Shown: piece by piece, positions 1 to 64,000 of the stretch | How the letters are laid out: each line of letters starts with the position of its first letter | How positions within the stretch are numbered: position 1 is the first letter of the stretch | Assembly (NCBI GenBank): GCA_021561035.1 | Contig: CP067346.1 | Coordinates: 2,201,001-2,265,000 of the forward strand | Length of the DNA: 64,000 nt | Direction of reading: 5' to 3' | Origin: Clostridioides sp. ES-S-0054-01 | GTDB lineage: Bacteria; Bacillota; Clostridia; Peptostreptococcales; Peptostreptococcaceae | Notes under the pieces: generated by a model | Seen by the model: the letters and a program-made list of their open reading frames with translations, nothing else | Told to the model about the DNA's origin: nothing | Databases searched by the model: none | Made by a program: the position numbers and the translations under genes

Positions 1-1071
1 ACCAGCAAAGAAGTTAAGATTTATTATTGATACTACATTTGAAAAACCTCCTCCAATTGCCAGCAACATAGTTACACCTAAAGTAGTTTTTCCCCAAGGA
101 GTCCATACAACCAATAAGTGGCATAATGCACAGATAGAAAAAGAAATTATTGAGGCTAGTTTTTGCTCTCTACAGATTTTTATAAATACTGGTGCGAAAA
201 ACATGAATGCTACACTTACCAAAGGCATTATTGATAAAAATACTGCTAATCCACGTTCGTCTTCTATTACATATTTAAAATAATATGGAGCCAAAGGTCC
301 TAAACCTATAGATCTTATACATATAAGAAACTCTAAACAAAATGCCATCATAAGTGGTACATTAGTAAATAGTGCTTTTGCCATTTCACTTGCTTTAATT
401 TTTGGCTTTTCTTCTTTTTGAAGAACTTCTTCTTCTGCACCAGATTTTATTATCTCTGTTGAAGAAAACCAAAATACTAAAAGACACCCTACTGCAAAGA
501 ATAAATATGTACCTAAATAACCCATTCCTTCTCCACCTAATACATCTGCAAATAAAACTAATAATAACGGATATGAAAAACCTACTAAGAATTTACCAAC
601 TTCTTTGAATATATTAGTAGTAGTTGAACCTATAACTCTGTCTCTAGGTGTCTTAGCAACCACAGGGTAAATAGCATAAATTATAGTGAAAACTACTTGC
701 TGAGCACAAGATGCTATTAATAATAAAGCTGTCATTAAAGGTAAAAGTAATGCTGGACTTATTTTCATTAATGGAACTATGAAAAATATCCCATATGTTA
801 ATGCTAACGTTGCTGGTGCATATCTAAGCCATGGATAATATTTTCCTTTTTTGAATGGTTGTTTGTCAAATACTGTACCCGTTATAGGAGCTACAGCAAT
901 TTTTATAAAAGATTGTACAATTTGCATACCACCTGCCATAATTACACCAAGTTTTGCTACATCAGTTAAAAAGATATTTGTCACGGTTGATACAAAATAA
1001 CCTATAAAATTGTACGCTAGGTTTATAGAACTTGAATATGTGTATATTGCTCTTTTCTTAGGGTCTCTCAT
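1..1071 (-). CDS. GPH/MFS-type cation:sugar symporter, 3' end outside window; possible frameshift at its start
   Basis: Membrane transporter of the glycoside-pentoside-hexuronide (MFS_2) type; the substrate is not evident. About 357 residues are visible, many in hydrophobic helices, opening MRDPKKRAIYTYSSSIN. The family commonly opens with a similar short basic segment before helix 1. The C-terminus lies beyond base 1. The ATG used here (1069-1071) has only a weak ribosome site. A strong one (GGGAGGGG, 1123-1130) sits just before a GTG at 1115-1117 in another frame. That frame reads MSSQERKPYIKF and then a stop. Removing one T from the four-T run at 1081-1084 would join it to RDDMRDPKKR, which looks like a natural N-terminus. 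The gene is therefore either frameshifted or starts at the weak site. A consensus promoter lies upstream. Confidence 0.7.
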   Translation of the reverse strand, partial: MRDPKKRAIYTYSSSINLAYNFIGYFVSTVTNIFLTDVAKLGVIMAGGMQIVQSFIKIAVAPITGTVFDKQPFKKGKYYPWLRYAPATLALTYGIFFIVPLMKISPALLLPLMTALLLIASCAQQVVFTIIYAIYPVVAKTPRDRVIGSTTTNIFKEVGKFLVGFSYPLLLVLFADVLGGEGMGYLGTYLFFAVGCLLVFWFSSTEIIKSGAEEEVLQKEEKPKIKASEMAKALFTNVPLMMAFCLEFLICIRSIGLGPLAPYYFKYVIEDERGLAVFLSIMPLVSVAFMFFAPVFIKICREQKLASIISFSICALCHLLVVWTPWGKTTLGVTMLLAIGGGFSNVVSIINLNFFAG

Positions 1072-1119
1072 ATCATCTCTAAAATTTGATATAAGGTTTC
1101 CTTTCTTGACTACTCACAT

Positions 1120-1774
1120 CTACCCCTCCCTTATAAAATCTGATTACTTTTTATTATTCACGTATAATAATTTATATTCCAAATCCTAAATATATCTTCC
1201 TTGATTTAGCGTAAAATTTTTATATGTGTATAATTTTATTTTAATTATATTCTCAAAATTATTAATTGTCAAACACTTTTTAGATTTTATTTTTTACTAT
1301 TAAAATTAACTGAAAATCTATTTAAACTTAATTTAGATTTGTTTTTTATCATTTTACTGCTTCAAAAAGTCATCAAAATACATATTTTAAATTATTTTAT
1401 CATATTTCTAGTAATTTTAAATTTTTATAATTTTATTCAAGAATAATTTATTTAAGATATTTTCATACTATATCTAGATATTGAAAATATTTTTTCTTCT
1501 TTAAATCCCTTTTATTTTTATACATGTACTATTGATTTAAAAATAAAAGCGTGTTACAATTACAAAAAAGAATCTATCAGATGAACATCAATACATTTAT
1601 AAATTTCAGAATTTTCAATTTTTTCTTTTATATAATTTCCATCTAACATCATAAATTATTATAGCTATACTAACCTAAAGCCAATAAAATAAATATCGTG
1701 CTACTTTTACATAAAATATATTTTAAATATATTTTATATATTTTATTAAAATATTTTATAAAGGAGAAGAGACT
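1120..1774. other. AT-rich divergent intergenic region
   Basis: About 650 bases between the divergent transporter genes. A consensus promoter facing left is listed separately. The rightward gene has a clear ribosome site (AAAGGAG, just before 1775), but I see no convincing promoter for it. No RNA element or gene remnant was recognised. Confidence 0.6.
1244..1272 (-). promoter_or_regulatory. Sigma-A-type promoter of the GPH symporter gene
   Basis: On the minus strand TTGACA (1267-1272) and TATAAT (1244-1249) are separated by exactly 17 bases. This predicts a leader of about 120 bases ahead of the GGGAGGGG ribosome site. Confidence 0.7.
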
Positions 1775-3199
1775 ATGTTACTTTTAATTGTTACGTGCGC
1801 AATATACATATGGATTGGTTTTTATTTTTCAAAAAAAGTTAAAACAGCATCCGATTTCCTAATTGCAGGTAGAAATCTTCCTTTACCCATACTAGCTGCA
1901 ACTATTGCTGCTACATCTTTTGGAGGGGGGTGCTTAGTTGGTGGAGTTCAATGGGGAGCTGAAAGAGGACTGTGGGTTGGCATGTATTCTACTATAGGTG
2001 CAGCTTTAGCTTGCTTTATAAATGCATTTTTTGCAGGAAAATTAAGAAACTTATCTTGTGATATAACACCTGCTGATTATATTGAAACTAGGTATGGTCA
2101 TAGTGTATTTTTAAGAGCTTATCAGAGTCTTGTAACACCAATATCAATACTAGCCATTATGGGCAGTCAATTAATTTCTTTTGGTTCTGTATCTACTGCA
2201 TTTGGTATCCCTTATGATATAGCAGTAATTATAGGAGTTATAGTCATCATTATATATACTTATACATCAGGAATGTGGGGAGTTGCAGTATCAGCATTTA
2301 TTCAACTTGCTATTTGTATAGTGTTTTTGCCAATAGTGGCTTATATAAGCTTAAAATTAGTTGGCGACAACCCTTTACTTATGTTACAATCAATGGTAAA
2401 AGAACCATTCTTTCCAGGAGATAAGTCAATTAGTGATTTTATGTATACAGTTTTACCATTAGTTTTAGGCTCGATATTTTCTTATGAAAGTTTTTTAAGA
2501 TATCAATGTGCTGATAATGCTAAAAATGCAGTTAAAAGTAGTGTAATTGCAGGATTTATACTATTATTTCTTGCCTTCCCTATAGGAATAATTGGAGCTA
2601 TTGGTGGTAGTTTATTTCCAAACATATCATCTGTCCAGGTTTTACCTCAAATGATATCAACTACCTTACCACCATTAATCTCTGTATTATTCTTAGCTGC
2701 TATACTAGCTGCCATAATGTCTACTGCCGATTCATTAATGACCTCAATGAGTGCTATCATATCAAGAGATATTTATAACAAATTGTTACACCCTAATATA
2801 GAATTTAATGATTTGAAAAATACTCTAAAGTATTCTCAAGTTGCATCAGCTTTTACAGCTATAATAGGTGCAATTATAGCGCTTAAATTTGATAGTTTAT
2901 TAGAATTGTTATTTTGGCCAGCTCCACTATGTACAGGTGTAATATTTGCACCATTTGTAATTGGTCTTTGCTGGAAAGGTGCTACAAAAAAGGGGGCTAT
3001 ATATGCTGTTACAGTAAGTGTTATATTGGCATTCTTAAATATGATTGGAATTCTTACTGTATCTGACAGAATTTTAGTTCCTATAATAGGTGGTTCTATT
3101 ACAATATTTATAGTTAGCAAATTTTCAAAAAAGATTGAAAAGAGAGGTATATACAGTAAATATGTCAAAATCAGAAAAAGGCAAAGAAACAAAAGCTAG
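1775..3199 (+). CDS. Sodium:solute symporter (SSS family)
   Basis: A 474-residue membrane protein of the SSS family (PutP/PanF/NanT type), predicted to import an organic solute with sodium. The first helix is followed by FLIAGRNLPLP and ATSFGGG, the usual family signature around helices 1-2, and many further hydrophobic helices follow. Length is normal for the family. The start is supported by AAAGGAG a few bases upstream. The end overlaps the TetR gene that follows, so the two are probably co-transcribed and the regulator may control the transporter. The substrate cannot be told from sequence. Confidence 0.85.
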   Translation: MLLLIVTCAIYIWIGFYFSKKVKTASDFLIAGRNLPLPILAATIAATSFGGGCLVGGVQWGAERGLWVGMYSTIGAALACFINAFFAGKLRNLSCDITPADYIETRYGHSVFLRAYQSLVTPISILAIMGSQLISFGSVSTAFGIPYDIAVIIGVIVIIIYTYTSGMWGVAVSAFIQLAICIVFLPIVAYISLKLVGDNPLLMLQSMVKEPFFPGDKSISDFMYTVLPLVLGSIFSYESFLRYQCADNAKNAVKSSVIAGFILLFLAFPIGIIGAIGGSLFPNISSVQVLPQMISTTLPPLISVLFLAAILAAIMSTADSLMTSMSAIISRDIYNKLLHPNIEFNDLKNTLKYSQVASAFTAIIGAIIALKFDSLLELLFWPAPLCTGVIFAPFVIGLCWKGATKKGAIYAVTVSVILAFLNMIGILTVSDRILVPIIGGSITIFIVSKFSKKIEKRGIYSKYVKIRKRQRNKS

Positions 3200-3815
3200 T
3201 ATTATAAGGGCTGCTAGAGAATTATTTTTTGAACAAGGTTATCATAAGACAACAACTAGGCAAATTGCAGAAAGAGCCAATACAAATTTAGGTCTAATAA
3301 GCTATTACTTCTCAAGTAAAAGCGAAATAGGAGCTATAATATATGAAGATATAAGAAATGAAATGCAGTCTTTAATCTATAACTATCATGAAGAAGGTAC
3401 TATGATGATGTTCTTTCTTGCTATGAATGCTGACCTTTGCTTCCTTCTAAAAAATGAAGCATATAGAAATTTTTATTTGGATATAGCTTATGAAGAAGCT
3501 ATCTTAAGCTATCAACGAAGTGTAACTGAAATGGTCATGAAAAGATATGTTAATGATAAAGAATCTATAGAACATGATGAGTTAATACTTTCTTGTATTG
3601 GTATACTTGCTATGAAACCTGAAATAATTAGGGTTTATATTTCACACAAGTACGATATATCTTCTCAAGCTGTAATAAAGTATTTTACAAAACAATTTCT
3701 CATTAACCTTGGTCATAGCACTGATTTATGCGAAGATATTTTAGAAGAGCTGAGCAAATACTATATAGATATAGTTGATAACTTCACTCCAATAATAACT
3801 CGCATAAGAACTTAA
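3162..3815 (+). CDS. TetR/AcrR-family transcriptional regulator
   Basis: A protein of about 217 residues. The N-terminal helix-turn-helix is typical of TetR (IIRAARELFFEQGYHKTTTR, then NLGLISYYFSSKSEI). The remaining helices would form the ligand-binding domain. The start at 3162 (MSKSEKGKE) is chosen because AGAGAGG lies about 14 bases upstream; a TTG at 3135 is also open but not supported. It overlaps the symporter gene by 38 bases and probably responds to that transporter's substrate or a related compound, which is inference. Confidence 0.85.
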   Translation: MSKSEKGKETKASIIRAARELFFEQGYHKTTTRQIAERANTNLGLISYYFSSKSEIGAIIYEDIRNEMQSLIYNYHEEGTMMMFFLAMNADLCFLLKNEAYRNFYLDIAYEEAILSYQRSVTEMVMKRYVNDKESIEHDELILSCIGILAMKPEIIRVYISHKYDISSQAVIKYFTKQFLINLGHSTDLCEDILEELSKYYIDIVDNFTPIITRIRT

Positions 3816-3837
3816 TAAAATTTTATCGGATTCTTAG

Positions 3838-3886
3838 AGACTGAAATTTTAAAATCGTAATTGGATTTTAGGATTTCAGTCTTTAC
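3838..3886 (+). terminator. Imperfect hairpin after the TetR gene
   Basis: Arms AGACTGAAAT (3838-3847) and ATTTCAGTCT (3873-3882) with further pairing inside. The T-run is weak, but the position directly after the symporter-TetR pair fits a terminator. Confidence 0.5.
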
Positions 3887-3923
3887 TATATTTAAAGACT
3901 CTTCATATTCCTTGAATATCTGA

Positions 3924-4170
3924 TTATTCTGATAAAGGAAATATAGCTCTAACAAATTTAGGTAATTCCTCACTTACAAAAGTGAAATATTTATGTCCAT
4001 AAACCATACCTATATAAAAACTCGTTTCTACTCTTGGTATTACGAGAGCTATATTTTTATTTTTAGCATAATGTTCTATATTAGTATATCTAATCCATGA
4101 GCTTTGGTCATCTTCTAAACCATGAAATAACTGTATATTTAGATTTAAATTTACATTCTATAAATGCCAC
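3924..4170 (-). pseudogene. Tributyrin esterase (EstA/esterase D type) remnant
   Basis: A GTG start (4168-4170) behind GAAGAGGTG gives MAFIECKFKS, the expected N-terminus of this esterase family. The frame is then lost. In another frame 3924-4157 encodes LFHGLEDDQSSWIRYTNIEH, VETSFYIGMVYG and FTFVSEELPKFVRAIFPLSE followed by a stop. These match the first half of the family (oxyanion HG motif, Y-DMVYG-like segment, SEELP). The stretch between start and LFHG and the whole C-terminal half with the GxSxGG serine motif are missing. This is a non-functional relic made by at least two deletions. Confidence 0.75.
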
Positions 4171-4204
4171 AAAAAACACCTCTTCTATAATAATTTTATA
4201 TCTA

Positions 4205-4238
4205 AAAAGCACCAAGAGTTTAGTTTTCTCAGTGCTTT
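4205..4238 (-). terminator. Terminator of the AI-2E-type permease gene
   Basis: Inverted repeat AAAGCAC (4206-4212) and GTGCTTT (4232-4238) with additional GAG/CTC pairing inside, about 50 bases after the stop codon of the leftward gene. Confidence 0.55.
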
Positions 4239-4289
4239 AAATATTTCTTAACTTATATATTTTTAACTAAAAATAACATATGTTTTTGT

Positions 4290-5456
4290 CTACATATAAT
4301 CAGAAGTATCTGTTGGTAATCCCTTCTTATCCAATTTACCCTCAATAATATCTTTAATTATAGAATAAATTACAGCAAACATAGGAACTCCTATAACCAT
4401 GCCAATAAAACCTAATAGCTTTCCTGCAACCAATAATGAGAATAAAATCCAAAATGCAGATATACCAATTGAATCTCCTAGTATTTTAGGTCCTATAATA
4501 TTTCCATCTATTTGTTGTATTATTAATATAATCAACAATAACCATAAAGCTTTTATAGGAGAAACAAACAATACTATTATTGTAGATGGTATTGCTCCAA
4601 ATAAAGGTCCAAAGAAAGGGATAATATTTGTAATACCAATTATAACTGATATTAATAATGCATATGGCATTTTAACTAATGTAAGTATCACAAATGTTAA
4701 AATACCTATAATGAATGAATCTAATATCTTGCCACCTAGGAATCTTCCAAATGTATAGTTACTTCTATGAGTTAACTCTAAAATTCTAGAAGCTTGTGTT
4801 TCTGTAAATAACGCATAAGTTATTTTTTTACTTAATCCATAAAATTTTTCCTTATCAATTAGTAAGTATACTGAAACAATTAGTCCTAATACAATGTTCC
4901 ATATACTAGAAGCTACATTCTTTAATATGTTTCCTAATATTGGTATTAAATCTGTTACAAATTTTATGATGTATGCAACAAACTCATTCCATTTGTCTAC
5001 TGCCAAACTAAAATATTGTTCATCAAGATTTAAATCAATCATTAATTTATCAATAAGCTTAGTTGCATTATTTACATACATCGGTATATCATTTGCTAGT
5101 CCAATAATACTCTCAATTACTTGAGGTAATACGAAATACATAAATAAGTAAAGTATCAATGCAGCTGTTGCATATGTTAATAAAAGACCCAATCCTCTTT
5201 TTGATTTTTGTTTTAAGCTTTTTAATTTCTCACTTTTTATAAAAACTCTATCTTCATAAAATTTTAAAATAAAATTAAGAAGATATGCAATAGCAAATCC
5301 TATTATAAAAGGCTGTAAAGTCGTAAATATAGCATCTAAATTATTAGAAAATACATCAATTTGTGATGATACTAGATAAAATATGATACTACAAGCAGCT
5401 ATTATAAATGTGTAAATTGCTATTGTTGTGTACTTTGTATTCCAATTAATTTTCAT
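4290..5456 (-). CDS. AI-2E family (PerM/YtvI-like) membrane protein
   Basis: A membrane protein of about 388 residues with the AI-2E transporter fold. Paired N-terminal helices are followed by a soluble segment and a C-terminal block of helices containing the conserved stretch GITNIIPFFGPLFGAIPS and IIQQIDGNIIGPKILG. Family members have been linked to solute or ion export; the substrate here is unknown. The start at 5456 (MKINWNTKY) is set by AGGAGGAAAAA; the longer open frame runs into a transposase remnant. A second member of the family lies at 56976-58070. Confidence 0.85.
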   Translation of the reverse strand: MKINWNTKYTTIAIYTFIIAACSIIFYLVSSQIDVFSNNLDAIFTTLQPFIIGFAIAYLLNFILKFYEDRVFIKSEKLKSLKQKSKRGLGLLLTYATAALILYLFMYFVLPQVIESIIGLANDIPMYVNNATKLIDKLMIDLNLDEQYFSLAVDKWNEFVAYIIKFVTDLIPILGNILKNVASSIWNIVLGLIVSVYLLIDKEKFYGLSKKITYALFTETQASRILELTHRSNYTFGRFLGGKILDSFIIGILTFVILTLVKMPYALLISVIIGITNIIPFFGPLFGAIPSTIIVLFVSPIKALWLLLIILIIQQIDGNIIGPKILGDSIGISAFWILFSLLVAGKLLGFIGMVIGVPMFAVIYSIIKDIIEGKLDKKGLPTDTSDYM

Positions 5457-5472
5457 TTTTTCCTCCTTATTT

Positions 5473-5610
5473 CTATAAACAGTGCCTTTTGAAATATTCT
5501 TTCCATAGATATTTAAGAATACGCAGAAACTCATTCTTTATTCTTGTACTTGATGTTGATTTATAAGCATTTAGCAAGAATACTGAATGATTATTACTAT
5601 CTAATTTCAT
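5473..5610 (-). pseudogene. IS200/IS605 TnpA transposase remnant with internal deletion
   Basis: A 45-codon frame with a good ribosome site (AAGAGGAAA). It begins MKLDSNNHSVFLL, as TnpA proteins do, and jumps directly to NAYKSTSS...RIKNEF...LWKEYF, which belongs near the C-terminal third of TnpA (FINAYKSASS...LWKEYFW). The catalytic HUH and Tyr regions are gone. The reading frame survives, so a short peptide could still be made, but transposase activity is excluded. Confidence 0.65.
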
Positions 5611-5646
5611 TGTAATTATTTCCTCTTAATTTTTACTACTTAATTA

Positions 5647-5675
5647 ATAATAGGATACATTTCTATGAAAATCAA
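5647..5675 (-). promoter_or_regulatory. Promoter of the tnpA remnant
   Basis: TTGATT (5670-5675), 17-base spacer and TATTAT (5647-5652) on the minus strand, followed by a ribosome site and the remnant start. Confidence 0.5.
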
Positions 5676-5818
5676 GTAAAAAAATAACTTATCGGTTAGG
5701 CTTACATCCTCCACCTCCTACAGTAATAAAGAGGAATTTCGCCTTATAGGTTAAAAATAAAATACATTCAGAATAAAAACGCTCAATTTTATTTATATTT
5801 ATTTTTCTACAATACACC

Positions 5819-7183
5819 CTACATTATCTTTTTAAGAATCTTAATTAATTTATTATCATATGGAGCATATCTAATAGGAACATCCAAATTTAATTTTTTT
5901 AACACGCTCTTATAATGAGTAAATGTATCAAATCCAGCTTTTCCATGATATGAACCCATACCACTTTCGCCAACACCACCAAAAGGTAAGTAATTCGTAG
6001 CTATATGAATAATTGTATCATTTATACAACATCCACCTGCTGGAATCATTTCTAAAAGTTTATTTTCTAAATGCTTATTTTTTGTAAAAATATAAAGAGC
6101 TAATGGGTTTGGTCTTTGTATAATTTCTTTTACTACTTCATCTAAATCTTTATAGCTTAGAATGGGAAATATAGGTCCAAATATCTCTTCCTTCATTATA
6201 TCATCATCCCAATTAGTATTGTCTACTATAGTTGGCTCTATCTTTAATATTTCCTTATTAAAATTTCCACCATAGACTACTTTGTCATTATCAATAAGAG
6301 ATAATATACGATTGAAATGTTTTTCATTTATGATTTTAGGAAATTGTTCATTATTACATGGATTATCTCCAAAATACTTATTAATATAATACTTTATTTT
6401 TTCTATTAACTCTTCTTTTCTATCTTCATGCACTAAGATATAATCTGGGGCTACACATGTTTGTCCTGCATTTATTAGTTTTCCCCAAGTAAGTCTTTTG
6501 GCAGTAAGGTCTATATCTGCATCTTTTAAGATAATACAAGGGCTTTTTCCTCCAAGTTCTAAAGTTATAGGAGTCAAATGCTCTGATGCTGATTTCATGA
6601 CTATTCTACCAACATTAGTACTTCCTGTAAAAAATATATAATCAAATCTTTCTAATAATAACTTTTCACTTTCTTCTTGACTTCCTTGAACAACTGCAAT
6701 ATATTCTTTTGAAAAAGCATTTTCAATTATATCTTTAACTATACTAGATGTTGATACAGAATATTCAGAAGGCTTCAATATAACACAATTCCCTGCTGCC
6801 AATGACCAAACTAATGGTATAAGTGCTAATTGGAATGGATAATTCCAAGGTGACATTATGAGCGTAACACCATAAGGTTGCGGAATAATTTTAGATATAG
6901 ATGGAAAGTTAACCATACCTGAACTAACTCTTTTTATTTTGCTCCATTTTCTTATATTTTTTATAGCAAAATCTAATTCACTGTAAAACATACCTACCTC
7001 GGTCATAAAACCTTCAAAATCCGATTTATTTAAATCTTTCTTAAGTGCCAAAAGTATTTTTTCTTCATTTTGCAATACAACTGACTTAAGTTTCTTTAAC
7101 TGTTCTAGACGAAACGATATATCTCTTGTTTTACCTGTATTATAATATTTTCTTTGCACCATCACTAGCTCATTTATCTCCAT
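5819..7183 (-). CDS. Aldehyde dehydrogenase (class 3-like)
   Basis: A 454-residue NAD(P)-dependent aldehyde dehydrogenase resembling the compact class 3/YwdH group. The visible motifs are MSPWNYPFQL, the cofactor-site FTGSTNVGR, the general-base segment LELGGKSP and the nucleophile in GQTCVAPDY, then EEIFGPIFP and PFGGVGESGMGSYHG near the C-terminus. All expected catalytic residues are present and length is normal. It would oxidise a medium- or long-chain or aromatic aldehyde; the physiological substrate is unknown. It appears monocistronic. The start is supported by GAAAGGA about 10 bases upstream. Confidence 0.9.
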   Translation of the reverse strand: MEINELVMVQRKYYNTGKTRDISFRLEQLKKLKSVVLQNEEKILLALKKDLNKSDFEGFMTEVGMFYSELDFAIKNIRKWSKIKRVSSGMVNFPSISKIIPQPYGVTLIMSPWNYPFQLALIPLVWSLAAGNCVILKPSEYSVSTSSIVKDIIENAFSKEYIAVVQGSQEESEKLLLERFDYIFFTGSTNVGRIVMKSASEHLTPITLELGGKSPCIILKDADIDLTAKRLTWGKLINAGQTCVAPDYILVHEDRKEELIEKIKYYINKYFGDNPCNNEQFPKIINEKHFNRILSLIDNDKVVYGGNFNKEILKIEPTIVDNTNWDDDIMKEEIFGPIFPILSYKDLDEVVKEIIQRPNPLALYIFTKNKHLENKLLEMIPAGGCCINDTIIHIATNYLPFGGVGESGMGSYHGKAGFDTFTHYKSVLKKLNLDVPIRYAPYDNKLIKILKKIM

Positions 7184-7498
7184 AATTAAAAATCCTTTCT
7201 TTTAAAATTATACTATTACATTTTTAGATAAAGATTTAAATTTATATTAACATTATTTTTATGTCATAATAAATTCACCTCAATATAACATAAATCTTCC
7301 AATAAAAAAAGCCCCCTTATTAAATATAAGTAAGCTTATAAAATAATTTCTTTTAAAATCAATACTTTTTCAAATTATAAATCTTATTGAAACACTTAAA
7401 TTATCCACCTTTAATAACAATATTATTTTATAGATAACTTCTAATCAATTTCTATGGAGTTTAATTTTAGATGATAAATGACTATAAATATATACCAC
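7184..7498. other. AT-rich intergenic region
   Basis: About 315 bases between the aldehyde dehydrogenase and flavodoxin genes. AGTATAATTT just upstream of the dehydrogenase could be a -10 element but lacks a good -35. No terminator or RNA element stands out. Confidence 0.4.
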
Positions 7499-8023
7499 TT
7501 AAAGTTTTTTTACATAATCAAGTATTGGTTCTAAATTTTCTTTATTACACCAATCAAAAGCTTCTCCAGACAATAAAGGTGCTTCTACTGGTTTAAGACC
7601 TTGACGTTCTTTTTTAGCTATAGATTTTTTAAAAAAGCTACAAAGAGTACGGTCTAACAAAGACATTTTTGTTTCATCCCATGCCCCACGACAATAAAAA
7701 CAAGGAATATTATCTAATTCTCCCTTAAAGTTTACTTCTCTTAAGGTCTTTATTACTTCATCATTATATGGAGTAGCCCCTACACCAAATACTACTAGAT
7801 TCTTTTTCTGTAATTCTTTATAATTTTTTTTAAAGAAAGAAATTCCTGCTATATTACAAGCATAAAGTCCTCCTCCTAAGATAATTGTATCATATTTCAT
7901 AACTTTTTCTATATTGATATTCTTAATTTCAAAAATGTCGCAATCCAACAGTTCTGAAAGCCATTTAGCATATTTTTTTGTTGAACCATATTTACTCTTA
8001 TAAATCACTACTGTATTTTTCAT
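7499..8023 (-). CDS. Flavodoxin-domain protein
   Basis: A 174-residue soluble protein. The N-terminal strand and phosphate loop YKSKYGSTKKYAKWL is the FMN-binding signature of flavodoxins, followed by DTIILGGGLYACNI and VFGVGATPY, which fit the HemG/flavodoxin_5 group more than short electron-transfer flavodoxins. Several cysteines lie in the middle and end (CFYCRG, CSFF, DWCNKE). Its ribosome site is AAGGAGG. It follows the MarR gene by 49 bases and is probably in the same operon, so MarR control and a redox or oxidative-stress role are plausible but inferred. Confidence 0.75.
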   Translation of the reverse strand: MKNTVVIYKSKYGSTKKYAKWLSELLDCDIFEIKNINIEKVMKYDTIILGGGLYACNIAGISFFKKNYKELQKKNLVVFGVGATPYNDEVIKTLREVNFKGELDNIPCFYCRGAWDETKMSLLDRTLCSFFKKSIAKKERQGLKPVEAPLLSGEAFDWCNKENLEPILDYVKKL

Positions 8024-8072
8024 ATAATTTACCTCCTTATTTTATGTCATACAAAGTTGATTTGACACTCAC

Positions 8073-8570
8073 CTATTTTTCAAGTTCATTATTTTTTATA
8101 TACTTTTTTATATTTTCAATTCCTGTATTTAGTTTTATCATTCCAAAAAATAATTGTTCCACTTCTTGTTCTGTAAAATCTTTAAATAGAATATCCAATA
8201 TTTCTTTCTGCATATCTCTCACTTTTTCAGAATACTCATTTACTTTATCTTTTACTAAAAGACTAGCAGCTCTTGAATCCTTTTCATTTTGGTCAATTTG
8301 TACAAAACCTTTATTTTCTAAAGCAATAGCTAACTTTTTTACATTTTGTCTTGAACATCCCATAAGATCTCCAAGTTTAGTTAATGTAAGAGTTTCATCT
8401 ACAGAAGTAGTAATTGCCAAAAGTAACCATTGTTTCATTGTTAGCTCTGGGTCTAATTTATCACAGGTAGTTTGAAGTTTATTTTGCATTACAAATATAT
8501 TTGTAAATATAGCTTGTTTTCTACTTTCATCATCTATCATAAATTTTTTCATTAAAGTTTCCATATCCAT
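8073..8570 (-). CDS. MarR-family transcriptional regulator
   Basis: A 165-residue winged-helix regulator. The DNA-binding part is visible as LTLTKLGDLMGCSRQNVKKL followed by ENKGFVQIDQNEKDSRAASL, the MarR wing motif with conserved Asp and Arg. Helical dimerisation segments flank it. The start follows GAGGGGGG. It is first in a two-gene operon with the flavodoxin. Two identical palindromes in its own promoter (see 8621-8666) indicate autorepression. Confidence 0.85.
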   Translation of the reverse strand: MDMETLMKKFMIDDESRKQAIFTNIFVMQNKLQTTCDKLDPELTMKQWLLLAITTSVDETLTLTKLGDLMGCSRQNVKKLAIALENKGFVQIDQNEKDSRAASLLVKDKVNEYSEKVRDMQKEILDILFKDFTEQEVEQLFFGMIKLNTGIENIKKYIKNNELEK

Positions 8571-8620
8571 TATTATCCCCCCTCTTTATAGTAAATTTTA
8601 ATTTTTAAAAAATATAAATA

Positions 8621-8666
8621 GTAACTAGTTACCTTTTATTATAGTAACTAGTTACCTTTATGTCAA
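8621..8666 (-). promoter_or_regulatory. marR-flavodoxin promoter with two 12-bp palindromic operators
   Basis: TTGACA (8661-8666), a 17-base spacer and TATAAT (8638-8643) form a perfect promoter. The palindrome GTAACTAGTTAC occurs at 8644-8655, filling the spacer, and again at 8621-8632, around the transcription start. The copies are 23 bp apart. The layout is that of a repressor operator, most simply bound by the adjacent MarR protein. Confidence 0.8.
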
Positions 8667-8692
8667 TGAATTTATTTTTTATTATAAATTAC

Positions 8693-8724
8693 AAAACGGC
8701 ATAGCTTAATAACTATACCGTTTC
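8693..8724 (-). terminator. hflX terminator
   Basis: Hairpin arms AAACGG (8694-8699) and CCGTTT (8718-8723) with inner ATAG/CTAT pairing, followed on the minus strand by TTTTG. It lies downstream of hflX and upstream of the marR promoter. Confidence 0.65.
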
Positions 8725-8809
8725 ATGCAATCATATTTTACAATCATGTTATAATTCATTATAAAATCAGACATTAAATGTATTTTAAGTTACAACAATT
8801 TTTTAGAAC

Positions 8810-10081
8810 TTACTCTAAAACATACTTTTTATACTTATTATATTCTATATTTCCACATTCTACATCTAAAAAAGTTCCCTCTTCTCTGTATTCCATACTT
8901 ATAACACTTGTATTCTCATTAAAATAAGAAACTATATGACCTTTGTCATATGGAATTAAGAAGCTACATCTTATATAATCTTTAAATATACTATCACAAA
9001 TACACTTTATCATTCTATCTATATTTATATCTTTTTTAACTGAAACAAATATACCTTCTTTGTCGATATTATCTACAATCTTATCTAATACGTCTTTATC
9101 AATTAAATCAATTTTATTATAAACATGTATCAGAGGTATATCATCTGCACCTATTTGTTTTAAAGTATCTTCTGTTACTTTAATATGACTTTTATAGCCT
9201 GGATTTGAAATATCAATAACATGTAATAATATATCTGCCTCACATGCTTCTTCTAATGTTGACCTAAATGCTTTTACTAAATCATGAGGTAGATTACTTA
9301 CAAATCCAACAGTATCAGATAATAAAAATTCTTTGTTATTTGAAATAACTATATTTCTAACAGAAGTTTCCAGTGTAGCAAATAACATGTTTTTCTCAAA
9401 TACTTTCTTTTCTTCAGAGTTTTTAAATGTATCTACTAATTTATTCATTATTGAAGATTTACCAGCATTTGTATATCCAACTAGAGCTACATTTGGAAGA
9501 TTTGATTTTCTTCTCAGACTTCTTTGAGTTTCTCTTTGGAATTTTAAATCATTTAATTCCCTATTTAAAGATGTTATCTTTTCTTCTATTCTTCTACGGT
9601 CAAGTTCTAACTTTTTCTCACCATAACCTCTATTTTTAGTACCAACACCACCACTTTGACGCCCTAAATTTTCATTTGAACCTATAAGTCTTGGCAACAT
9701 ATATTTTAAACTTGCCACTTCTACTTGAAGTTTAGCTTCTCTAGTTTTTGCTCTCTTTGCAAATATATCAAGTATCAATGCTGTTCTATCTATAATTTCA
9801 CAATTAAGCTTTTCTTCAAGATTTTTTAGTTGTGATGTAGAAAGTTCATTGTAAAATATAACAATCTCTGCATTTTCCTTCTTTATTAAGTTTAATAATT
9901 CATCAACTTTACCTGTGCCAATGTAATACACTCTATTAACCTGCTTTGCATTTTGAGTTATACTTCCAGCAACCTCAATATCACATGCTGAACATAAGTT
10001 TTCAAGCTCAATCATCAGTTCATTAAAATCCTCAGATTTATTATTTATGTTTAATCCTACTATTATCCCTTTTTTCGCCAT
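8810..10081 (-). CDS. hflX: GTPase HflX
   Basis: Ribosome-associated GTPase of the HflX family, which splits stalled or hibernating 70S ribosomes. The N-terminal domain (YYIGTGKVDEL) is followed by a helical segment with LGRQSGGVGTKNRGYGEKKLELDRRRI (split motif), then the G domain: VGYTNAGKSS (P-loop), LLSDTVGFV (G3) and HVYNKIDL (G4). About 423 residues, the usual length. The second ATG (10081) is preferred because GGAG is 9 bases away; the ATG at 10087 is only 3 bases from it. Monocistronic, with its own terminator. Confidence 0.93.
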   Translation of the reverse strand: MAKKGIIVGLNINNKSEDFNELMIELENLCSACDIEVAGSITQNAKQVNRVYYIGTGKVDELLNLIKKENAEIVIFYNELSTSQLKNLEEKLNCEIIDRTALILDIFAKRAKTREAKLQVEVASLKYMLPRLIGSNENLGRQSGGVGTKNRGYGEKKLELDRRRIEEKITSLNRELNDLKFQRETQRSLRRKSNLPNVALVGYTNAGKSSIMNKLVDTFKNSEEKKVFEKNMLFATLETSVRNIVISNNKEFLLSDTVGFVSNLPHDLVKAFRSTLEEACEADILLHVIDISNPGYKSHIKVTEDTLKQIGADDIPLIHVYNKIDLIDKDVLDKIVDNIDKEGIFVSVKKDINIDRMIKCICDSIFKDYIRCSFLIPYDKGHIVSYFNENTSVISMEYREEGTFLDVECGNIEYNKYKKYVLE

Positions 10082-10169
10082 ATCCATACTCTCCTTATCT
10101 GCTACTTTTTATTTAATATATAACACGAGATTATGGCTCTATAATTAAATTCATCAAGAATTCTATTTT

Positions 10170-10952
10170 CTAACTTATCCTTAAATGACAATAATTATTA
10201 TCAACATCATTATTATGAATTGATAACTCTATATTAGGAAAAATAAGTTTGATAGTTTCAACCATTCTGTCGAAAAATCCGTCATTATCTTTGTATCCGT
10301 TTCTTTTGCGTAGAATAATAGAGAAACGAACATTTTCTATTTCACTTAATATATCTTTATAATAGTTTAAGTGCTTTTCTAACAACATTTTTTCACAAGT
10401 GTAAGACCCTGTATCTATACCAGATGAAACCATACAATATAAGCCAAAATGTGAATATAAATCTTTACCTACAAAATTTTGTGCTCTTATTGCCCTAGCA
10501 GTAGTAGCCATGTGGATAGGTATGGTATTATTTTCTTCTTTTCTTTTTAATTTATCAGCAATAATTATTGCCAACATATTTGAGGGGTCTGCAAGTGTTT
10601 CTGTCCCTCGTAAAGCACTTACTACGTTATATTGATCTACGGAGCCAAAAACGCTACAGCTACCTAATGGAGCAGAGGGAGAAAGCATAATCGTCTTGAT
10701 ATCCATATTGAATGCTTTTCTCAATAATTTTGATTCCAAAGTATGAATTTCTTCTGGATCTATACTGCTAGGGATAGTAAATCTATTTAGTTGGTATGAC
10801 TTTAGAATATCAGTTGCAGTTAAAGTATTTGCTTGTCTATCAAACACTTCTAATAGAAGTGAGTTCAAATCTGATTTTGATAGAGCTGATAACTTATCAA
10901 CTATATTCTTATCCCCAATTTTATTTGTAATTCTACTTAAAATATCACTCAT
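10170..10952 (-). CDS. Conserved-looking protein of unknown function in a Crp-controlled module
   Basis: A soluble protein of about 260 residues without membrane segments. I do not recognise the family. Notable stretches are LGSCSVFGSVDQYNVVSALR, TETLADPSNMLAIIIADKL, HMATTARAIRAQNFV and HFGLYCMVSSGIDTGSYTCE. The pattern is loosely reminiscent of class II aminoacyl-tRNA-synthetase-like folds such as HisZ, but I cannot support that. The start at 10952 (MSDILSRI) is set by GGAGGATAACT. The gene has its own promoter with a GGTCA-N2-TGACC box, the same layout as the nucleotidyltransferase gene upstream, so both are likely controlled by the Crp/Fnr protein at 12015-12635. Confidence 0.6.
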   Translation of the reverse strand: MSDILSRITNKIGDKNIVDKLSALSKSDLNSLLLEVFDRQANTLTATDILKSYQLNRFTIPSSIDPEEIHTLESKLLRKAFNMDIKTIMLSPSAPLGSCSVFGSVDQYNVVSALRGTETLADPSNMLAIIIADKLKRKEENNTIPIHMATTARAIRAQNFVGKDLYSHFGLYCMVSSGIDTGSYTCEKMLLEKHLNYYKDILSEIENVRFSIILRKRNGYKDNDGFFDRMVETIKLIFPNIELSIHNNDVDNNYCHLRIS

Positions 10953-10983
10953 AGTTATCCTCCATACTGTTACTTTCAAAATA

Positions 10984-11024
10984 ATTATAGAATGGTTACA
11001 ACAACTAATCTAGGTCATTTGACC
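10984..11024 (-). promoter_or_regulatory. Class-II activator promoter with GGTCA-N2-TGACC box
   Basis: TATAAT (minus strand, 10984-10989) predicts a start near 10977. The box GGTCATTTGACC (plus strand, 11013-11024) is centred at 11018.5, about 41.5 bp upstream, the classical position of a class-II Crp/Fnr activator. The -35 (TAGATT) is poor, as expected of an activator-dependent promoter. Confidence 0.65.
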
Positions 11025-11032
11025 AAAAATGA

Positions 11033-11067
11033 AAAAACACTGAATATTTACTATTCAATATTTTTTT
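11033..11067 (-). terminator. Terminator after the nucleotidyltransferase gene
   Basis: TGAATA (11041-11046) and TATTCA (11052-11057) arms are flanked by A-rich and T-rich runs on the two sides, so it could act in both directions. Confidence 0.6.
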
Positions 11068-11076
11068 ACTTTGGGT

Positions 11077-11859
11077 TTATTTGATTAAATCTTGAAAATA
11101 CTGTAATGCAACCCTTTCAGCTTCAACCTTTCGGACAATAGGACTTTGTGATAATTCCTCTCTTAACTCAAGATACAGGTTGATAGTAGCCTGCAATGCA
11201 TTAACACAGCTTTCATATTCATGGGTAGCAACCGTCTTTTCTAATGCTTCAATATATTGGGGTGCGTCCAATTCAATTTTTCTAACTCCACGAGGTAATT
11301 TACCTAAGAGAAGCTGTATTAATGGGGCAAGTACTGATTGTCTTAAAAAAGATAAAAAATCAATTGTTTCAAATAGTTCTCTACGTCCAATCTTAGTGCA
11401 AGCGTAATGAACCCAAATCCAAAATCTATCTTCAATCCACTGTAAGTCTGGAGTTGGGAAGTATGCTTCTTTTTTAGAATAAATTTCTGTTATGCAGTTG
11501 TTTTCTTCATAGAGAATAGCTGAATCTTCAACCCTATCTAGTAAACCATCTAAGGTTGTAAACTTAAAATCAACATGAAGAACAGGGGAATCATAGAGGG
11601 AAATTATCAATCGAGGTTCTCCAACGTGTTCGCCAGTAAAAGCAGAAACTAATGTTCCAAACTGTTCCACAATAAGTAATCTCTCTTCGATAACTTCTTC
11701 ATAGGATTTATCATCTGCTACAATCAGAAAATCCAAATCAGAATATTCATCTAACGATTTTGTGATATAAGAACCGCTAATTGCAAGTCCTATTATCCTA
11801 CTATCTCTTTTTGAAAATTCTAATACGTTTTGTATCATTTCCTGTTGTGTTTTAGTCAT
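11077..11859 (-). CDS. Nucleotidyltransferase-domain protein (Pol-beta-like fold)
   Basis: A 260-residue protein. The N-terminal part holds the nucleotidyltransferase signature: LAISGSYITKSLDEYSDLDF gives the GS motif and DxD metal-binding pair, and a third acidic residue is likely in LHVDFKF. The C-terminal half is helical. Related enzymes include aminoglycoside and lincosamide nucleotidyltransferases, but substrate specificity cannot be read here and a resistance role should not be assumed. Ribosome site GAGAGGTG. It has its own Crp-type promoter and terminator and lies between the regulator gene and the unknown gene at 10170. Its G+C is higher than that of flanking core genes, suggesting acquisition. 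Confidence 0.75.
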   Translation of the reverse strand: MTKTQQEMIQNVLEFSKRDSRIIGLAISGSYITKSLDEYSDLDFLIVADDKSYEEVIEERLLIVEQFGTLVSAFTGEHVGEPRLIISLYDSPVLHVDFKFTTLDGLLDRVEDSAILYEENNCITEIYSKKEAYFPTPDLQWIEDRFWIWVHYACTKIGRRELFETIDFLSFLRQSVLAPLIQLLLGKLPRGVRKIELDAPQYIEALEKTVATHEYESCVNALQATINLYLELREELSQSPIVRKVEAERVALQYFQDLIK

Positions 11860-11920
11860 AATATAACACCTCTCACTTTCTTTTATTAGCTATCAATCCA
11901 ACATAATTATGCATACGAGT

Positions 11921-11961
11921 ATTATATAATGAAGAAATAAAAAAAAATAGGTCAATTGACC
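11921..11961 (-). promoter_or_regulatory. Class-II activator promoter with perfect GGTCAATTGACC palindrome
   Basis: TATAAT on the minus strand (11921-11926) and GGTCAATTGACC (11950-11961, centre 11955.5). The box centre lies 34.5 bp from the downstream edge of the -10, exactly the distance found at 10984-11024, giving an inferred -41.5 placement. Confidence 0.7.
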
Positions 11962-11967
11962 CGAAAT

Positions 11968-12004
11968 AAAAAAGTATTGAATAATTATTATCCAATACTT
12001 TTTT
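11968..12004 (-). terminator. Terminator of the Crp-like gene
   Basis: AAAAAAGTATTG (11968-11979) pairs with CAATACTTTTTT (11993-12004), a strong hairpin with A/T tails on both strands. Confidence 0.8.
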
Positions 12005-12014
12005 GAAATTATAC

Positions 12015-12635
12015 TTATGTTGTAGGAAGATTCTTTAATACCTCTCGCTGATTAATTACACTAAATCTTTTGTTTTCATAAGCAATTAGATGTTCTTGTA
12101 CACATTCATTTATAGCACGATTAATGCTTCTAATTGGAGCGTTTACTTCGCTAGCAAGCTGTTTTTTGGTAAGCAGATTTAATTCACTTCTATAATAGTG
12201 TAAGGATATACACCTCAGAAGTCGTTCTTTAACACTTAAAGATGATAATTCTTCAATTAATTCAGCATTTACAACTAATTTACTAGATATTTCTCGAATC
12301 AGAAATTTTGTAGCTTCAAAATCTCCCCTTAACCAGTTTAAAAAATCATCTCTATGAAGTTTATATACATTACAATCTGTGAAAGCGACAATTTCAACGG
12401 GTTTTTTCCCATCATTAAATTGTTCCATTTCTCCAAAAAAACTACCACTTCTATAAAGATGAATAGTTGAGATGTTTCCTTTCACATTTAAGATGAATGC
12501 TTCTGCAATACCGTCAATCATAAGAATTACATATTCATTTTCTTGCTCAGCAAAAAGAATAGTCTCTTTCTTTTTATACGTTTTTTTAACAAGCTTCTTT
12601 TTAATATCTTCATTCATAAAATCAATTAAATGCAT
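12015..12635 (-). CDS. Crp/Fnr-family transcriptional regulator
   Basis: About 206 residues: an N-terminal cyclic-nucleotide-binding-type beta-roll (VILMIDGIAEAFILN, GSFFGEMEQF), a dimerisation helix, and a C-terminal winged helix (LLTKKQLASEVNAPIRSINR). The recognition helix APIRSINRAI lacks the RETVxR core that reads TGTGA, consistent with the different GGTCA half-sites found upstream of the next two genes. The ATG at 12635 is preferred because the ATG at 12641 abuts GGAGGG. No cysteine cluster for an Fe-S centre is seen. Likely activator of the two downstream genes (inference from promoter geometry). Confidence 0.8.
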   Translation of the reverse strand: MHLIDFMNEDIKKKLVKKTYKKKETILFAEQENEYVILMIDGIAEAFILNVKGNISTIHLYRSGSFFGEMEQFNDGKKPVEIVAFTDCNVYKLHRDDFLNWLRGDFEATKFLIREISSKLVVNAELIEELSSLSVKERLLRCISLHYYRSELNLLTKKQLASEVNAPIRSINRAINECVQEHLIAYENKRFSVINQREVLKNLPTT

Positions 12636-12722
12636 ATTCATCCCTCCTTACCAAATCTTTGATTAAATTATATCATCTTTCAATTAGTTAGGTAAGATAG
12701 TAAAAATATATTTACATAGAAA

Positions 12723-13532
12723 CTATTCCATTATTATTTTCCAGTTGTCATTTTTCTGCAAAGTAAGCTCAAACTGGGAAAGCTGTGTAACTTTGGTTTC
12801 CTTATCAAGGTATTTCACTGTTACAATAGCGGTCACTTGATTGTTAACTTGTGTATAAACAGGATTCACAAGTTCCACAAATACATAATCTTTATTAATT
12901 ACATCAAGTGCTTGATTACTTACATAGTAAGATAGCTCTTTTTCTGTTGCAGTAGGATAGAGCTTGAAGAATGTGTCTAGGAAACTATTAATTTCCTCTG
13001 TTGTATTTGCGTCCAACGTTTAGTCACTATCAGAAAGTACAGGCTCATAGCTTACCTTTTGTGGCTTGCTGTCAATGGTAGGGTTCTTAATAATTACCAT
13101 ATTGCCTACTTCATCTACATAGACAGTAACAGTATAGGTGGAAGCGATATTCTTTTTGTTCTCGCCCTCTGAAATCTGTTGTCCTACTGAAAAGAGTACA
13201 TCATAGGCATTTTCATTGTTCTGTGTCACACTCCATACTTGAAAGCTGTTGACAATAGAACTAGTAGGAATATCCGAGCGAACCATTTCAGTATTCAACT
13301 GTTGTAGGTTTTCAGTCAGATAATTCTTCAAACGTTCAATTCGTTTGTCCTGTGAATCTTGCGACTGTTGCCATGAAAAATATTCCTTGCTAAAGGATTC
13401 TACAAAACTCTCAATGCTATTCGTATAAACAACCTGTTTCTCAATGATTTCTTTTTCATGAACGGTGTGCATATCAATGGCTGTAAAGTTCTTATAAATT
13501 CCAAAGCTCATACTTCCTATCAATAATAAATT
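12723..13532 (-). pseudogene. Tn916 orf13-type transfer protein (TcpC family), broken
   Basis: The sequence matches the conjugal transfer protein encoded by Tn916 orf13: IYKNFTAIDMHTVHEKEIIE near the start, MVRSDIPTSSIVNSFQVWSV, YTVTVYVDEVGNMVIIKNPT, then NSFLDTFFKLYPTATEKELS and NQVTAIVTVKYLDKETK. Two lesions are visible. The N-terminal cytoplasmic part and most of the single membrane helix are deleted up to the end of orf14. An in-frame TAA (around 13020-13022) separates LSDSD from LDANTTEE. TcpC is a VirB8-like assembly factor at the membrane; this copy cannot be functional. Confidence 0.85.
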
Positions 13533-13537
13533 CCTTT

Positions 13538-14157
13538 CTATTTGATAATGCGTCCAGCTCCAATTAAATGAGCTTGCCAATAACTGTCGGTAAGGTTGGT
13601 ATATCCAATCGGATTCCCTGCATGGTACATTTGGTTATTACCAACATAGATTCCAACGTGCGTCACATAACTACCAGCGTCATAGGTCGAGTGGAAAAAG
13701 ACTAAATCTCCAGCTTTGGATTCGGATAAGGGGATATGCTGTGTTGCGTCATATTGAGCTTGTGCAACTCTAGGAAGTTGAATCCCAGCTACGGCATAAC
13801 TCCATTGTGTCAATCCGCTACAATCAAATGAAGTAGAGGGAGAAGAACCACCAAAGACATAAGGGTAACCCTCATATTTCAGTGCTTCATTCATAATTGC
13901 TTGCACAGTTTCATCATCAAACTGGACTGGTGTAAGGTATTGTGAAACAAGTAATACATAGAACTGATTTCCGTAGTTGTATCTCCAACCACCATTTATA
14001 GGGATTGCGATAGGATTTTGGTAATCAACCTTTACACCACCAGCTTTATCCTTTGAAAAAGATTCTGCCAGTTCATAGCTGTATTTCTTTCCATTGCTAG
14101 CTACATAATTGATGAAGCCACCGCCATAGTTGTAAGACTGAATGACAGTATTAATAT
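13538..14157 (-). pseudogene. Tn916 orf14-type cell-wall hydrolase (lysozyme-NlpC/P60), N-terminally deleted
   Basis: The conserved part starts at INTVIQSYNYGGGFINYVAS (end of the lysozyme-like domain) and continues through NPIAIPINGGWRYNYGNQFY to a complete NlpC/P60 domain: YPYVFGGSSPSTSFDCSGLT (catalytic Cys), KAGDLVFF and VTHVGIYVGNNQMYHAG (His). The stop is after AGRIIK. The upstream half, with signal and catalytic Glu of the muramidase domain, has been deleted and the remainder joined out of frame to an orf21 fragment. An internal ATG (MQAIMNEALKYEGYP, 13906) could still express the isolated NlpC/P60 domain, but without a secretion signal. Confidence 0.85.
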
Positions 14158-14678
14158 CACAGCCGTTGCTTCATCAATCTGAATACGACTAGCGATAGTA
14201 TCATAAAGCAAGGTGTACTCAATATAGGAATCCTTTAATTCCTTATCCACAAGTTCACAATACAAACCAGTTTCTAGCTTATTTTCAAGCTGTAAAAGTT
14301 GGTCTTGATACTTTCCCATAGTGATTTCAACATTGATGTGAATAAGCCCATCTTTGAGATAGTAGTACATCTTAGGAAAATGACTGATTCGCTCTTTTGT
14401 CTGTGTTCTAACTGTTTGATGTTATCAATCTTATAGTAGTAATAAAGAAAAGCCACAATAAGGCATACAAAAAGGGCAGTGATTACACTACCTAAGAAGT
14501 ACAGAGTTTGTAGTTGATTGATAAAATCATCAAGTGTGACCGTTTCCCAATTCACAGCCATAAGCGACCTTAAATGAAAAGGTATCATGACACAAGAGAA
14601 TAAGGTAACCATTGAAACAGTAAAGAAGTTAGACAGCAAATGCTTGTCACTTTGCTTTATCTTTTTTCCACGATACTG

Positions 14679-16169
14679 GGTAATGTAAAATAATTTGTGC
14701 TTCAAGGTTAATAAAAATCTTCTTTATGGCAATGATTTAAATATAATCAAATGTCGTAAAGGAGATTTTTTATGAATACTTTAAGAAAACAATTAGTCAA
14801 AGAAATTATATCAGATGGAGAATTTATAAAATCTGGAGATATAAGTAGCTATCTAAGAGATATGTTCAAAGATATACTACAAGAGATGTTAGAACAAGAA
14901 ATGGCATTAGAGCTAGGTTATTAAAAGGGCGACAGCCATAACAAGAATACAACTAATAGAAGAAATGGATATAGCAAAAAAACTGTAAAATCACAATTTG
15001 GAGATTTACAACTAGACGTTCCAAGAGACAGAGATAATGACTTTAACCCAGTAGTCGTTCCTAAAAATATTAGAGATATTTCAGGAATCGAAGAAAAAAT
15101 AATATCACTTTATGCAAGAGGTATGTCAACAAGAGATATACATGACCAGATATTAGATTTATACGGTATAGAAATTTCAGCTGATCAAGTAAGTAATATA
15201 ACAAATGTTATAATTCAAAGAGCTAAAGAGTGGCAAAATAGACCTCTTGAACAAGTTTATCCTTTTGTATTTATGGATGCAATTCATTACAAAGTAAGAG
15301 ATGATGGAAAAATAAAAAATAAAGCTGCATATGTAGTTCTAGGAGTAAATAAGGATGGTTTCAAAGATATTTTAGGAATATGGATAGGTGAAAACGAAAC
15401 TTCAAAGTTTTGGTATAGTGTTTTAACCGATTTAAAAAATAGAGGTGTTAAAGATGTACTAATTTTTAGTGTTGATGGATTAAATGGCTTCAAAGAGGCG
15501 ATAGCCGCAAGTTATCCTAATTCTATAATACAAAAATGTATAATCCATCAGATAAGAAATACTTTTAAATATGTTTCATACAAAGATTCAAAAGCATTAA
15601 TAAGTGATTTTAAATCTGTATATAAAGCAGTTAATGAACAAGAAGCCTCATCGGCTTTAGATAAAATAGATGAAAAATGGGGTAAACAGTATCCTTCGGC
15701 AATTAAAATTTGGAGAAATAACTGGGATGTTATAGCACCATTTTTTAGTTTTCCTGAAGAAATAAGGACTATAATGTACACTACAAATATAATTGAAGGA
15801 CTTAATAGACAGTTTAGAAAAGTCACAAAAACAAAGTCCACTTTTCCATCAGATGATTCACTATTAAAAATATTGTTCTTAGCAAGTGAAAATGTGATGA
15901 AAAAATGGACTATGAGATATAGAAACTGGGATAGTATATATAATCAGTTATCTATATTCTTTGATAATAGAATATAATTTTAAAAAATCATATTCTAAAA
16001 ATTTGCCATAATATATATGGTTTACAAAAATATTTAAAAATATCCCAGTATATATTTTTTACAATTTATTAGAATAAAATTCATATATTGGGAAATATTA
16101 ATAGTAAATAAATAATTGTTGCTATAAAGTAGAAATTATCTTTAAAAGCACAAATTAATTTACAGTCTC
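14679..16169 (+). mobile_element. IS256-family insertion sequence
   Basis: A 1491-bp element. The 24-bp ends match at 20 of 24 positions in inverted orientation (14679-14702 against 16146-16169, core TAATTTGTGCTT), similar in style to IS256 ends containing TAATTGTG. One transposase gene is on the plus strand, opposite to the host orf21. The A+T-rich composition is like the C. difficile background and unlike the conjugative element it entered. Confidence 0.88.
14772..15977 (+). pseudogene. IS256-family (Mutator-type) transposase with one internal stop codon
   Basis: Reading from the ATG at 14772 (GGAG 6-10 bases upstream) gives MNTLRKQLVKEIISDGEFIK and ALELGY, then TAA as codon 51 (14922-14924). 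The same frame continues KGDSHNKNTTNRRNGYSKKT, QFGDLQLDVPRDR and on to the stop after FFDNRI. Total length without the stop would be 401 residues, normal for the family. The DDE residues are intact: FMDAIHY, FSVDGLNGF and YTTNIIEGLNRQFRK. A downstream ATG (15123, MSTRDIHDQ) gives 284 residues with the catalytic core but without the N-terminal DNA-binding region. Probably inactive unless the stop is read through. Confidence 0.85.
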
Positions 16170-16199
16170 CGATACTGAAATAGTTTTCTCATAGGCTAA

Positions 16200-16453
16200 C
16201 TATTTCTTATCATGATTCTGTTTCTGGTCGGCTTGCTGGTTTTGTGCTGGTCTTTTCAAGATGATATCTTCGGCTTTGATATACCACTCTACATCTGCAC
16301 CTTGAAATGTGGCAGTAGCCACCGTGTCAGCAATAGGGTTTCGGTTATATTACCCTCATCATCAACAATCTTGACCTCTCTACGTAGAGCGGAAAACTTC
16401 AAATCTCCAAATGTTTTTTCTTTTTCAATTACGACTCCTTCAGCTAATCTCAG
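16200..16453 (-). pseudogene. Tn916 orf22-type DUF961 protein, internally deleted
   Basis: The N-terminal part reads RLAEGVVIEKEKTFGDLKFS and REVKIVDDEGN from a CTG at the expected start position (no ATG there). After a deletion and frame change, the C-terminal part continues NPIADTVATATFQGADVEWY and KAEDIIL with a stop at 16200-16202. About 35 codons in the middle are missing compared with the Tn916 protein. Function of the family is unclear; these are small conserved proteins near the left end of such elements. Confidence 0.75.
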
Positions 16454-16473
16454 GTTTAATTACCTGTCCTTTC

Positions 16474-16788
16474 TTATGCCTTGACGATATCGTCAGCATA
16501 CATGATGTAGTTTGTGAATCCACGAGTTCCGATTTTGTAGCCCTCTGCTGTAATACGTGGGTTTACTAATTTTACTTTTTGCTCGATTTCAAAATGCTTT
16601 TCGCCAGCTTCGGCTGGAAGAATAACGATAATATCGTCCACTCTTTGAATATCAGAATAAAGGTTATAGCTTCGTGAGAGAATGGTAGGTTTTCCATTGA
16701 TTCTTCGCTGTTCAACTTTACCCTCGCCAGCATATTCTAATTGTCCAAATGTTTTTTCCATGTTGGGTATTACGTGTTTTAACTCCAT
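16474..16788 (-). CDS. Tn916 orf23-type DUF961 protein
   Basis: A 104-residue protein, apparently the only intact gene of the conjugative remnant. It opens MELKHVIPNMEKTFGQLEYA and contains SRSYNLYSDIQRVDDIIVIL, VKLVNPRITAEGYKIGT and MYADDIVKA, all characteristic of DUF961 proteins encoded near the left end of Tn916-like elements. Ribosome site AACGAGG. Role unknown; presumed part of the transfer or regulation region. Confidence 0.8.
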   Translation of the reverse strand: MELKHVIPNMEKTFGQLEYAGEGKVEQRRINGKPTILSRSYNLYSDIQRVDDIIVILPAEAGEKHFEIEQKVKLVNPRITAEGYKIGTRGFTNYIMYADDIVKA

Positions 16789-16900
16789 ATATTTTACCTC
16801 GTTCTTTCTTGAATGTGTTTTAGATTAAATTGTAATGTTTTATTGTTAAGGTTGTTCTTGTTGGGGAACGTATCGAGTGCATAAGCTATTCCTTTCCATA

Positions 16901-16944
16901 GAAAAACGCAAGGTACGTCAATGTCTTGTCGTGATCCTTGCGTC
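16901..16944 (-). terminator. Terminator or attenuator upstream of orf23
   Basis: On the minus strand ACGCAAGG and CCTTGCGT form an 8-bp stem with a loop of about 22 bases, followed by TTTTTC. It separates the adhesin remnant from orf23 and would terminate the former or attenuate the latter. Confidence 0.65.
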
Positions 16945-16954
16945 TAGCTTTCTA

Positions 16955-17561
16955 TTATTCAGCTTTTGCTTTTTTACGTCGGAAGTATAGAGCGCTTAAT
17001 GCACTTACAGATAACACAAGACCTAATGCAAAGATAGGATAACATCAACCTTAACAGTAGCTTGCTTTGAACTTTCTAAGTGAAACTCAACAAGGGTTTG
17101 ATGTTGCGGTTTTGTATAAACAATAGAAGTACCAACCTCACTTTGAGGTACTTTACGATAAGTGATAGAACCATCATTTGAACTTGCACTAGGTGTAATT
17201 GTGATGGTATTTCCATTTTGTTGTAAAGTAGCGTTTGTGTTGTTAGATTCTAAAGCCATACCACTTAGAACACCGTTAGAATCTGTCAACGTAATACTAT
17301 CGCCAACTGTTACTTGTACTTCTTGATTGTTCCATGATGGCAGCGTATCATGACTGTTTACCATACATAAATTGGATTGTGCGTGATTGCATAACCTAAG
17401 TGTGGGCTTACTCCTGTATAACTATATTCAGTCGGTTCGTTTAGAACCAATTCACTAGCTGAAACAGAGGTAGGGTTTGTTAAAAACGTACCGCAGACAG
17501 TTACTAAAACCATGATATAGGTTGTTAATTTTCTTAATATACTTTTCGATTTTGTTTTCAT
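16955..17561 (-). pseudogene. LPXTG-type surface adhesin of the conjugative element, twice deleted
   Basis: It starts at 17561 behind GAAAGGA with a signal peptide (KLTTYIMVLVTVCGTFLTNP, then SVSA). It continues SYTGVSPHLGYAITHNPIYV to a stop, so the thioester-type N-terminal domain is deleted. A second frame carries WNNQEVQVTVGDSITLTDSN through TVKVDVI. A second deletion removes the repeat domains and the sorting signal, leaving only the terminal membrane helix and basic tail IFALGLVLSVSALSALYFRR before the stop at 16955-16957. Related full-length proteins on ICEs are cell-wall adhesins with isopeptide or thioester domains. Confidence 0.7.
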
Positions 17562-17636
17562 AGTATTTCCTTTCATAGTAATTTTGCATGAAAAAAGACG
17601 CTCAATTAAGAACGCCTGCAAATAGAAAAGGAACAC

Positions 17637-17962
17637 CTTACAAATCTAAGTATACAAAACAAGCTACTTATATCATAAGAAGGATTAAAATTCTAAATAT
17701 ATATTAAAAATACATCAGTTCAATTAACTCATATGTAATTATCATTTTATATTTAACCCAATTCTTAAATTTAAGTAGTTTTTTACATGATTAATAAAAT
17801 CAATATAAATATATACTTTAATATAATTATCAACTATTAAAATTAAATTTTATCCATAATAAAATTTAAAGAATAAGATTAAATATACATTTTGATAATC
17901 ACCTCCAATATTTTCATTATTATACATTATAATAAAATACACACTTTGTAAAGACATAAAAT
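17637..17962. other. AT-rich stretch upstream of the adhesin remnant
   Basis: The composition returns to the host average. GGAGGTGATTATCAAAATG on the minus strand (about 17898-17915) is a strong ribosome site followed by a three-codon frame, probably the relic of a lost gene. No ICE end or attachment site was recognised. Confidence 0.4.
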
Positions 17963-18100
17963 AATAGATAAGTGGGTGTCTCAAAATGAATTTCTTAGTT
18001 CATAAAAAACTCTTTTTCGCATGAAATTAAATATATTTTCATCATTTCAACAATAAAAAAGAGGCTTGCTCCTCTATCTTGAGACAGCCCCTTATCTATT
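17963..18100. repeat. MITE-like element with 25-bp imperfect terminal inverted repeats
   Basis: The left arm (17963-17988) contains AATAGATAAGTGGGTGTCTC. The reverse complement of the right arm (18076-18100) contains AATAGATAAGGGGCTGTCTC. GGGGCTGTCTCAA-type ends are common in IS1182-like and related insertion sequences. The 138-bp unit has no coding capacity and no obvious target duplication. Confidence 0.5.
18054..18076 (-). terminator. Terminator of the ABC exporter operon
   Basis: On the minus strand AGAGG-AGCAAG-CCTCT is followed by TTTTTTATT. It lies inside the MITE-like repeat about 70 bases after the second ABC gene. Confidence 0.75.
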
Positions 18101-18145
18101 TAATTTATCTTATTAATGATACTCCTATACCAAGAAAGTTTTCTG

Positions 18146-19978
18146 TTACATTGCTTCATCTTCTTCAAATTGAGAATTGTAAAGATTAGCATAGAATCCA
18201 CCTTCTTTTAGAAGTTCCTCATGATTTCCTTGTTCAACTATATCTCCATCATTCATTACAAGAATCATATCAGCATCACGTATAGTTGATAATCTGTGGG
18301 CTATAACAAAACTTGTTCTACCTTCCATAAGATTATCCATAGCCTTTTGAATCAGTACTTCTGTTCTAGTATCTACAGAACTTGTAGCTTCATCCAATAT
18401 TAAGATTTTAGGGTCAGCTAAAATAGCACGAGCTATAGTTAATAATTGTTTTTGACCTTGAGAAACGTTACTTGCTTCTTCATTTAATTTCATATTATAT
18501 CCATCTGGTAATGTCTTGATAAATCTATGAACATGTGCAGATTTAGCAGCCTCTATAACTTCTTCATCTGTAGCATTAAGCTTACCGTATCTTATGTTTT
18601 CCATAATAGAACCACTAAATAACCATGTATCTTGGAGAACCATACCAAACATTTCTCTAAGTTCACTACGATTGAAATCTTTAATATTATGACCATCAAT
18701 CAATATTGAACCACTATTAACATCATAAAATCTCATCAAAAGTTTAACTATTGTAGTCTTCCCTGCTCCTGTAGGCCCAACAATGGCAACTTTTTGACCT
18801 GGTTTAACATTTACTGAAAAATCATTTATTATAGTCTTGTTTGGGTTATATCCAAAGTTGACATTTTCAAAATCAATTTTGCCTTCTAAACCATCTATTG
18901 AAACTGCATTTTCAGCAATTTGCTCTTCTTCTTCCTCTTCTAAAAACTCAAATACTCTTTCAGAGGCTGCTGCTGTTGATTGTAGTAAATTAGCAACCTG
19001 TGCAAGTTGAGTCATAGGTTGTGTAAAGTTTCTTACATATTGTATAAATGACTGTATATCCCCAACCTCAATTGTTTTCTTAATTGCTAGCCAACCTCCT
19101 AAGATTGATACCATTACATAACCTAAGTTTCCAATAAACATCATAAGTGGTTGCATTATACCTGATAAAAATTGAGATTTCCATGCTGAATTATACAAAC
19201 TATCATTTAATTTATCAAACTCTTCAATTACCTCATCTTCACGATTAAATGCTTTTACTATTGTTTGACCACTATAAGTTTCTTCAACTTGACCATTTAC
19301 ATTTCCTAAATATTCTTGTTGAGACCTAAAGTATTTTTGTGATTTCTTTACTATTCTTGAAATTACAAACATTGATATTGGCAATATTAAAATTGCTACC
19401 AGTGTCATAATCCCACTTATAGATAACATCATTATCAAAACACCTATCATAGTTGTCACTGATGTTATAAGTTGTGTCATACTTTGATTCAAACTTTGAC
19501 TTAAGGTATCTATATCATTCGTAATTCTTGATAATATTTCACCATGTGTCTTAGTATCAAAATATTTCATTGGTAATCTATCCAATTTTACCGAAATCTC
19601 TTTTCTTAAATTATAGGATACTTTTTGGGAAATTCCACTCATTATGAATCCTTGCACAAAAGAGAATAATGCACTTATCAAATAAAGGAAAAGTAAAAAT
19701 GCTAAGATTTTTCCAATTGAATTAAAATCTACACCTACATTTCCTCCAGAAACTTTGCTTACTAATCCTTCAAATATCTTTGTAGTTGCCTTACCTAAGA
19801 TTTTTGGACCTACTATAGAAAATGATGCACTCCCAATAGCAAATACAATTACCAAAATTATTGATATTTTAAACTTAGATAAATATGCAATTAGTTTTCG
19901 CATAGTTCCTTTAAAATCATTTGCTTTTTGCCCTGCTCCCATAGATTTTCCCATAGGGCCTTTTCCCATTCTACTCAT
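18146..19978 (-). CDS. ABC exporter half-transporter, permease-ATPase fusion (second subunit)
   Basis: 610 residues: six membrane helices in the N-terminal half and a nucleotide-binding domain at the C-terminus. Walker A is VGPTGAGKTT, the signature is NVSQGQKQLL, Walker B is ILILDEATSSVD, and the H-loop is VIAHRLST. All are canonical. The start overlaps the stop of the preceding ABC gene by 8 bases, indicating translational coupling and a heterodimer. The family includes multidrug and lipid exporters (MdlB/YheH type). Confidence 0.9.
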   Translation of the reverse strand: MSRMGKGPMGKSMGAGQKANDFKGTMRKLIAYLSKFKISIILVIVFAIGSASFSIVGPKILGKATTKIFEGLVSKVSGGNVGVDFNSIGKILAFLLFLYLISALFSFVQGFIMSGISQKVSYNLRKEISVKLDRLPMKYFDTKTHGEILSRITNDIDTLSQSLNQSMTQLITSVTTMIGVLIMMLSISGIMTLVAILILPISMFVISRIVKKSQKYFRSQQEYLGNVNGQVEETYSGQTIVKAFNREDEVIEEFDKLNDSLYNSAWKSQFLSGIMQPLMMFIGNLGYVMVSILGGWLAIKKTIEVGDIQSFIQYVRNFTQPMTQLAQVANLLQSTAAASERVFEFLEEEEEEQIAENAVSIDGLEGKIDFENVNFGYNPNKTIINDFSVNVKPGQKVAIVGPTGAGKTTIVKLLMRFYDVNSGSILIDGHNIKDFNRSELREMFGMVLQDTWLFSGSIMENIRYGKLNATDEEVIEAAKSAHVHRFIKTLPDGYNMKLNEEASNVSQGQKQLLTIARAILADPKILILDEATSSVDTRTEVLIQKAMDNLMEGRTSFVIAHRLSTIRDADMILVMNDGDIVEQGNHEELLKEGGFYANLYNSQFEEDEAM

Positions 19979-22217
19979 TAGCTAGCTCCTCCTTTGAAAG
20001 TTGTGATAAAGCTATTTGCTCATAAACTTCGCAATTTTTTAGAAGCTCTTTATGTGTTCCTATTCCAACTATTTCGCCTTCATTTAAAACAATTATTTGT
20101 TCTGCATTTAAGATAGTGCTAATTCTTTGTGCAACTATTAGTACTGTACTTTCAGCAGTTTTTGATTTTAAAGCCTTACGAAGAGCTGCATCAGTTTTTA
20201 AATCAAGTGCTGAAAAACTATCATCAAATATATAAACTTCTGGATTTTTTGCTATTGCTCTTGCGATAGAAAGTCTTTGTTTTTGACCTCCAGATACATT
20301 TGTTCCACCTTGAGAAATTTCAGTTTTAAAAGCTTCTGGTTTAGAATTGATAAATTCTGTAGCTTGAGCTATTTCAGCTGCTGTTCTCATTTCTTCATCT
20401 GTTGCGTCTTTTCTACCATATTTTAAGTTGGATTCTATAGTACCTGAAAACAATACTCCCTTTTGAGGTACATATCCAATTTTTTCTCTTAAATCATGTT
20501 GAGAAACATTTTTTATATTAACTCCACCAAGTAATATTTCTCCCTCAGTAACATCAAAGAAACGAGGAATTAAATTTATAAGAGTTGACTTACCACTACC
20601 AGTACTTCCTATAAAAGCAGTTGTTTCCCCTGGTTTTGCTGTAAAAGATATATTTGTTAATATAGGTTCTTCTGCATCTGGATACATGAATGAAACATTT
20701 TTAAATTCAACAAGACCTTTTTTATCTTCTCTAAACTCTTGTGCCTCTGATTTTTCTGGGTCTTTAATGCTTATATTTGATACTAGTACTTCATCTATAC
20801 GTGTAGCTGAAACAGACGCTCTTGGAAGCATGATAGATACCATTGATATCATTAAGAATGACATTATTATTTGCATTGTATATTGTATAAATGCCATCAT
20901 ATCTCCAACTTGCATTGCTCCAGAATCAACACTATATGCACCTCTCCAAACTATAAGAACTGTTATAAGGTTCATTACAAGCATCATAGCAGGCATCATA
21001 CATGTCATAACTCTATTTACGAAAAGATTTGTTTTAGTTAAATTTTTATTTGCTTCATCAAATCTTTCTTCTTCGTGTTTTTCAGTACTAAAAGCTCTGA
21101 TAACTGGAATACCAGTAATTATTTCACGACTTACTAAGTTTAACTTATCAACAAGCTTTTGAACTAGTTTGAACTTAGGCATAACTACTGAGAACAACAC
21201 TACAATTAATGATAAAATAGCAACTACTGCTACTGCTATAATCCATGCCATTGAAGTATTTGTGTTTAAAACCTTTATTACTCCACCTATAGCCATTATG
21301 GGTGCATAGAATACTATTCTAAGCAACATAACCATCAACATTTGTATCTGTTGAATATCATTTGTACTACGAGTAATTAATGAAGCTGTAGAAAACTCAT
21401 TCATTTCAGTATTTGAAAATGACATAACTTTTCTAAAGACTCCACTTCTTAAATTTCTACCTACACTTGCTGCTACTCTTGCTGCTAAAAATCCTACTGT
21501 TATTGTGGCTACCATACTAATCATAGCTATACCAAGCATTTTAGCCCCAGTAAATAATATATAACTATTTTGAGTTTTCTCTGTATCAATACCTATTTTC
21601 TCATACTCTGACTTTACATATGATACTGAGCTTTGTGTTATCATACTCTCTGGCATACCTTCAAAGCCTTTGTTCATCTCTTTAGTCAATGTATCTAACT
21701 GCTCTTTTGGCATTGCTGATAACAATTTAAATATATCAATATCCCCACCTTGAGTAGCTTGTGGTGGAAGTTTGCTCATTAGTTGAGCTTTCATAGCTTT
21801 TACTTCTTTACTATCACCTTCAAGCCCTGATACTATTAAAATAGCTTTACCAAAAATAATATTTAAATCATCTATAGTGTCTTTATCTTTAATATTTAAC
21901 TCATAAAGAGATTCATCTTTTAGACCTGGATACTTATCTTTATACTTAGCATAATCTTCCTTATTCAATAAAGTATAATTATCTAGTACTTTATCCTTAC
22001 TACTTTTATCCATAAATAAAGTAATTTTATCTAGTTCTCCCTCTCTAATGACAGATGGAACAGAATTTTCTACTCCACCTTGTTGTATACCTACATTTAC
22101 TATATTGGATGTGTACTCTGGTAAAGAAAGATCACATACCGCTTGAATTACCAATAGGCAGACTATTATTGCTATTGATAATGCCGATTTCTTTAAATAT
22201 TTAATTAATTTAAACAT
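19971..22217 (-). CDS. ABC exporter half-transporter, permease-ATPase fusion (first subunit)
   Basis: 748 residues, longer than usual because of an insert of about 150-180 residues after the first helix, predicted outside the membrane. The remaining membrane helices and the ATPase domain follow: FIGSTGSGKST (Walker A), NVSGGQKQRLS (signature), VYIFDDSFSALD (Walker B with Asp where its partner has Glu) and VAQRIST (H-loop His replaced by Gln). The degenerate catalytic residues mark this as the non-canonical ATP site partner of the heterodimer. It lies in one operon with the MarR gene upstream. Confidence 0.9.
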   Translation of the reverse strand: MFKLIKYLKKSALSIAIIVCLLVIQAVCDLSLPEYTSNIVNVGIQQGGVENSVPSVIREGELDKITLFMDKSSKDKVLDNYTLLNKEDYAKYKDKYPGLKDESLYELNIKDKDTIDDLNIIFGKAILIVSGLEGDSKEVKAMKAQLMSKLPPQATQGGDIDIFKLLSAMPKEQLDTLTKEMNKGFEGMPESMITQSSVSYVKSEYEKIGIDTEKTQNSYILFTGAKMLGIAMISMVATITVGFLAARVAASVGRNLRSGVFRKVMSFSNTEMNEFSTASLITRSTNDIQQIQMLMVMLLRIVFYAPIMAIGGVIKVLNTNTSMAWIIAVAVVAILSLIVVLFSVVMPKFKLVQKLVDKLNLVSREIITGIPVIRAFSTEKHEEERFDEANKNLTKTNLFVNRVMTCMMPAMMLVMNLITVLIVWRGAYSVDSGAMQVGDMMAFIQYTMQIIMSFLMISMVSIMLPRASVSATRIDEVLVSNISIKDPEKSEAQEFREDKKGLVEFKNVSFMYPDAEEPILTNISFTAKPGETTAFIGSTGSGKSTLINLIPRFFDVTEGEILLGGVNIKNVSQHDLREKIGYVPQKGVLFSGTIESNLKYGRKDATDEEMRTAAEIAQATEFINSKPEAFKTEISQGGTNVSGGQKQRLSIARAIAKNPEVYIFDDSFSALDLKTDAALRKALKSKTAESTVLIVAQRISTILNAEQIIVLNEGEIVGIGTHKELLKNCEVYEQIALSQLSKEELANE

Positions 22218-22284
22218 ACATTTCTTCCCTTCTGTAATATTAATTAGTCTAATAACATTAAATTGAAAAATATTATTTCAAACT

Positions 22285-22746
22285 TTAAAAGTATTTTTCA
22301 TCTTCATGCTTATGACATCCTGCTTTTAAATTATCTCGCACTTGCATTAGGAGTCTTCTAAGTACTATTTTTTCTTCTTCACTAAATCCTAAAAAGAATT
22401 CTCTTTCTAATTCCTTGTTAAATTCCTCAACCTTATTACATATTTCTAAGCCTTTATCTGTCAAAAAAATTCTAGATACTCTTTGGTCCTTTTCATCTTG
22501 CTTTCTTTCTACAAGTCCAGACTTTTCCATCCTCTTTATCATAACTGTAGTTGTAGATGCTTTTACTTTCCTTTTATCTGCTAATTCCTTTTGACTTTGC
22601 CCATTTTTCATCTTTAAAGAAAAAAGTATTTGTGGCTGACCATGATATAAGCCTAATTTATCAAAATAAAAATGAGTTCTTATAAAATATATACGCATTA
22701 ATTGCAAGAAAACATCATTCAATTTTTCTTCAGAATTGCTATTCAT
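22285..22746 (-). CDS. MarR-family regulator of the ABC exporter operon
   Basis: About 153 residues. The winged helix is visible as QKELADKRKVKASTTTVMIK, then KSGLVERKQDEKDQRVSRIF with the wing Asp and Arg. The C-terminus ends in HKHEDE and carries Cys and His residues. The start at 22746 (MNSNSEEKL) follows AAGGAGGG; a longer frame overlaps the promoter. It is first in the marR-ABC-ABC operon and probably represses it until an exported compound binds. Confidence 0.85.
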   Translation of the reverse strand: MNSNSEEKLNDVFLQLMRIYFIRTHFYFDKLGLYHGQPQILFSLKMKNGQSQKELADKRKVKASTTTVMIKRMEKSGLVERKQDEKDQRVSRIFLTDKGLEICNKVEEFNKELEREFFLGFSEEEKIVLRRLLMQVRDNLKAGCHKHEDEKYF

Positions 22747-22771
22747 ACTTGCCCTCCTTATTTTTATATTA

Positions 22772-22818
22772 CTTAGTCGGCTAATCATTATTTTACTATA
22801 CCATATACATTTTTTCAA
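22772..22818 (-). promoter_or_regulatory. Promoter and candidate operator of the marR-ABC operon
   Basis: TTGAAA (22813-22818), a 17-base spacer and TAAAAT (22790-22795) on the minus strand. The inverted repeat TTAG-N4-CTAA, within ACTTAGTCGGCTAATCA, sits just downstream over the expected start site, where a repressor would act. Confidence 0.6.
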
Positions 22819-22971
22819 TATATTTATAAAAATTCATATAAATTTCATTTAATAAACATTTTTGCATTATATAATTATAATTTTAATAAATAATAGTAAG
22901 GTTTTTAATTAGTCAACTACTTATATTTTTATTGCAAAGCTTAAAACAAACCTTTTCATATGTTTTCAAAT

Positions 22972-23005
22972 AAAAAAGTTGTTCCAAAATAAATTTTGAA
23001 ACAAC
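22972..23005 (-). terminator. Carbonic anhydrase gene terminator
   Basis: GTTGTT-C-CAAAA and TTTTG-A-AACAAC form a long stem (22978-23005). On the minus strand it is followed by TTTTTTATTT. Confidence 0.8.
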
Positions 23006-23047
23006 ATCTTATCTAACAGTACCTTGCTTATATAAGACTATAATACT

Positions 23048-23614
23048 CTATTTATCTCCATATCCATTTACAATAACATCTAATTTTCCAGTTTCTGGTG
23101 ATATAATTAGACCATGTACAATAATACTATCTGGAATTAAAGGGTGTCCTTTTATTAAATCAACACTATCTTTTACAGACTCTTCTGCAGAATCAAATCC
23201 ATGTAACCATTGTTTTGTATCAATTCCAGCACTACGAAGTGTAAGTATTACATCTTTAGATATTCCCCTATCTAAAATTTTGCCAAGTAATTTATCTGTA
23301 TCAACATTACACATACCACATCCATGATGTCCTACAACTATAACCTCATCTACATCAAATTCGTAAATTGCAACTAGAACACTTCTCATAATACTTCCAA
23401 AAGGATGCATTATGGTAGCTCCTGCGTTTTTTATTAGTTTAACATCTCCATTTTTCAAATTCATAGCTTTAGGCAAAAGTTCAGTTAATCTTGTATCCAT
23501 ACAAGATAAGACTACTGTTTTTTTGTTTGGATGTTTTGATGTCACATATTGTTCATATTCTTTGTTCTCTATAAATGATTTATTATACTCTAGTATCTCT
23601 TCAAGTTTTCTCAT
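23048..23614 (-). CDS. Beta-class carbonic anhydrase
   Basis: About 188 residues, interconverting CO2 and bicarbonate. The zinc ligands are visible: Cys and Asp of SCMDTRLTELLP, and His and Cys of VVGHHGCGMCN. The NAGA motif (IKNAGATIMHPFGSIMRS) that positions the substrate is present. The length is that of the short beta-class enzymes. The start at 23614 (MRKLEEILEYN) is chosen because GTGAG lies about 9 bases upstream and the longer frame is AT-rich and unlike protein. Monocistronic with its own terminator. Confidence 0.9.
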   Translation of the reverse strand: MRKLEEILEYNKSFIENKEYEQYVTSKHPNKKTVVLSCMDTRLTELLPKAMNLKNGDVKLIKNAGATIMHPFGSIMRSVLVAIYEFDVDEVIVVGHHGCGMCNVDTDKLLGKILDRGISKDVILTLRSAGIDTKQWLHGFDSAEESVKDSVDLIKGHPLIPDSIIVHGLIISPETGKLDVIVNGYGDK

Positions 23615-24168
23615 ATGTAATCTCACTTTCTTTAAAAATTTTTTTATTATTATATCACTATTGAACTGCAATATATACATATATAATTTAATTTATATTT
23701 ATTAAATATTTTTATAAAATTATTAATCTACTATAAATCTTACATATAACTTATGTTTATAAGTATTTGTATATTTATTTTTTTATAATCTAAACTAGTA
23801 TTATCTATTTTCATTATTTATCTAATTATATTTTTTCAAAATTTTATTATAAAAATTTTACCCTATAATTACTTTTTTATTTCACTTCTATATGATTAGA
23901 TTTAAAAATATCTACCTTACTAATATAATAACTAAACTTGAAATACTTATTAAAAAATTTTCTAGCTACATTGGTTATTCAACATATGAAATCTAAAATT
24001 TTTCAAATTTTCAAAATATATTCTACATATCTAATATGTAATTGTAATAAAAAATGCTATAATTAACATATTATTAATTCGTTTTATTATTGTAGTATGG
24101 CTATGAAATTATGAAAAATATTTGTCTAATTAAAAATATGATTTATCCATATTTGTTTATTGTAGATA
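23615..24168. other. AT-rich region between the carbonic anhydrase gene and sinR
   Basis: About 550 bases, extremely A+T rich, divergent promoter space. A loose CodY-like stretch (AATTTTCAAAATATA, 24006-24020, about three mismatches to the consensus as I recall it) is too weak to call. No coding remnant was seen. Confidence 0.4.
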
Positions 24169-24255
24169 CAGACTATACAAAAATAAATAGCACTTATTCC
24201 AGTATAAAAACATATATAGTCTATATTTAGACTAAAAAAGTATAAATAGTCTATA
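24169..24255 (+). promoter_or_regulatory. Cluster of TATAGTCTATA-type boxes upstream of sinR
   Basis: TATAGTCTATA at 24215-24225 and AATAGTCTATA at 24245-24255 are exactly 30 bp apart. An inverted copy (CAGACTATACA) starts at 24169, and a related palindrome TTTAGACTAAA lies at 24226-24236. Together they look like operator boxes for a regulator of the sin locus, possibly SinR itself. Confidence 0.5.
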
Positions 24256-24302
24256 TAAAACAACTTAAACTATGAATATAATCTAAAGTGGAGGGATAAT
24301 AA

Positions 24303-24641
24303 TTGGCAAATATAGGAAAAATAATAGGAGATAGAATAAAAGTCTATAGAACAAAATTGGGATATAGTCAAGAATTTCTAGCAGAAAAAGCAGGTTTACA
24401 TCCAACATATATTGGTCAGATTGAAAGAGCTGAGACAAATACATCTATCAATATTATAATGAAAATCGCTACTGCTTTAGATATACCACTTGAAGTGTTA
24501 TTTGCAAATATTATTACAACAGAAGGCGTTGATAACTCTGTACCTTTAGAATGTTATGAAATGATTAATAAATTAACTGAAAAAGAACAAATTGCAATGT
24601 TAGAGTTAATAAAGTGCATCATTAAATACAAAGAAATATAA
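24303..24641 (+). CDS. sinR: Transcriptional regulator SinR
   Basis: A 112-residue regulator. The N-terminal Xre/Cro-type helix-turn-helix is clear (RTKLGYSQEFLAEKAGLHPT, then YIGQIERAETNTS), followed by a short C-terminal multimerisation region (LTEKEQIAMLELIK). The start is TTG, supported by GGAGGGA 7-12 bases upstream. Known in C. difficile as the first gene of the two-gene sinR-sinR' locus, which influences sporulation, toxin production and motility. The second gene follows after 12 bases. Upstream repeats suggest autoregulation (inference). Confidence 0.85.
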   Translation: MANIGKIIGDRIKVYRTKLGYSQEFLAEKAGLHPTYIGQIERAETNTSINIIMKIATALDIPLEVLFANIITTEGVDNSVPLECYEMINKLTEKEQIAMLELIKCIIKYKEI

Positions 24642-24653
24642 GCGAGGGAAATA

Positions 24654-24980
24654 GTGACAATAATGAATTATATAGGTAAAAGACTTAAAGAAGAACGTAA
24701 AAAAGCAAATTTAACTTCAAAGGAGTTTGCAAATATGGTTGGAGTATCGCCTTGGTATATAACTCAAATCGAAAGTGGTAAAAAGAATCCAAGTCTTAAA
24801 ACATTCATAAAATTTGTAAGTGTATTAAATATATCTGCAGATGTTCTTATAAAAGATATTACTTCCAACGGAAAGATATATTTAGAAAATGATATAAATG
24901 AAGAATTAAAAGACTTAAATTCAAGAGAGCTAAATCTGATATCACAGATTATAGATATCATAAAAAAGAATAAAATATAA
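24654..24980 (+). CDS. sinR': SinR' (SinI-like antagonist with its own HTH)
   Basis: 108 residues from the GTG at 24654 (GCGAGGG five bases upstream), or 105 from the ATG at 24663. It has a complete helix-turn-helix (LTSKEFANMVGVSPWYITQI) and a C-terminal helix (LKDLNSRELNLISQIIDIIK). In C. difficile this second protein is reported to bind SinR and antagonise it, unlike the small HTH-less SinI of Bacillus. A strong terminator follows, so the locus is a two-gene operon. Confidence 0.8.
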   Translation: MTIMNYIGKRLKEERKKANLTSKEFANMVGVSPWYITQIESGKKNPSLKTFIKFVSVLNISADVLIKDITSNGKIYLENDINEELKDLNSRELNLISQIIDIIKKNKI

Positions 24981-24997
24981 TTCTTTATATTTTATAT

Positions 24998-25036
24998 AAA
25001 AAAAAGGTTATTTGAAATAAATAACCTTTTTTTGTC
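24998..25036 (+). terminator. Terminator of sinR-sinR'
   Basis: AAAAAGGTTATT-TGAAATA-AATAACCTTTTTTT, a textbook intrinsic terminator 20 bases after the sinR' stop. Confidence 0.9.
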
Positions 25037-25128
25037 TTTTTGTGTTAACATTGTCTTATAGTGCTAATTAGTACTATTAGACCATGTTCTATGGCCTTAT
25101 TTTAATATAAAACGATTGGAGATAGGCT

Positions 25129-25806
25129 ATGATTGTGATTGAAGGTAGCGATAAATTTAAGATTGCAAAAAAATATATTGATGTAGAGTATATTCTTTTT
25201 AGAAAGATAACTTGTAAATATGAAAAGTTAAGATTTAAAGACAAGATTGGATTAGAAAAAATCAAAATATTTAAATATAAGAATAATCATATACTTAATA
25301 AATTAAATCTTGCTTTAAGAAATGAGTTTTGCTATTATAAAAAACAAATAATTAGAGAAACTGTAGATACACTAAGATTGTCAGAAATTTTTTCAAGTGA
25401 CAATATAGAAGATATTAAATTTATAAAAGATGATAAAGAAAAATTGGAACTCAGTATAGAAAAATTTGTAAAATTTAAACATCGAAAAAATAGAACTTAT
25501 GTCTATTGTTATTGCCCTGATATGTACAGAGATATAGAACTTGATAAAAATTCTATCAATAAGATATATAATAGAAAGATAAAAATTGAAAGAGAAGTTA
25601 ATATTTTTGAAGATGAAGATGTTGTAATAAATAAAAAGGTATTTAAATTTCCAAAATCCTGGACAAAGAATATGCAAAAATATTGGTTAAAAGAAAATAA
25701 ATACCCTATACATTCTAGTGTAATTGATGATGATAGATATAAATGTTGTAATGTTCAATATGTAAAAAATAGAGTAATTATCTTGTATTACATATATAAT
25801 TTTTAG
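25129..25806 (+). CDS. Orphan basic protein next to sinRR'
   Basis: A 225-residue, lysine- and isoleucine-rich soluble protein with no membrane segment or signal. I do not recognise a family. The composition is extremely A+T rich. Stretches such as FVKFKHRKNRTYVYCYCPDM and PKSWTKNMQKYWLKENKYPI, together with several cysteines, are distinctive. The ribosome site GGAGATAGG and codon pattern support a real gene. Just upstream TAGTGCTAATTAGTACTA (25058-25075) is a near-perfect 18-bp palindrome, a possible operator. Confidence 0.65.
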   Translation: MIVIEGSDKFKIAKKYIDVEYILFRKITCKYEKLRFKDKIGLEKIKIFKYKNNHILNKLNLALRNEFCYYKKQIIRETVDTLRLSEIFSSDNIEDIKFIKDDKEKLELSIEKFVKFKHRKNRTYVYCYCPDMYRDIELDKNSINKIYNRKIKIEREVNIFEDEDVVINKKVFKFPKSWTKNMQKYWLKENKYPIHSSVIDDDRYKCCNVQYVKNRVIILYYIYNF

Positions 25807-25910
25807 TATAAGTAATCATAAAAAATATAATCATTATAGATATTTAACTGATTATAAATAGCAAAAAATATTAGTGTATCATTTGTAATTTAAAATTTTT
25901 CAGGTTTTTA

Positions 25911-25933
25911 ATGGCATATTTCAAATATGCCAT
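25911..25933. repeat. 23-bp perfect palindrome
   Basis: ATGGCATATTT-C-AAATATGCCAT: 11-bp arms around a single base, in the 297-base gap between the orphan gene and aroD. Both genes end here (convergent), so it may be a bidirectional terminator, although there is no long T-run. Confidence 0.55.
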
Positions 25934-26103
25934 GATTAATTTATAAAAATCTTAAAATATCTACTTTTAATTGACTATCTTTAAAACAATCTATATTGAT
26001 TGATATTTTAACTAAAAAATAAGAAATAATCATTAACAATGTTATATTTTACATAATATCAAACCAGTTAATACTTAATGTTACTACTTTATATAGTATC
26101 TAA

Positions 26104-26871
26104 TCAAGTAATACTATTGTGTAATAAGTTAAGTACTGAACTTAACTCTTTAACTGATACTTGACCTGGTGCAGAAATCTTTTTAACTGCTCCAAAAGTC
26201 AAAGAAGAACCAAATATTTCTCCACACAATCGACTTATAACTCCTATTCCTGACATAGACATAGTTATTATTGGTCTATCTGCATATATTTGAACCATCT
26301 CATTTGTAGCTGTGAGTAATACTAACACATCTTTTTTACTTTGAGGCATAACAGCTATCTTAGGTAAATCTGCTCCTAATTCTTGCATCCTACATAAACG
26401 AGATATAATTTCTTCTTTTGGGGGCGTTTTATTGAAATCATGATTAGAGATGACTACCTTCACTTCTTTTTTATGAGCAAAATCAACTATTTCATCTACA
26501 ACTTTATCTCCTGTAAATAATTCTATATCTATTAAATCTATTAATCCTGTATTAGAAGCTTCTTTATTTAAGGTAATATAATAATCTTTTGATATTAATT
26601 TTTCTCCACCTTCTACTTTGCTTCTAAATGTAAATAATAAAGGTATATCTGGTATATATCTTCTTAATTCATAAAGCACCTCTTTAACCTTTAGAACATC
26701 TTCTACATCTTCAAAAAAGTCAACACGCCATTCTACAATATCCAAGCAAACTTCTTTTAGACCTTCAACTTCTTCTAGAATTTCGGCTTTACTTTTTCCC
26801 ATAATTGGCACACAAATTTTAGGTATACCCTCTCCTATAATAATATTTTTTATTTGTACTATTTTTTTCAT
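26104..26871 (-). CDS. aroD: 3-dehydroquinate dehydratase, type I
   Basis: About 255 residues, the shikimate-pathway enzyme that dehydrates 3-dehydroquinate through a Schiff base. Catalytic elements are visible: DIVEWRVDFF (substrate Glu and Arg), VVISNHDF (catalytic His) and LPKIAVMPQSKKDV (Schiff-base Lys), followed by ITMSMSGIGVISRL and FGSSLTFG near the C-terminus. Length is normal. The start at 26871 (MKKIVQIKN) is set by GGAGGGAAGC. It is not in an obvious aro operon here. Confidence 0.93.
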   Translation of the reverse strand: MKKIVQIKNIIIGEGIPKICVPIMGKSKAEILEEVEGLKEVCLDIVEWRVDFFEDVEDVLKVKEVLYELRRYIPDIPLLFTFRSKVEGGEKLISKDYYITLNKEASNTGLIDLIDIELFTGDKVVDEIVDFAHKKEVKVVISNHDFNKTPPKEEIISRLCRMQELGADLPKIAVMPQSKKDVLVLLTATNEMVQIYADRPIITMSMSGIGVISRLCGEIFGSSLTFGAVKKISAPGQVSVKELSSVLNLLHNSIT

Positions 26872-27036
26872 GCTTCCCTCCACATATATAAACCTCTATA
26901 TTCTCTTTACTTCATAATATCATTATACTGTAAAAATATTGTATATTGTAATAATACTATCTCCAAAATAATATTTATTCTTAAAACAATAAACGTTATA
27001 TTATATATATTCAAAAAGTTTAATAAAGTAAATAAA

Positions 27037-27078
27037 GTAAGCGATTGCACTCTACAATTAAGGAGAACAATCGCTTAC
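27037..27078 (-). terminator. Hairpin downstream of the GGDEF-EAL gene
   Basis: GTAAGCGATTG (27037-27047) and CAATCGCTTAC (27068-27078) form a perfect 11-bp stem with a 20-base loop. On the minus strand it is followed by the T-rich TTTATTTACTTTATT. Confidence 0.65.
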
Positions 27079-27178
27079 ATATCAATTAAATCATAATTGT
27101 CATTACAATTACACTAGAAAAATGATTTTTAAATAATAAATTCTCATCTACAATAAATTATAAAATAATTATCATATT

Positions 27179-29368
27179 TTAGTTTAATAATTTTTCAAAT
27201 TCATGAATTGGTAATGGTCTTGAGAAAATATATCCTTGAATCATATCACAATCTGTTTTTTTCAAGAACTCTAACTGTTCATTTGTTTCAATACCTTCTG
27301 CAACTGTTTTTATGTTAATCTGTTTAGCCATATTAATAATAGATTTAATAATTTCTTCACTTCTCTCTGTATTATTGGTATTATCCAAGAAAAGTTTGTC
27401 TAATTTAATTACATCAAAAGATAAATTTTTTAATGCATTTAATGAAGAATATCCACTACCAAAATCATCTATTGAACAAATAAAACCATTACTTTGTAAT
27501 TCCACAATAGCTTCTTGTACTTTCTTCATGTCTTCCAATAAAATATTTTCAGTAACTTCTAATTCTAGTAAATAATCAGGTATTCGATATTTGTTTTTAA
27601 TGTTCAAATATCTTTCTAAAAAATCTGCTTGATAAAAATGTAAACGTGAAATATTAATTGATACAGAAACAACAGGTAATTGTTTTTTTATACGACCTGC
27701 AAGATGTTCACAAACACTTTCAAACACATACTCATCTAACTTTAATATAAATCCATTCTTTTCAAAGATAGGAATAAAATCGCCTGGCATTACCATGTTA
27801 CCACTCTTATCTATCCACCTAACAAGAGCTTCAGCTCCTAATATATGGCTACCTTGAACGTTGTATTTAGGTTGTAGATACAATGTAAATTCTTTATTTT
27901 CTAAAGCTTTTTCCATTTTTGATTCAATAGCTGCTTCTTCCATTATACGTTCTCTCATTGTATAATTATAGAAACAATAATAATCCTTACGATTCATATT
28001 AACCTCTGTTAAGGCAAGATGACTACCATCAATTAATCTATCGATATTTTTTATTTCTATCATATCTTCTAAGCAACAAATTCCAAACTTCATAACTCTC
28101 TCTTTTTCAATTCCATCACTTTTAAGAGCAAGATAGAATTTTTGATATATCTTTGCACATAAATCAACTAAGTCCTGTTTTTCTTTATAGTCACACATCA
28201 ATAAGAATTTGTCAGCAGTCATATGGCAAGTGATTCCTTGGTATGGAATAGAATCACTTAATATACCTGCTAAACTTTTTAAAATTTTATCTCCATACTT
28301 ATATCCATTTAAATCATTAATAATCTTAAATCCTGCAATATCTATATAGATGACTGCCCAATTTTTACTATTATCTTTAATTTTTTTATTACCTTCTTCT
28401 TTGAATTTCTGATAGTTATATAAATTAGTTAAGGTATCATAATATGCTAAATACATAATTTCGTTTTTATGCTTTCTATTATCATGTCTATAAATAAATA
28501 CTATACACCCTATAGCTCCTATAATAATTAAAGATAGTATGATAGTAAATATAATGATATGATTAGCTTGTGTCATAATGACATCATTTTGAATAATGGA
28601 GACAATATACCAACCATCTATATCACCCACTGGTACATAACAAAATACGTTTGCATCATCATGATAATTAAATAAAGCATATCCTTTTTGGTGATTCAAC
28701 AATGCATCCTCAAATGATTTAACAGTTTTTTTATCATTTCCCTCTAGGTCTATAATATCAAAGAGATTCTGCATTGTTCTATTTGCATTTTTATGATTAG
28801 CTCTTATTAAAACATTTCCTGTATCATCAACAATATAAGAGAATCCTAAGTCATTATAAAATGATAAAGAAAACTGCTCAGCAATATAATCAGCACGCGT
28901 CTCTTTAATAATCAACTCATCTCCTGATTTAACGTAAACTGCCACCATCTTTACTCCTGTATTACGATTAAAATAAGGTTTTATAATACCTTTATCAGAT
29001 TGAAATGCTTTGAGTTTCTCAACTTCTTCATCCGGCAATTGTTCTTTATCACTATTGTTAATGAAAGTTTTTTCTTTCAAATTCACATATACATAATTTA
29101 TACCCTCTAATTCTAACTTCTGAAGAATTGATATTTTCACTTCCTCATCTTCAAAAGACACGCCTTTCAATATACTTGTAAGGTTTTCAACATCTTTTTC
29201 TACGTAAAGTTTAAAAGATTTCTGTTCTGCTGTAGTAGATTCTAGAATATCATAAACAGATTTTTCCCATAATGAACCACGCACAAAATTAACATAAGTC
29301 AGCATAGTCATTCCAACTATTCCTATAGCAAGAATACTACATATAATTATTATTGGCTTATTTTTCAT
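27179..29368 (-). CDS. Membrane sensor with degenerate GGDEF and EAL domains; probable c-di-GMP phosphodiesterase
   Basis: 729 residues: one membrane helix at about 5-27, an extracellular sensor domain of roughly 250 residues (Cache/PDC-like by layout), and a second helix at about 275-297. Next comes a GGDEF domain in which the signature is replaced by CHMTADKFLL, so cyclase activity is not expected. The EAL domain is intact: AEALVRWID, NISRLHF, SIDDFGSGYSSLNA, KTVAEGIET and IQGYIFSRPLP. The protein is therefore likely a phosphodiesterase that degrades c-di-GMP. Its gene follows a solute-binding lipoprotein gene by 15 bases, so the lipoprotein probably feeds the sensor. Confidence 0.88.
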   Translation of the reverse strand: MKNKPIIIICSILAIGIVGMTMLTYVNFVRGSLWEKSVYDILESTTAEQKSFKLYVEKDVENLTSILKGVSFEDEEVKISILQKLELEGINYVYVNLKEKTFINNSDKEQLPDEEVEKLKAFQSDKGIIKPYFNRNTGVKMVAVYVKSGDELIIKETRADYIAEQFSLSFYNDLGFSYIVDDTGNVLIRANHKNANRTMQNLFDIIDLEGNDKKTVKSFEDALLNHQKGYALFNYHDDANVFCYVPVGDIDGWYIVSIIQNDVIMTQANHIIIFTIILSLIIIGAIGCIVFIYRHDNRKHKNEIMYLAYYDTLTNLYNYQKFKEEGNKKIKDNSKNWAVIYIDIAGFKIINDLNGYKYGDKILKSLAGILSDSIPYQGITCHMTADKFLLMCDYKEKQDLVDLCAKIYQKFYLALKSDGIEKERVMKFGICCLEDMIEIKNIDRLIDGSHLALTEVNMNRKDYYCFYNYTMRERIMEEAAIESKMEKALENKEFTLYLQPKYNVQGSHILGAEALVRWIDKSGNMVMPGDFIPIFEKNGFILKLDEYVFESVCEHLAGRIKKQLPVVSVSINISRLHFYQADFLERYLNIKNKYRIPDYLLELEVTENILLEDMKKVQEAIVELQSNGFICSIDDFGSGYSSLNALKNLSFDVIKLDKLFLDNTNNTERSEEIIKSIINMAKQINIKTVAEGIETNEQLEFLKKTDCDMIQGYIFSRPLPIHEFEKLLN

Positions 29369-29383
29369 GATAATCTCTCCCGA

Positions 29384-30643
29384 CTATTTAGAGTCCTTTA
29401 TAATATTTAATGCAGATTCAATGTCCTCACCTTTCATCAGTTTTTGTACTCCTTCACGAGTTAATGACCAAATTGGATATTGAATACGCGAATCTGTACC
29501 TAAAATAGCATCTTTATCATTAATATATAGACTGAGTGGTTTAATTGTTTTATCATCAGCAATTCTTAACTCTTTTAATGGGCTAAAAGAAGATTGACTA
29601 TTTACAAATTTCCACATGATATTATCCTGTGTAATATATTCAATAAACTTTTTTGCTTCTTCTACATGTTTTCCCTTAGCATTAACACATAACCTTGTAT
29701 CTATATTCGTGACAAGCATAGACCCCTCTTTTAAGATTGGATATGAATGAACTTCAAAGTTTAAATTTGGTGCATCATTTTGAACTCGTACCGAAGCCCA
29801 GGCCCCTGTCAACATAAAAGGATTTTCTCCTTTTTCAAATTGAATTAAGTCATCTTTCGTTTTTTCTGTTTTCAATGTTTTTGTTGCATCAATAAACTTG
29901 TTTTTAATTATTTTCTCTACAAATTCGTATCCAGTTTTCATATAATCGGATAAAACTTCAGGGTTCTTATTAATATGTTTAATAAGTTCATGACTATTAT
30001 CTGCTTGATAGAGTGGGTATAAAGACTTTCCTATAGCTATTGTTTTCAAAGAAATGTCATTGTTAGCTATAATTGGTGTTATTCCTTTGTCAACAAAATA
30101 TTGACATACTTCCATAAATTCTTTTTCATTTTGAGGTACTTTTTGATGATGTTTATTTAAGATATCCATATTACAATAAAGTCCAAAAGCAGATATTGTA
30201 GAAGGAACATAATAAATCTTTCCATTGTCTTCTTTCATTTGCTCTAAAGATTTTTTACTAAAATTATTAATAGTAGACAACTTAGATAAATCTTCAAAGT
30301 ATCCTTTATCTTTTAACTTTTGCAAATGCTCTTCATCTATCATAAAAATATCATCATGATTATTTGAATTTAATCTTTTTTCTAAAACATTATAATACTC
30401 TACTCCTTTAACACTCTCATAATTAATCTTAACATTTGGATGTTTTGCCATATAATCCTGCAAAATCTCCTCAATCGCTACAACATTAATCGCTTCATTT
30501 TTAAATCCAAAAACTCTTAAATCAATAATGTCATCATCATTATTGTCAATCACTATATTAGTTGCTTTATTATTTTGACAGCCAACACACATTATTAACA
30601 GAGAAAGAATAATTACACTCTTAACTATAGTATTTAATTTCAT
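29384..30643 (-). CDS. Extracellular solute-binding lipoprotein (sugar ABC-type)
   Basis: 419 residues. The N-terminus is a lipoprotein signal with lipobox LIMCVGC, so the mature protein is anchored outside the membrane. The rest resembles family 1 solute-binding proteins (FKNEAINVVAIEEILQDYMA, KGYFEDLSKL, YVPSTISAFGLYCNMDIL, PFMLTGAWASVR). No permease or ATPase gene is adjacent. Instead the next gene, 15 bases away, encodes the GGDEF-EAL sensor, implying a sensory rather than a transport role. Confidence 0.85.
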   Translation of the reverse strand: MKLNTIVKSVIILSLLIMCVGCQNNKATNIVIDNNDDDIIDLRVFGFKNEAINVVAIEEILQDYMAKHPNVKINYESVKGVEYYNVLEKRLNSNNHDDIFMIDEEHLQKLKDKGYFEDLSKLSTINNFSKKSLEQMKEDNGKIYYVPSTISAFGLYCNMDILNKHHQKVPQNEKEFMEVCQYFVDKGITPIIANNDISLKTIAIGKSLYPLYQADNSHELIKHINKNPEVLSDYMKTGYEFVEKIIKNKFIDATKTLKTEKTKDDLIQFEKGENPFMLTGAWASVRVQNDAPNLNFEVHSYPILKEGSMLVTNIDTRLCVNAKGKHVEEAKKFIEYITQDNIMWKFVNSQSSFSPLKELRIADDKTIKPLSLYINDKDAILGTDSRIQYPIWSLTREGVQKLMKGEDIESALNIIKDSK

Positions 30644-30827
30644 TTCACCACATCCTCATAATTATAACAATCCCAAAATATTCTGTTTTTATTTTATCAT
30701 TTGCTTATTTAGAAATCAACTTTTTTAACTCCTAAAGTGAACAAGACAAGTAATTTGAAAGTGATAAAATGAAATCAAATTCTACTTATATATTTCCTAT
30801 CTTTTTTGAAGACTAGGTACTATATCT

Positions 30828-30897
30828 CAACCACATAACAGATGCTTGAGATAATAAAGGAAATATTACAATTGGAAATGATGTATGGATAGGCTAG
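30828..30897 (+). pseudogene. Fragment of a hexapeptide-repeat acetyltransferase
   Basis: One plus-strand frame reads LNHITDA, a stop, then DNKGNITIGNDVWIG and another stop. KGNITIGNDVWIG is the left-handed beta-helix signature of CAT/Vat-type O-acetyltransferases. Nothing further of the gene is recognisable before the following hairpin. Confidence 0.55.
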
Positions 30898-30902
30898 ATA
30901 AC

Positions 30903-30958
30903 ATTGCAAAATAAAAATAGAGTAACTTTATGAAGTCACTCTATTTTTATTTTGCAAT
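30903..30958. terminator. Long hairpin, probable terminator of the radical SAM gene
   Basis: Arms of 21 perfectly complementary bases begin ATTGCAAAATAAAAATAGAG and enclose 14 bases. The A/T runs let it work in both directions. It lies just after the stop of the leftward radical SAM gene. Confidence 0.75.
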
Positions 30959-30996
30959 ATTTTATTTATATGTTTATATACTGATAAGATTAAAAT

Positions 30997-31866
30997 TTAC
31001 AATCTTCTATATTCTTCTCTTTTTAGTTTTAGACTACTTAAATAATAATCAATTTCGTCAATTAGACGTTGTTTATCGTTGGGTAATGTCCCCTTTAAAT
31101 TTACATAATTTGAGGCATGATTGCTTCTAAATACAACTTTTTCATTAGCATCTATATTTTTTATCATCTCTTTAATCTCTTGCAACACGGCTTTATCTTC
31201 CAATACGGTAAACTTTCCTTCTTTAAGTAAATCGTAAAGTTCAGTATTAGGTTCTACCATTAAACTAAGTACACCTACATAATCTGGCGAAATTGCTCCT
31301 AGCATTTTTCCTGTATCAATTGCATGCTGATGTGTTTTTTTAGTTCCTCCAAGACCTGCTATTACAGTGGCTGATAATTTAATACCACTTTTTTTAACTT
31401 TTCTACCAACTTTTATTAATTGTTCACTATTAAATCCTTTTTTAATATCTTCTAATACTTCATTACTTCCACTTTCAAGCCCTAGATAAATCATCTTAAC
31501 ACCAAGTTTTCTTAACTCTTTAAGCTCATCATCAGATTTTTTCTCTATAGATTTAGGAGAACCATACATAGTAATTCTTTCACACTCTGGAAAAATTTCT
31601 TTTATATATAAAATGATGTCTCTTAATTTCTCCATCGGTATTATAAGTGCATCTCCATCTGCTAAGAATATTCTTTCTACATGTTTATAATGTCTTCTAA
31701 ATATATCAATTTCATTTTTTATTACTTCTAGTGGTTTTATTTTAAATTTTTTAGATTTGTACATACTACAAAATGTACATTTGTTGTGAGAACATCCAAG
31801 TGTTACTTGTATTATAAGACTATAAGCCTCACTTGGTGGTCTATAAAGTGGCATATCATATTCCAT
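30997..31866 (-). CDS. Radical SAM protein
   Basis: 289 residues. The radical SAM cluster motif is CSHNKCTFCSMYK (CxxxxCxxC spacing as in coproporphyrinogen-oxidase-like or Elp3-like subgroups). ADGDALIIP, ITMYGSPKSI and MIYLGLESGSNEVLEDIKKG follow the strand order of the family barrel. No additional domains or extra cysteine cluster at the C-terminus. The reaction is unknown. Ribosome site AAGGGGG. Confidence 0.82.
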   Translation of the reverse strand: MEYDMPLYRPPSEAYSLIIQVTLGCSHNKCTFCSMYKSKKFKIKPLEVIKNEIDIFRRHYKHVERIFLADGDALIIPMEKLRDIILYIKEIFPECERITMYGSPKSIEKKSDDELKELRKLGVKMIYLGLESGSNEVLEDIKKGFNSEQLIKVGRKVKKSGIKLSATVIAGLGGTKKTHQHAIDTGKMLGAISPDYVGVLSLMVEPNTELYDLLKEGKFTVLEDKAVLQEIKEMIKNIDANEKVVFRSNHASNYVNLKGTLPNDKQRLIDEIDYYLSSLKLKREEYRRL

Positions 31867-31962
31867 ATTAAAATCCCCCTTGTAATCAAATCTTCATTCT
31901 ATTATATTATTAACACTTACTTAAAATAATACCTCATAAAATTATATTCTTTAAATCTTAGT

Positions 31963-32820
31963 TTAAGATATATTCTTTAAAAATTTAATAATACTATTGA
32001 CAGTAATGTTAAGTTGTTTTTCTTGACTTATAATAGCATCATTATCTCCCTTTTGTTTTCCATAATCTCCAAATTGCGCATGATTTCCTCCTTCAATCTC
32101 AACATAAGTTGTATCATTAGGAAGTTTTTGTTTTGATTCCACAAGACTTTTAAAATTTACTACACCATCTTTACTCCCCCAGATAGATATAACTTTTTTT
32201 CCTAACTGTTTCAGCTCATCCCCCATTGGATAAGAAGCTAAAAATACAACTCCATCAATTAATTTATTATCACGTGCAAAATTTGATGCTGCAACTCCTC
32301 CTAATGAATGCCCTCCTATTACCCAATGTTCTATATTGTTGTAAGAATCCATAACTTTCTGCGCTTTATTAGTTCCAAGTATAGCTAAATTAAGTGGCAT
32401 CTTTACGATTACAACCTCATATCCACTTTCTGCTATTTTTCTGGCAAGTGGTGCATAAGATTCTATTTCTACCTTAGCACCCGGATAGAAAATTAAACCT
32501 TTAGAAACTTTTCTTCCTTTTGGTGTAAATGAAATATTTTCATTTGCAGTTACTTCAATCTTACTATCACTGACTAGAGCTTCTTTTGCTAGCTTTTGAG
32601 GTTCATATGTTTTGTTTATCCATATGAAAAAAACAAGCAAAATCAATACAAATAGTATACCTATTCCCTTAAATATCTTATTCTTTATGTTAAATTCTCT
32701 ATTATTATTTTTATCATCTTTGTTTTCAACCTCATCATAAAGTAAAGGTCTCTCAAGTTCCATAGTTATACTAAATGTATCATATTTCTTATCACGCTTT
32801 ACCTTTACATCTTTACTCAT
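31963..32820 (-). CDS. Membrane-anchored alpha/beta hydrolase
   Basis: About 285 residues: a cytoplasmic N-terminal segment of about 50 residues, one membrane helix (GIGILFVLILLVFFIWI), then an extracellular alpha/beta hydrolase domain. The nucleophile elbow is WVIGGHSLGGVAAS; the acid is probably in IWGSKDGVV and the His in EGGNHAQFG, a complete triad. Resembles small alpha/beta hydrolases (PF12695 type) of Firmicutes. The start at 32820 (MSKDVKVKR) is favoured because GGGGG lies 8 bases upstream. Substrate unknown. Confidence 0.8.
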   Translation of the reverse strand: MSKDVKVKRDKKYDTFSITMELERPLLYDEVENKDDKNNNREFNIKNKIFKGIGILFVLILLVFFIWINKTYEPQKLAKEALVSDSKIEVTANENISFTPKGRKVSKGLIFYPGAKVEIESYAPLARKIAESGYEVVIVKMPLNLAILGTNKAQKVMDSYNNIEHWVIGGHSLGGVAASNFARDNKLIDGVVFLASYPMGDELKQLGKKVISIWGSKDGVVNFKSLVESKQKLPNDTTYVEIEGGNHAQFGDYGKQKGDNDAIISQEKQLNITVNSIIKFLKNIS

Positions 32821-32984
32821 AAATCTAACCCCCATAATATTTGAATACTATTATAGTTTATCCTAAGTAAATTGTTTTTTCAACCAATGAAAAAAATCAA
32901 TATTTTAACTATTTTCATATAAAATTCATAAATCTATGTTTTTTGTTTTTTATATATTATTTTCTTTTAATATTTTATAAAATA

Positions 32985-33020
32985 AATAGCCATATACTTT
33001 ATTTTAAATATATGGCTATT
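32985..33020 (-). terminator. Terminator of the FUSC-family gene
   Basis: AATAGCCATATA (32985-32996) pairs with TATATGGCTATT (33009-33020). On the minus strand T-rich sequence follows. Confidence 0.7.
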
Positions 33021-33034
33021 CTATAGTTTAATAT

Positions 33035-35053
33035 CTAGGCAGCTTCTTCTATTGAAACTCTAGCTATATTACTTATTCTATACATTTCTTTGACACCATT
33101 TAAAGTTTGTAGTAAGTTTAGACATATTATCTTATCACCTAGACTTTTAGTATTTACAATACTCTCTAAAATTACTATTCTTCCCTCATCATACTTATCT
33201 GCACTGTAATTTGAAATATAATTAGTATCTCTCAATATTTTTTCAACATCTTCATCTTTTATTTTATTTTTCTTAACATTTATATATAGATTATACATAT
33301 TACTTATTAGTAGTTTCTGATTTTCTAAGAAATCTTCTTGATGTTTATCTTTATATATGGCATTTATCAGCATAAGTCTATCTTCAATAAGTGATGGTAC
33401 CAATAATAAATTCTTTATATAGTAAACATCAGCTATATTTTCTATAGAATTATTGACTTCATCAATTATATTTTTAACTATTCCTTTATACATGTCTATA
33501 ACATGTTGATAACCTGTTTTAGCATCATATGGTAATATAAACTTATTTACTATTAATGCAATAATTGCTCCCAATGCTACGTATGAAATTCTGTTTATTG
33601 TTAAAACATTTGGGTCTCCCATAACTACTGCTGAACCAAGAGCTGAAACAGTTACGCATACTATTAACTTCCTATAGTCAACTACATAAGAGTTTATATA
33701 TCCTGCTAAAAGAACTATTAACGACCTTAATGTACTATCTTTTATTATTGAAAATAATACAATAAATATTATAGCTCCTATAAATGTACCTTCTATTCTT
33801 TTTCTAGACCTTTGTATACAATTTTCTGCATAAGGTTGTGTCAATGAAAACACAGTTAACATTATCCACCTTCCATCTCTTAAATGGAAATAATCCATAA
33901 TAAAACCAGCTATAGCTGTAGCTAAAGCAATCTTTACTGCATAAGTAAATCTTATAGAATTTAAATTAAAGTTTTTCTTATATATTGATAGTCTTTTAAA
34001 TTCACGAGGTACCTTTGATTTTCTTTCAGCTCTCTTTTCATCTCTTGATTTTACTTTTTTATAATCTACTAAAAACTCATATAAATTTTCCAACACACTA
34101 TAAATTTCTTTTAAATTTATATTTTTAGTATCTTGAGCAATAACATAGTCTCTAAATCCCAATATTTCTTTATCAGTTATTGTATCTTTATTTTCTAAAC
34201 ACATCTTAATATAATTTACTTCTTTGGTTGCTACAGCTAGAACATCTGATTTACTATTTATGTTACTTTCTTCTAATATATTTTTTATATCTTCATCCTC
34301 AAATTCCTTACTATCCTTTTTATATCTTTCCAGGATTAAATTTATTCTTTCTAATGAAAATAAAATATTTATTATATCTATGCCTTTAATACTGATATAA
34401 AAGTCATCTTTTCTATTATCAAAAATAACCATTTTTAAATTTTTCGATATAGAATTTATTCTATAATTACAGCTATCTATTTTTCGCATATTAGATTTAC
34501 TTATAGAATTATCATCATTGATAATGTTTTTTAAAAGACTAATTTTTTCTAATAATTCATCACATATAGATATTAGCTCTTTATCTCCAACCTTTCTCAT
34601 TCTATTTCTATTCATAACAAACTGAGCAATCATTATTACAACTGCTCCAATAGCTAAAGCTGATAATCTCATAGGAAGTTCACTTATTCCTACAGGTATG
34701 CTTACCATAAATATATACATTAGACCAAAAGGTACATATACTGCTCTTTTTAATTCATAACTAAATACATATCCTATTATAAATAATGCTATAAAATTTA
34801 ATAAAACTCCTAAATACATATTTTGTACTGCAAAAAATGATAGTACTCCCAAAATTATATTTATTGCTAAATACTTTAGTAAATTTTTAATTGGAGAAAT
34901 AGTTAAATCTCTTTCTAATAGTGTTAACATAGCCGTTACTATACCTACACCTATAAGTGTGTTTTTACTTCCAAATAGGTATATAAATATAGAAATAAAT
35001 GCTATTATAAAAATAAACAATTTTGTTTTTGATATTACTAGTTTTTTTGTCAT
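33035..35053 (-). CDS. FUSC-family (aromatic-acid-exporter-like) membrane protein
   Basis: 672 residues with two blocks of membrane helices (about 10-165 and 370-500) separated and followed by long helical cytoplasmic regions, the usual fusaric-acid-resistance layout. The second block contains FSLTQPYAENCIQRSRKRIE and GTFIGA, the conserved FUSC motif. Members export aromatic acids or other small compounds; the substrate here is unknown. The second of two adjacent ATGs is better spaced from GGGGGG. Monocistronic. Confidence 0.8.
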   Translation of the reverse strand: MTKKLVISKTKLFIFIIAFISIFIYLFGSKNTLIGVGIVTAMLTLLERDLTISPIKNLLKYLAINIILGVLSFFAVQNMYLGVLLNFIALFIIGYVFSYELKRAVYVPFGLMYIFMVSIPVGISELPMRLSALAIGAVVIMIAQFVMNRNRMRKVGDKELISICDELLEKISLLKNIINDDNSISKSNMRKIDSCNYRINSISKNLKMVIFDNRKDDFYISIKGIDIINILFSLERINLILERYKKDSKEFEDEDIKNILEESNINSKSDVLAVATKEVNYIKMCLENKDTITDKEILGFRDYVIAQDTKNINLKEIYSVLENLYEFLVDYKKVKSRDEKRAERKSKVPREFKRLSIYKKNFNLNSIRFTYAVKIALATAIAGFIMDYFHLRDGRWIMLTVFSLTQPYAENCIQRSRKRIEGTFIGAIIFIVLFSIIKDSTLRSLIVLLAGYINSYVVDYRKLIVCVTVSALGSAVVMGDPNVLTINRISYVALGAIIALIVNKFILPYDAKTGYQHVIDMYKGIVKNIIDEVNNSIENIADVYYIKNLLLVPSLIEDRLMLINAIYKDKHQEDFLENQKLLISNMYNLYINVKKNKIKDEDVEKILRDTNYISNYSADKYDEGRIVILESIVNTKSLGDKIICLNLLQTLNGVKEMYRISNIARVSIEEAA

Positions 35054-35262
35054 CATATCCCCCCTAAAAATTTCAACAAGACCAATTTTATCATATTTAT
35101 TGTCTTATTCAAAATGACCTTTTTTACGGTAGGACTTTAACTTTTATTTATACTTTCCATTATATAGTTCTTATTTTAACATATTTTATTATATATATTA
35201 GTTATATAACTTCGTATGCTCCCATATGTTTTTTCTTTCAAATATTTTTTCAAAAAATAAAA

Positions 35263-35308
35263 ATAACTCTCTCAACAATACTAAAACTGTATTTATTAAG
35301 AGAGTTAT
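35263..35308 (-). terminator. Terminator of the asr-hydrosulfide channel operon
   Basis: ATAACTCTCT (35263-35272) and AGAGAGTTAT (35299-35308) arms. On the minus strand TTTTTATTTTTTG follows. Confidence 0.85.
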
Positions 35309-35326
35309 ATAATTTATACAATAAAT

Positions 35327-36103
35327 TTAGTTAAGTTTTTCTTTGCCTAATATATAAGTTCCAAGTCCCATAAATAAAGCTCCTCCAACAATATTTCCAA
35401 GTGTCACAGCTACTAAATTATAAATAGCTCCTCCAATAGTAACTGTAGTTATTGCTGGTGAAAATAATGAAACACTATAAATTGTCATATTTGCTACACT
35501 ATGCTCAAAACCTGATGTTATAAAAGCAAATAAACATAAGAATATCATAATTATTTTTGCAGTATCACTATTAGTTCTAAACGAACACAATACTGATACA
35601 CATACTAGAATATTACATAAAATCCCTCTAAAGAAAAGAGCTGTAAATGGCATGGATGCTTTACTAGCTGCTGTATTGGCAAAAAATTCAGCTATAGGTC
35701 CTTTGTCTACTAGACCAGTTCCTACAAATATAAGCCCTAAAATCAAAGCTCCGATTAAATTTCCTACCCAACTGTATATCCATATCTTAGAAGTATCTTT
35801 TATACTTACACCTTTATTTAACATACCAGCAGACATAACCATATTATTTCCAGTAAATAATTCTGTTCCTGTCATTATAACTAAACTAAGTGCTATTGCA
35901 AATGATAATCCCATTACTATCTTAGTCATAGGTGAACCTGCATCAGTCAAAAGTCCTCCAATAGTAAATATCAAAAGTATACCTATACCTACATAAAGTC
36001 CTGCAAACGCAGAAGATACTAAATATTTTACTTTACTCGTGTTTAATAAATTTATTTTATTTATAGCTGCATTAGTTAATTTATCCAAAGTCTCTTTATG
36101 CAT
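35327..36103 (-). CDS. FNT-family hydrosulfide channel
   Basis: 258 residues with six membrane helices and the FNT re-entrant-loop motifs (LVIMTGTELFTGNNMVMSAG and FEHSVANMTIYSVS with the central His). It is the last gene of the asrABC cluster. From memory, the C. difficile FNT protein encoded with asrABC (FNT3/HSC) was characterised as a hydrosulfide ion channel, which fits a role in releasing the HS- made by sulfite reduction. Ribosome site AGAGGG; 57 bases after asrC. Confidence 0.88.
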   Translation of the reverse strand: MHKETLDKLTNAAINKINLLNTSKVKYLVSSAFAGLYVGIGILLIFTIGGLLTDAGSPMTKIVMGLSFAIALSLVIMTGTELFTGNNMVMSAGMLNKGVSIKDTSKIWIYSWVGNLIGALILGLIFVGTGLVDKGPIAEFFANTAASKASMPFTALFFRGILCNILVCVSVLCSFRTNSDTAKIIMIFLCLFAFITSGFEHSVANMTIYSVSLFSPAITTVTIGGAIYNLVAVTLGNIVGGALFMGLGTYILGKEKLN

Positions 36104-36160
36104 AATTCCCTCTTCCTTCTATTAAATTTTTAATTTATTTAAATATACGTTTTACTCAAT

Positions 36161-37132
36161 TTATAGATATTTAACTCCACTCCAATATATGTTTTCATGC
36201 ATTTTAGTTGTTTCTGGAAGTTCAACACCCTCAAGTGCCCATTTTTTAAATTCCATAAATCCTGTTCTATCAATTATATATCCTATATGTTCTTTTCCTC
36301 CTGGTGCATCTTTATCTATATACTTTTCTACATATTTGTAAGTATTAAGTATTATCTTTATTATACTATTCTCATCTACCCATAAAAGAAAATCTTCTGC
36401 TAGTCTAGGATTTTTCTTTCCTGTTCTACCCATTATAGCTAATCTATAGTATTTTTTCTCATCTCTAGTCCATGCATTTGTTGGGCAATTTAGCACACAC
36501 TCTCCACAGCCTATACACTTATCTCCATCTCTTACAACTTTATTATTTTCTGTTTTTAATGCCCCAACAGATATTTTAGAACACTTTTTTACACATGCCC
36601 CACAATTTACACATCTATCTTTTTCATATATTGGTAAAGCCATGCCAATAATTCCAAAGTCATTCATTCTAGCTTTTATACAATCATTTGGACATCCAGT
36701 TAAAGCTACTTTAAAATGCAAATCATTTGGAAATATAGCTTTTTCTATTCTTTTAGCAAATTCAGTTGTATTATATTGAGCTTTTGGACAGACTTTATTT
36801 CCTATACACGCTGCTATATTTCTTGTACCTGCTGCTGGATAACCTGCATTTTTCTCACTTTGATTTATATTCATTTTTTCAATAACAGGTTGTATAATTT
36901 TATTTATTTCTTCTATATTTTCCATGTCTATTCCTAATATTTCAAAGCCCTGTCTTGTGGTTATGTGTATCTGGCCATTACCATATTCACTTGCAATTTT
37001 GGAAACTATAGTTAAACTCTCAGGGTCAATAAGCCCACCAGGCACTCTAACTCTTAAAGAAGTCTCATATTTTGTTTTTGTAATCCTGTAAGCATTTTTC
37101 ATTACTTTTTTGGTATTTAAATCTCTTATCAC
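36161..37132 (-). CDS. asrC: Anaerobic sulfite reductase subunit C (siroheme)
   Basis: 323 residues, the catalytic subunit that reduces sulfite to sulfide. The siroheme/4Fe-4S ligands are in CIGNKVCPKAQYNTTEF and TGCPNDCIKARMNDFG. A two-cluster ferredoxin insert follows: CVNCGACVKKCSK and CIGCGECVLNCPTNAW. The start is GTG, with GGGGGCGAAG upstream, 12 bases after asrB. Length and motif order match AsrC of Salmonella-type systems. Confidence 0.93.
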   Translation of the reverse strand: MIRDLNTKKVMKNAYRITKTKYETSLRVRVPGGLIDPESLTIVSKIASEYGNGQIHITTRQGFEILGIDMENIEEINKIIQPVIEKMNINQSEKNAGYPAAGTRNIAACIGNKVCPKAQYNTTEFAKRIEKAIFPNDLHFKVALTGCPNDCIKARMNDFGIIGMALPIYEKDRCVNCGACVKKCSKISVGALKTENNKVVRDGDKCIGCGECVLNCPTNAWTRDEKKYYRLAIMGRTGKKNPRLAEDFLLWVDENSIIKIILNTYKYVEKYIDKDAPGGKEHIGYIIDRTGFMEFKKWALEGVELPETTKMHENIYWSGVKYL

Positions 37133-37144
37133 AAACTTCGCCCC

Positions 37145-37936
37145 CTAATCAATAAGATTTTTAGCATATGAATAATCAAATACTGGTCCATCTAAACATA
37201 TATAAGTATCATCCATCTTACAGTGTCCACATTTACCTATTCCGCAACACATCTTTCTTTCATAAGAAACCCAAATATTCTTTTCATCTAAATCTCTTTT
37301 TAAAAATTCTCCTACTGTAAATTTCATCATCATTGGAGGTCCAACTACAACTATAGAAGTATTATTTATATCTTTTATGTCCAATTCTGGTATGTATTTT
37401 GTTACTAATCCTACATTTCCACTATATCCTTCATCTGCTCCGTCTACAGTAACTAAAATATCAAGTTTTTCACTCCATCTCTTTAAATCATCTGCAAATA
37501 AAACATCTTTTGGTGATTTAAATCCGACTATTAGCTTAAACTTTTCGCATTTTTCTTCATTATTGTAAAAATATTCAACTATTCCTCTTACAGGAGCCAA
37601 TGCACTTCCTCCTGCTACTACTACAATTTCTCTTCCTTCGTAAAGAGATACATCAAATCCATTTCCATAAGGACCTCTTATAAAAAAAGAATCTCCTTCT
37701 TTATAATTAAACAACTCACTAGTTACTTTTCCTACATTTCTTATTGTAAAGTCAACATAATCTTCTCCATATCCTGATACTGATATTGGGCTTTCACCAT
37801 ATTTAGGTATAGATATCTCATAGAACTTTCCAGGTAATACCCCTTTTGTATCGCAGTTCACTCTAAAAGTCCATTCTTTATCAGTATGTTTAACTATATC
37901 TAGTATTTTTGCACTTACTGGTATATATGAGTTCAT
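37145..37936 (-). CDS. asrB: Anaerobic sulfite reductase subunit B (FAD/NAD(P)H)
   Basis: 263 residues of the ferredoxin-reductase/PyrK-like type: an N-terminal FAD-binding barrel (YEISIPKYGESPISVSG, FFIRGPYGNGF), an NAD(P)-binding domain (VVAGGSALAPVRG) and a C-terminal 2Fe-2S motif (CCGIGKCGHCKMDDTYIC). It passes electrons from NAD(P)H to AsrA and AsrC. The ATG directly follows the asrA stop codon (TAAATG), so translation is coupled. Confidence 0.93.
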   Translation of the reverse strand: MNSYIPVSAKILDIVKHTDKEWTFRVNCDTKGVLPGKFYEISIPKYGESPISVSGYGEDYVDFTIRNVGKVTSELFNYKEGDSFFIRGPYGNGFDVSLYEGREIVVVAGGSALAPVRGIVEYFYNNEEKCEKFKLIVGFKSPKDVLFADDLKRWSEKLDILVTVDGADEGYSGNVGLVTKYIPELDIKDINNTSIVVVGPPMMMKFTVGEFLKRDLDEKNIWVSYERKMCCGIGKCGHCKMDDTYICLDGPVFDYSYAKNLID

Positions 37937-38944
37937 TTATATTTCCTCCTTACTAGTTACTAAATCATTTATTTTTTCTATACACTTTGAAAATGATATG
38001 TATTGTGGACAGGCATCATCACATCTCCCACAACCAACACACATATGATATCCGAATCTTTTTTTAAAATCATGTATTTTATGCATAGTTTTAAATCTCA
38101 TTCTTTCACCTTGTTTTTTTCTAAAAGAATTCCCACCTGCTATATCTGTATATCCATCTACTTGACAAGAAGCCCAAACTCTTCTTCTCTCACCTACATT
38201 TTCATTTTCCTTATAGAAAATATCCTGCATTGTAAAACATGAACATGTTGGACATACAAAATTACATCTACCACATCCGATACATCTTGTATCATATTCA
38301 TCCCATATTGAATTTCCTATCATCTCATTTGAATCAATATTTTCTGGTACATCTACAGATATTAAATTATCAGTTACATAATTAACATTAAATTCAGTTA
38401 CTTCCCCATTAAATACTTCAAATTCACTATCTTTTATATCTAAATATAAAGTCTCTCCTTCTATATTTAGTCCAATTGAATAATTATCAGTTTTATTAGA
38501 AGCCATACTTACACAAAAACAGTTTCTAAAACTTTCCCTACATCCTACAAGTGCAAATTTTACTTTATCCCTAATATTTTTATAAAAATAATCTTTTTCT
38601 TCGCCATTATTTAAATATATTTCATCAAGTCTTTTTATCCCATTTATGTCACAAGCTCTTAAGAAAATTAAAATTTTTTTATTGTCTAAATCGCTTTCCT
38701 TAAACTCTTTTTCAGTAAAATAAAATAATACTTGATTTATTGGGAGTACAACTTCTTTTGGTGAAAAATTTGCTTTCTTGGCAAACTCCATTTCTTCGAA
38801 AGAGTTTACCTCCTTGTATCTTATAATATCAGTATCTGAAAAAGTACCTTTAAATGGTATTAAAACTGGTGCGAATATCTTGTAGTCTTTTTTTAGATAA
38901 TTCAGACCTTCATTGAATTTAGATGAATCTAACTTTAATTTCAT
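37937..38944 (-). CDS. asrA: Anaerobic sulfite reductase subunit A (ferredoxin-like)
   Basis: About 335 residues. The C-terminal third contains two 4Fe-4S motifs, CIGCGRCNFVCPTCSCF and CVGCGRCDDACPQ. The N-terminal part resembles other AsrA proteins (LRACDINGIKRLDEIY). It relays electrons inside the AsrABC complex. The start at 38944 (MKLKLDSSKF) is better placed relative to AAAGGTG than the GTG three codons upstream. It is the first gene of the operon and carries the Crp-type promoter at 38996-39039. Confidence 0.92.
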   Translation of the reverse strand: MKLKLDSSKFNEGLNYLKKDYKIFAPVLIPFKGTFSDTDIIRYKEVNSFEEMEFAKKANFSPKEVVLPINQVLFYFTEKEFKESDLDNKKILIFLRACDINGIKRLDEIYLNNGEEKDYFYKNIRDKVKFALVGCRESFRNCFCVSMASNKTDNYSIGLNIEGETLYLDIKDSEFEVFNGEVTEFNVNYVTDNLISVDVPENIDSNEMIGNSIWDEYDTRCIGCGRCNFVCPTCSCFTMQDIFYKENENVGERRRVWASCQVDGYTDIAGGNSFRKKQGERMRFKTMHKIHDFKKRFGYHMCVGCGRCDDACPQYISFSKCIEKINDLVTSKEEI

Positions 38945-38995
38945 TTTTATCACCTTTCTTATATTTTAGTTTTACTTACTTGTTATCTTGTTTAA

Positions 38996-39039
38996 ATCTT
39001 AACACTTTATTTTCTATACTTCTGTGATAATTATCACAG
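38996..39039 (-). promoter_or_regulatory. asrA promoter with Crp-type palindrome TGTGA-N6-TCACA
   Basis: CTGTGATAATTATCACAG (39022-39039) is a perfect 18-bp palindrome centred at 39030.5. TAAGAT (minus strand, 38996-39001), preceded by TGT as an extended -10, predicts a start near 38989, about 41.5 bp from the palindrome centre. This is the class-II activator position. Confidence 0.75.
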
Positions 39040-39257
39040 TTTTAAAAATAATAAAAAAATATTAATAAAGTTTAATAAATTCTATTAATATTTTTTATTA
39101 TTTATATTATTCTATTGTAAATCTAATCACTTAAATACAATTATTAAATACAATAAACCCATCATTTACTTAATTTTTTGAATAAATAATAAAGAACCTT
39201 ATTTGCTTTTTTATATGATTTAATAAAGTTAAGACAAAGATTAGTAAATTAAATAAT

Positions 39258-39285
39258 AAAAAAGAATCTATAAATAGATTCTTTT
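39258..39285 (-). terminator. Terminator of the asr-linked Crp-like gene
   Basis: AAAAGAATCTAT-AA-ATAGATTCTTTT, perfect arms with terminal T-run on the minus strand, about 50 bases after the stop codon. Confidence 0.75.
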
Positions 39286-39337
39286 AATAATATTTTTATT
39301 TAATTAAAATTCTAATAATACCCTTACTTAAGCATAA

Positions 39338-40027
39338 TTAATTATTTTTAAAGTATCTTGATAACTCAATTTCTTTAACATAAAAACCTTTATTGTCAAT
39401 CTTAATAAGTTCTTCTTTTTGCAATACTTTTATCATTCTGGAAACAGTCTCTCTTTTACAACCAAGCATATCAGCTAAATATGTAACTGTAATATTTACA
39501 TTTAGTAAAGTCCATTCTCCACAACAAATCCCAAATTCTTTACTTAATCTATATAATTTTGCTGCAAGTTTTTTATCTACTTTTATAGATATAGAATTTT
39601 TTAACTGCCTATATAAACGTCTTATTCTTCTTTCCATATAAGAAATAATATCTTTTGTAAGTTGAAAATCACTTTGCATAATTTCTAAGAATTCTTCAAT
39701 ACTGTAATAAGCTATAATTGAGTTTTCAAATGCCTCACATCCAACAGTAGAATTTTTAGAAGAGTCAAAGGTAATATCATTTATGATTTCACCAGTATTT
39801 AAAATGAAAATTACCTTTCTCTCACCATTTTCACTTATCTTAAAAATAGATACCTTTCCTTCTAAAAGTATATAAACACTGTCTAAGCTATCTTTTTCAT
39901 AAAATAAAATTTCTTTCTTTTGTAATCTTTTTAGTTTAGCTTTTTCCTTAAGTTGATTCTTCGTTTTAGTACATAAATTATTAAAAATCATTAATTTATC
40001 AATATTATAATCTTTTAATTTAGACAT
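39338..40027 (-). CDS. Crp/Fnr-family regulator, probable activator of asr
   Basis: About 229 residues: a cyclic-nucleotide-type beta-roll (VYILLEGKVSIFKISENGER, FILNTGEIINDITF), then a winged helix with recognition helix GCKRETVSRMIKVL. The RETVxR core is the same as in Crp, which contacts TGTGA, and exactly such a palindrome sits before asrA. Several cysteines are present (NLCTK, GCEAF, GICCGEW, GCKRE), so Fe-S or redox sensing is possible but not shown. Start at 40027 (MSKLKDYN) from GGAGAG. It is downstream of nanR but has its own terminator. Confidence 0.85.
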   Translation of the reverse strand: MSKLKDYNIDKLMIFNNLCTKTKNQLKEKAKLKRLQKKEILFYEKDSLDSVYILLEGKVSIFKISENGERKVIFILNTGEIINDITFDSSKNSTVGCEAFENSIIAYYSIEEFLEIMQSDFQLTKDIISYMERRIRRLYRQLKNSISIKVDKKLAAKLYRLSKEFGICCGEWTLLNVNITVTYLADMLGCKRETVSRMIKVLQKEELIKIDNKGFYVKEIELSRYFKNN

Positions 40028-40089
40028 ATAATATCTCTCCATTCCTAAATTTTTAAGAAAGCTCTATAAAACATTACAAATTTCTTATT

Positions 40090-40938
40090 TTATTCATTTT
40101 TAAACAATTTTATAGCATTTGTAGTCTTAATTTTTCTTTCAATAGCTTTATTAGAAAGTTCTTTTACTACCTGTGTATATACTAAATCAATAATGAAAAA
40201 TTGTGCTAATTTAGAAGATACTGAACCAGTCTCTAGTACAGTTTCTCCTGATACATAAGATAAGTGTACATCTGAAATATCCTTTAACTCAGAATTTTTA
40301 TTTTCAGTAATCGATATAATTTTAGCATTATTAGCTCTTGCAAGTTTTACAGTTTTTATAATTTCCGCAGTTTCACCAGAATGTGAAATTGCCACTATTA
40401 AATCTCCCTCTTCCATTATGGAAGACATCATTATCATCGTATGACTACTATCAAAACTTACACAATTAAGTCCTATTCTCATAAATTTATAGTTTGAATC
40501 CTGTGCTATTATACCAGAATATCCAATACCTATAAAGTAAACTTTCTTTGCATTTATTATAAGCCTTGCACAATCATGAACATCAGCACTATTAATTATC
40601 TCTACAGTATTCTCTAAAGTGGTTATATTTGAGCTTAAAAGTTTCTTTGCTGTATCCAAAGCTGGCTCATCATTTTGTATGTTTTTGTTTATAATGTTCT
40701 TTTTATTGATGGTTGATATCTCTTGCGCTAAAGTAACTTTAAAATCCTGCAATCCATTAAAATTCATTTTTTTTACAAATCTAGTTATAGTTGCTTCACC
40801 AATATTGCTCTCTTTAGCTATTTGTGATATTGGCTTATAAAATACATCTTCTATATTTTCTTTTATATAAGCTATCAATAATTTATCTGATTTTGTGACT
40901 TTAAAAGTTGGTGATTCCAATTGTTCTAAAATACTCAT
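40090..40938 (-). CDS. nanR: RpiR-family regulator of the nan operon
   Basis: 282 residues: an N-terminal RpiR helix-turn-helix (PISQIAKESNIGEATITRFV) and a C-terminal SIS sugar-phosphate-binding domain (VYFIGIGYSGIIAQ, DLIVAISHSGETAEII). As last gene of the sialic acid operon it is expected to sense an amino-sugar phosphate intermediate and control the promoter upstream of nanE. RpiR-type NanR regulators are known in other Firmicutes; the effector here is inference. Ribosome site GAAGGG. Confidence 0.85.
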   Translation of the reverse strand: MSILEQLESPTFKVTKSDKLLIAYIKENIEDVFYKPISQIAKESNIGEATITRFVKKMNFNGLQDFKVTLAQEISTINKKNIINKNIQNDEPALDTAKKLLSSNITTLENTVEIINSADVHDCARLIINAKKVYFIGIGYSGIIAQDSNYKFMRIGLNCVSFDSSHTMIMMSSIMEEGDLIVAISHSGETAEIIKTVKLARANNAKIISITENKNSELKDISDVHLSYVSGETVLETGSVSSKLAQFFIIDLVYTQVVKELSNKAIERKIKTTNAIKLFKNE

Positions 40939-40956
40939 TAAAAACCCTTCTATTCT

Positions 40957-41844
40957 TTATATTTTGTTCAAAAAATTATATAATGCTCCAAGCATTCCTG
41001 CATCATTTTGTCTCTTTGCAAATTCTACATTAGTATTTTTGTAAATTCTGTCTATAAGAACCTCCTTTAATGCTTTGTCTATTTTTGGTTTGAGGAACTT
41101 TTCTTGTGCCATAATTCCACCACCTAAAATTACTACTTCTGGATTTATTACATAACATATATTTGCAATTCCAACTGCTAATGATTTTATCATATTATCG
41201 AGTTCTTTTAAACAATCTTCATCATTATTCTTTGCCAAATCAAAAATTATTTTTCCATTTAAATCATTTTCATTTAAATTCTTTATTTTTGCTACTTTTT
41301 TAATTAAACTACTAGTAGACGCTAATTCTTGAAAAGAACTTCCATTTATATTCATATACCCTACTTCGCCAGCACTATTACTAAACCCATTTATCAGTTT
41401 ATTATTTATTATAACACATCCACCAATTCCAGTACCTATTGTTAAACATATAGAAGATGTTGCACTTTTACCTGCTCCAAGCCACATTTCACCAAGTCCA
41501 GCACAATTAACATCATTTTCAACTTCACATTTTATATTAAACTCTTTTTCCACCTCTTTTTTTAACTCCATACCCTTATAGTTTGGAATTAACTCTTCTA
41601 ATGCAAATATTATCTTACCTTCAACTGGGTCAACCATACCTGCAGTTGATATACATATACCACTTATTTCATTTTCTTTTATATATTTTTTTACTATCTG
41701 TTTTATTTTAGATAATATTCCTTCTCCACCTTTTTCTTTTGCTTCAGTATCTAGACTTGATTTATCAATTATTAATCCATCTTCTCTAATAAATCCATAT
41801 TTTATTGAAGTACCTCCAACATCTATACAAACGTAATTTTTCAT
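40957..41844 (-). CDS. nanK: ROK-family kinase, probable N-acetylmannosamine kinase
   Basis: 295 residues with the ROK layout: ATP-binding DVGGTSIKYGFI, the catalytic region EVENDVNCAGLGEMWLGAGK and TIGTGIGGCVI, and NPEVVILGGGI. The usual zinc-binding CxCGxxGCxE motif is absent, as in some NanK-type members. In a nan cluster the expected reaction is ATP-dependent phosphorylation of N-acetylmannosamine released by NanA, before epimerisation by NanE. Start supported by TGGAG. Confidence 0.85.
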   Translation of the reverse strand: MKNYVCIDVGGTSIKYGFIREDGLIIDKSSLDTEAKEKGGEGILSKIKQIVKKYIKENEISGICISTAGMVDPVEGKIIFALEELIPNYKGMELKKEVEKEFNIKCEVENDVNCAGLGEMWLGAGKSATSSICLTIGTGIGGCVIINNKLINGFSNSAGEVGYMNINGSSFQELASTSSLIKKVAKIKNLNENDLNGKIIFDLAKNNDEDCLKELDNMIKSLAVGIANICYVINPEVVILGGGIMAQEKFLKPKIDKALKEVLIDRIYKNTNVEFAKRQNDAGMLGALYNFLNKI

Positions 41845-41901
41845 AATATATCTCCATACAAATTATTTTTATAAATTGATAACACCACTTAAATTCTTAT
41901 A

Positions 41902-42705
41902 TTACACAAATTTTTTATTTATCTTTTCCAATTCACATATATATTTTCTAGCTTCTGATAAATCTATTGTATCATTTAATAGTTTTTTTTCCTTAGTTGT
42001 ATGATATTTATAAATATTTTTACATAAGTCTTTTCCTAATATATTAAGACCTTCTTGAGTATAATGAACATCATCAATAGTTAACCCTTTATCATGAAAT
42101 TGCATAGCAATTTTGCTTCCTACACACAATACATCACATTCATTACAAGCAGACTCCTGTGCTGCTGCAATTCGTCTTGTTCTAATAAAATATTCATCTT
42201 CTCCAAGCCAATAACCAGTTAGACTTACAAACATTTTGTCAATCATACACTCTTCTTTAAGTCTATACGCAATTTTTTTTAGACTTTCTTTATAGTACAA
42301 GGCATCACTGCCATATTTTGCATCACTTTCACCTTGAATCCAAATGACATATTTATTTTCTATATTATAATGTTTACTTAAGGTACTACATCCTGCATTA
42401 AATTTTTCTATAGCATCATTTAGAAACCAGTTATTATCATGATTCCAATTTTTTATTCTTGAACCATCTTTTGCATTGTGAATAAAACAAACTTTATTAC
42501 CAGTAAGCTTATTCCATTCATTTGAAAATGCAGGTGCTATAGTACCATCACCTTCTGAAGTCTCTAGCTCACATCTCATATTTATAATTTCATCAGTACT
42601 CAAATATTCAAAACAATTTTCATTTGGAATGATGCTCTCTTTTGGATTTCCCAATCCTCTAGCATTACTTTGTCCTATTAATAAGAATACATCTATATTT
42701 TCCAT
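41902..42705 (-). CDS. Sialate O-acetylesterase-like SGNH hydrolase
   Basis: 267 residues of the sialate O-acetylesterase (SASA) domain type. The N-terminal nucleophile block is FLLIGQSNARGLG and the C-terminal catalytic pair is in DDVHYTQEG (Asp and His); WIQGESDA is also typical. No signal peptide, so it acts in the cytoplasm. It would remove O-acetyl groups from imported sialic acids so that NanA can cleave them. Sits between yhcH and nanK. Ribosome site AAAGGAG. Confidence 0.85.
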   Translation of the reverse strand: MENIDVFLLIGQSNARGLGNPKESIIPNENCFEYLSTDEIINMRCELETSEGDGTIAPAFSNEWNKLTGNKVCFIHNAKDGSRIKNWNHDNNWFLNDAIEKFNAGCSTLSKHYNIENKYVIWIQGESDAKYGSDALYYKESLKKIAYRLKEECMIDKMFVSLTGYWLGEDEYFIRTRRIAAAQESACNECDVLCVGSKIAMQFHDKGLTIDDVHYTQEGLNILGKDLCKNIYKYHTTKEKKLLNDTIDLSEARKYICELEKINKKFV

Positions 42706-42765
42706 AAGTTAACTCCTTTACAAAATTTTAAGCTTTTAACTATTTTCAATTTATCTTATAAAAAA

Positions 42766-42847
42766 CTAGGGCTGAAAATAGTAATCTAACTAAAATTTAC
42801 GAAATCTCACTAATCGCTGAAAGTTAAATCACTATTTTCAGCCCTAG
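42766..42847. repeat. 82-bp element with 17-bp perfect inverted repeats inside the nan operon
   Basis: CTAGGGCTGAAAATAGT (42766-42782) and ACTATTTTCAGCCCTAG (42831-42847) enclose 48 bases. It lies between yhcH and the esterase gene. It could be a non-autonomous mobile repeat, or an RNA hairpin that lowers or stabilises downstream expression. On neither strand is there a T-run typical of a terminator. Confidence 0.7.
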
Positions 42848-42865
42848 TGGTTATATAAATTCTCA

Positions 42866-43318
42866 TTATCTAACCAAAACCTTAAAAATAGCTTTTTTAA
42901 TATTTTCTTTTTCTAAAACTTTTATCGCTGTCATATGAGCATCTTCTGGATAACAAACTAAAAAATCACCTTTTCTAAGTTCAACATATCCATTGTTTTT
43001 ACCATCAAGAGGTAAAAAATCTCCCTCTTCTTCATATATTTTTTGTTCTAAATTTTCTATAAAATTTATGTCTATTCGTTCACACCCGTCAAGCATCAAA
43101 TGAACATCTATATACTTCTTATGAGCTTCCCAGAATCTTTCTTCTTTTTCACAAGTTTTATACTCTACAATATTTACAAAAATATCATCACTATCTATTG
43201 TATAAGTACCTTTTTCATAATCTATCAATGAATTCTCTTTAGCATATTTAAAACATCTAAGTAAATCTTCATGTAATGTTGAATATGTCTTACTATGATT
43301 TATATTTCCAAATATCAT
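42866..43318 (-). CDS. YhcH/YjgK/YiaL-family protein, probable sialic acid anomerase
   Basis: About 150 residues, a small cupin-like protein of the YhcH family. Family signatures are EERFWEAHKKYIDVHLMLDG (metal-binding His residues) and FLVCYPEDAHMTAIKV. Members encoded in nan clusters (NanQ) speed interconversion of N-acetylneuraminate anomers; assignment here is by context. The ATG at 43318 fits GGGAG better than a GTG two codons upstream. Confidence 0.8.
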   Translation of the reverse strand: MIFGNINHSKTYSTLHEDLLRCFKYAKENSLIDYEKGTYTIDSDDIFVNIVEYKTCEKEERFWEAHKKYIDVHLMLDGCERIDINFIENLEQKIYEEEGDFLPLDGKNNGYVELRKGDFLVCYPEDAHMTAIKVLEKENIKKAIFKVLVR

Positions 43319-43452
43319 AAACACTATCTCCCTATATAATTATAAAGTCTATTTTTATATTTTTATATATAAAGTCTATTATACAGTCTTATAGAGTAAC
43401 TAAATTATTTATATAATCACTCTATAAGACAATTTATCATTTAAATCTTATA

Positions 43453-44955
43453 TTATTTTTCATAATAAACAGTAGTCTCAGCTTTTGGTAAAGATTCTTT
43501 TGCTTTAACCTTAGCTTCTATTGCACTAAATATTGTACCTACCACTACAGAAGTAGTTATTGTTATTAAAGAATACGCCCAAGAAGTTACTTCTGGCATA
43601 CGGTATTTTAGGTAAACAACTAAAATTGCTGAGACTATGAATCCAACATATGCTCCCAACTTAGTTGCTTTTTTACAAAATGCACCAAGCACAAATATTC
43701 CTGCTAAAACACCTAAAACTAGACCCATAAAACTATTGAACCATTCATATGCCGATTTTATTTCTCCATTTGCTAGGACTATTGCAACAACTATAGAAAG
43801 TATACCTACACCTAATGATATATATTGTGCTATCTTAGTTTGTTTTTCCATACTTATATCTTTTGTTATGATAGTTTGTATATCTAAAGTCCAACTTGTA
43901 GCAACTGAGTTAAGCCCTGTCGACAAAGTTGATTGAGAAGCTGCATATATCGCTGCAAGTAATATTCCTGTTATACCTACTGGTAATTCGTAAGCTATAT
44001 ATGATGCAAATACTTGGTCTTGTTGAACTGTTTGAGCTAAATCTGGGTTTTGAGTATAGTATATAAATAAACAAGTTCCTATTAGGTAAAATACTGTTGC
44101 AAGCCCCATTGATAAAACACCATTTCCATATGTCATTTTGTTAAGTTGCTTTATGTCAGTTGTCGTAGTAAACCTTTGAACTATATCTTGGCTTGATACA
44201 TATGATGAAAAAGTATTAAGGCCAGCCCCAATAAATATTATAAAGGCACTTGTAGATAGTATATTTTTATCAAACATAACTTCATTAGTAGCTAAGAACT
44301 TGTGTCCAGTTGTAAGAGTATCCATTACCGTTCCAAAACCACCATTTATACTTGCTATTAAATAGAATAATGTACCTGTAACACCTACTATTAGTACCAT
44401 ACCTTGTATAAAGTCGGTCCACAAAACAGCTTTTAATCCACCTGTATATGAATAAATTATTGCTATTACACCCATAACTACTATCAATACATTTACAGGT
44501 ATTCCTGTAAGGCCAGCTAGAACCACTGATGGAAGATACATTATGATAGACATACGTCCTATTTGATATATTATAAACATTAAAGCTCCAAGTACTCTAA
44601 GACCTTTGCTTTCATATCTCATTTCTAAATACTCATAAGCTGTATCTATTTCTAACCTACTATACAGAGGTAAGAAAAATTTTATTGTTAAAGGTATAGC
44701 TATAAACATACCTAACTGTGCAAACCATAAAATCCAAGTTCCACCATAAGAATTACCTGCTAATGATAAAAACGATATTGGACTTAATAATGTGGCAAAT
44801 ATTGATACTGATGTAACCCACCATGGAATAGTTCCATCACCTTTAAAGAACTCTTTTCCCTTCATCTCTTTTTTTGAAAATAACAATCCTGCAAATAAAA
44901 CTGCCAATAAGTAAACTACCAGTATTGCAAAATCTATCCAAGTAAATCCTACCAT
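43453..44955 (-). CDS. nanT: Sodium:sialic acid symporter (SSS family)
   Basis: 500 residues with about 13 membrane helices. Family motifs: FFKGDGTIPWWVTSVSIFAT and YSYTGGLKAVLWTDFIQGMV, and ASQSTLSTGLNSVATSWTLD around helix 9 (sodium site). Located between nanA and yhcH, it is the obvious importer for free sialic acid in this locus. Ribosome site GGGAGG; 32 bases after nanA. Distinct from the SSS gene at 1775. Confidence 0.88.
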   Translation of the reverse strand: MVGFTWIDFAILVVYLLAVLFAGLLFSKKEMKGKEFFKGDGTIPWWVTSVSIFATLLSPISFLSLAGNSYGGTWILWFAQLGMFIAIPLTIKFFLPLYSRLEIDTAYEYLEMRYESKGLRVLGALMFIIYQIGRMSIIMYLPSVVLAGLTGIPVNVLIVVMGVIAIIYSYTGGLKAVLWTDFIQGMVLIVGVTGTLFYLIASINGGFGTVMDTLTTGHKFLATNEVMFDKNILSTSAFIIFIGAGLNTFSSYVSSQDIVQRFTTTTDIKQLNKMTYGNGVLSMGLATVFYLIGTCLFIYYTQNPDLAQTVQQDQVFASYIAYELPVGITGILLAAIYAASQSTLSTGLNSVATSWTLDIQTIITKDISMEKQTKIAQYISLGVGILSIVVAIVLANGEIKSAYEWFNSFMGLVLGVLAGIFVLGAFCKKATKLGAYVGFIVSAILVVYLKYRMPEVTSWAYSLITITTSVVVGTIFSAIEAKVKAKESLPKAETTVYYEK

Positions 44956-44987
44956 TTGATTAATCCTCCCATACTAAAAGCACTTTA

Positions 44988-45869
44988 TTAAAAATACTTT
45001 CTGTATATTTCTTTTGCTCTTGATTTCATTTCATCAGTTGCTTCTTTCATAGGTTGTCTACAGTATCCAGCTTCGACACCTTGTTCTTCAAGTAGTAATT
45101 TAATTGTTTGATATAAACCATTTCCTAATATATCTGTTATTAAATCATTAGTCACATGTTGTACTTCAAGTGCTTCTGATATTTTTTCATTTTTAGTTAA
45201 TTCAAATATTTGTCTAGCTCTGATACCGTTTACATTAAATGTAGAACCAATTGCTCCGTCTACACCTAAAACTGTAGCTGGTAGCATCATTTCATCAAAT
45301 CCTGCAAATATTAATTTATTTGGGAATGTTTTTCTCATTCTTTCTAATAAATAGAAATCTGCTGCTGTAAACTTAACACCTATTATTTTTTCATTTTCAA
45401 ATAATTCACCAAACTGGTCTAAACTCATGTCAACACCAGTTAAAAATGGTATAGAGTATATTATTAATCTATTATCTACAGAATTTATTATTGTGTTGTA
45501 ATAGTGTTTTATTTCTTCAAAATCAAATTTATAGTAAAAAGGTGTAACAGCACTTATAGCATCATATCCTAAATCAGTTGTAAATTTAGCAAGTTCTACT
45601 GCTTCTTTTAAATTAACTGAACCAACTTGAGCTATTAATTTTATTTCTTCTTTCACTTCATCCTTAGCTATTTCAAAGATTCTTTTCTTCTCATCAGTTG
45701 AAAGCATGAAGTTTTCTCCTGTACTACCTCCTACATAAAGACCATCTACTTTACAAATATCTATATTATGTCTAATTATTTGTCTTAACCCTTTTTCATT
45801 TATATTTCCTTCCTTATCAAATGAAACTAATAATGCTGAATAAATTCCCTTCATATCTGTTGTTCTCAT
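44988..45869 (-). CDS. nanA: N-acetylneuraminate lyase
   Basis: About 293 residues of the DapA/NanA aldolase family. It cleaves N-acetylneuraminate to N-acetylmannosamine and pyruvate. Key residues are in YVGGSTGENFML (pyruvate site), LIIYSIPFLTGV (catalytic Tyr) and IIGVKFTAADFY (Schiff-base Lys). The GVKFTAADFY context is characteristic of NanA rather than DapA. Start at 45869 (MRTTDMKGI) from TTGGAGG. Confidence 0.93.
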   Translation of the reverse strand: MRTTDMKGIYSALLVSFDKEGNINEKGLRQIIRHNIDICKVDGLYVGGSTGENFMLSTDEKKRIFEIAKDEVKEEIKLIAQVGSVNLKEAVELAKFTTDLGYDAISAVTPFYYKFDFEEIKHYYNTIINSVDNRLIIYSIPFLTGVDMSLDQFGELFENEKIIGVKFTAADFYLLERMRKTFPNKLIFAGFDEMMLPATVLGVDGAIGSTFNVNGIRARQIFELTKNEKISEALEVQHVTNDLITDILGNGLYQTIKLLLEEQGVEAGYCRQPMKEATDEMKSRAKEIYRKYF

Positions 45870-45938
45870 ATCTTTACCTCCAATTTTAATTTTCAAGTAT
45901 AGTTAAATATAATAAATTTTTAATTTATAAATTAAATT

Positions 45939-46610
45939 TTAATTACTTTCAATTGCTTTAACAAATTTTTCTGTTATTAATTGTGGTCTTGTTATTGCTG
46001 AACCTACAACTGATGAATGAACTCCCAGTTCAAAAACCTTTTTTAAATCTTGAGGAGTGTTTACCTTTCCTTCTGCTATTACAGGTATTTCTAAATCTTT
46101 AACTAATCTTTCCATTAATACAAAGTCTGGACCTTCTAATGTTTTCGTATATGGAGTATACCCAGATAGTGTAGTTGAAACGCAATCTACACCGTATTCT
46201 TGTGCTTTAATAGCTTCATCATAATTTGAAATATCTGCCATTACTAGAACACCATTTTCTTTTATATACTTTATAATTTCTTTTAAATCTTCATTATTTG
46301 GTCTAACTCTATTAGTAGCATCTAAAGCTATCATTTCACATCCTGTTGTCAAAAGCTCATCAACTTCTTTTTTAGTTGGTGTTATATATATATCTGAATC
46401 TTCATAATTTATCTTTATAATACCTATAACAGGAAGTCCGGTAACTTTTTTTATCTCAATAATATCTTCAACTCCTTGAGCTCTAATTCCAACAGCTCCA
46501 CCTTCCATAGCAGCCTTAGCCATTCTACCCATTATAAAAGGGCTATGAAGAGGTTCATTTTCTAAAGCTTGGCATGATACTATTAATCTTCCCTTTACCT
46601 TATCTAGCAT
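45939..46610 (-). CDS. nanE: N-acetylmannosamine-6-phosphate 2-epimerase
   Basis: 223 residues, a TIM-barrel epimerase converting ManNAc-6-P to GlcNAc-6-P. Visible motifs: LIVSCQALENEPLHSP near the start, IMGRMAKAAMEGGAVGIRAQ, IALDATNR, and VIAEGKVNTPQDLKKVFELG with VVGSAITRP at the phosphate site. First gene of the nan operon, directly behind the promoter at 46660-46688. Confidence 0.93.
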   Translation of the reverse strand: MLDKVKGRLIVSCQALENEPLHSPFIMGRMAKAAMEGGAVGIRAQGVEDIIEIKKVTGLPVIGIIKINYEDSDIYITPTKKEVDELLTTGCEMIALDATNRVRPNNEDLKEIIKYIKENGVLVMADISNYDEAIKAQEYGVDCVSTTLSGYTPYTKTLEGPDFVLMERLVKDLEIPVIAEGKVNTPQDLKKVFELGVHSSVVGSAITRPQLITEKFVKAIESN

Positions 46611-46659
46611 TTTTTCAATTACCTCATTTCTGAAATTTATTTTCTTGATTTATGTATTA

Positions 46660-46688
46660 ATAATAACATGAAAACTTTTTCTTTGCAA
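46660..46688 (-). promoter_or_regulatory. nan operon promoter
   Basis: TTGCAA (46683-46688), a 17-base spacer and TATTAT (46660-46665) on the minus strand. The spacer AGAAAAAGTTTTCATGT resembles a degenerate cre (CcpA) site, which would fit carbon catabolite control, but it lacks the central CG. Confidence 0.6.
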
Positions 46689-46850
46689 TATTTTTTCATA
46701 TTTTTTTCTTATTTCTATTTTTTTACCAGTTTATTCCAGATATAAGCTCATTTTTTATATACAAAAGAAATTTTATTTCATTTTTTCGGTATTTATTTTC
46801 ATTTCATATAGATGCTTTTATAAATACTATATATCGATAATTTCAATAAA

Positions 46851-46878
46851 AAAACCCATGTACACAATACATAGGTTT
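46851..46878 (-). terminator. Terminator of the zinc-ribbon gene pair
   Basis: AAAACC-CATGT and ACATA-GGTTTT arms. On the minus strand TTTTTTTATTG completes an intrinsic terminator just after the stop at 46886. Confidence 0.8.
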
Positions 46879-46885
46879 TCCAACA

Positions 46886-47374
46886 TTATTCTAAATCCAT
46901 TATAATTTTTCTGCCACAACATGGACAAAATTCAGACTCTGAATCTATTTCGCTTTCACAATATCCACAAACTATAAAATCATCATATTCATTATCTAAC
47001 TCAAACTTTTTACCACATTCAGCACAATATTTATCATTTATACCTCCAACATAACCACATTCACAGATTACATTACTCTCTGCAGTTTCTATTTCATTAA
47101 TTTCCATATTTTTTTCATAGATTATCTTATCAAGTTCTAATAATTCATCACATAACTTATCAAAACTCTCATCATCAATAGAATCTTCTCTAATTTTTTG
47201 ATATGTTAATATTCCCATTTCCAAGAATATCTTAGCTTTCTTTTCTTGAATATCATCAATCTCTCTATTTAACTTGGATTTCTCTTTATATAATTCAACT
47301 TTAAATTTTCCATTACCAAAGCTTTTCTTAACTTTAGAAAATTTATCATCTACTGTATTATTATTATTTTCCAT
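46886..47374 (-). CDS. Zinc-ribbon protein, cytoplasmic
   Basis: About 162 residues. The N-terminal two thirds is charged and helical, likely coiled coil (about 25-90). The C-terminus has two zinc ribbons: CECGYVGGINDKYCAECGKK and CGYCESEIDSESEFCPCCGR. Start at 47374 (MENNNNTVDD) from GGAGGG. It follows the membrane zinc-ribbon protein by 6-20 bases, so the two form an operon. Function unknown. Confidence 0.75.
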   Translation of the reverse strand: MENNNNTVDDKFSKVKKSFGNGKFKVELYKEKSKLNREIDDIQEKKAKIFLEMGILTYQKIREDSIDDESFDKLCDELLELDKIIYEKNMEINEIETAESNVICECGYVGGINDKYCAECGKKFELDNEYDDFIVCGYCESEIDSESEFCPCCGRKIIMDLE

Positions 47375-47395
47375 AGAAGTTCCCTCCAATCATAT

Positions 47396-48760
47396 TTAAT
47401 CAGCTGAGTTCAGCTTATATCCTAATAAAGATATCACAAAACTATATACAAATGAAATTATAATAGTTTGAAATACTTTAAATTGCATTATTAAAGTTGT
47501 TCCATAACTGGTTGTATTAAAAAAATTAATATTACTATCAAGTATAAAGGTGCTAAACAAAGCCAACATCCCCATTAAAAATGCATAATACACACTAAAC
47601 ACTATTACAGGCTTGACATTATCTGTACTATACTTAAATCTTAATTTATATCCATTTAATAATAGTATTAACACAGACAAAGCTCCCATTGCATAAAACA
47701 TTAATTTAGTATCTCCAAATAAAGATGATGAACCTAAACTAAATATTGACACTGTTGAATTTATTATAGTCACTGAAATTCCATTTGCAAAAGCCCACAT
47801 ATAACTGGCTATTTGTGGTAGTATAGTAAATAAATTCGCTCCATTTGAGTAACTACTCATATCTAATTCATTTAAGTAACTACTATCAGATATAGTCAGT
47901 ACAAATAGTATTGCTAATACTAAAACATATCCTAATATAAATATTTTTATAGAATTTGAAAAAAGAGACATGTACATATTTTCCTTTTCATAACTTTTTT
48001 TATAAGTAGTTATGTATGTACATATAAATCCTAATACAAATCCATTTAAAAGAACACTAAAAAATTCATAACTATATTCTAATGCATATCCATATTCTAA
48101 CATACTATGTGAACTAGTTTTTACATTAGTAAAAATAGATAAAATAGCTAAAACTAATCCATAAAGAATTCCAACTCCAAGAGAATTTGCTAATACAGTT
48201 TTTGAATCTATGCATCTTTTTCTCATAAAAACTAAGTTTGATATTATTAATCCTAAAATAGGAATTATAAGTAATATCAATAACCCTATATTAGCATTTA
48301 TAAACCCAGAGCCCATCATGGTAGACATAGATACACTAATTTGACCTAAGTTAAGAGCTAGGATTATATGTGCTGGATTTATCAAATAACTAATATCATT
48401 AAATTGAATAGTTATAATAGCTTTAAATATCAGTGCAATAATAAATAATATAAATATAGTTGTAAATGTTGTTAAAAATATTCCTCTTGTATTTGCATGA
48501 TATGAAAGCTCTTTTATTTTAGATTTCAAGTCTAGTTTTGTTTCAAGTGGTCTTAATGATGCTATTTCATAAAGCTCATTTCCACAAAATTTACAGTAAT
48601 TATCCTTTGTATTATTTTCTTTATTGCAACTAGAACAGATTTTTTCTTCTTTATTTTTAAGAGTTAAGTGACTATTTTTTATTTTTCTAGTTGGTTCACC
48701 TGTCGTTTTGGAATAATTATTATGTGAATAATTCATATTATTTATTTTTTTTTCACTCAT
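47396..48760 (-). CDS. Multi-pass membrane protein with N-terminal zinc ribbon
   Basis: About 454 residues. One zinc ribbon near the N-terminus (CSSCNKENNTKDNYCKFCGN) is followed by a linker and about ten membrane helices (first at roughly 90-110, SYHANTRGIFLTTFTTIFIL). Proteins of this kind are common in Firmicutes (zinc-ribbon domain-containing membrane proteins) but have no assigned function. The start at 48760 (MSEKKINNM) follows TTGGAGGG. Confidence 0.72.
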   Translation of the reverse strand: MSEKKINNMNYSHNNYSKTTGEPTRKIKNSHLTLKNKEEKICSSCNKENNTKDNYCKFCGNELYEIASLRPLETKLDLKSKIKELSYHANTRGIFLTTFTTIFILFIIALIFKAIITIQFNDISYLINPAHIILALNLGQISVSMSTMMGSGFINANIGLLILLIIPILGLIISNLVFMRKRCIDSKTVLANSLGVGILYGLVLAILSIFTNVKTSSHSMLEYGYALEYSYEFFSVLLNGFVLGFICTYITTYKKSYEKENMYMSLFSNSIKIFILGYVLVLAILFVLTISDSSYLNELDMSSYSNGANLFTILPQIASYMWAFANGISVTIINSTVSIFSLGSSSLFGDTKLMFYAMGALSVLILLLNGYKLRFKYSTDNVKPVIVFSVYYAFLMGMLALFSTFILDSNINFFNTTSYGTTLIMQFKVFQTIIISFVYSFVISLLGYKLNSAD

Positions 48761-48945
48761 TTTTGCCCTCCAAGTTTTACTATTGTAAATTATCAAGTAT
48801 AACTATATCATATAAAACTTAATTATACCTTAATTGGATATATTTATCTATTTTATTTGTTTATTGTTTGTGTTGCATTTTACTAAAAAATTATACAATA
48901 TCGCAAAATAAAAGTAATCAAATTATATATTTATAAGTACAATAA

Positions 48946-48992
48946 AAATAACTTGCATATATCTAAACTAGATAATATACAAGTTATTTTTT
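48946..48992 (-). terminator. asnS terminator
   Basis: AATAACTTG-C-ATAT and ATAT-A-CAAGTTATT arms, with T-rich sequence following on the minus strand, about 25 bases after the asnS stop. Confidence 0.75.
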
Positions 48993-49014
48993 ATGGTTGT
49001 ATTATATATAATTA

Positions 49015-50412
49015 TTAAAACTCAGCATTTTTAGGAGTTCTTGGGAAAGGTATAACGTCTCTTATGTTAGACATACCTGTCATATACATAATTATTCTTT
49101 CAAATCCAAGACCAAATCCAGAGTGAGTAGCAGTACCAAATTTTCTAAGTTCTAAGTACCACCAATAATCTTCTTCTCTTAATCCCATTTCATGAATTCT
49201 ATCTAACAACACATCTTCTCTTTCTTCTCTTTGAGAACCTCCTACGATTTCTCCAACTCCAGGAACTAATAAATCCATTGCTCTAACAGTTTTTCCATCT
49301 TCATTCATTCTCATGTAGAAAGCTTTTATATCTTTTGGATAATCTGTAACAAAAACTGGACAATTATATATTTGCTCTGTTATATATCTTTCATGCTCAG
49401 TTTGAAGGTCACATCCCCACTCAACAGGATACTCAAATTCATGACCTGATTCAATCAATAACTCCACTGCTTTAGTATATGTTATTCTAATAAATTCAGA
49501 ATTTACTATCTTGTTTAATCTTTCTAATAATCCTTTATCTATAAAACTATTAAAGAATTCCATTTCTTCAGGAGCATTTTCTAAAACATAGCTTATAACA
49601 TATTTTATCATATCTTCTGCAAGTTCCATGTTATCTTCAAGGTCTGCAAAAACTATCTCTGGCTCTATCATCCAGAATTCTGAAGCATGTCTTCCCGTAT
49701 AAGAATTTTCTGCTCTAAATGTAGGTCCAAAAGTATAAACATTTCTAAAAGAAAGTGCCATTATTTCAGCATTTAATTGACCACTAACCGTTAAATTAGC
49801 TTCTTTTCCAAAAAAATCTTGAGTATAGTCTATTTTGCCATCTTCTGTTTTTGGAATATCATTTAAATCCATAGTTGTTATTCTAAACATTTCTCCTGCA
49901 CCTTCACAGTCACTACCTGTGATGATTGGAGAATGTGCATATACAAAGTTTCTTTCTTGGAAAAACTTGTGTATTGCATATGCAGCTATTGATCTTACTC
50001 TAAATACAGCTGAAAAAGTATTACTTCTTGGTCTTAAATGTGCTATTGTTCTTAAATATTCAAGTGTATGTCTCTTCTTTTGTAGTGGATATGAACTATC
50101 TGATTCTCCTTCCACAACTATACTTTTTGCATGTATTTCTACTGGTTGCTTAGCTCCTTCTGTAGATACCAATTCTCCCTCTACAAGTATAGATGAGCTT
50201 ATTGGTAATTTTCCTACCTCTTTAAAATTTTCTACTTTCTCATCAAATACTATCTGCATATTTTTAAAGAAACTTCCATCATTTAACTCTATAAATCCAA
50301 AGTTCTTAGATACTCTAGATGTCCTTATCCATCCAGCTACTTTTACAGTTTTCCCTATGTACTGCTCTTTATCTCTGTACAATTCTTTTACTGTTATAAA
50401 TTCCTTTTGCAT
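49015..50412 (-). CDS. asnS: Asparagine-tRNA ligase
   Basis: 465 residues, class IIb synthetase. An N-terminal OB-fold anticodon-binding domain ([20 protein letters not shown]) is followed by the catalytic core: motif 2 with [20 protein letters not shown] and motif 3 with [26 protein letters not shown] and [11 protein letters not shown] are asparaginyl-specific contexts. The start at 50412 ([10 protein letters not shown]) is set by AGGAGG. Expression is controlled by the T-box leader upstream. Confidence 0.95.
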
Positions 50413-50466
50413 TTTAAATCCTCCTAGTATAATTGTATTATTTTCTTCTAAGTATAATTTCAATAA

Positions 50467-50742
50467 AAAAAGCCCTTCATCCCTATATAAAGGGACGAAA
50501 GACTATTACTTTCGCGGTACCACCCTAGTTGTCATAATGACCTCTTAGTTAAGCAATGCTTAAAGCCTATAACGGTGCCTTCCGTCTAATTCTACTTACT
50601 AAATAAGCTTTCGATTAGAAACTCCAAGATGTTCTTCAACATAAACCTCGTATTGAGCTTTCACCATCCTCAACTCGCTAAAACTACATTTTATATCTAC
50701 TCTTCTCTTCACAGTATTTATCTTCTATTATTTCCGCTAATT
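50467..50742 (-). ncRNA. T-box riboswitch leader of asnS
   Basis: On the minus strand the T-box core AACTAGGGTGGTACCGCG is followed by a hairpin (around CGTCCC and GGGATGAAGG) and TTTTTTT, the terminator that uncharged tRNA disrupts. The 5' part (Stem I) contains GAACATCTTGGAG, which places an AAC (Asn) codon where the specifier loop is expected, matching the downstream gene. Length about 275 nt. Confidence 0.9.
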
Positions 50743-50748
50743 AACAAA

Positions 50749-50777
50749 ATTATACCAATTTATAAATTTTTAGTCAA
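50749..50777 (-). promoter_or_regulatory. asnS T-box promoter
   Basis: TTGACT (50772-50777), a 17-base spacer and TATAAT (50749-50754) on the minus strand, placing the start near 50742 at the 5' end of the T-box leader. Confidence 0.8.
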
Positions 50778-50826
50778 TAAGTTTATATAATTGATATTGA
50801 TTGCCATTTATAATATGAGTATTTAT

Positions 50827-50891
50827 AAAAAAGTAGAGTAGTATCATGTTTATCAAATTAGATTCAATTATTTAAAACAACACTACTCTAC
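50827..50891 (-). terminator. Terminator of the small spore-protein gene
   Basis: GTAGAGTAGT (50833-50842) and ACTACTCTAC (50882-50891) form a 10-bp stem with a large loop, followed on the minus strand by TTTTTTAT. Confidence 0.65.
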
Positions 50892-50936
50892 ATAATCACA
50901 ATAAATACTCATCTTCGTTACTGAATTTTTAAAATT

Positions 50937-51131
50937 TTATAACTTACTTCCATTATCAACCCAATCTTTTGCTTCTTCAACACCCTTAAGTGAAGGTACT
51001 GAAACTTTACTATGAGGTTTTAATTTTTCAACATCAGCCCATGCTGCTGTTGACTCATTTCCAACTAAAAGTGGACTTCTAAGTCTTTTATTATCTCTAC
51101 CTTTTAATGCTCTTGCTTTTTTATTTTCCAA
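50937..51131 (-). CDS. Small putative spore protein (DUF3787-like)
   Basis: 64 residues from a TTG at 51131, which is 6 bases from GAGGTG (the open frame begins at a GTG inside that ribosome site). The basic N-terminus ENKKARALKGRDNKRLRSPL is followed by STAAWADVEKLKPHSKVSVP and a C-terminal EEAKDWVDNGSKL. I associate this pattern with small clostridial spore-surface proteins of the DUF3787 type, from memory and unverified. It sits directly after cspC, supporting a sporulation role. Confidence 0.6.
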   Translation of the reverse strand: MENKKARALKGRDNKRLRSPLLVGNESTAAWADVEKLKPHSKVSVPSLKGVEEAKDWVDNGSKL

Positions 51132-51402
51132 AACTATCACCTCTATTATTTATTTTGTAATAGTTTTAACAATTTTTCAAATTAAATTCATAAGTCAAAG
51201 TTATAATGATTTTTTAATAAATAATATATGTTTTTAAAACTTAATTTATATCTATTTGTATACAAAATGTTTATCTCATATACAAATAATATAGAACTGT
51301 ATTTTTAATTTTCGTATTGATTTCTAATGCCATTTTTTGACTATATAGATTTTATAATGAAATCAAACTATTTATAAAGTATAATTTTATATTATTTTTT
51401 AT

Positions 51403-53085
<1,683 letters not shown>

Positions 53086-56000
53086 CTACCTTAAAACATC
53101 AAACATGCCTCTAACATCCAAAGCTCCATATCCAACGCTTGTGTTTGGATATACTGTATTTGAATCTTTTTTAGCTCCAGCTTGCAGAAATGTTTTTAGT
53201 TTTTGAACATATGCTTGATTTGGATATCTACCGTCAACAAAAGTATATTGAAAATACATTGCTGCTGCACCTGATACATGTGCACTTGCTGCTGCTGTCC
53301 CTGTTATGGTTGCATACCTATTTCCAGGGTAAGCTGCTATTATACTAACTCCTGGTGCTACTAAATCTGGCTTCAATCTATCTTCAATAGTTGGACCTCT
53401 TGATGAACTTTGCCATAAACTATTATTAATAGTATTATAGGCTCCTACAGTTATTAAATCATCCTGAACAGCAGGATAATTTATAGTATAAAAAGGATCA
53501 ACCTGTCTAAATCTAGTTCCACTTTTTAAAAACACTCTGTTTGGCAGGTATAAATTGTATATTCCATTTATAATATAAACTCCAATTAACCTAACTTTCC
53601 ATACTCCTCTTTTAGCATTTCTCAAAGTAATATTCGTAAACTGCTGACCTGAAAAAGTAGTTGGATATACATACGTTATAAAATACTCAGTTCCTTCTAA
53701 ATCAAATAAACCTGTAATCCTATTATAACTTGATACACCAACACTTTTACTTTCCTCACCTGAAGGTGATATTATTATTACATCTGCCTTATCTGGCTTA
53801 TTTAACCAAAGTTCTAATGATACTTCTTCTTCATCTTCATTTAACTCCAACTCAATATCAACAAAACCTGTGGGTGGTATCCTACCAGATGTATGTGTTT
53901 GAGTATTTCCCTCATTTCCTGCTCCTGCTATTAGACATAGCCCTCTAGTAAAAAATGCTTTTTCACTATTACTTCTATTAGTTAAACCAACCAAACTACT
54001 ACTACCCAAAGATACATTTACAACTATTGGTCTTCCAAGTTCAAAAGCTTTTTTATATGCGTACTGAGATGCAGCAAACAACATTGCATTATTATAAAAA
54101 CCATCTATCTTAGCAAGTTTTATTATTATAAGTTCAGCCTCTTCTGCTATACCTGCATATTCACTATTTACATTTCCAAGCCCTGCACATATACCACTTA
54201 ACATAGTTCCTTGACCAACTTCATCTTGAGATAGACTAGGGTCATTATTTGCAATAGCTCTATTTATATCTTCTCGTGTATATTCTGTTCCAATATAAAA
54301 ACCTTCTGGTGGATTTCCATCTTTTGTTTGGTCCCACAAATATAGTATTTTTGAAGTTCCATCTGGATAAATAAAATCTCTGTGTAAATAGTCTATTCCT
54401 GTATCTGCAATTGCTATAATGGTACCTCTACCCGTTATAGTAATATTTGGATTATTTTTAAAGAAATTTACACCTATTTCTTCTGTTGCAACTACACCTC
54501 CAAAAGTACCTTGATTAATCTCTCCAAGCAAAGACATTTTTATAGTTGATTCTGACCTTATAATTGATGGAAGTTCTAGTATCCTTTGTATACTATTGTA
54601 ATCATCAGCATTTATAGGCAATATACCTAGAGAATCACTCAATTTAAAAAAATCAAAACCCATACCTAGAGCATTTAACTCACTTTCAAATTCAGGAGTA
54701 TGAATTATATTTATTCCTGCCAAAGTCCCTGTTTGTCTCTTCATATACTCATGATAAAAACTCTCTTGTCTAATTTCATCTTTTGTGTTCGTATTGTAAC
54801 CATCTATAGCTTTATAATTATTTTCTTCACCTTTAAATAACTTTTTAGTACTTCTATATTCAAGGTCTTCTGCTTCTAAGTCCTGATTTATACTAGATAG
54901 AGTGTATAAATCTATATCTGATAAATCTAAAAATCCAAAGCCTGATGAATTATTTGGATAAGATTGATTGCTCAATCTCCTTGCCCCTCTTAAAAGTAAT
55001 GCTCTTAATTTCTGAGAATACAAAAACAAATCATTTCCATTTACAATTCCCCATTCCATAAACAAAGAACAAACTCCTGTGACATGAGGAGTAGCCATAC
55101 TTGTTCCAGTTAATGCTCCACTTGTACCTCCTGGTAAAAAAGATATTATATTTTCACCTGGAGCTAATAAATCTGGTTTAAATACACCTAATTGTGTATC
55201 TCCTTCTCCAGAAAATATAGATACTATGTCTGTTCTTGAATTGAAACTACCCACTGTTATAACTCTACTTGCTGTCCCAGGAACTGTTACAGTAAGTTCT
55301 TGAGTAGGAATTAGAAACCTTGTATTTCTATTTAATCCTTCAGAAGTTGGTAAGTATATGTTTACATTACCAGTTACTATGTCTATTGGTTCAAATACAA
55401 TTCTCCATAAACCAGGGGTTATCTGTGTATTTGAACTCAATTGTAAAGTAACTCTTCTTGTAAGAGAATATGGAGCTATAGGATAAAAATAACCTGTTAT
55501 TCTGGTTTCCCCCAAAGTATTTCTTATTTCACCTGAAGTTAGAGAAATTGATTGTGTTTGATTATTTGATGGATTTACTAAATGTACACTAAAATCATCA
55601 ACAAAATCTGGCCATATGTTTACATTTAATATACGTTCTCCTTCTCCAACTACAAACTCAACTTCCTCTGTAGTATTATTTTGAAGTCTAATCCTTTTAT
55701 GACCACCTTTATCTGCGTTATTTCCAGCTGCTATAACTATATTGTTTTTCCAAAACAAACACATATCATCTATATATTGTTCAAATAAGGATGTTCCTCT
55801 ATGTGAACCTTCATTACTTCCATAACTTATATTTAATGTAACAGGCATTCTTAATTCTAATGCTCTGTCTAAAATGAATTTAATTGCCCTCATAAACTCT
55901 GTACTTCTCGAAAAAACATCTGTCTGTATATTCCCTACTCTTACCACTATTATCCTAGCATCACTTGCAATGGTTGCACAAATGCCTCCAACGTGTGTAC

Positions 56001-56481
56001 CATGTAAACTAGTTGTTGAAATCGGTATATACATATTTCCAGCTATAGCATTATTTATATCTTCATTAGTATACAATGTACCTTCTCTAAAACCTTCTGG
56101 TGGATTTCCTTGAATAGACTGGTCCCAATAATATAATATTTTAGACCTTCCATCACTATCTCTAAATACAGGTAGAGTATAATCTATACCCGAATCGATT
56201 ATACCAATTATAGTTCCTTTTCCAGTTAAGCCAGTTCTATTTTTAAAACCTGTTATTCCTGTACTTGAAAAACTTTGTACATCCTGCGTTTGTAATATAA
56301 AAGGTTTTTCTATAAATTCAATTTCTGGATAAGTTAAAAGTGCATTTATATCTTCTTCATTACTTGATGTTATTATTGCATATGATGGATTAAGTATCTC
56401 TACTGATACACCTAATTCTTGTTCTAATCTCAATATATCTCCATTATATTTTACAATTAATTCATAATTTATTATAATCAC
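53086..56481 (-). CDS. cspBA: Fused germination protease/pseudoprotease CspBA
   Basis: 1131 residues: two subtilisin-like modules in one chain. The N-terminal CspB module has an intact triad ([11 protein letters not shown] Asp96, SLHGTHVGG His, [11 protein letters not shown] Ser) and activates the cortex hydrolase SleC. The C-terminal CspA module keeps Asp ([12 protein letters not shown]), but His is Gln (GQGTMLSG) and Ser is Ala ([11 protein letters not shown]), so it is a pseudoprotease. The fusion with interdomain processing is a known Peptostreptococcaceae feature. The only standard start is a GTG that overlaps the likely ribosome site GAGGTG, so the exact start is uncertain. Confidence 0.95.
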
Positions 56482-56975
56482 CTCGATTTTTAAAATTATT
56501 ATTAATGTATATGTTTTCTATAGTTCTAAAATGTATCAGAGTATATAATTTTTAAAGTTCAATCATGCAATTTATAATAGAGATATTTATAATAATACAG
56601 TATATTTGTATATCATTACTCTTAAAATTATATACCTAAATAAAATCACCTCTAAAATCTTTAAATTTTACATTTATTTGTCATAATTAAATGAAATGTA
56701 TATTTTTAAAAACAATGAAAGATGGCTTTTTACTCAAAATTTATATTACAAAAAACTTACTTTAATAAAAAATATCACTTTTTTCAATTTAAGTTATAAG
56801 TAAACATAATGTACTTAATTTTTATCATAAATATAAAGCTTTCATGTATTTATAATTTTATATTAATCATACTATATTAATACTGCTTTTTATTGTATAA
56901 TAAGCTATAAATATTAACTTGAACTTAAATTTAAGTATATCTAAATTTAACAAATATAAGAAAGGTTGTGTCATT
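56482..56975. other. Divergent intergenic region upstream of cspBA
   Basis: About 490 AT-rich bases between cspBA and the rightward permease gene. cspBA is expected to be read by a sporulation sigma factor (sigma-E). GATACATT (near 56533) and CATATACATT (near 56505) are candidate -10 elements but lack a matching -35. TATAAT near 56897 could serve the permease gene. Confidence 0.4.
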
Positions 56976-58070
56976 TTGCAAGATAAAAAAATTTATTTAA
57001 ATATTGTATTTACTGTAGTTGTTTCATATATCTTGATTAAGCTTATCGATAACTACAAATATTTCTTTGGGGTGATAAGTCTATTAATGTCACTACTAAC
57101 ACCATTTATAATAGCATTTATACTAGCATATATATTCAATCCACTAGTAAAACTTTTGGAAAGTAAACTAAACTTTAAGAGAATACATTCGTTACTCCTT
57201 ACTTATGGTGTACTCATAATCATACTAGTATCTTTTATATTATTTACAGTACCATCCATAGTAAACAGTTTGGCTGATTTAGTAACTCAAGTTCCTACAT
57301 ATATAGATAAAACAGAGCAGTTTTTATTTGATTTAGGTAAAAGTTTACAATCAGTAGACCCTAATACATTAAAAGAATACGGTGACAAAATTATGAGCGT
57401 AATGCCTAAGTTTAGTAACTTACTTATTGGCTCACTTGGTGGGATATTCAGTACTACTTTTTCTGTAGGAAAATTTATAGTACAATTTCTTTTAGGCTTT
57501 ATAATTTGTTTCTATATATTATTAGAAAAAGAAAAGTTCTTACTATTTACAAAGAAAGTAATTTACATTTCTTTAGGTAAAAAATATGGAGATTTTATAA
57601 TAGAATTGTGCCAGAGTTTGAACTTAAATATTGGTAAGTACTTTACAGGTAAAATTCTAGATTCTTTTATCGTTGGATTACTTTCTGGAATTGGTCTTTA
57701 CTTTTTGAAATCTGAATATGCACTATTATTTGGTACACTTATGGGTATCATGAATATGGTTCCATATTTTGGTCCAGTAATAGGTATGGCACCAGTTGTA
57801 ATAATCAATTTATTCTATAATCCAACAACTGCTTTAACTTCTTTGATTTATTTAATAATAATTCAACAAGTTGAAGTTACATTTATAGAACCAAAAATTG
57901 TAGGTGGACAACTAGGTCTTAGCCCATTTTTTACAATACTAGCAGTTACTGTTGGTGGAGGATTCTTTGGTATACCTGGTATGATTCTATCCGCTCCTGT
58001 AATGGGTGTCATAAAGATATATTTCTGTGAATTTGTAAATCGTAGACATGATAAAATACAAATGGAATAA
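56976..58070 (+). CDS. AI-2E family (PerM/YtvI-like) membrane protein, second copy
   Basis: About 364 residues from a TTG at 56976 (AGAAAGG ten bases upstream; a longer TTG start at 56919 is open but poorly supported). Helix pairs at the N-terminus are followed by a soluble central segment and the conserved block GIMNMVPYFGPVIGMAPVVI and IIQQVEVTFIEPKIVGG. Paralogue of 4290-5456 with the same length and layout. Substrate unknown. It lies divergent from the germination genes, but no functional link is evident. Confidence 0.8.
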   Translation: MQDKKIYLNIVFTVVVSYILIKLIDNYKYFFGVISLLMSLLTPFIIAFILAYIFNPLVKLLESKLNFKRIHSLLLTYGVLIIILVSFILFTVPSIVNSLADLVTQVPTYIDKTEQFLFDLGKSLQSVDPNTLKEYGDKIMSVMPKFSNLLIGSLGGIFSTTFSVGKFIVQFLLGFIICFYILLEKEKFLLFTKKVIYISLGKKYGDFIIELCQSLNLNIGKYFTGKILDSFIVGLLSGIGLYFLKSEYALLFGTLMGIMNMVPYFGPVIGMAPVVIINLFYNPTTALTSLIYLIIIQQVEVTFIEPKIVGGQLGLSPFFTILAVTVGGGFFGIPGMILSAPVMGVIKIYFCEFVNRRHDKIQME

Positions 58071-58221
58071 AAACATAATTTAATTACGATTTTGTAATCA
58101 AAGGTTACAGCTGTGTAACTGTAATATTATTCTCTTTAATGGTAATATTTAATTATAGGAAACATACAATATTATTAAGTAATGAATCTTATATAATTAA
58201 AATACGAAAGAGGGTTTTAGT

Positions 58222-58578
58222 ATGAAAAAAGCACTTATATCTTTATTAGTTTTATCTTGTTTGTTATTAACTGCACCAGTAAATGAATCTTCTTATGCCG
58301 ATTCTCAAAAGAATGTTCCTGTAAACCAAAATACTAAATTGACTCAAGAACAAGCTAAAGAACTTTTAGTAAAATACAACAATAAAGTTGATTACATATA
58401 TCAAGGAAATGCTAGCAACTTTGAAGCATTAAAAGCTAAAAATCTTAATGGTTATGTATTTTTACCAGATGCAGATGGTGACATTGGTTACTTTATAAAT
58501 GAAAATACTTCTGAGATATATTACTTCCACCCAAGTGGATATCTTGAATTAGTTAATCAACAACAAAATAATAAATAA
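58222..58578 (+). CDS. Small secreted protein
   Basis: 118 residues with a signal peptide (KKALISLLVLSCLLLTAPVN, cleavage likely after SYA). The mature part of about 90 residues contains TQEQAKELLVKYNNKVDYIY and GYFINENTSEIYYFHPSGYL. No cysteines or anchor. I do not recognise a named family; it may be a conserved clostridial extracellular protein. Ribosome site AGAGGG and a strong terminator mark a single-gene unit. Confidence 0.75.
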   Translation: MKKALISLLVLSCLLLTAPVNESSYADSQKNVPVNQNTKLTQEQAKELLVKYNNKVDYIYQGNASNFEALKAKNLNGYVFLPDADGDIGYFINENTSEIYYFHPSGYLELVNQQQNNK

Positions 58579-58585
58579 CTAATAA

Positions 58586-58632
58586 AAAATGGATGCAAAT
58601 TTGGTATAAATTTGTCATCCATTTTGTTTTTA
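58586..58632 (+). terminator. Terminator of the small secreted protein gene
   Basis: AAAATGGATG-C-AAATTT and AAATTT-GT-CATCCATTTT arms followed by GTTTTTATTTT. It may also serve the convergent aminomutase gene. Confidence 0.85.
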
Positions 58633-58670
58633 TTTTAAAGTTGTTTCTTTTTCCACACTTTAACTATTTT

Positions 58671-59939
58671 TTAATCCTGTGCCTGCTCTTTTATAAGTTT
58701 CTTTATATCTACAGCAGGTTCATCTTCCATTTTTATAACTTTACCTTCCCATGTTCTAAGCATAACATAATCTGTTCCTTTTGATACAAGATACTGTGGA
58801 AGCAAAGGAGTCTTTCCTCCTCCTTTTGGAGCATTCACTATATATGTTGGTATCGCCATTCCTGATGTATATCCTCTTAAATACTCCATGATTTCAAGAC
58901 CATCATCCACTGATGTATTGAAATGTTTTGTTCCCTTTACATGTTTACTTTGGAATATATAATAAGGTTTTACTCTTATTTTTAATAATTCTTGATTCAA
59001 GCATCTCATTACAAACTTATCATTATTTATACCATTTAATAATACTGCTTGATTTCCTAATGGAATTCCTGCATTTGCTAGTTTTTCACACGCTTCCTTA
59101 GATTCTTTAGTTATTTCCATTGGATGATTAAAATGCGTATTTATATATATAGGATGATATTTTTTTAGCATATTACAAAATTCATCTGTGATTCTTTGTG
59201 GCATTGTAACAAGAGTTCTAGTTCCTAATCTAACATAATCAATATGTGGTATTTCTTTAAGTTGACTAAGAATCCATTCTAAATAATCATCTTTTAATGT
59301 AAGAGCATCTCCTCCTGTCACTAGCACATCTCTTATTTCTTCATTTTCTCTAATATAGTCTATAGATTCTTGGATAATAGCTTTTGACTTATGAGAATCT
59401 TGTTGCCCAATATTTCTTCTTCTTTGACAGTGTCTACAGTACATAGCACACTCATTTGTTACATTTATTATTAATCTATCTGGGTATCTTCTAGTTATAC
59501 ATCCAGCTGGATTAGTGTACTCTTCTCCCATGGGGTCTAAGTCATCTTGTTCATCTTCCAGTTCTATATGTGTTGGTATGGACAGTAATTTTATTGGGTC
59601 ACATATATCTTCTGGGTCTATCAAACTCAAATAATATGGAGATATTGCCCATCTAAATTGAGTACCGACCTCTTTTATATATTCTTTTTCTTTTTTAGTT
59701 AGAGTTATAATCTTTGATAAAGTATCTACATCTGTTATTCTATTTGATAATTGCCATTTATAGTTATTCCAATCTTCTTCTGTTCCATTTAGTATACCTA
59801 ATATTTTCTGTTTTCGTTTATTTATCTCTTCTTCTTTTTCAAGACCTCTGTTAATCGTTTTTCTAGCCTGAATATAATCATCAATTTTTGATTTTAGTTC
59901 AGCAGCTCTCTCTAAGGATATTCTAGTTTGTTCATTCAT
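58671..59939 (-). CDS. eam: Glutamate 2,3-aminomutase
   Basis: 422 residues, radical SAM and PLP-dependent KamA family. The cluster motif is NECAMYCRHC (Cys164, 168, 171). The substrate-binding aspartates of lysine 2,3-aminomutase are replaced by Lys332 (FQSKHVKG) and Asn369 (IVNAPKGGGK), the pair I recall as diagnostic for glutamate 2,3-aminomutase, first described from C. difficile. The PLP lysine lies in GGGKTP. The product would be beta-glutamate, a compatible solute. The start codon has no nearby ribosome site except across a hairpin (see 59937-59990). Confidence 0.92.
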   Translation of the reverse strand: MNEQTRISLERAAELKSKIDDYIQARKTINRGLEKEEEINKRKQKILGILNGTEEDWNNYKWQLSNRITDVDTLSKIITLTKKEKEYIKEVGTQFRWAISPYYLSLIDPEDICDPIKLLSIPTHIELEDEQDDLDPMGEEYTNPAGCITRRYPDRLIINVTNECAMYCRHCQRRRNIGQQDSHKSKAIIQESIDYIRENEEIRDVLVTGGDALTLKDDYLEWILSQLKEIPHIDYVRLGTRTLVTMPQRITDEFCNMLKKYHPIYINTHFNHPMEITKESKEACEKLANAGIPLGNQAVLLNGINNDKFVMRCLNQELLKIRVKPYYIFQSKHVKGTKHFNTSVDDGLEIMEYLRGYTSGMAIPTYIVNAPKGGGKTPLLPQYLVSKGTDYVMLRTWEGKVIKMEDEPAVDIKKLIKEQAQD

Positions 59940-59990
59940 AATTTTTTGCTATCAACATTAATTACTTATATCATTTGATAGCATCCTCCT
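59937..59990 (-). promoter_or_regulatory. Ribosome site separated from the eam start by a 37-nt hairpin
   Basis: AGGAGGA (minus strand, 59984-59990) is followed immediately by TGCTATCAA (59975-59983), a 19-base loop, and its exact complement TTGATAGCA (59947-59955), then seven bases and the ATG (59937-59939). When the hairpin forms, the effective spacing is 7 bases; linear spacing is 44. The loop contains an ATG-ATA-TAA mini-frame. An in-frame TAG at 59949-59951 excludes an earlier start. Confidence 0.75.
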
Positions 59991-60188
59991 TTCTGAAATA
60001 TTTATATCATTCTGATAGGCAGATTTAATTTTGCCATATAGATTTTGTAACAAATGAAATTAAATCAATTTTTGCATTTTTTCTATTATTTTATGCATTT
60101 GTGAAAACTTTTACGCTTTCGTCAATAAATTACAATATATTATGCATTTTTTTTAACAAATGATTAATTTTTTCTATTTTTAAGAATT
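59991..60188 (-). other. Long leader region of eam
   Basis: About 190 bases of untranslated leader. On the minus strand GACGAAAGCGTAAAAG (about 60109-60124) loosely resembles a cre site. No known riboswitch fold was recognised. Confidence 0.4.
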
Positions 60189-60217
60189 ATTTTATCATAA
60201 AACGATTATGTTTTCAA
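60189..60217 (-). promoter_or_regulatory. Promoter upstream of eam
   Basis: TTGAAA (60212-60217), a 17-base spacer and TAAAAT (60189-60194) on the minus strand. The predicted leader is about 240 bases long. Confidence 0.6.
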
Positions 60218-60269
60218 GATTATTCAAGTTAAAACTTTAATAGAAATTAAAGTATTTTATTAAATAATA

Positions 60270-60308
60270 AAAGCGGAGGTTTATTATAATAAATTTCTCC
60301 GCTTTTTT
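60270..60308 (-). terminator. Terminator of the MocR-type gene
   Basis: AAAGCGGAG and CTCCGCTTT arms around an 18-base loop; T-run on the minus strand supplied by the A-rich flank. Confidence 0.85.
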
Positions 60309-60318
60309 ATTTATTTAA

Positions 60319-61722
60319 TTAAATCATAGTGAAATAGCTCTGACTCTTAAGAAGTGACTTTATTATATTCAGCCCTTTTTCCAATTCCTCTACATCTTTT
60401 GGAGCTGTTACACAAATACGAACTGCTTTTGGTACAGTAGAATTTCCTACTGAAAAACGTTCGGCACAGTATACTTGAACTCCTAGTTTTTTTGCACATA
60501 TTTCAAATGACTTTCCATCTAATTCATCAGGAAGAAGTAACCAACGAAAACTACAATTTTTATCACCAATTAAATTATAGTCTGATAAAATTTTATCAGC
60601 AACTTTATTTCTTTCTACAATAGCATCTTTTTTCTCTTCTATAATTTTATCTATAATAGGAGAATACAGTAAACGGTGTACTATTTCTGCAGTAAATGGA
60701 GAAACCATTAGATTCATATTATATAGTGCCTTTTCTAAGTTTTCTATATAGTGTTTTGGAGCAACTACAAATGCTATTCTAAGACCAGCACATAAAAACT
60801 TAGATGTACTAAAAATATATACAGTATTGTTGCTAGCTAAAGAAAATATAGGGGTTTGTATATTAGGTCTAAGAATACTATTTATTGCATCTTCAATAAT
60901 TATTATATTATACTTCTTTGCTATCTCTGCTATTTTTTTGCGAGACAAATTAGACATAGAATGTGTTGTTGGGTTATGATAGTCTGGTATAAGATATATA
61001 CCTTTTATATTTTCATTTTTACAATAACTTTCAAGAGATTCAATTGACATTTCATTATTTTCCTGTGGAATTGGAATCAATTGAATGCCTATCATTTTAG
61101 CTATTGATTTAATTCCAGAAAAACTCAAAGAATCTGTAGCAATCCTATCACCAGCTTTAAATAGTCCCAGTAAAGTTGCACATATAGCATTCTGTCCTCC
61201 TGTAGATAGTATTATATTTTCTTCACTAGTATATACATTATTTCTTTCTATCCATTTTGCAATTGATTTTTTTTGCATATATGTACCAGAAGGAGACATG
61301 TATTGCAAAAATCTATCCATTTCTGGCTGTTTTAATACATTTTTAATAAAATCAATAATATATGTATTTTGTTCGTATGGAGGGTGTACTGTACCTAGTT
61401 CAATTATATCTTTTGATTCTGTTTGATATAACAATGTATTACTTACATTTACATCAGAAGAAATGAAAGTTCCTTTTCCCACTTTTGCACATATTAACCC
61501 TTTTTCTTCACAAAGCTTAAATGCACGTGTTATTGTACTTAAATTTAAATCCAGAAAATCTGCTAATTCTCGTTGTGGTGGTAACTTATCTCCAGGATTT
61601 AAATTTCCCATTTTAATATCTTCTTCCAATAACATTGCCAAAGTTTTATATATCGGTGGTTTTCGATTATTTAATTTTGGTTTCCATGTCATAGGATAGT
61701 TTTCAAATGAATTTATTGGCAT
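60319..61722 (-). CDS. MocR-family regulator (GntR HTH fused to aminotransferase-like domain)
   Basis: 467 residues. The N-terminal GntR winged helix spans about 25-95 (GNLNPGDKLPPQRELADFLD, LNLSTITRAFKLCEEKGLIC). The rest is a type I aminotransferase fold: SGTYMQKKSIAKWIE, STGGQNAIC, YLIPDYHNPTTHSMS, and the PLP lysine in FSTSKFLCAGLRIAF. MocR regulators use PLP and usually control a neighbouring amino-acid or vitamin gene; the divergent racemase gene is the obvious candidate. Start at 61722 (MPINSFENY) from AAGGAG. Confidence 0.88.
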   Translation of the reverse strand: MPINSFENYPMTWKPKLNNRKPPIYKTLAMLLEEDIKMGNLNPGDKLPPQRELADFLDLNLSTITRAFKLCEEKGLICAKVGKGTFISSDVNVSNTLLYQTESKDIIELGTVHPPYEQNTYIIDFIKNVLKQPEMDRFLQYMSPSGTYMQKKSIAKWIERNNVYTSEENIILSTGGQNAICATLLGLFKAGDRIATDSLSFSGIKSIAKMIGIQLIPIPQENNEMSIESLESYCKNENIKGIYLIPDYHNPTTHSMSNLSRKKIAEIAKKYNIIIIEDAINSILRPNIQTPIFSLASNNTVYIFSTSKFLCAGLRIAFVVAPKHYIENLEKALYNMNLMVSPFTAEIVHRLLYSPIIDKIIEEKKDAIVERNKVADKILSDYNLIGDKNCSFRWLLLPDELDGKSFEICAKKLGVQVYCAERFSVGNSTVPKAVRICVTAPKDVEELEKGLNIIKSLLKSQSYFTMI

Positions 61723-61847
61723 ATAATTACTCCTTTTAATATAATTGTCCTCCATACAATTTTATTATTGTATGCTTATATTTTAAATGCTATACTTGTA
61801 TTTGTAAATAGCTATTTCAAAATAAACAGAATAAGAGAGGTATAAAT

Positions 61848-62405
61848 ATGAAGACTATAGGCTTAATTGGTGGTATGAGTTGGGAAAGTACCATTACATA
61901 TTACCAGGTTATTAATACAGTAATAAAAGAAAGATTAGGTGGACTACATTCTTCTAAATGTATACTTTACAGTGTAGATTTTCAAGAAATTGAAGAATGC
62001 CAGTCTAGTGGAAATTGGGAAAAAAGTGCTAAAATTCTATCTGATGCTGCAATTAAATTACAAGGTGCAGGGGCAGATTTTATTGTTATATGTACTAATA
62101 CTATGCATAAGGTAGCAGATAAAATACAAGAAAATATACATATTCCATTACTAAACATAGCAAATGTAACTGCTGAAGTATTGAAAGAAAAAGGAGTAAA
62201 AAAAGTAGCTTTATTGAGTACTAAATATACAATGGAACAAGATTTTTATAAAAAGATAATTATTAATAATGGGATTGAGGTTTTAATTCCAAATGAAGAG
62301 GACCGTATAATAGTAAACAATACAATATTTCAAAATGACACTTCTATCCCACTGTTTGATACAACCCTAATATATGCAATAGAAGCTGCATTAAAGTCAA
62401 TTTAA
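61848..62405 (+). CDS. Aspartate/glutamate racemase-family protein with internal deletion
   Basis: 185 residues instead of about 230. The N-terminus (TIGLIGGMSWESTITYYQVI) and first catalytic cysteine (FIVICTNTMHKVAD) are intact. After NEEDRIIVNNTIFQ the sequence jumps directly to NDTSIPLFDTTLIYAIEAAL, which is the normal C-terminus. The missing stretch of about 45 residues contains the second catalytic cysteine (GCTEI motif). The frame is preserved, so a protein is probably made, but racemisation by the two-cysteine mechanism is not expected. Ribosome site AGAGAGG. Confidence 0.85.
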   Translation: MKTIGLIGGMSWESTITYYQVINTVIKERLGGLHSSKCILYSVDFQEIEECQSSGNWEKSAKILSDAAIKLQGAGADFIVICTNTMHKVADKIQENIHIPLLNIANVTAEVLKEKGVKKVALLSTKYTMEQDFYKKIIINNGIEVLIPNEEDRIIVNNTIFQNDTSIPLFDTTLIYAIEAALKSI

Positions 62406-62465
62406 AACGATATTAATAATAAAAAATACTTTTTAAACTGAAAATTTGAAACCCCTATATAAATA

Positions 62466-62503
62466 AGGATAGTATGATTCTCCTCATACTATCCTCTTTT
62501 TTA
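62466..62503 (+). terminator. Terminator of the racemase-family gene
   Basis: AGGATAGTATGA-TTCTCC-TCATACTATCCT followed by CTTTTTT. Confidence 0.9.
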
Positions 62504-62556
62504 GGTTTAATTTTCCAATAAATCACAAAATTGATACTCTTAATTTGTGCACAAAT

Positions 62557-64000
62557 CTATCTTACATTTATAACATCACTATTTTGAGAGTTTTTTCCAT
62601 CCGAATTTGCAACAACATAAATATCTAGATTTAAATCTCCTTCAGGAATACTTATAGTATGCTCATTACCTTGTATATCACTTTGATATAAAGTAAATTC
62701 TCCTTCTCCATTAGTATTATTTTTCACATATATACTGTAAGTACAATCCTTATGAGATACACTACTCCAGTTAACTCTAATAACATTATTATCTCTATCA
62801 ACATTAGCCGATATATTTTCAACTTTCATATCTTGAATATTATTATCATTATTTGAGCTTCCATTTCCATTATTAATATTTATTATATTACTTGGTTTAG
62901 TTGTGTCTGAATCCTTTTTACCTACAACATAAATATCAAAATCTACATTTTGATTATCCTTCATATCTACTTCTATAGTAGCATATACCTTTTGTGATTT
63001 TCCCAAATCACTTTCATTTATAGTTATAGATTTAAATTTCTTAAATGATTCTCCTGACAATTTGTCTTTAAGATATATATCATAATCAAAGACACCTTTC
63101 ATATAATCCCACTCAAGTTTAATAATGACTTTATTATTTACTATTTTATGCGAACCAACTAAATTTTGTATATAGTCATTAGTTATAGTTTCTTTGACTA
63201 CTGTTACTGTTATTATTTTAGATTTATCTCCACAAGTTATCCTTACTCTATCTTTACCTTCTCTAAGTCCTACTACATTTCCATCACTACCTAGACTTAT
63301 TGCTCTTTCTACAGGTAATTTTGAATCTACTAACTCATAATATATTTTTGGTGGTTCTAAACCAGGTGGAGAAGTTATTATATCTGGTTTTAGTTTTTCA
63401 TTTTGGTCAACCTCTATTTTTATATCATTCATATTTATTTCAGCAACTCTAGCTTGAATTCTAAAGGTTCTCTCAACTTCTTTATTTCCACACTTAGCAT
63501 ATATTGTGGCCTTCCCAACTCCAACTGCACTTACTTTATTTCCTTTGATTTTTAAAACATTTTCATTACTGCTCTTATAAATTGGTTTATATGATTTTTT
63601 AAACTTATCATAATCAACTTCTACTGTGCTTTCTATAGTAGCACTATCACCAACATGTCTTAAATCTCCATTAATCTCCATATCTAGTGACTCTACCTTT
63701 GGGTCTACTACTTTTATGGTAGCCTTTTTTAATACTCTTGAATTTTTCATAATACCCACAGAAGAATACCCAACCTTTAATGCTGTCATCTTATTTCCAT
63801 CTATTTTCAAAGTTCCTGAATTATCCAACACATTAAACCAAATATTTGGCTCTTTAGCATATGAAGGAACCTTAATATATTCACCAGTAGACAAAGTAAC
63901 TGTTTCATTTAATTTTACTACATATTTATCTATATCTTTAACATATTCCCCATCTACAATTTCGATTTCTACTCCCTTTACCATTGGTCTAAGTATTCCA
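62557..64000 (-). CDS. Surface-type protein with bacterial Ig-like repeats, N-terminus outside window
   Basis: About 480 residues visible; the frame is open to the window edge and the ATG at 63984 has no ribosome site, so the true start is beyond base 64000. Repeated Ig-like (Big_2) segments are seen: KMTALKVGYSSVGIMKNSRV, KVSAVGVGKATIYAKCGNKE and GNVVGLREGKDRVRITCGD. Two further beta-rich modules in the C-terminal part share the pattern IYVVGKK/IYVVANSDGKNSQNSD, separated by an Asn-rich linker. No LPXTG or cell-wall-binding repeat is visible at the C-terminus. Likely extracellular; function unknown. Confidence 0.7.
   Translation of the reverse strand, partial: GILRPMVKGVEIEIVDGEYVKDIDKYVVKLNETVTLSTGEYIKVPSYAKEPNIWFNVLDNSGTLKIDGNKMTALKVGYSSVGIMKNSRVLKKATIKVVDPKVESLDMEINGDLRHVGDSATIESTVEVDYDKFKKSYKPIYKSSNENVLKIKGNKVSAVGVGKATIYAKCGNKEVERTFRIQARVAEINMNDIKIEVDQNEKLKPDIITSPPGLEPPKIYYELVDSKLPVERAISLGSDGNVVGLREGKDRVRITCGDKSKIITVTVVKETITNDYIQNLVGSHKIVNNKVIIKLEWDYMKGVFDYDIYLKDKLSGESFKKFKSITINESDLGKSQKVYATIEVDMKDNQNVDFDIYVVGKKDSDTTKPSNIININNGNGSSNNDNNIQDMKVENISANVDRDNNVIRVNWSSVSHKDCTYSIYVKNNTNGEGEFTLYQSDIQGNEHTISIPEGDLNLDIYVVANSDGKNSQNSDVINVR

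What the first reader, a model, noticed from the sequence alone, without database searches (positions are those of the whole stretch)
10984..12635. Three-gene Crp/Fnr module with two promoters of identical class-II geometry and a GGTCA-N2-TGACC box
The boxes at 11013-11024 and 11950-11961 are each 34.5 bp from the downstream edge of a TATAAT, giving an inferred -41.5 position twice. They precede an uncharacterised 260-residue protein and a nucleotidyltransferase, next to a Crp-family gene whose recognition helix lacks RETVxR. Matching spacing at two promoters is unlikely by chance. This may be an undescribed regulatory and effector module, possibly acquired together with the adjacent conjugative element.
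Basis: partly seen in the sequence, partly recalled or inferred. Interest (0 to 1): 0.75.

Follow-up and report, generated by a model that had tools for sequence, protein, structure and literature searches.

The report
Mobile Crp-type switch with private operator
A small gene module on mobile DNA in C. difficile, with close cousins in distant bacteria, appears to be controlled by its own Crp-type regulator through an unusual DNA box that lies in front of an undescribed relative of histidyl-tRNA synthetase and, here, a drug-modifying-like enzyme.

Summary
GGTCA-N2-TGACC occurs exactly twice in the 3.93-Mb genome, at these two promoters, each 23 bp before TATAAT on the minus strand (centre -41.5). 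The 260-residue product is a truncated copy of a ~308-residue family; 31 related loci were fetched. The box (at least 9 of 10 bases) stands before 12 of 31. A homologue of the Crp gene flanks 11 of 31, and 10 of those 11 keep the box. Across seven lineages the box is 90% identical, its surroundings about 30%, and the 23-bp spacing stands out (51 of 60 TATAAT matches; next best 34).

So this is a real, horizontally spread module: a Crp/Fnr regulator plus operator in front of a HisRS-fold protein (P308), followed by a GNAT acetyltransferase in 9 of the 11 Crp-positive loci. The nucleotidyltransferase accompanies it only in C. difficile. In this window P308 is cut at 10190 and lacks motif 3. In another C. 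difficile strain the module lies between tcpC and a Tn916-type integrase. Binding, ligand and function are untested; my best guess is inducible protection against a translation-targeting toxin.

The parts
12015..12641 (-). Crp/Fnr-family regulator, 208 aa; cNMP_binding domain plus Crp-type HTH; recognition helix APIRSINR
11968..12004 (-). terminator-like AT-rich hairpin with T-run after the Crp gene, just upstream of the first box
   Evidence: fold -14.7 kcal/mol for 11962-12012; not flagged by the consensus scan
11950..11961 (.). operator box GGTCA-N2-TGACC of the nucleotidyltransferase promoter
11921..11926 (-). -10 hexamer TATAAT, 23 bp after the box
11077..11859 (-). nucleotidyltransferase, 260 aa, streptomycin adenylyltransferase-like (PF04439)
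11032..11066 (-). terminator-like hairpin after the nucleotidyltransferase gene, just upstream of the second box
   Evidence: fold -14.2 kcal/mol for 11025-11080; not flagged by the consensus scan
11013..11024 (.). operator box GGTCA-N2-TGACC of the P308 promoter
10984..10989 (-). -10 hexamer TATAAT, 23 bp after the box
10170..10952 (-). 3'-truncated P308 gene (HisRS-fold family); homology to intact copies ends at 10190, so the DGGFVDW stretch and motif 3 are lost
12723..17636 (-). degenerate Tn916-like element: TcpC pieces, NlpC/P60 piece, IS256-family transposase piece (on the + strand), DUF961 protein

Best explanation
A mobile, self-contained inducible module. The Crp/Fnr-family protein (12015-12641), when activated by an unknown signal, binds GGTCA-N2-TGACC at -41.5 as a class II activator. 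It turns on promoters that mostly lack a good -35 and, in the window, sit behind terminator-like hairpins. Its core target is P308, a HisRS-fold protein without an anticodon-binding domain, usually followed by an Acetyltransf_3-type GNAT; in C. difficile it has gained a second target, an adenylyltransferase-like nucleotidyltransferase. Shown: box, spacing, conservation, association with the Crp gene, fold, mobile context. Inferred: that this Crp protein binds the box, that it activates, and that the enzymes together protect against a toxic compound, most likely one acting on translation. In this window P308 is truncated, so at best the nucleotidyltransferase branch is still complete.
Against: No binding or expression data. 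Two Paenibacillus genomes have the box (L030 10/10, L022 9/10) without a Crp homologue at E<=1e-25, and L019 keeps the Crp gene but has lost the P308 box and -10. At L025 the hexamer at spacing 23 matches TATAAT in only 3 of 6 positions, at L032 and L038 in 4. The P308 tree does not exclude a single gain of the Crp association, so lineages are not fully independent. The two window promoters share their layout, so they are not two independent observations. Four places in unrelated genomes show box + TATAAT at 21-24 bp without the module. The protective role rests on family resemblance only.
Confidence: 0.72

Rival explanations
1. The box is the operator of a different regulator, and the Crp-like gene is only a passenger next to it.
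For: L030 and L022 carry the box at P308 but no Crp homologue was found genome-wide at E<=1e-25.
Against: The box goes with the Crp gene in 10 of 11 genomes and is absent in 14 of 16 without it. A centre at -41.5 is a classic Crp/Fnr position, and the register puts a G where the conserved helix Arg should contact (both recalled from CRP/FNR work). Relic boxes after loss of the regulator, or a more diverged regulator, would explain L030 and L022.
Confidence: 0.13
2. The regulator represses rather than activates, and the position at -41.5 does not mean activation.
For: In L025 and L026 a box lies 20-25 bp upstream of the Crp start codon and just downstream of a TATA-like stretch, as expected for autorepression.
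Against: At the P308 and nucleotidyltransferase promoters the box lies upstream of the -10 at 23 bp, the -35 position is mostly poor (L038 has TTGATA there), and a repressor would not need that fixed phase.
Confidence: 0.12
3. P308 and the GNAT do something unrelated to toxin protection, for example make or modify the small molecule that the Crp-like protein senses, or tune translation under stress.
For: P308 keeps the class II fold and the motif 3 Arg but not the HisRS-specific residues; most family members fetched occur without the Crp gene and GNAT.
Against: Cargo position in a Tn916-like element, addition of an adenylyltransferase-like gene and patchy spread across phyla fit an accessory protective function better.
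Confidence: 0.35
4. Chance palindromes, terminator arms or -35 hexamers in AT-rich DNA.
For: The scan lists the 11949-11962 palindrome followed by a T-run as terminator-like, and TTGACC inside the boxes as a -35-like hexamer with other partners; with 1-2 mismatches the pattern is at chance level.
Against: Conservation of box and spacing amid diverged sequence across seven lineages; resampled upstream regions reach 9 of 10 in at most 7 of 2000 and 10 of 10 once in all. The conserved distance of 23 bp does not suit a -35.
Confidence: 0.01

Closest known systems
CRP (CAP) of E. coli and Vfr
   Same: cNMP-binding fold plus Crp-type HTH; class II position -41.5; Vfr and CRP are the best bacterial matches in the PDB by sequence
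   Different: the Arg-Ser pair of the cAMP phosphate site reads Lys-Pro; helix APIRSINR instead of RETVxR; box GGTCA-N2-TGACC instead of TGTGA-N6-TCACA (known box recalled)
YeiL (PRK10402)
   Same: best NCBIfam match of the regulator, residues 5-205
   Different: 43.7 bits against a cut-off of 180, so not a YeiL by that model
PrfA
   Same: known PrfA box TTAACA-N2-TGTTAA (recalled) has the same CA-N2-TG core and centre; PrfA chains are among the PDB sequence matches (E about 3e-4)
   Different: outer half-site bases differ; one local module here, no wider regulon seen
Histidyl-tRNA synthetase / HisZ
   Different: no anticodon-binding domain, Arg of RGLDYY and Arg of GGRYD not kept (read by eye), extra N-terminal helices
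Aminoglycoside 6-adenylyltransferases (AadE/ANT(6)) and Lnu enzymes
   Same: PF04439 at 40.6 bits, cut-off 22; GS-x10-DLD nucleotidyl-transfer signature in the sequence (signature recalled)
   Different: all named resistance models listed are far below cut-off (best 21.5 of 450)
MccE/RimL acetyltransferases with microcin C
   Same: GNAT of the Acetyltransf_3 type; RimL/MccE inactivate aminoacyl-adenylates (PMC3817062, passages)
   Different: orthology to MccE or RimL was not tested; the pairing with an aaRS-fold protein under a Crp switch did not turn up in the paper searches made

Membership tests
Crp/Fnr superfamily | N-terminal cyclic-nucleotide-binding-type domain | tested here: met
   PF00027 53.4 bits, cut-off 27.5
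Crp/Fnr superfamily | C-terminal Crp-type HTH | tested here: inconclusive
Crp/Fnr superfamily | binds its box as a dimer | not testable with these tools
   needs EMSA or footprinting
cAMP-responsive CRP | Arg-Ser that bind the cAMP phosphate | tested here: not met
   aligned to Vfr the pair reads Lys-Pro, invariant in 8 of 8 homologues; a Lys could still meet a phosphate, so a nucleotide ligand is not excluded
FNR (4Fe-4S) | N-terminal cysteine cluster | tested here: not met
   no Cys before residue 90 in the window protein; only C90 and C180 are invariant Cys in A2
Histidyl-tRNA synthetase | class II catalytic fold | tested here: met
Histidyl-tRNA synthetase | His-specific RGLDYY and GGRYD motifs | tested here: not met
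   the P308 family reads mostly DNxYYxG and DGGFVDW there
Histidyl-tRNA synthetase | anticodon-binding domain | tested here: not met
   members end right after motif 3
Aminoglycoside 6-adenylyltransferase | Adenyl_transf domain | tested here: met
   PF04439 40.6 bits, cut-off 22
Aminoglycoside 6-adenylyltransferase | passes a named resistance-gene model | tested here: not met
   best 21.5 bits of 450
Tn916-like element | TcpC, sigma-like regulator and Tn916-type integrase around the cargo | tested here: met
   in L017: frame identical in its visible part to the window's TcpC piece at 5937-6230, sigma-70 region 4 protein and Tn916 integrase downstream of the module. In the window itself no integrase-sized frame lies between the junction at 10190 and hflX

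The most novel reading that the evidence does not exclude
A new type of transferable, inducible immunity to aminoacyl-tRNA-synthetase poisons (aminoacyl-nucleotide or similar antibiotics). A Crp-like protein senses the poison or its product and switches on a HisRS-like decoy or converting enzyme (P308), a RimL/MccE-like acetyltransferase and, in C. difficile, a nucleotidyltransferase, through a private operator.
Probability: 0.15. Interest if true: 0.85.

Novelty: new variant of a known kind. Interest (0 to 1): 0.62.

Why it matters
It gives a regulator-operator pair whose half-site I recall from no described Crp/Fnr protein, predicted from sequence and directly testable. It also gives a HisRS-fold family without a Pfam family of its own that is scattered across phyla, sits in a Tn916-like element in C. 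difficile, and is paired with enzymes of drug-modifying type. If the protective role holds, it would be an unrecognised inducible resistance cargo.

Tried and rejected
Phage records: no match to 9800-12800. Plasmid records: three short matches (hflX, nucleotidyltransferase, the TcpC side), none to the module as a whole; P308 as protein: one distant match. PDB sequence search with the P308 profile: nothing credible (one match, E 0.07), which is why a fold was predicted. PDB sequence search with the nucleotidyltransferase: no match. Box + N20-26 + TATAAT in 291 class genomes: 5 genomes, six places, two of them the window's; the four others (L010-L013) show no such gene pair in the frames of their 3-kb loci, so I treat them as background. 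The nucleotidyltransferase relatives L095, L009 and L096 have no exact box. Literature: the listings (10 of 1,945 shown; none; 6 of 26 shown) and 79 hold no paper on this module as far as titles and abstract starts tell; only the held open-access library was searched. PMC12531629 and PMC3817062 were seen as passages only. The CRP model has pTM 0.61 and large rmsd to its matches, so it is used for the overall fold only. In the P308 model the strongly conserved stretch 94-120 has pLDDT under 50, so its active site was not read from the model.

Limits of the counts: Crp was searched genome-wide in 26 of 31 locus genomes (L024 not held; L036, L044, L045 and L046 not asked, their flanks only); L024 is counted as Crp-positive from its flank. 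The resampling is first-order, not an exact dinucleotide shuffle. The ten sites leave out L016, L018 and L020 as near-copies, and L017 was not put in. The fetch used one short conserved peptide pattern, so the 31 loci are not all that exist; L045 and L046 are short frames and L036 runs off its contig.

Full report
What is there. The window lies in a 3.93-Mb genome; the closest fetched loci are Clostridioides difficile. On the minus strand three genes follow each other: a Crp/Fnr-family regulator (12641-12015), a nucleotidyltransferase (11859-11077) and a frame of 260 codons (10952-10170). Each of the two downstream genes has its own promoter region with the same order: a terminator-like hairpin after the preceding gene, then GGTCA-N2-TGACC, 23 nt, TATAAT. 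The exact box occurs at no other place in the genome; about 0.5 exact sites would be expected by base composition.

The '260-residue protein'. Thirty-one related loci were found in genome contigs. Of these, 24 of 31 are open for 304-313 residues from the match start. The close matches stop at residue 254 of the window frame, and DNA homology to the intact C. difficile copy L016 ends at 10190. The window copy is thus a 3'-truncated P308 gene, followed by other DNA upstream of hflX; it lacks about the last 54 residues, with motif 3. The P308 frames of three other C. difficile strains and two Enterococcus strains are open for 308 residues.

Is the box real. Upstream regions of the 31 genes were scanned: 8 have 10 of 10, 4 have 9 of 10, 19 have 8 or fewer; a scan of up to 400 bp gives the same 12. 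A Crp homologue (51-100% identical) lies beside P308 in 11 of 31 loci. A genome-wide search of 26 genomes found it in 10, each time at the P308 locus. Among 27 genomes (these 26 plus L024 from its flank), box and Crp gene go together: 10 of 11 against 2 of 16, Fisher p 8e-5; with near-copies collapsed on the positive side, 7 of 7 against 2 of 16, p 1.5e-4. The exceptions are L022 and L030 (box, no Crp found) and L019 (P308 box and -10 lost, the nucleotidyltransferase box kept). In ten sites without near-copies, TATAAT at spacing 23 scores 51 of 60, the next best spacing between 14 and 39 scores 34. In seven lineages of Bacillota and Pseudomonadota the box is 0.90 identical, the -10 0.67, and the 40 bp before, the spacer and the 20 bp after 0.29-0.32. 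This is a phylogenetic footprint; relatedness is not corrected for, and the P308 tree does not exclude one gain of the Crp link.

The regulator. PF00027 passes, PF13545 is just below cut-off. Against Vfr the Arg-Ser pair that meets the cAMP phosphate (recalled) reads Lys-Pro, invariant in 8 of 8 homologues; the helix is A/T-P-I/M-R-S-x-N-R. No Cys precedes residue 90. So 4Fe-4S sensing of the FNR kind is not supported and cAMP is doubtful, but a phosphate-bearing ligand is not excluded. In L025 and L026 a further box lies about 20-25 bp upstream of the Crp start codon, behind a TATA-like stretch, which suggests autorepression there; the window's Crp gene has no match of 9 or more within 250 bp upstream.

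The partners. A GNAT acetyltransferase (Acetyltransf_3, tested on L018 and L021) directly follows P308 in L016-L021, L025, L026 and L038, that is 9 of 31 loci and 9 of the 11 Crp-positive ones, though broken or shortened in the C. difficile loci; L024 keeps a remnant and L032 none. The nucleotidyltransferase is beside the module only in the C. difficile loci. In 291 class genomes a relative at E<=1e-20 was found in 2, own genome included. It matches the streptomycin adenylyltransferase domain but no named resistance model.

Mobility. In L017 the order is TcpC piece, Crp, nucleotidyltransferase, P308, GNAT, sigma-like protein, Tn916-type integrase, the place that tet(M) takes in Tn916 (recalled). 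Two Enterococcus strains have 96-97% identical P308, and in one of them a frame similar by eye to that at 17358-17636 of the window precedes the Crp gene. Relatives occur in Spirochaetota, Cyanobacteriota, Actinomycetota and Pseudomonadota, yet they are rare: P308 in 3 of 291 class genomes, the Crp profile at E<=1e-45 in 1 of 398 phylum genomes, own genome included. The element in the window is degenerate.

Mechanism. Best reading: ligand-activated class II activation of insulated promoters by a local Crp-type regulator, with P308-GNAT as core output and the nucleotidyltransferase as a later gain. A protective role against a translation-targeting compound is an inference from the enzyme types and the mobile setting; RimL/MccE acetyltransferases inactivate aminoacyl-adenylates (PMC3817062, passages), which makes the pairing with an aaRS-fold protein suggestive, no more.

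Verdict. A sound and well-spotted finding: the regulatory half is strongly supported by comparison, the effector half is open.

Noticed in passing
window 12723-17636: Degenerate Tn916-like element: two adjoining frames at 12723-13016 (TcpC by Pfam) and 13020-13580, an NlpC/P60 piece, an IS256-family transposase piece on the other strand and a DUF961 protein.
   Followed up: partly
L018, L020 (Enterococcus): P308 and Crp genes 96-99% identical to those of the window; strain names (BWR/BWM) suggest one sampling set with Limnobaculum L025. Recent transfer between distant hosts seems likely.
   Followed up: partly
L007 1432-1845 and L045 1210-1626: A short P308-like frame; in L007 it directly follows a frame that looks like an alanyl-tRNA synthetase (by eye).
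   Followed up: no
L010, L011, L012: GGTCACCTGACC with TATAAT 23-24 bp downstream in three genomes of one genus, near other genes; may be a different conserved site.
   Followed up: no
L008 5986-6945: A distant P308 relative on a Chroococcidiopsis conjugative plasmid lies near a sigma factor, VOC, YciI and GFA genes.
   Followed up: no
L033 7427-8020 and L034 6248-6754: GNAT genes lie upstream of P308 in genomes without a detected Crp homologue, so a GNAT-P308 link may be older than the Crp control.
   Followed up: no
G680 (genome of L022): TTGGTCANNTGACC with up to one mismatch is about twice as frequent as its reversed control although no Crp homologue was found there.
   Followed up: no
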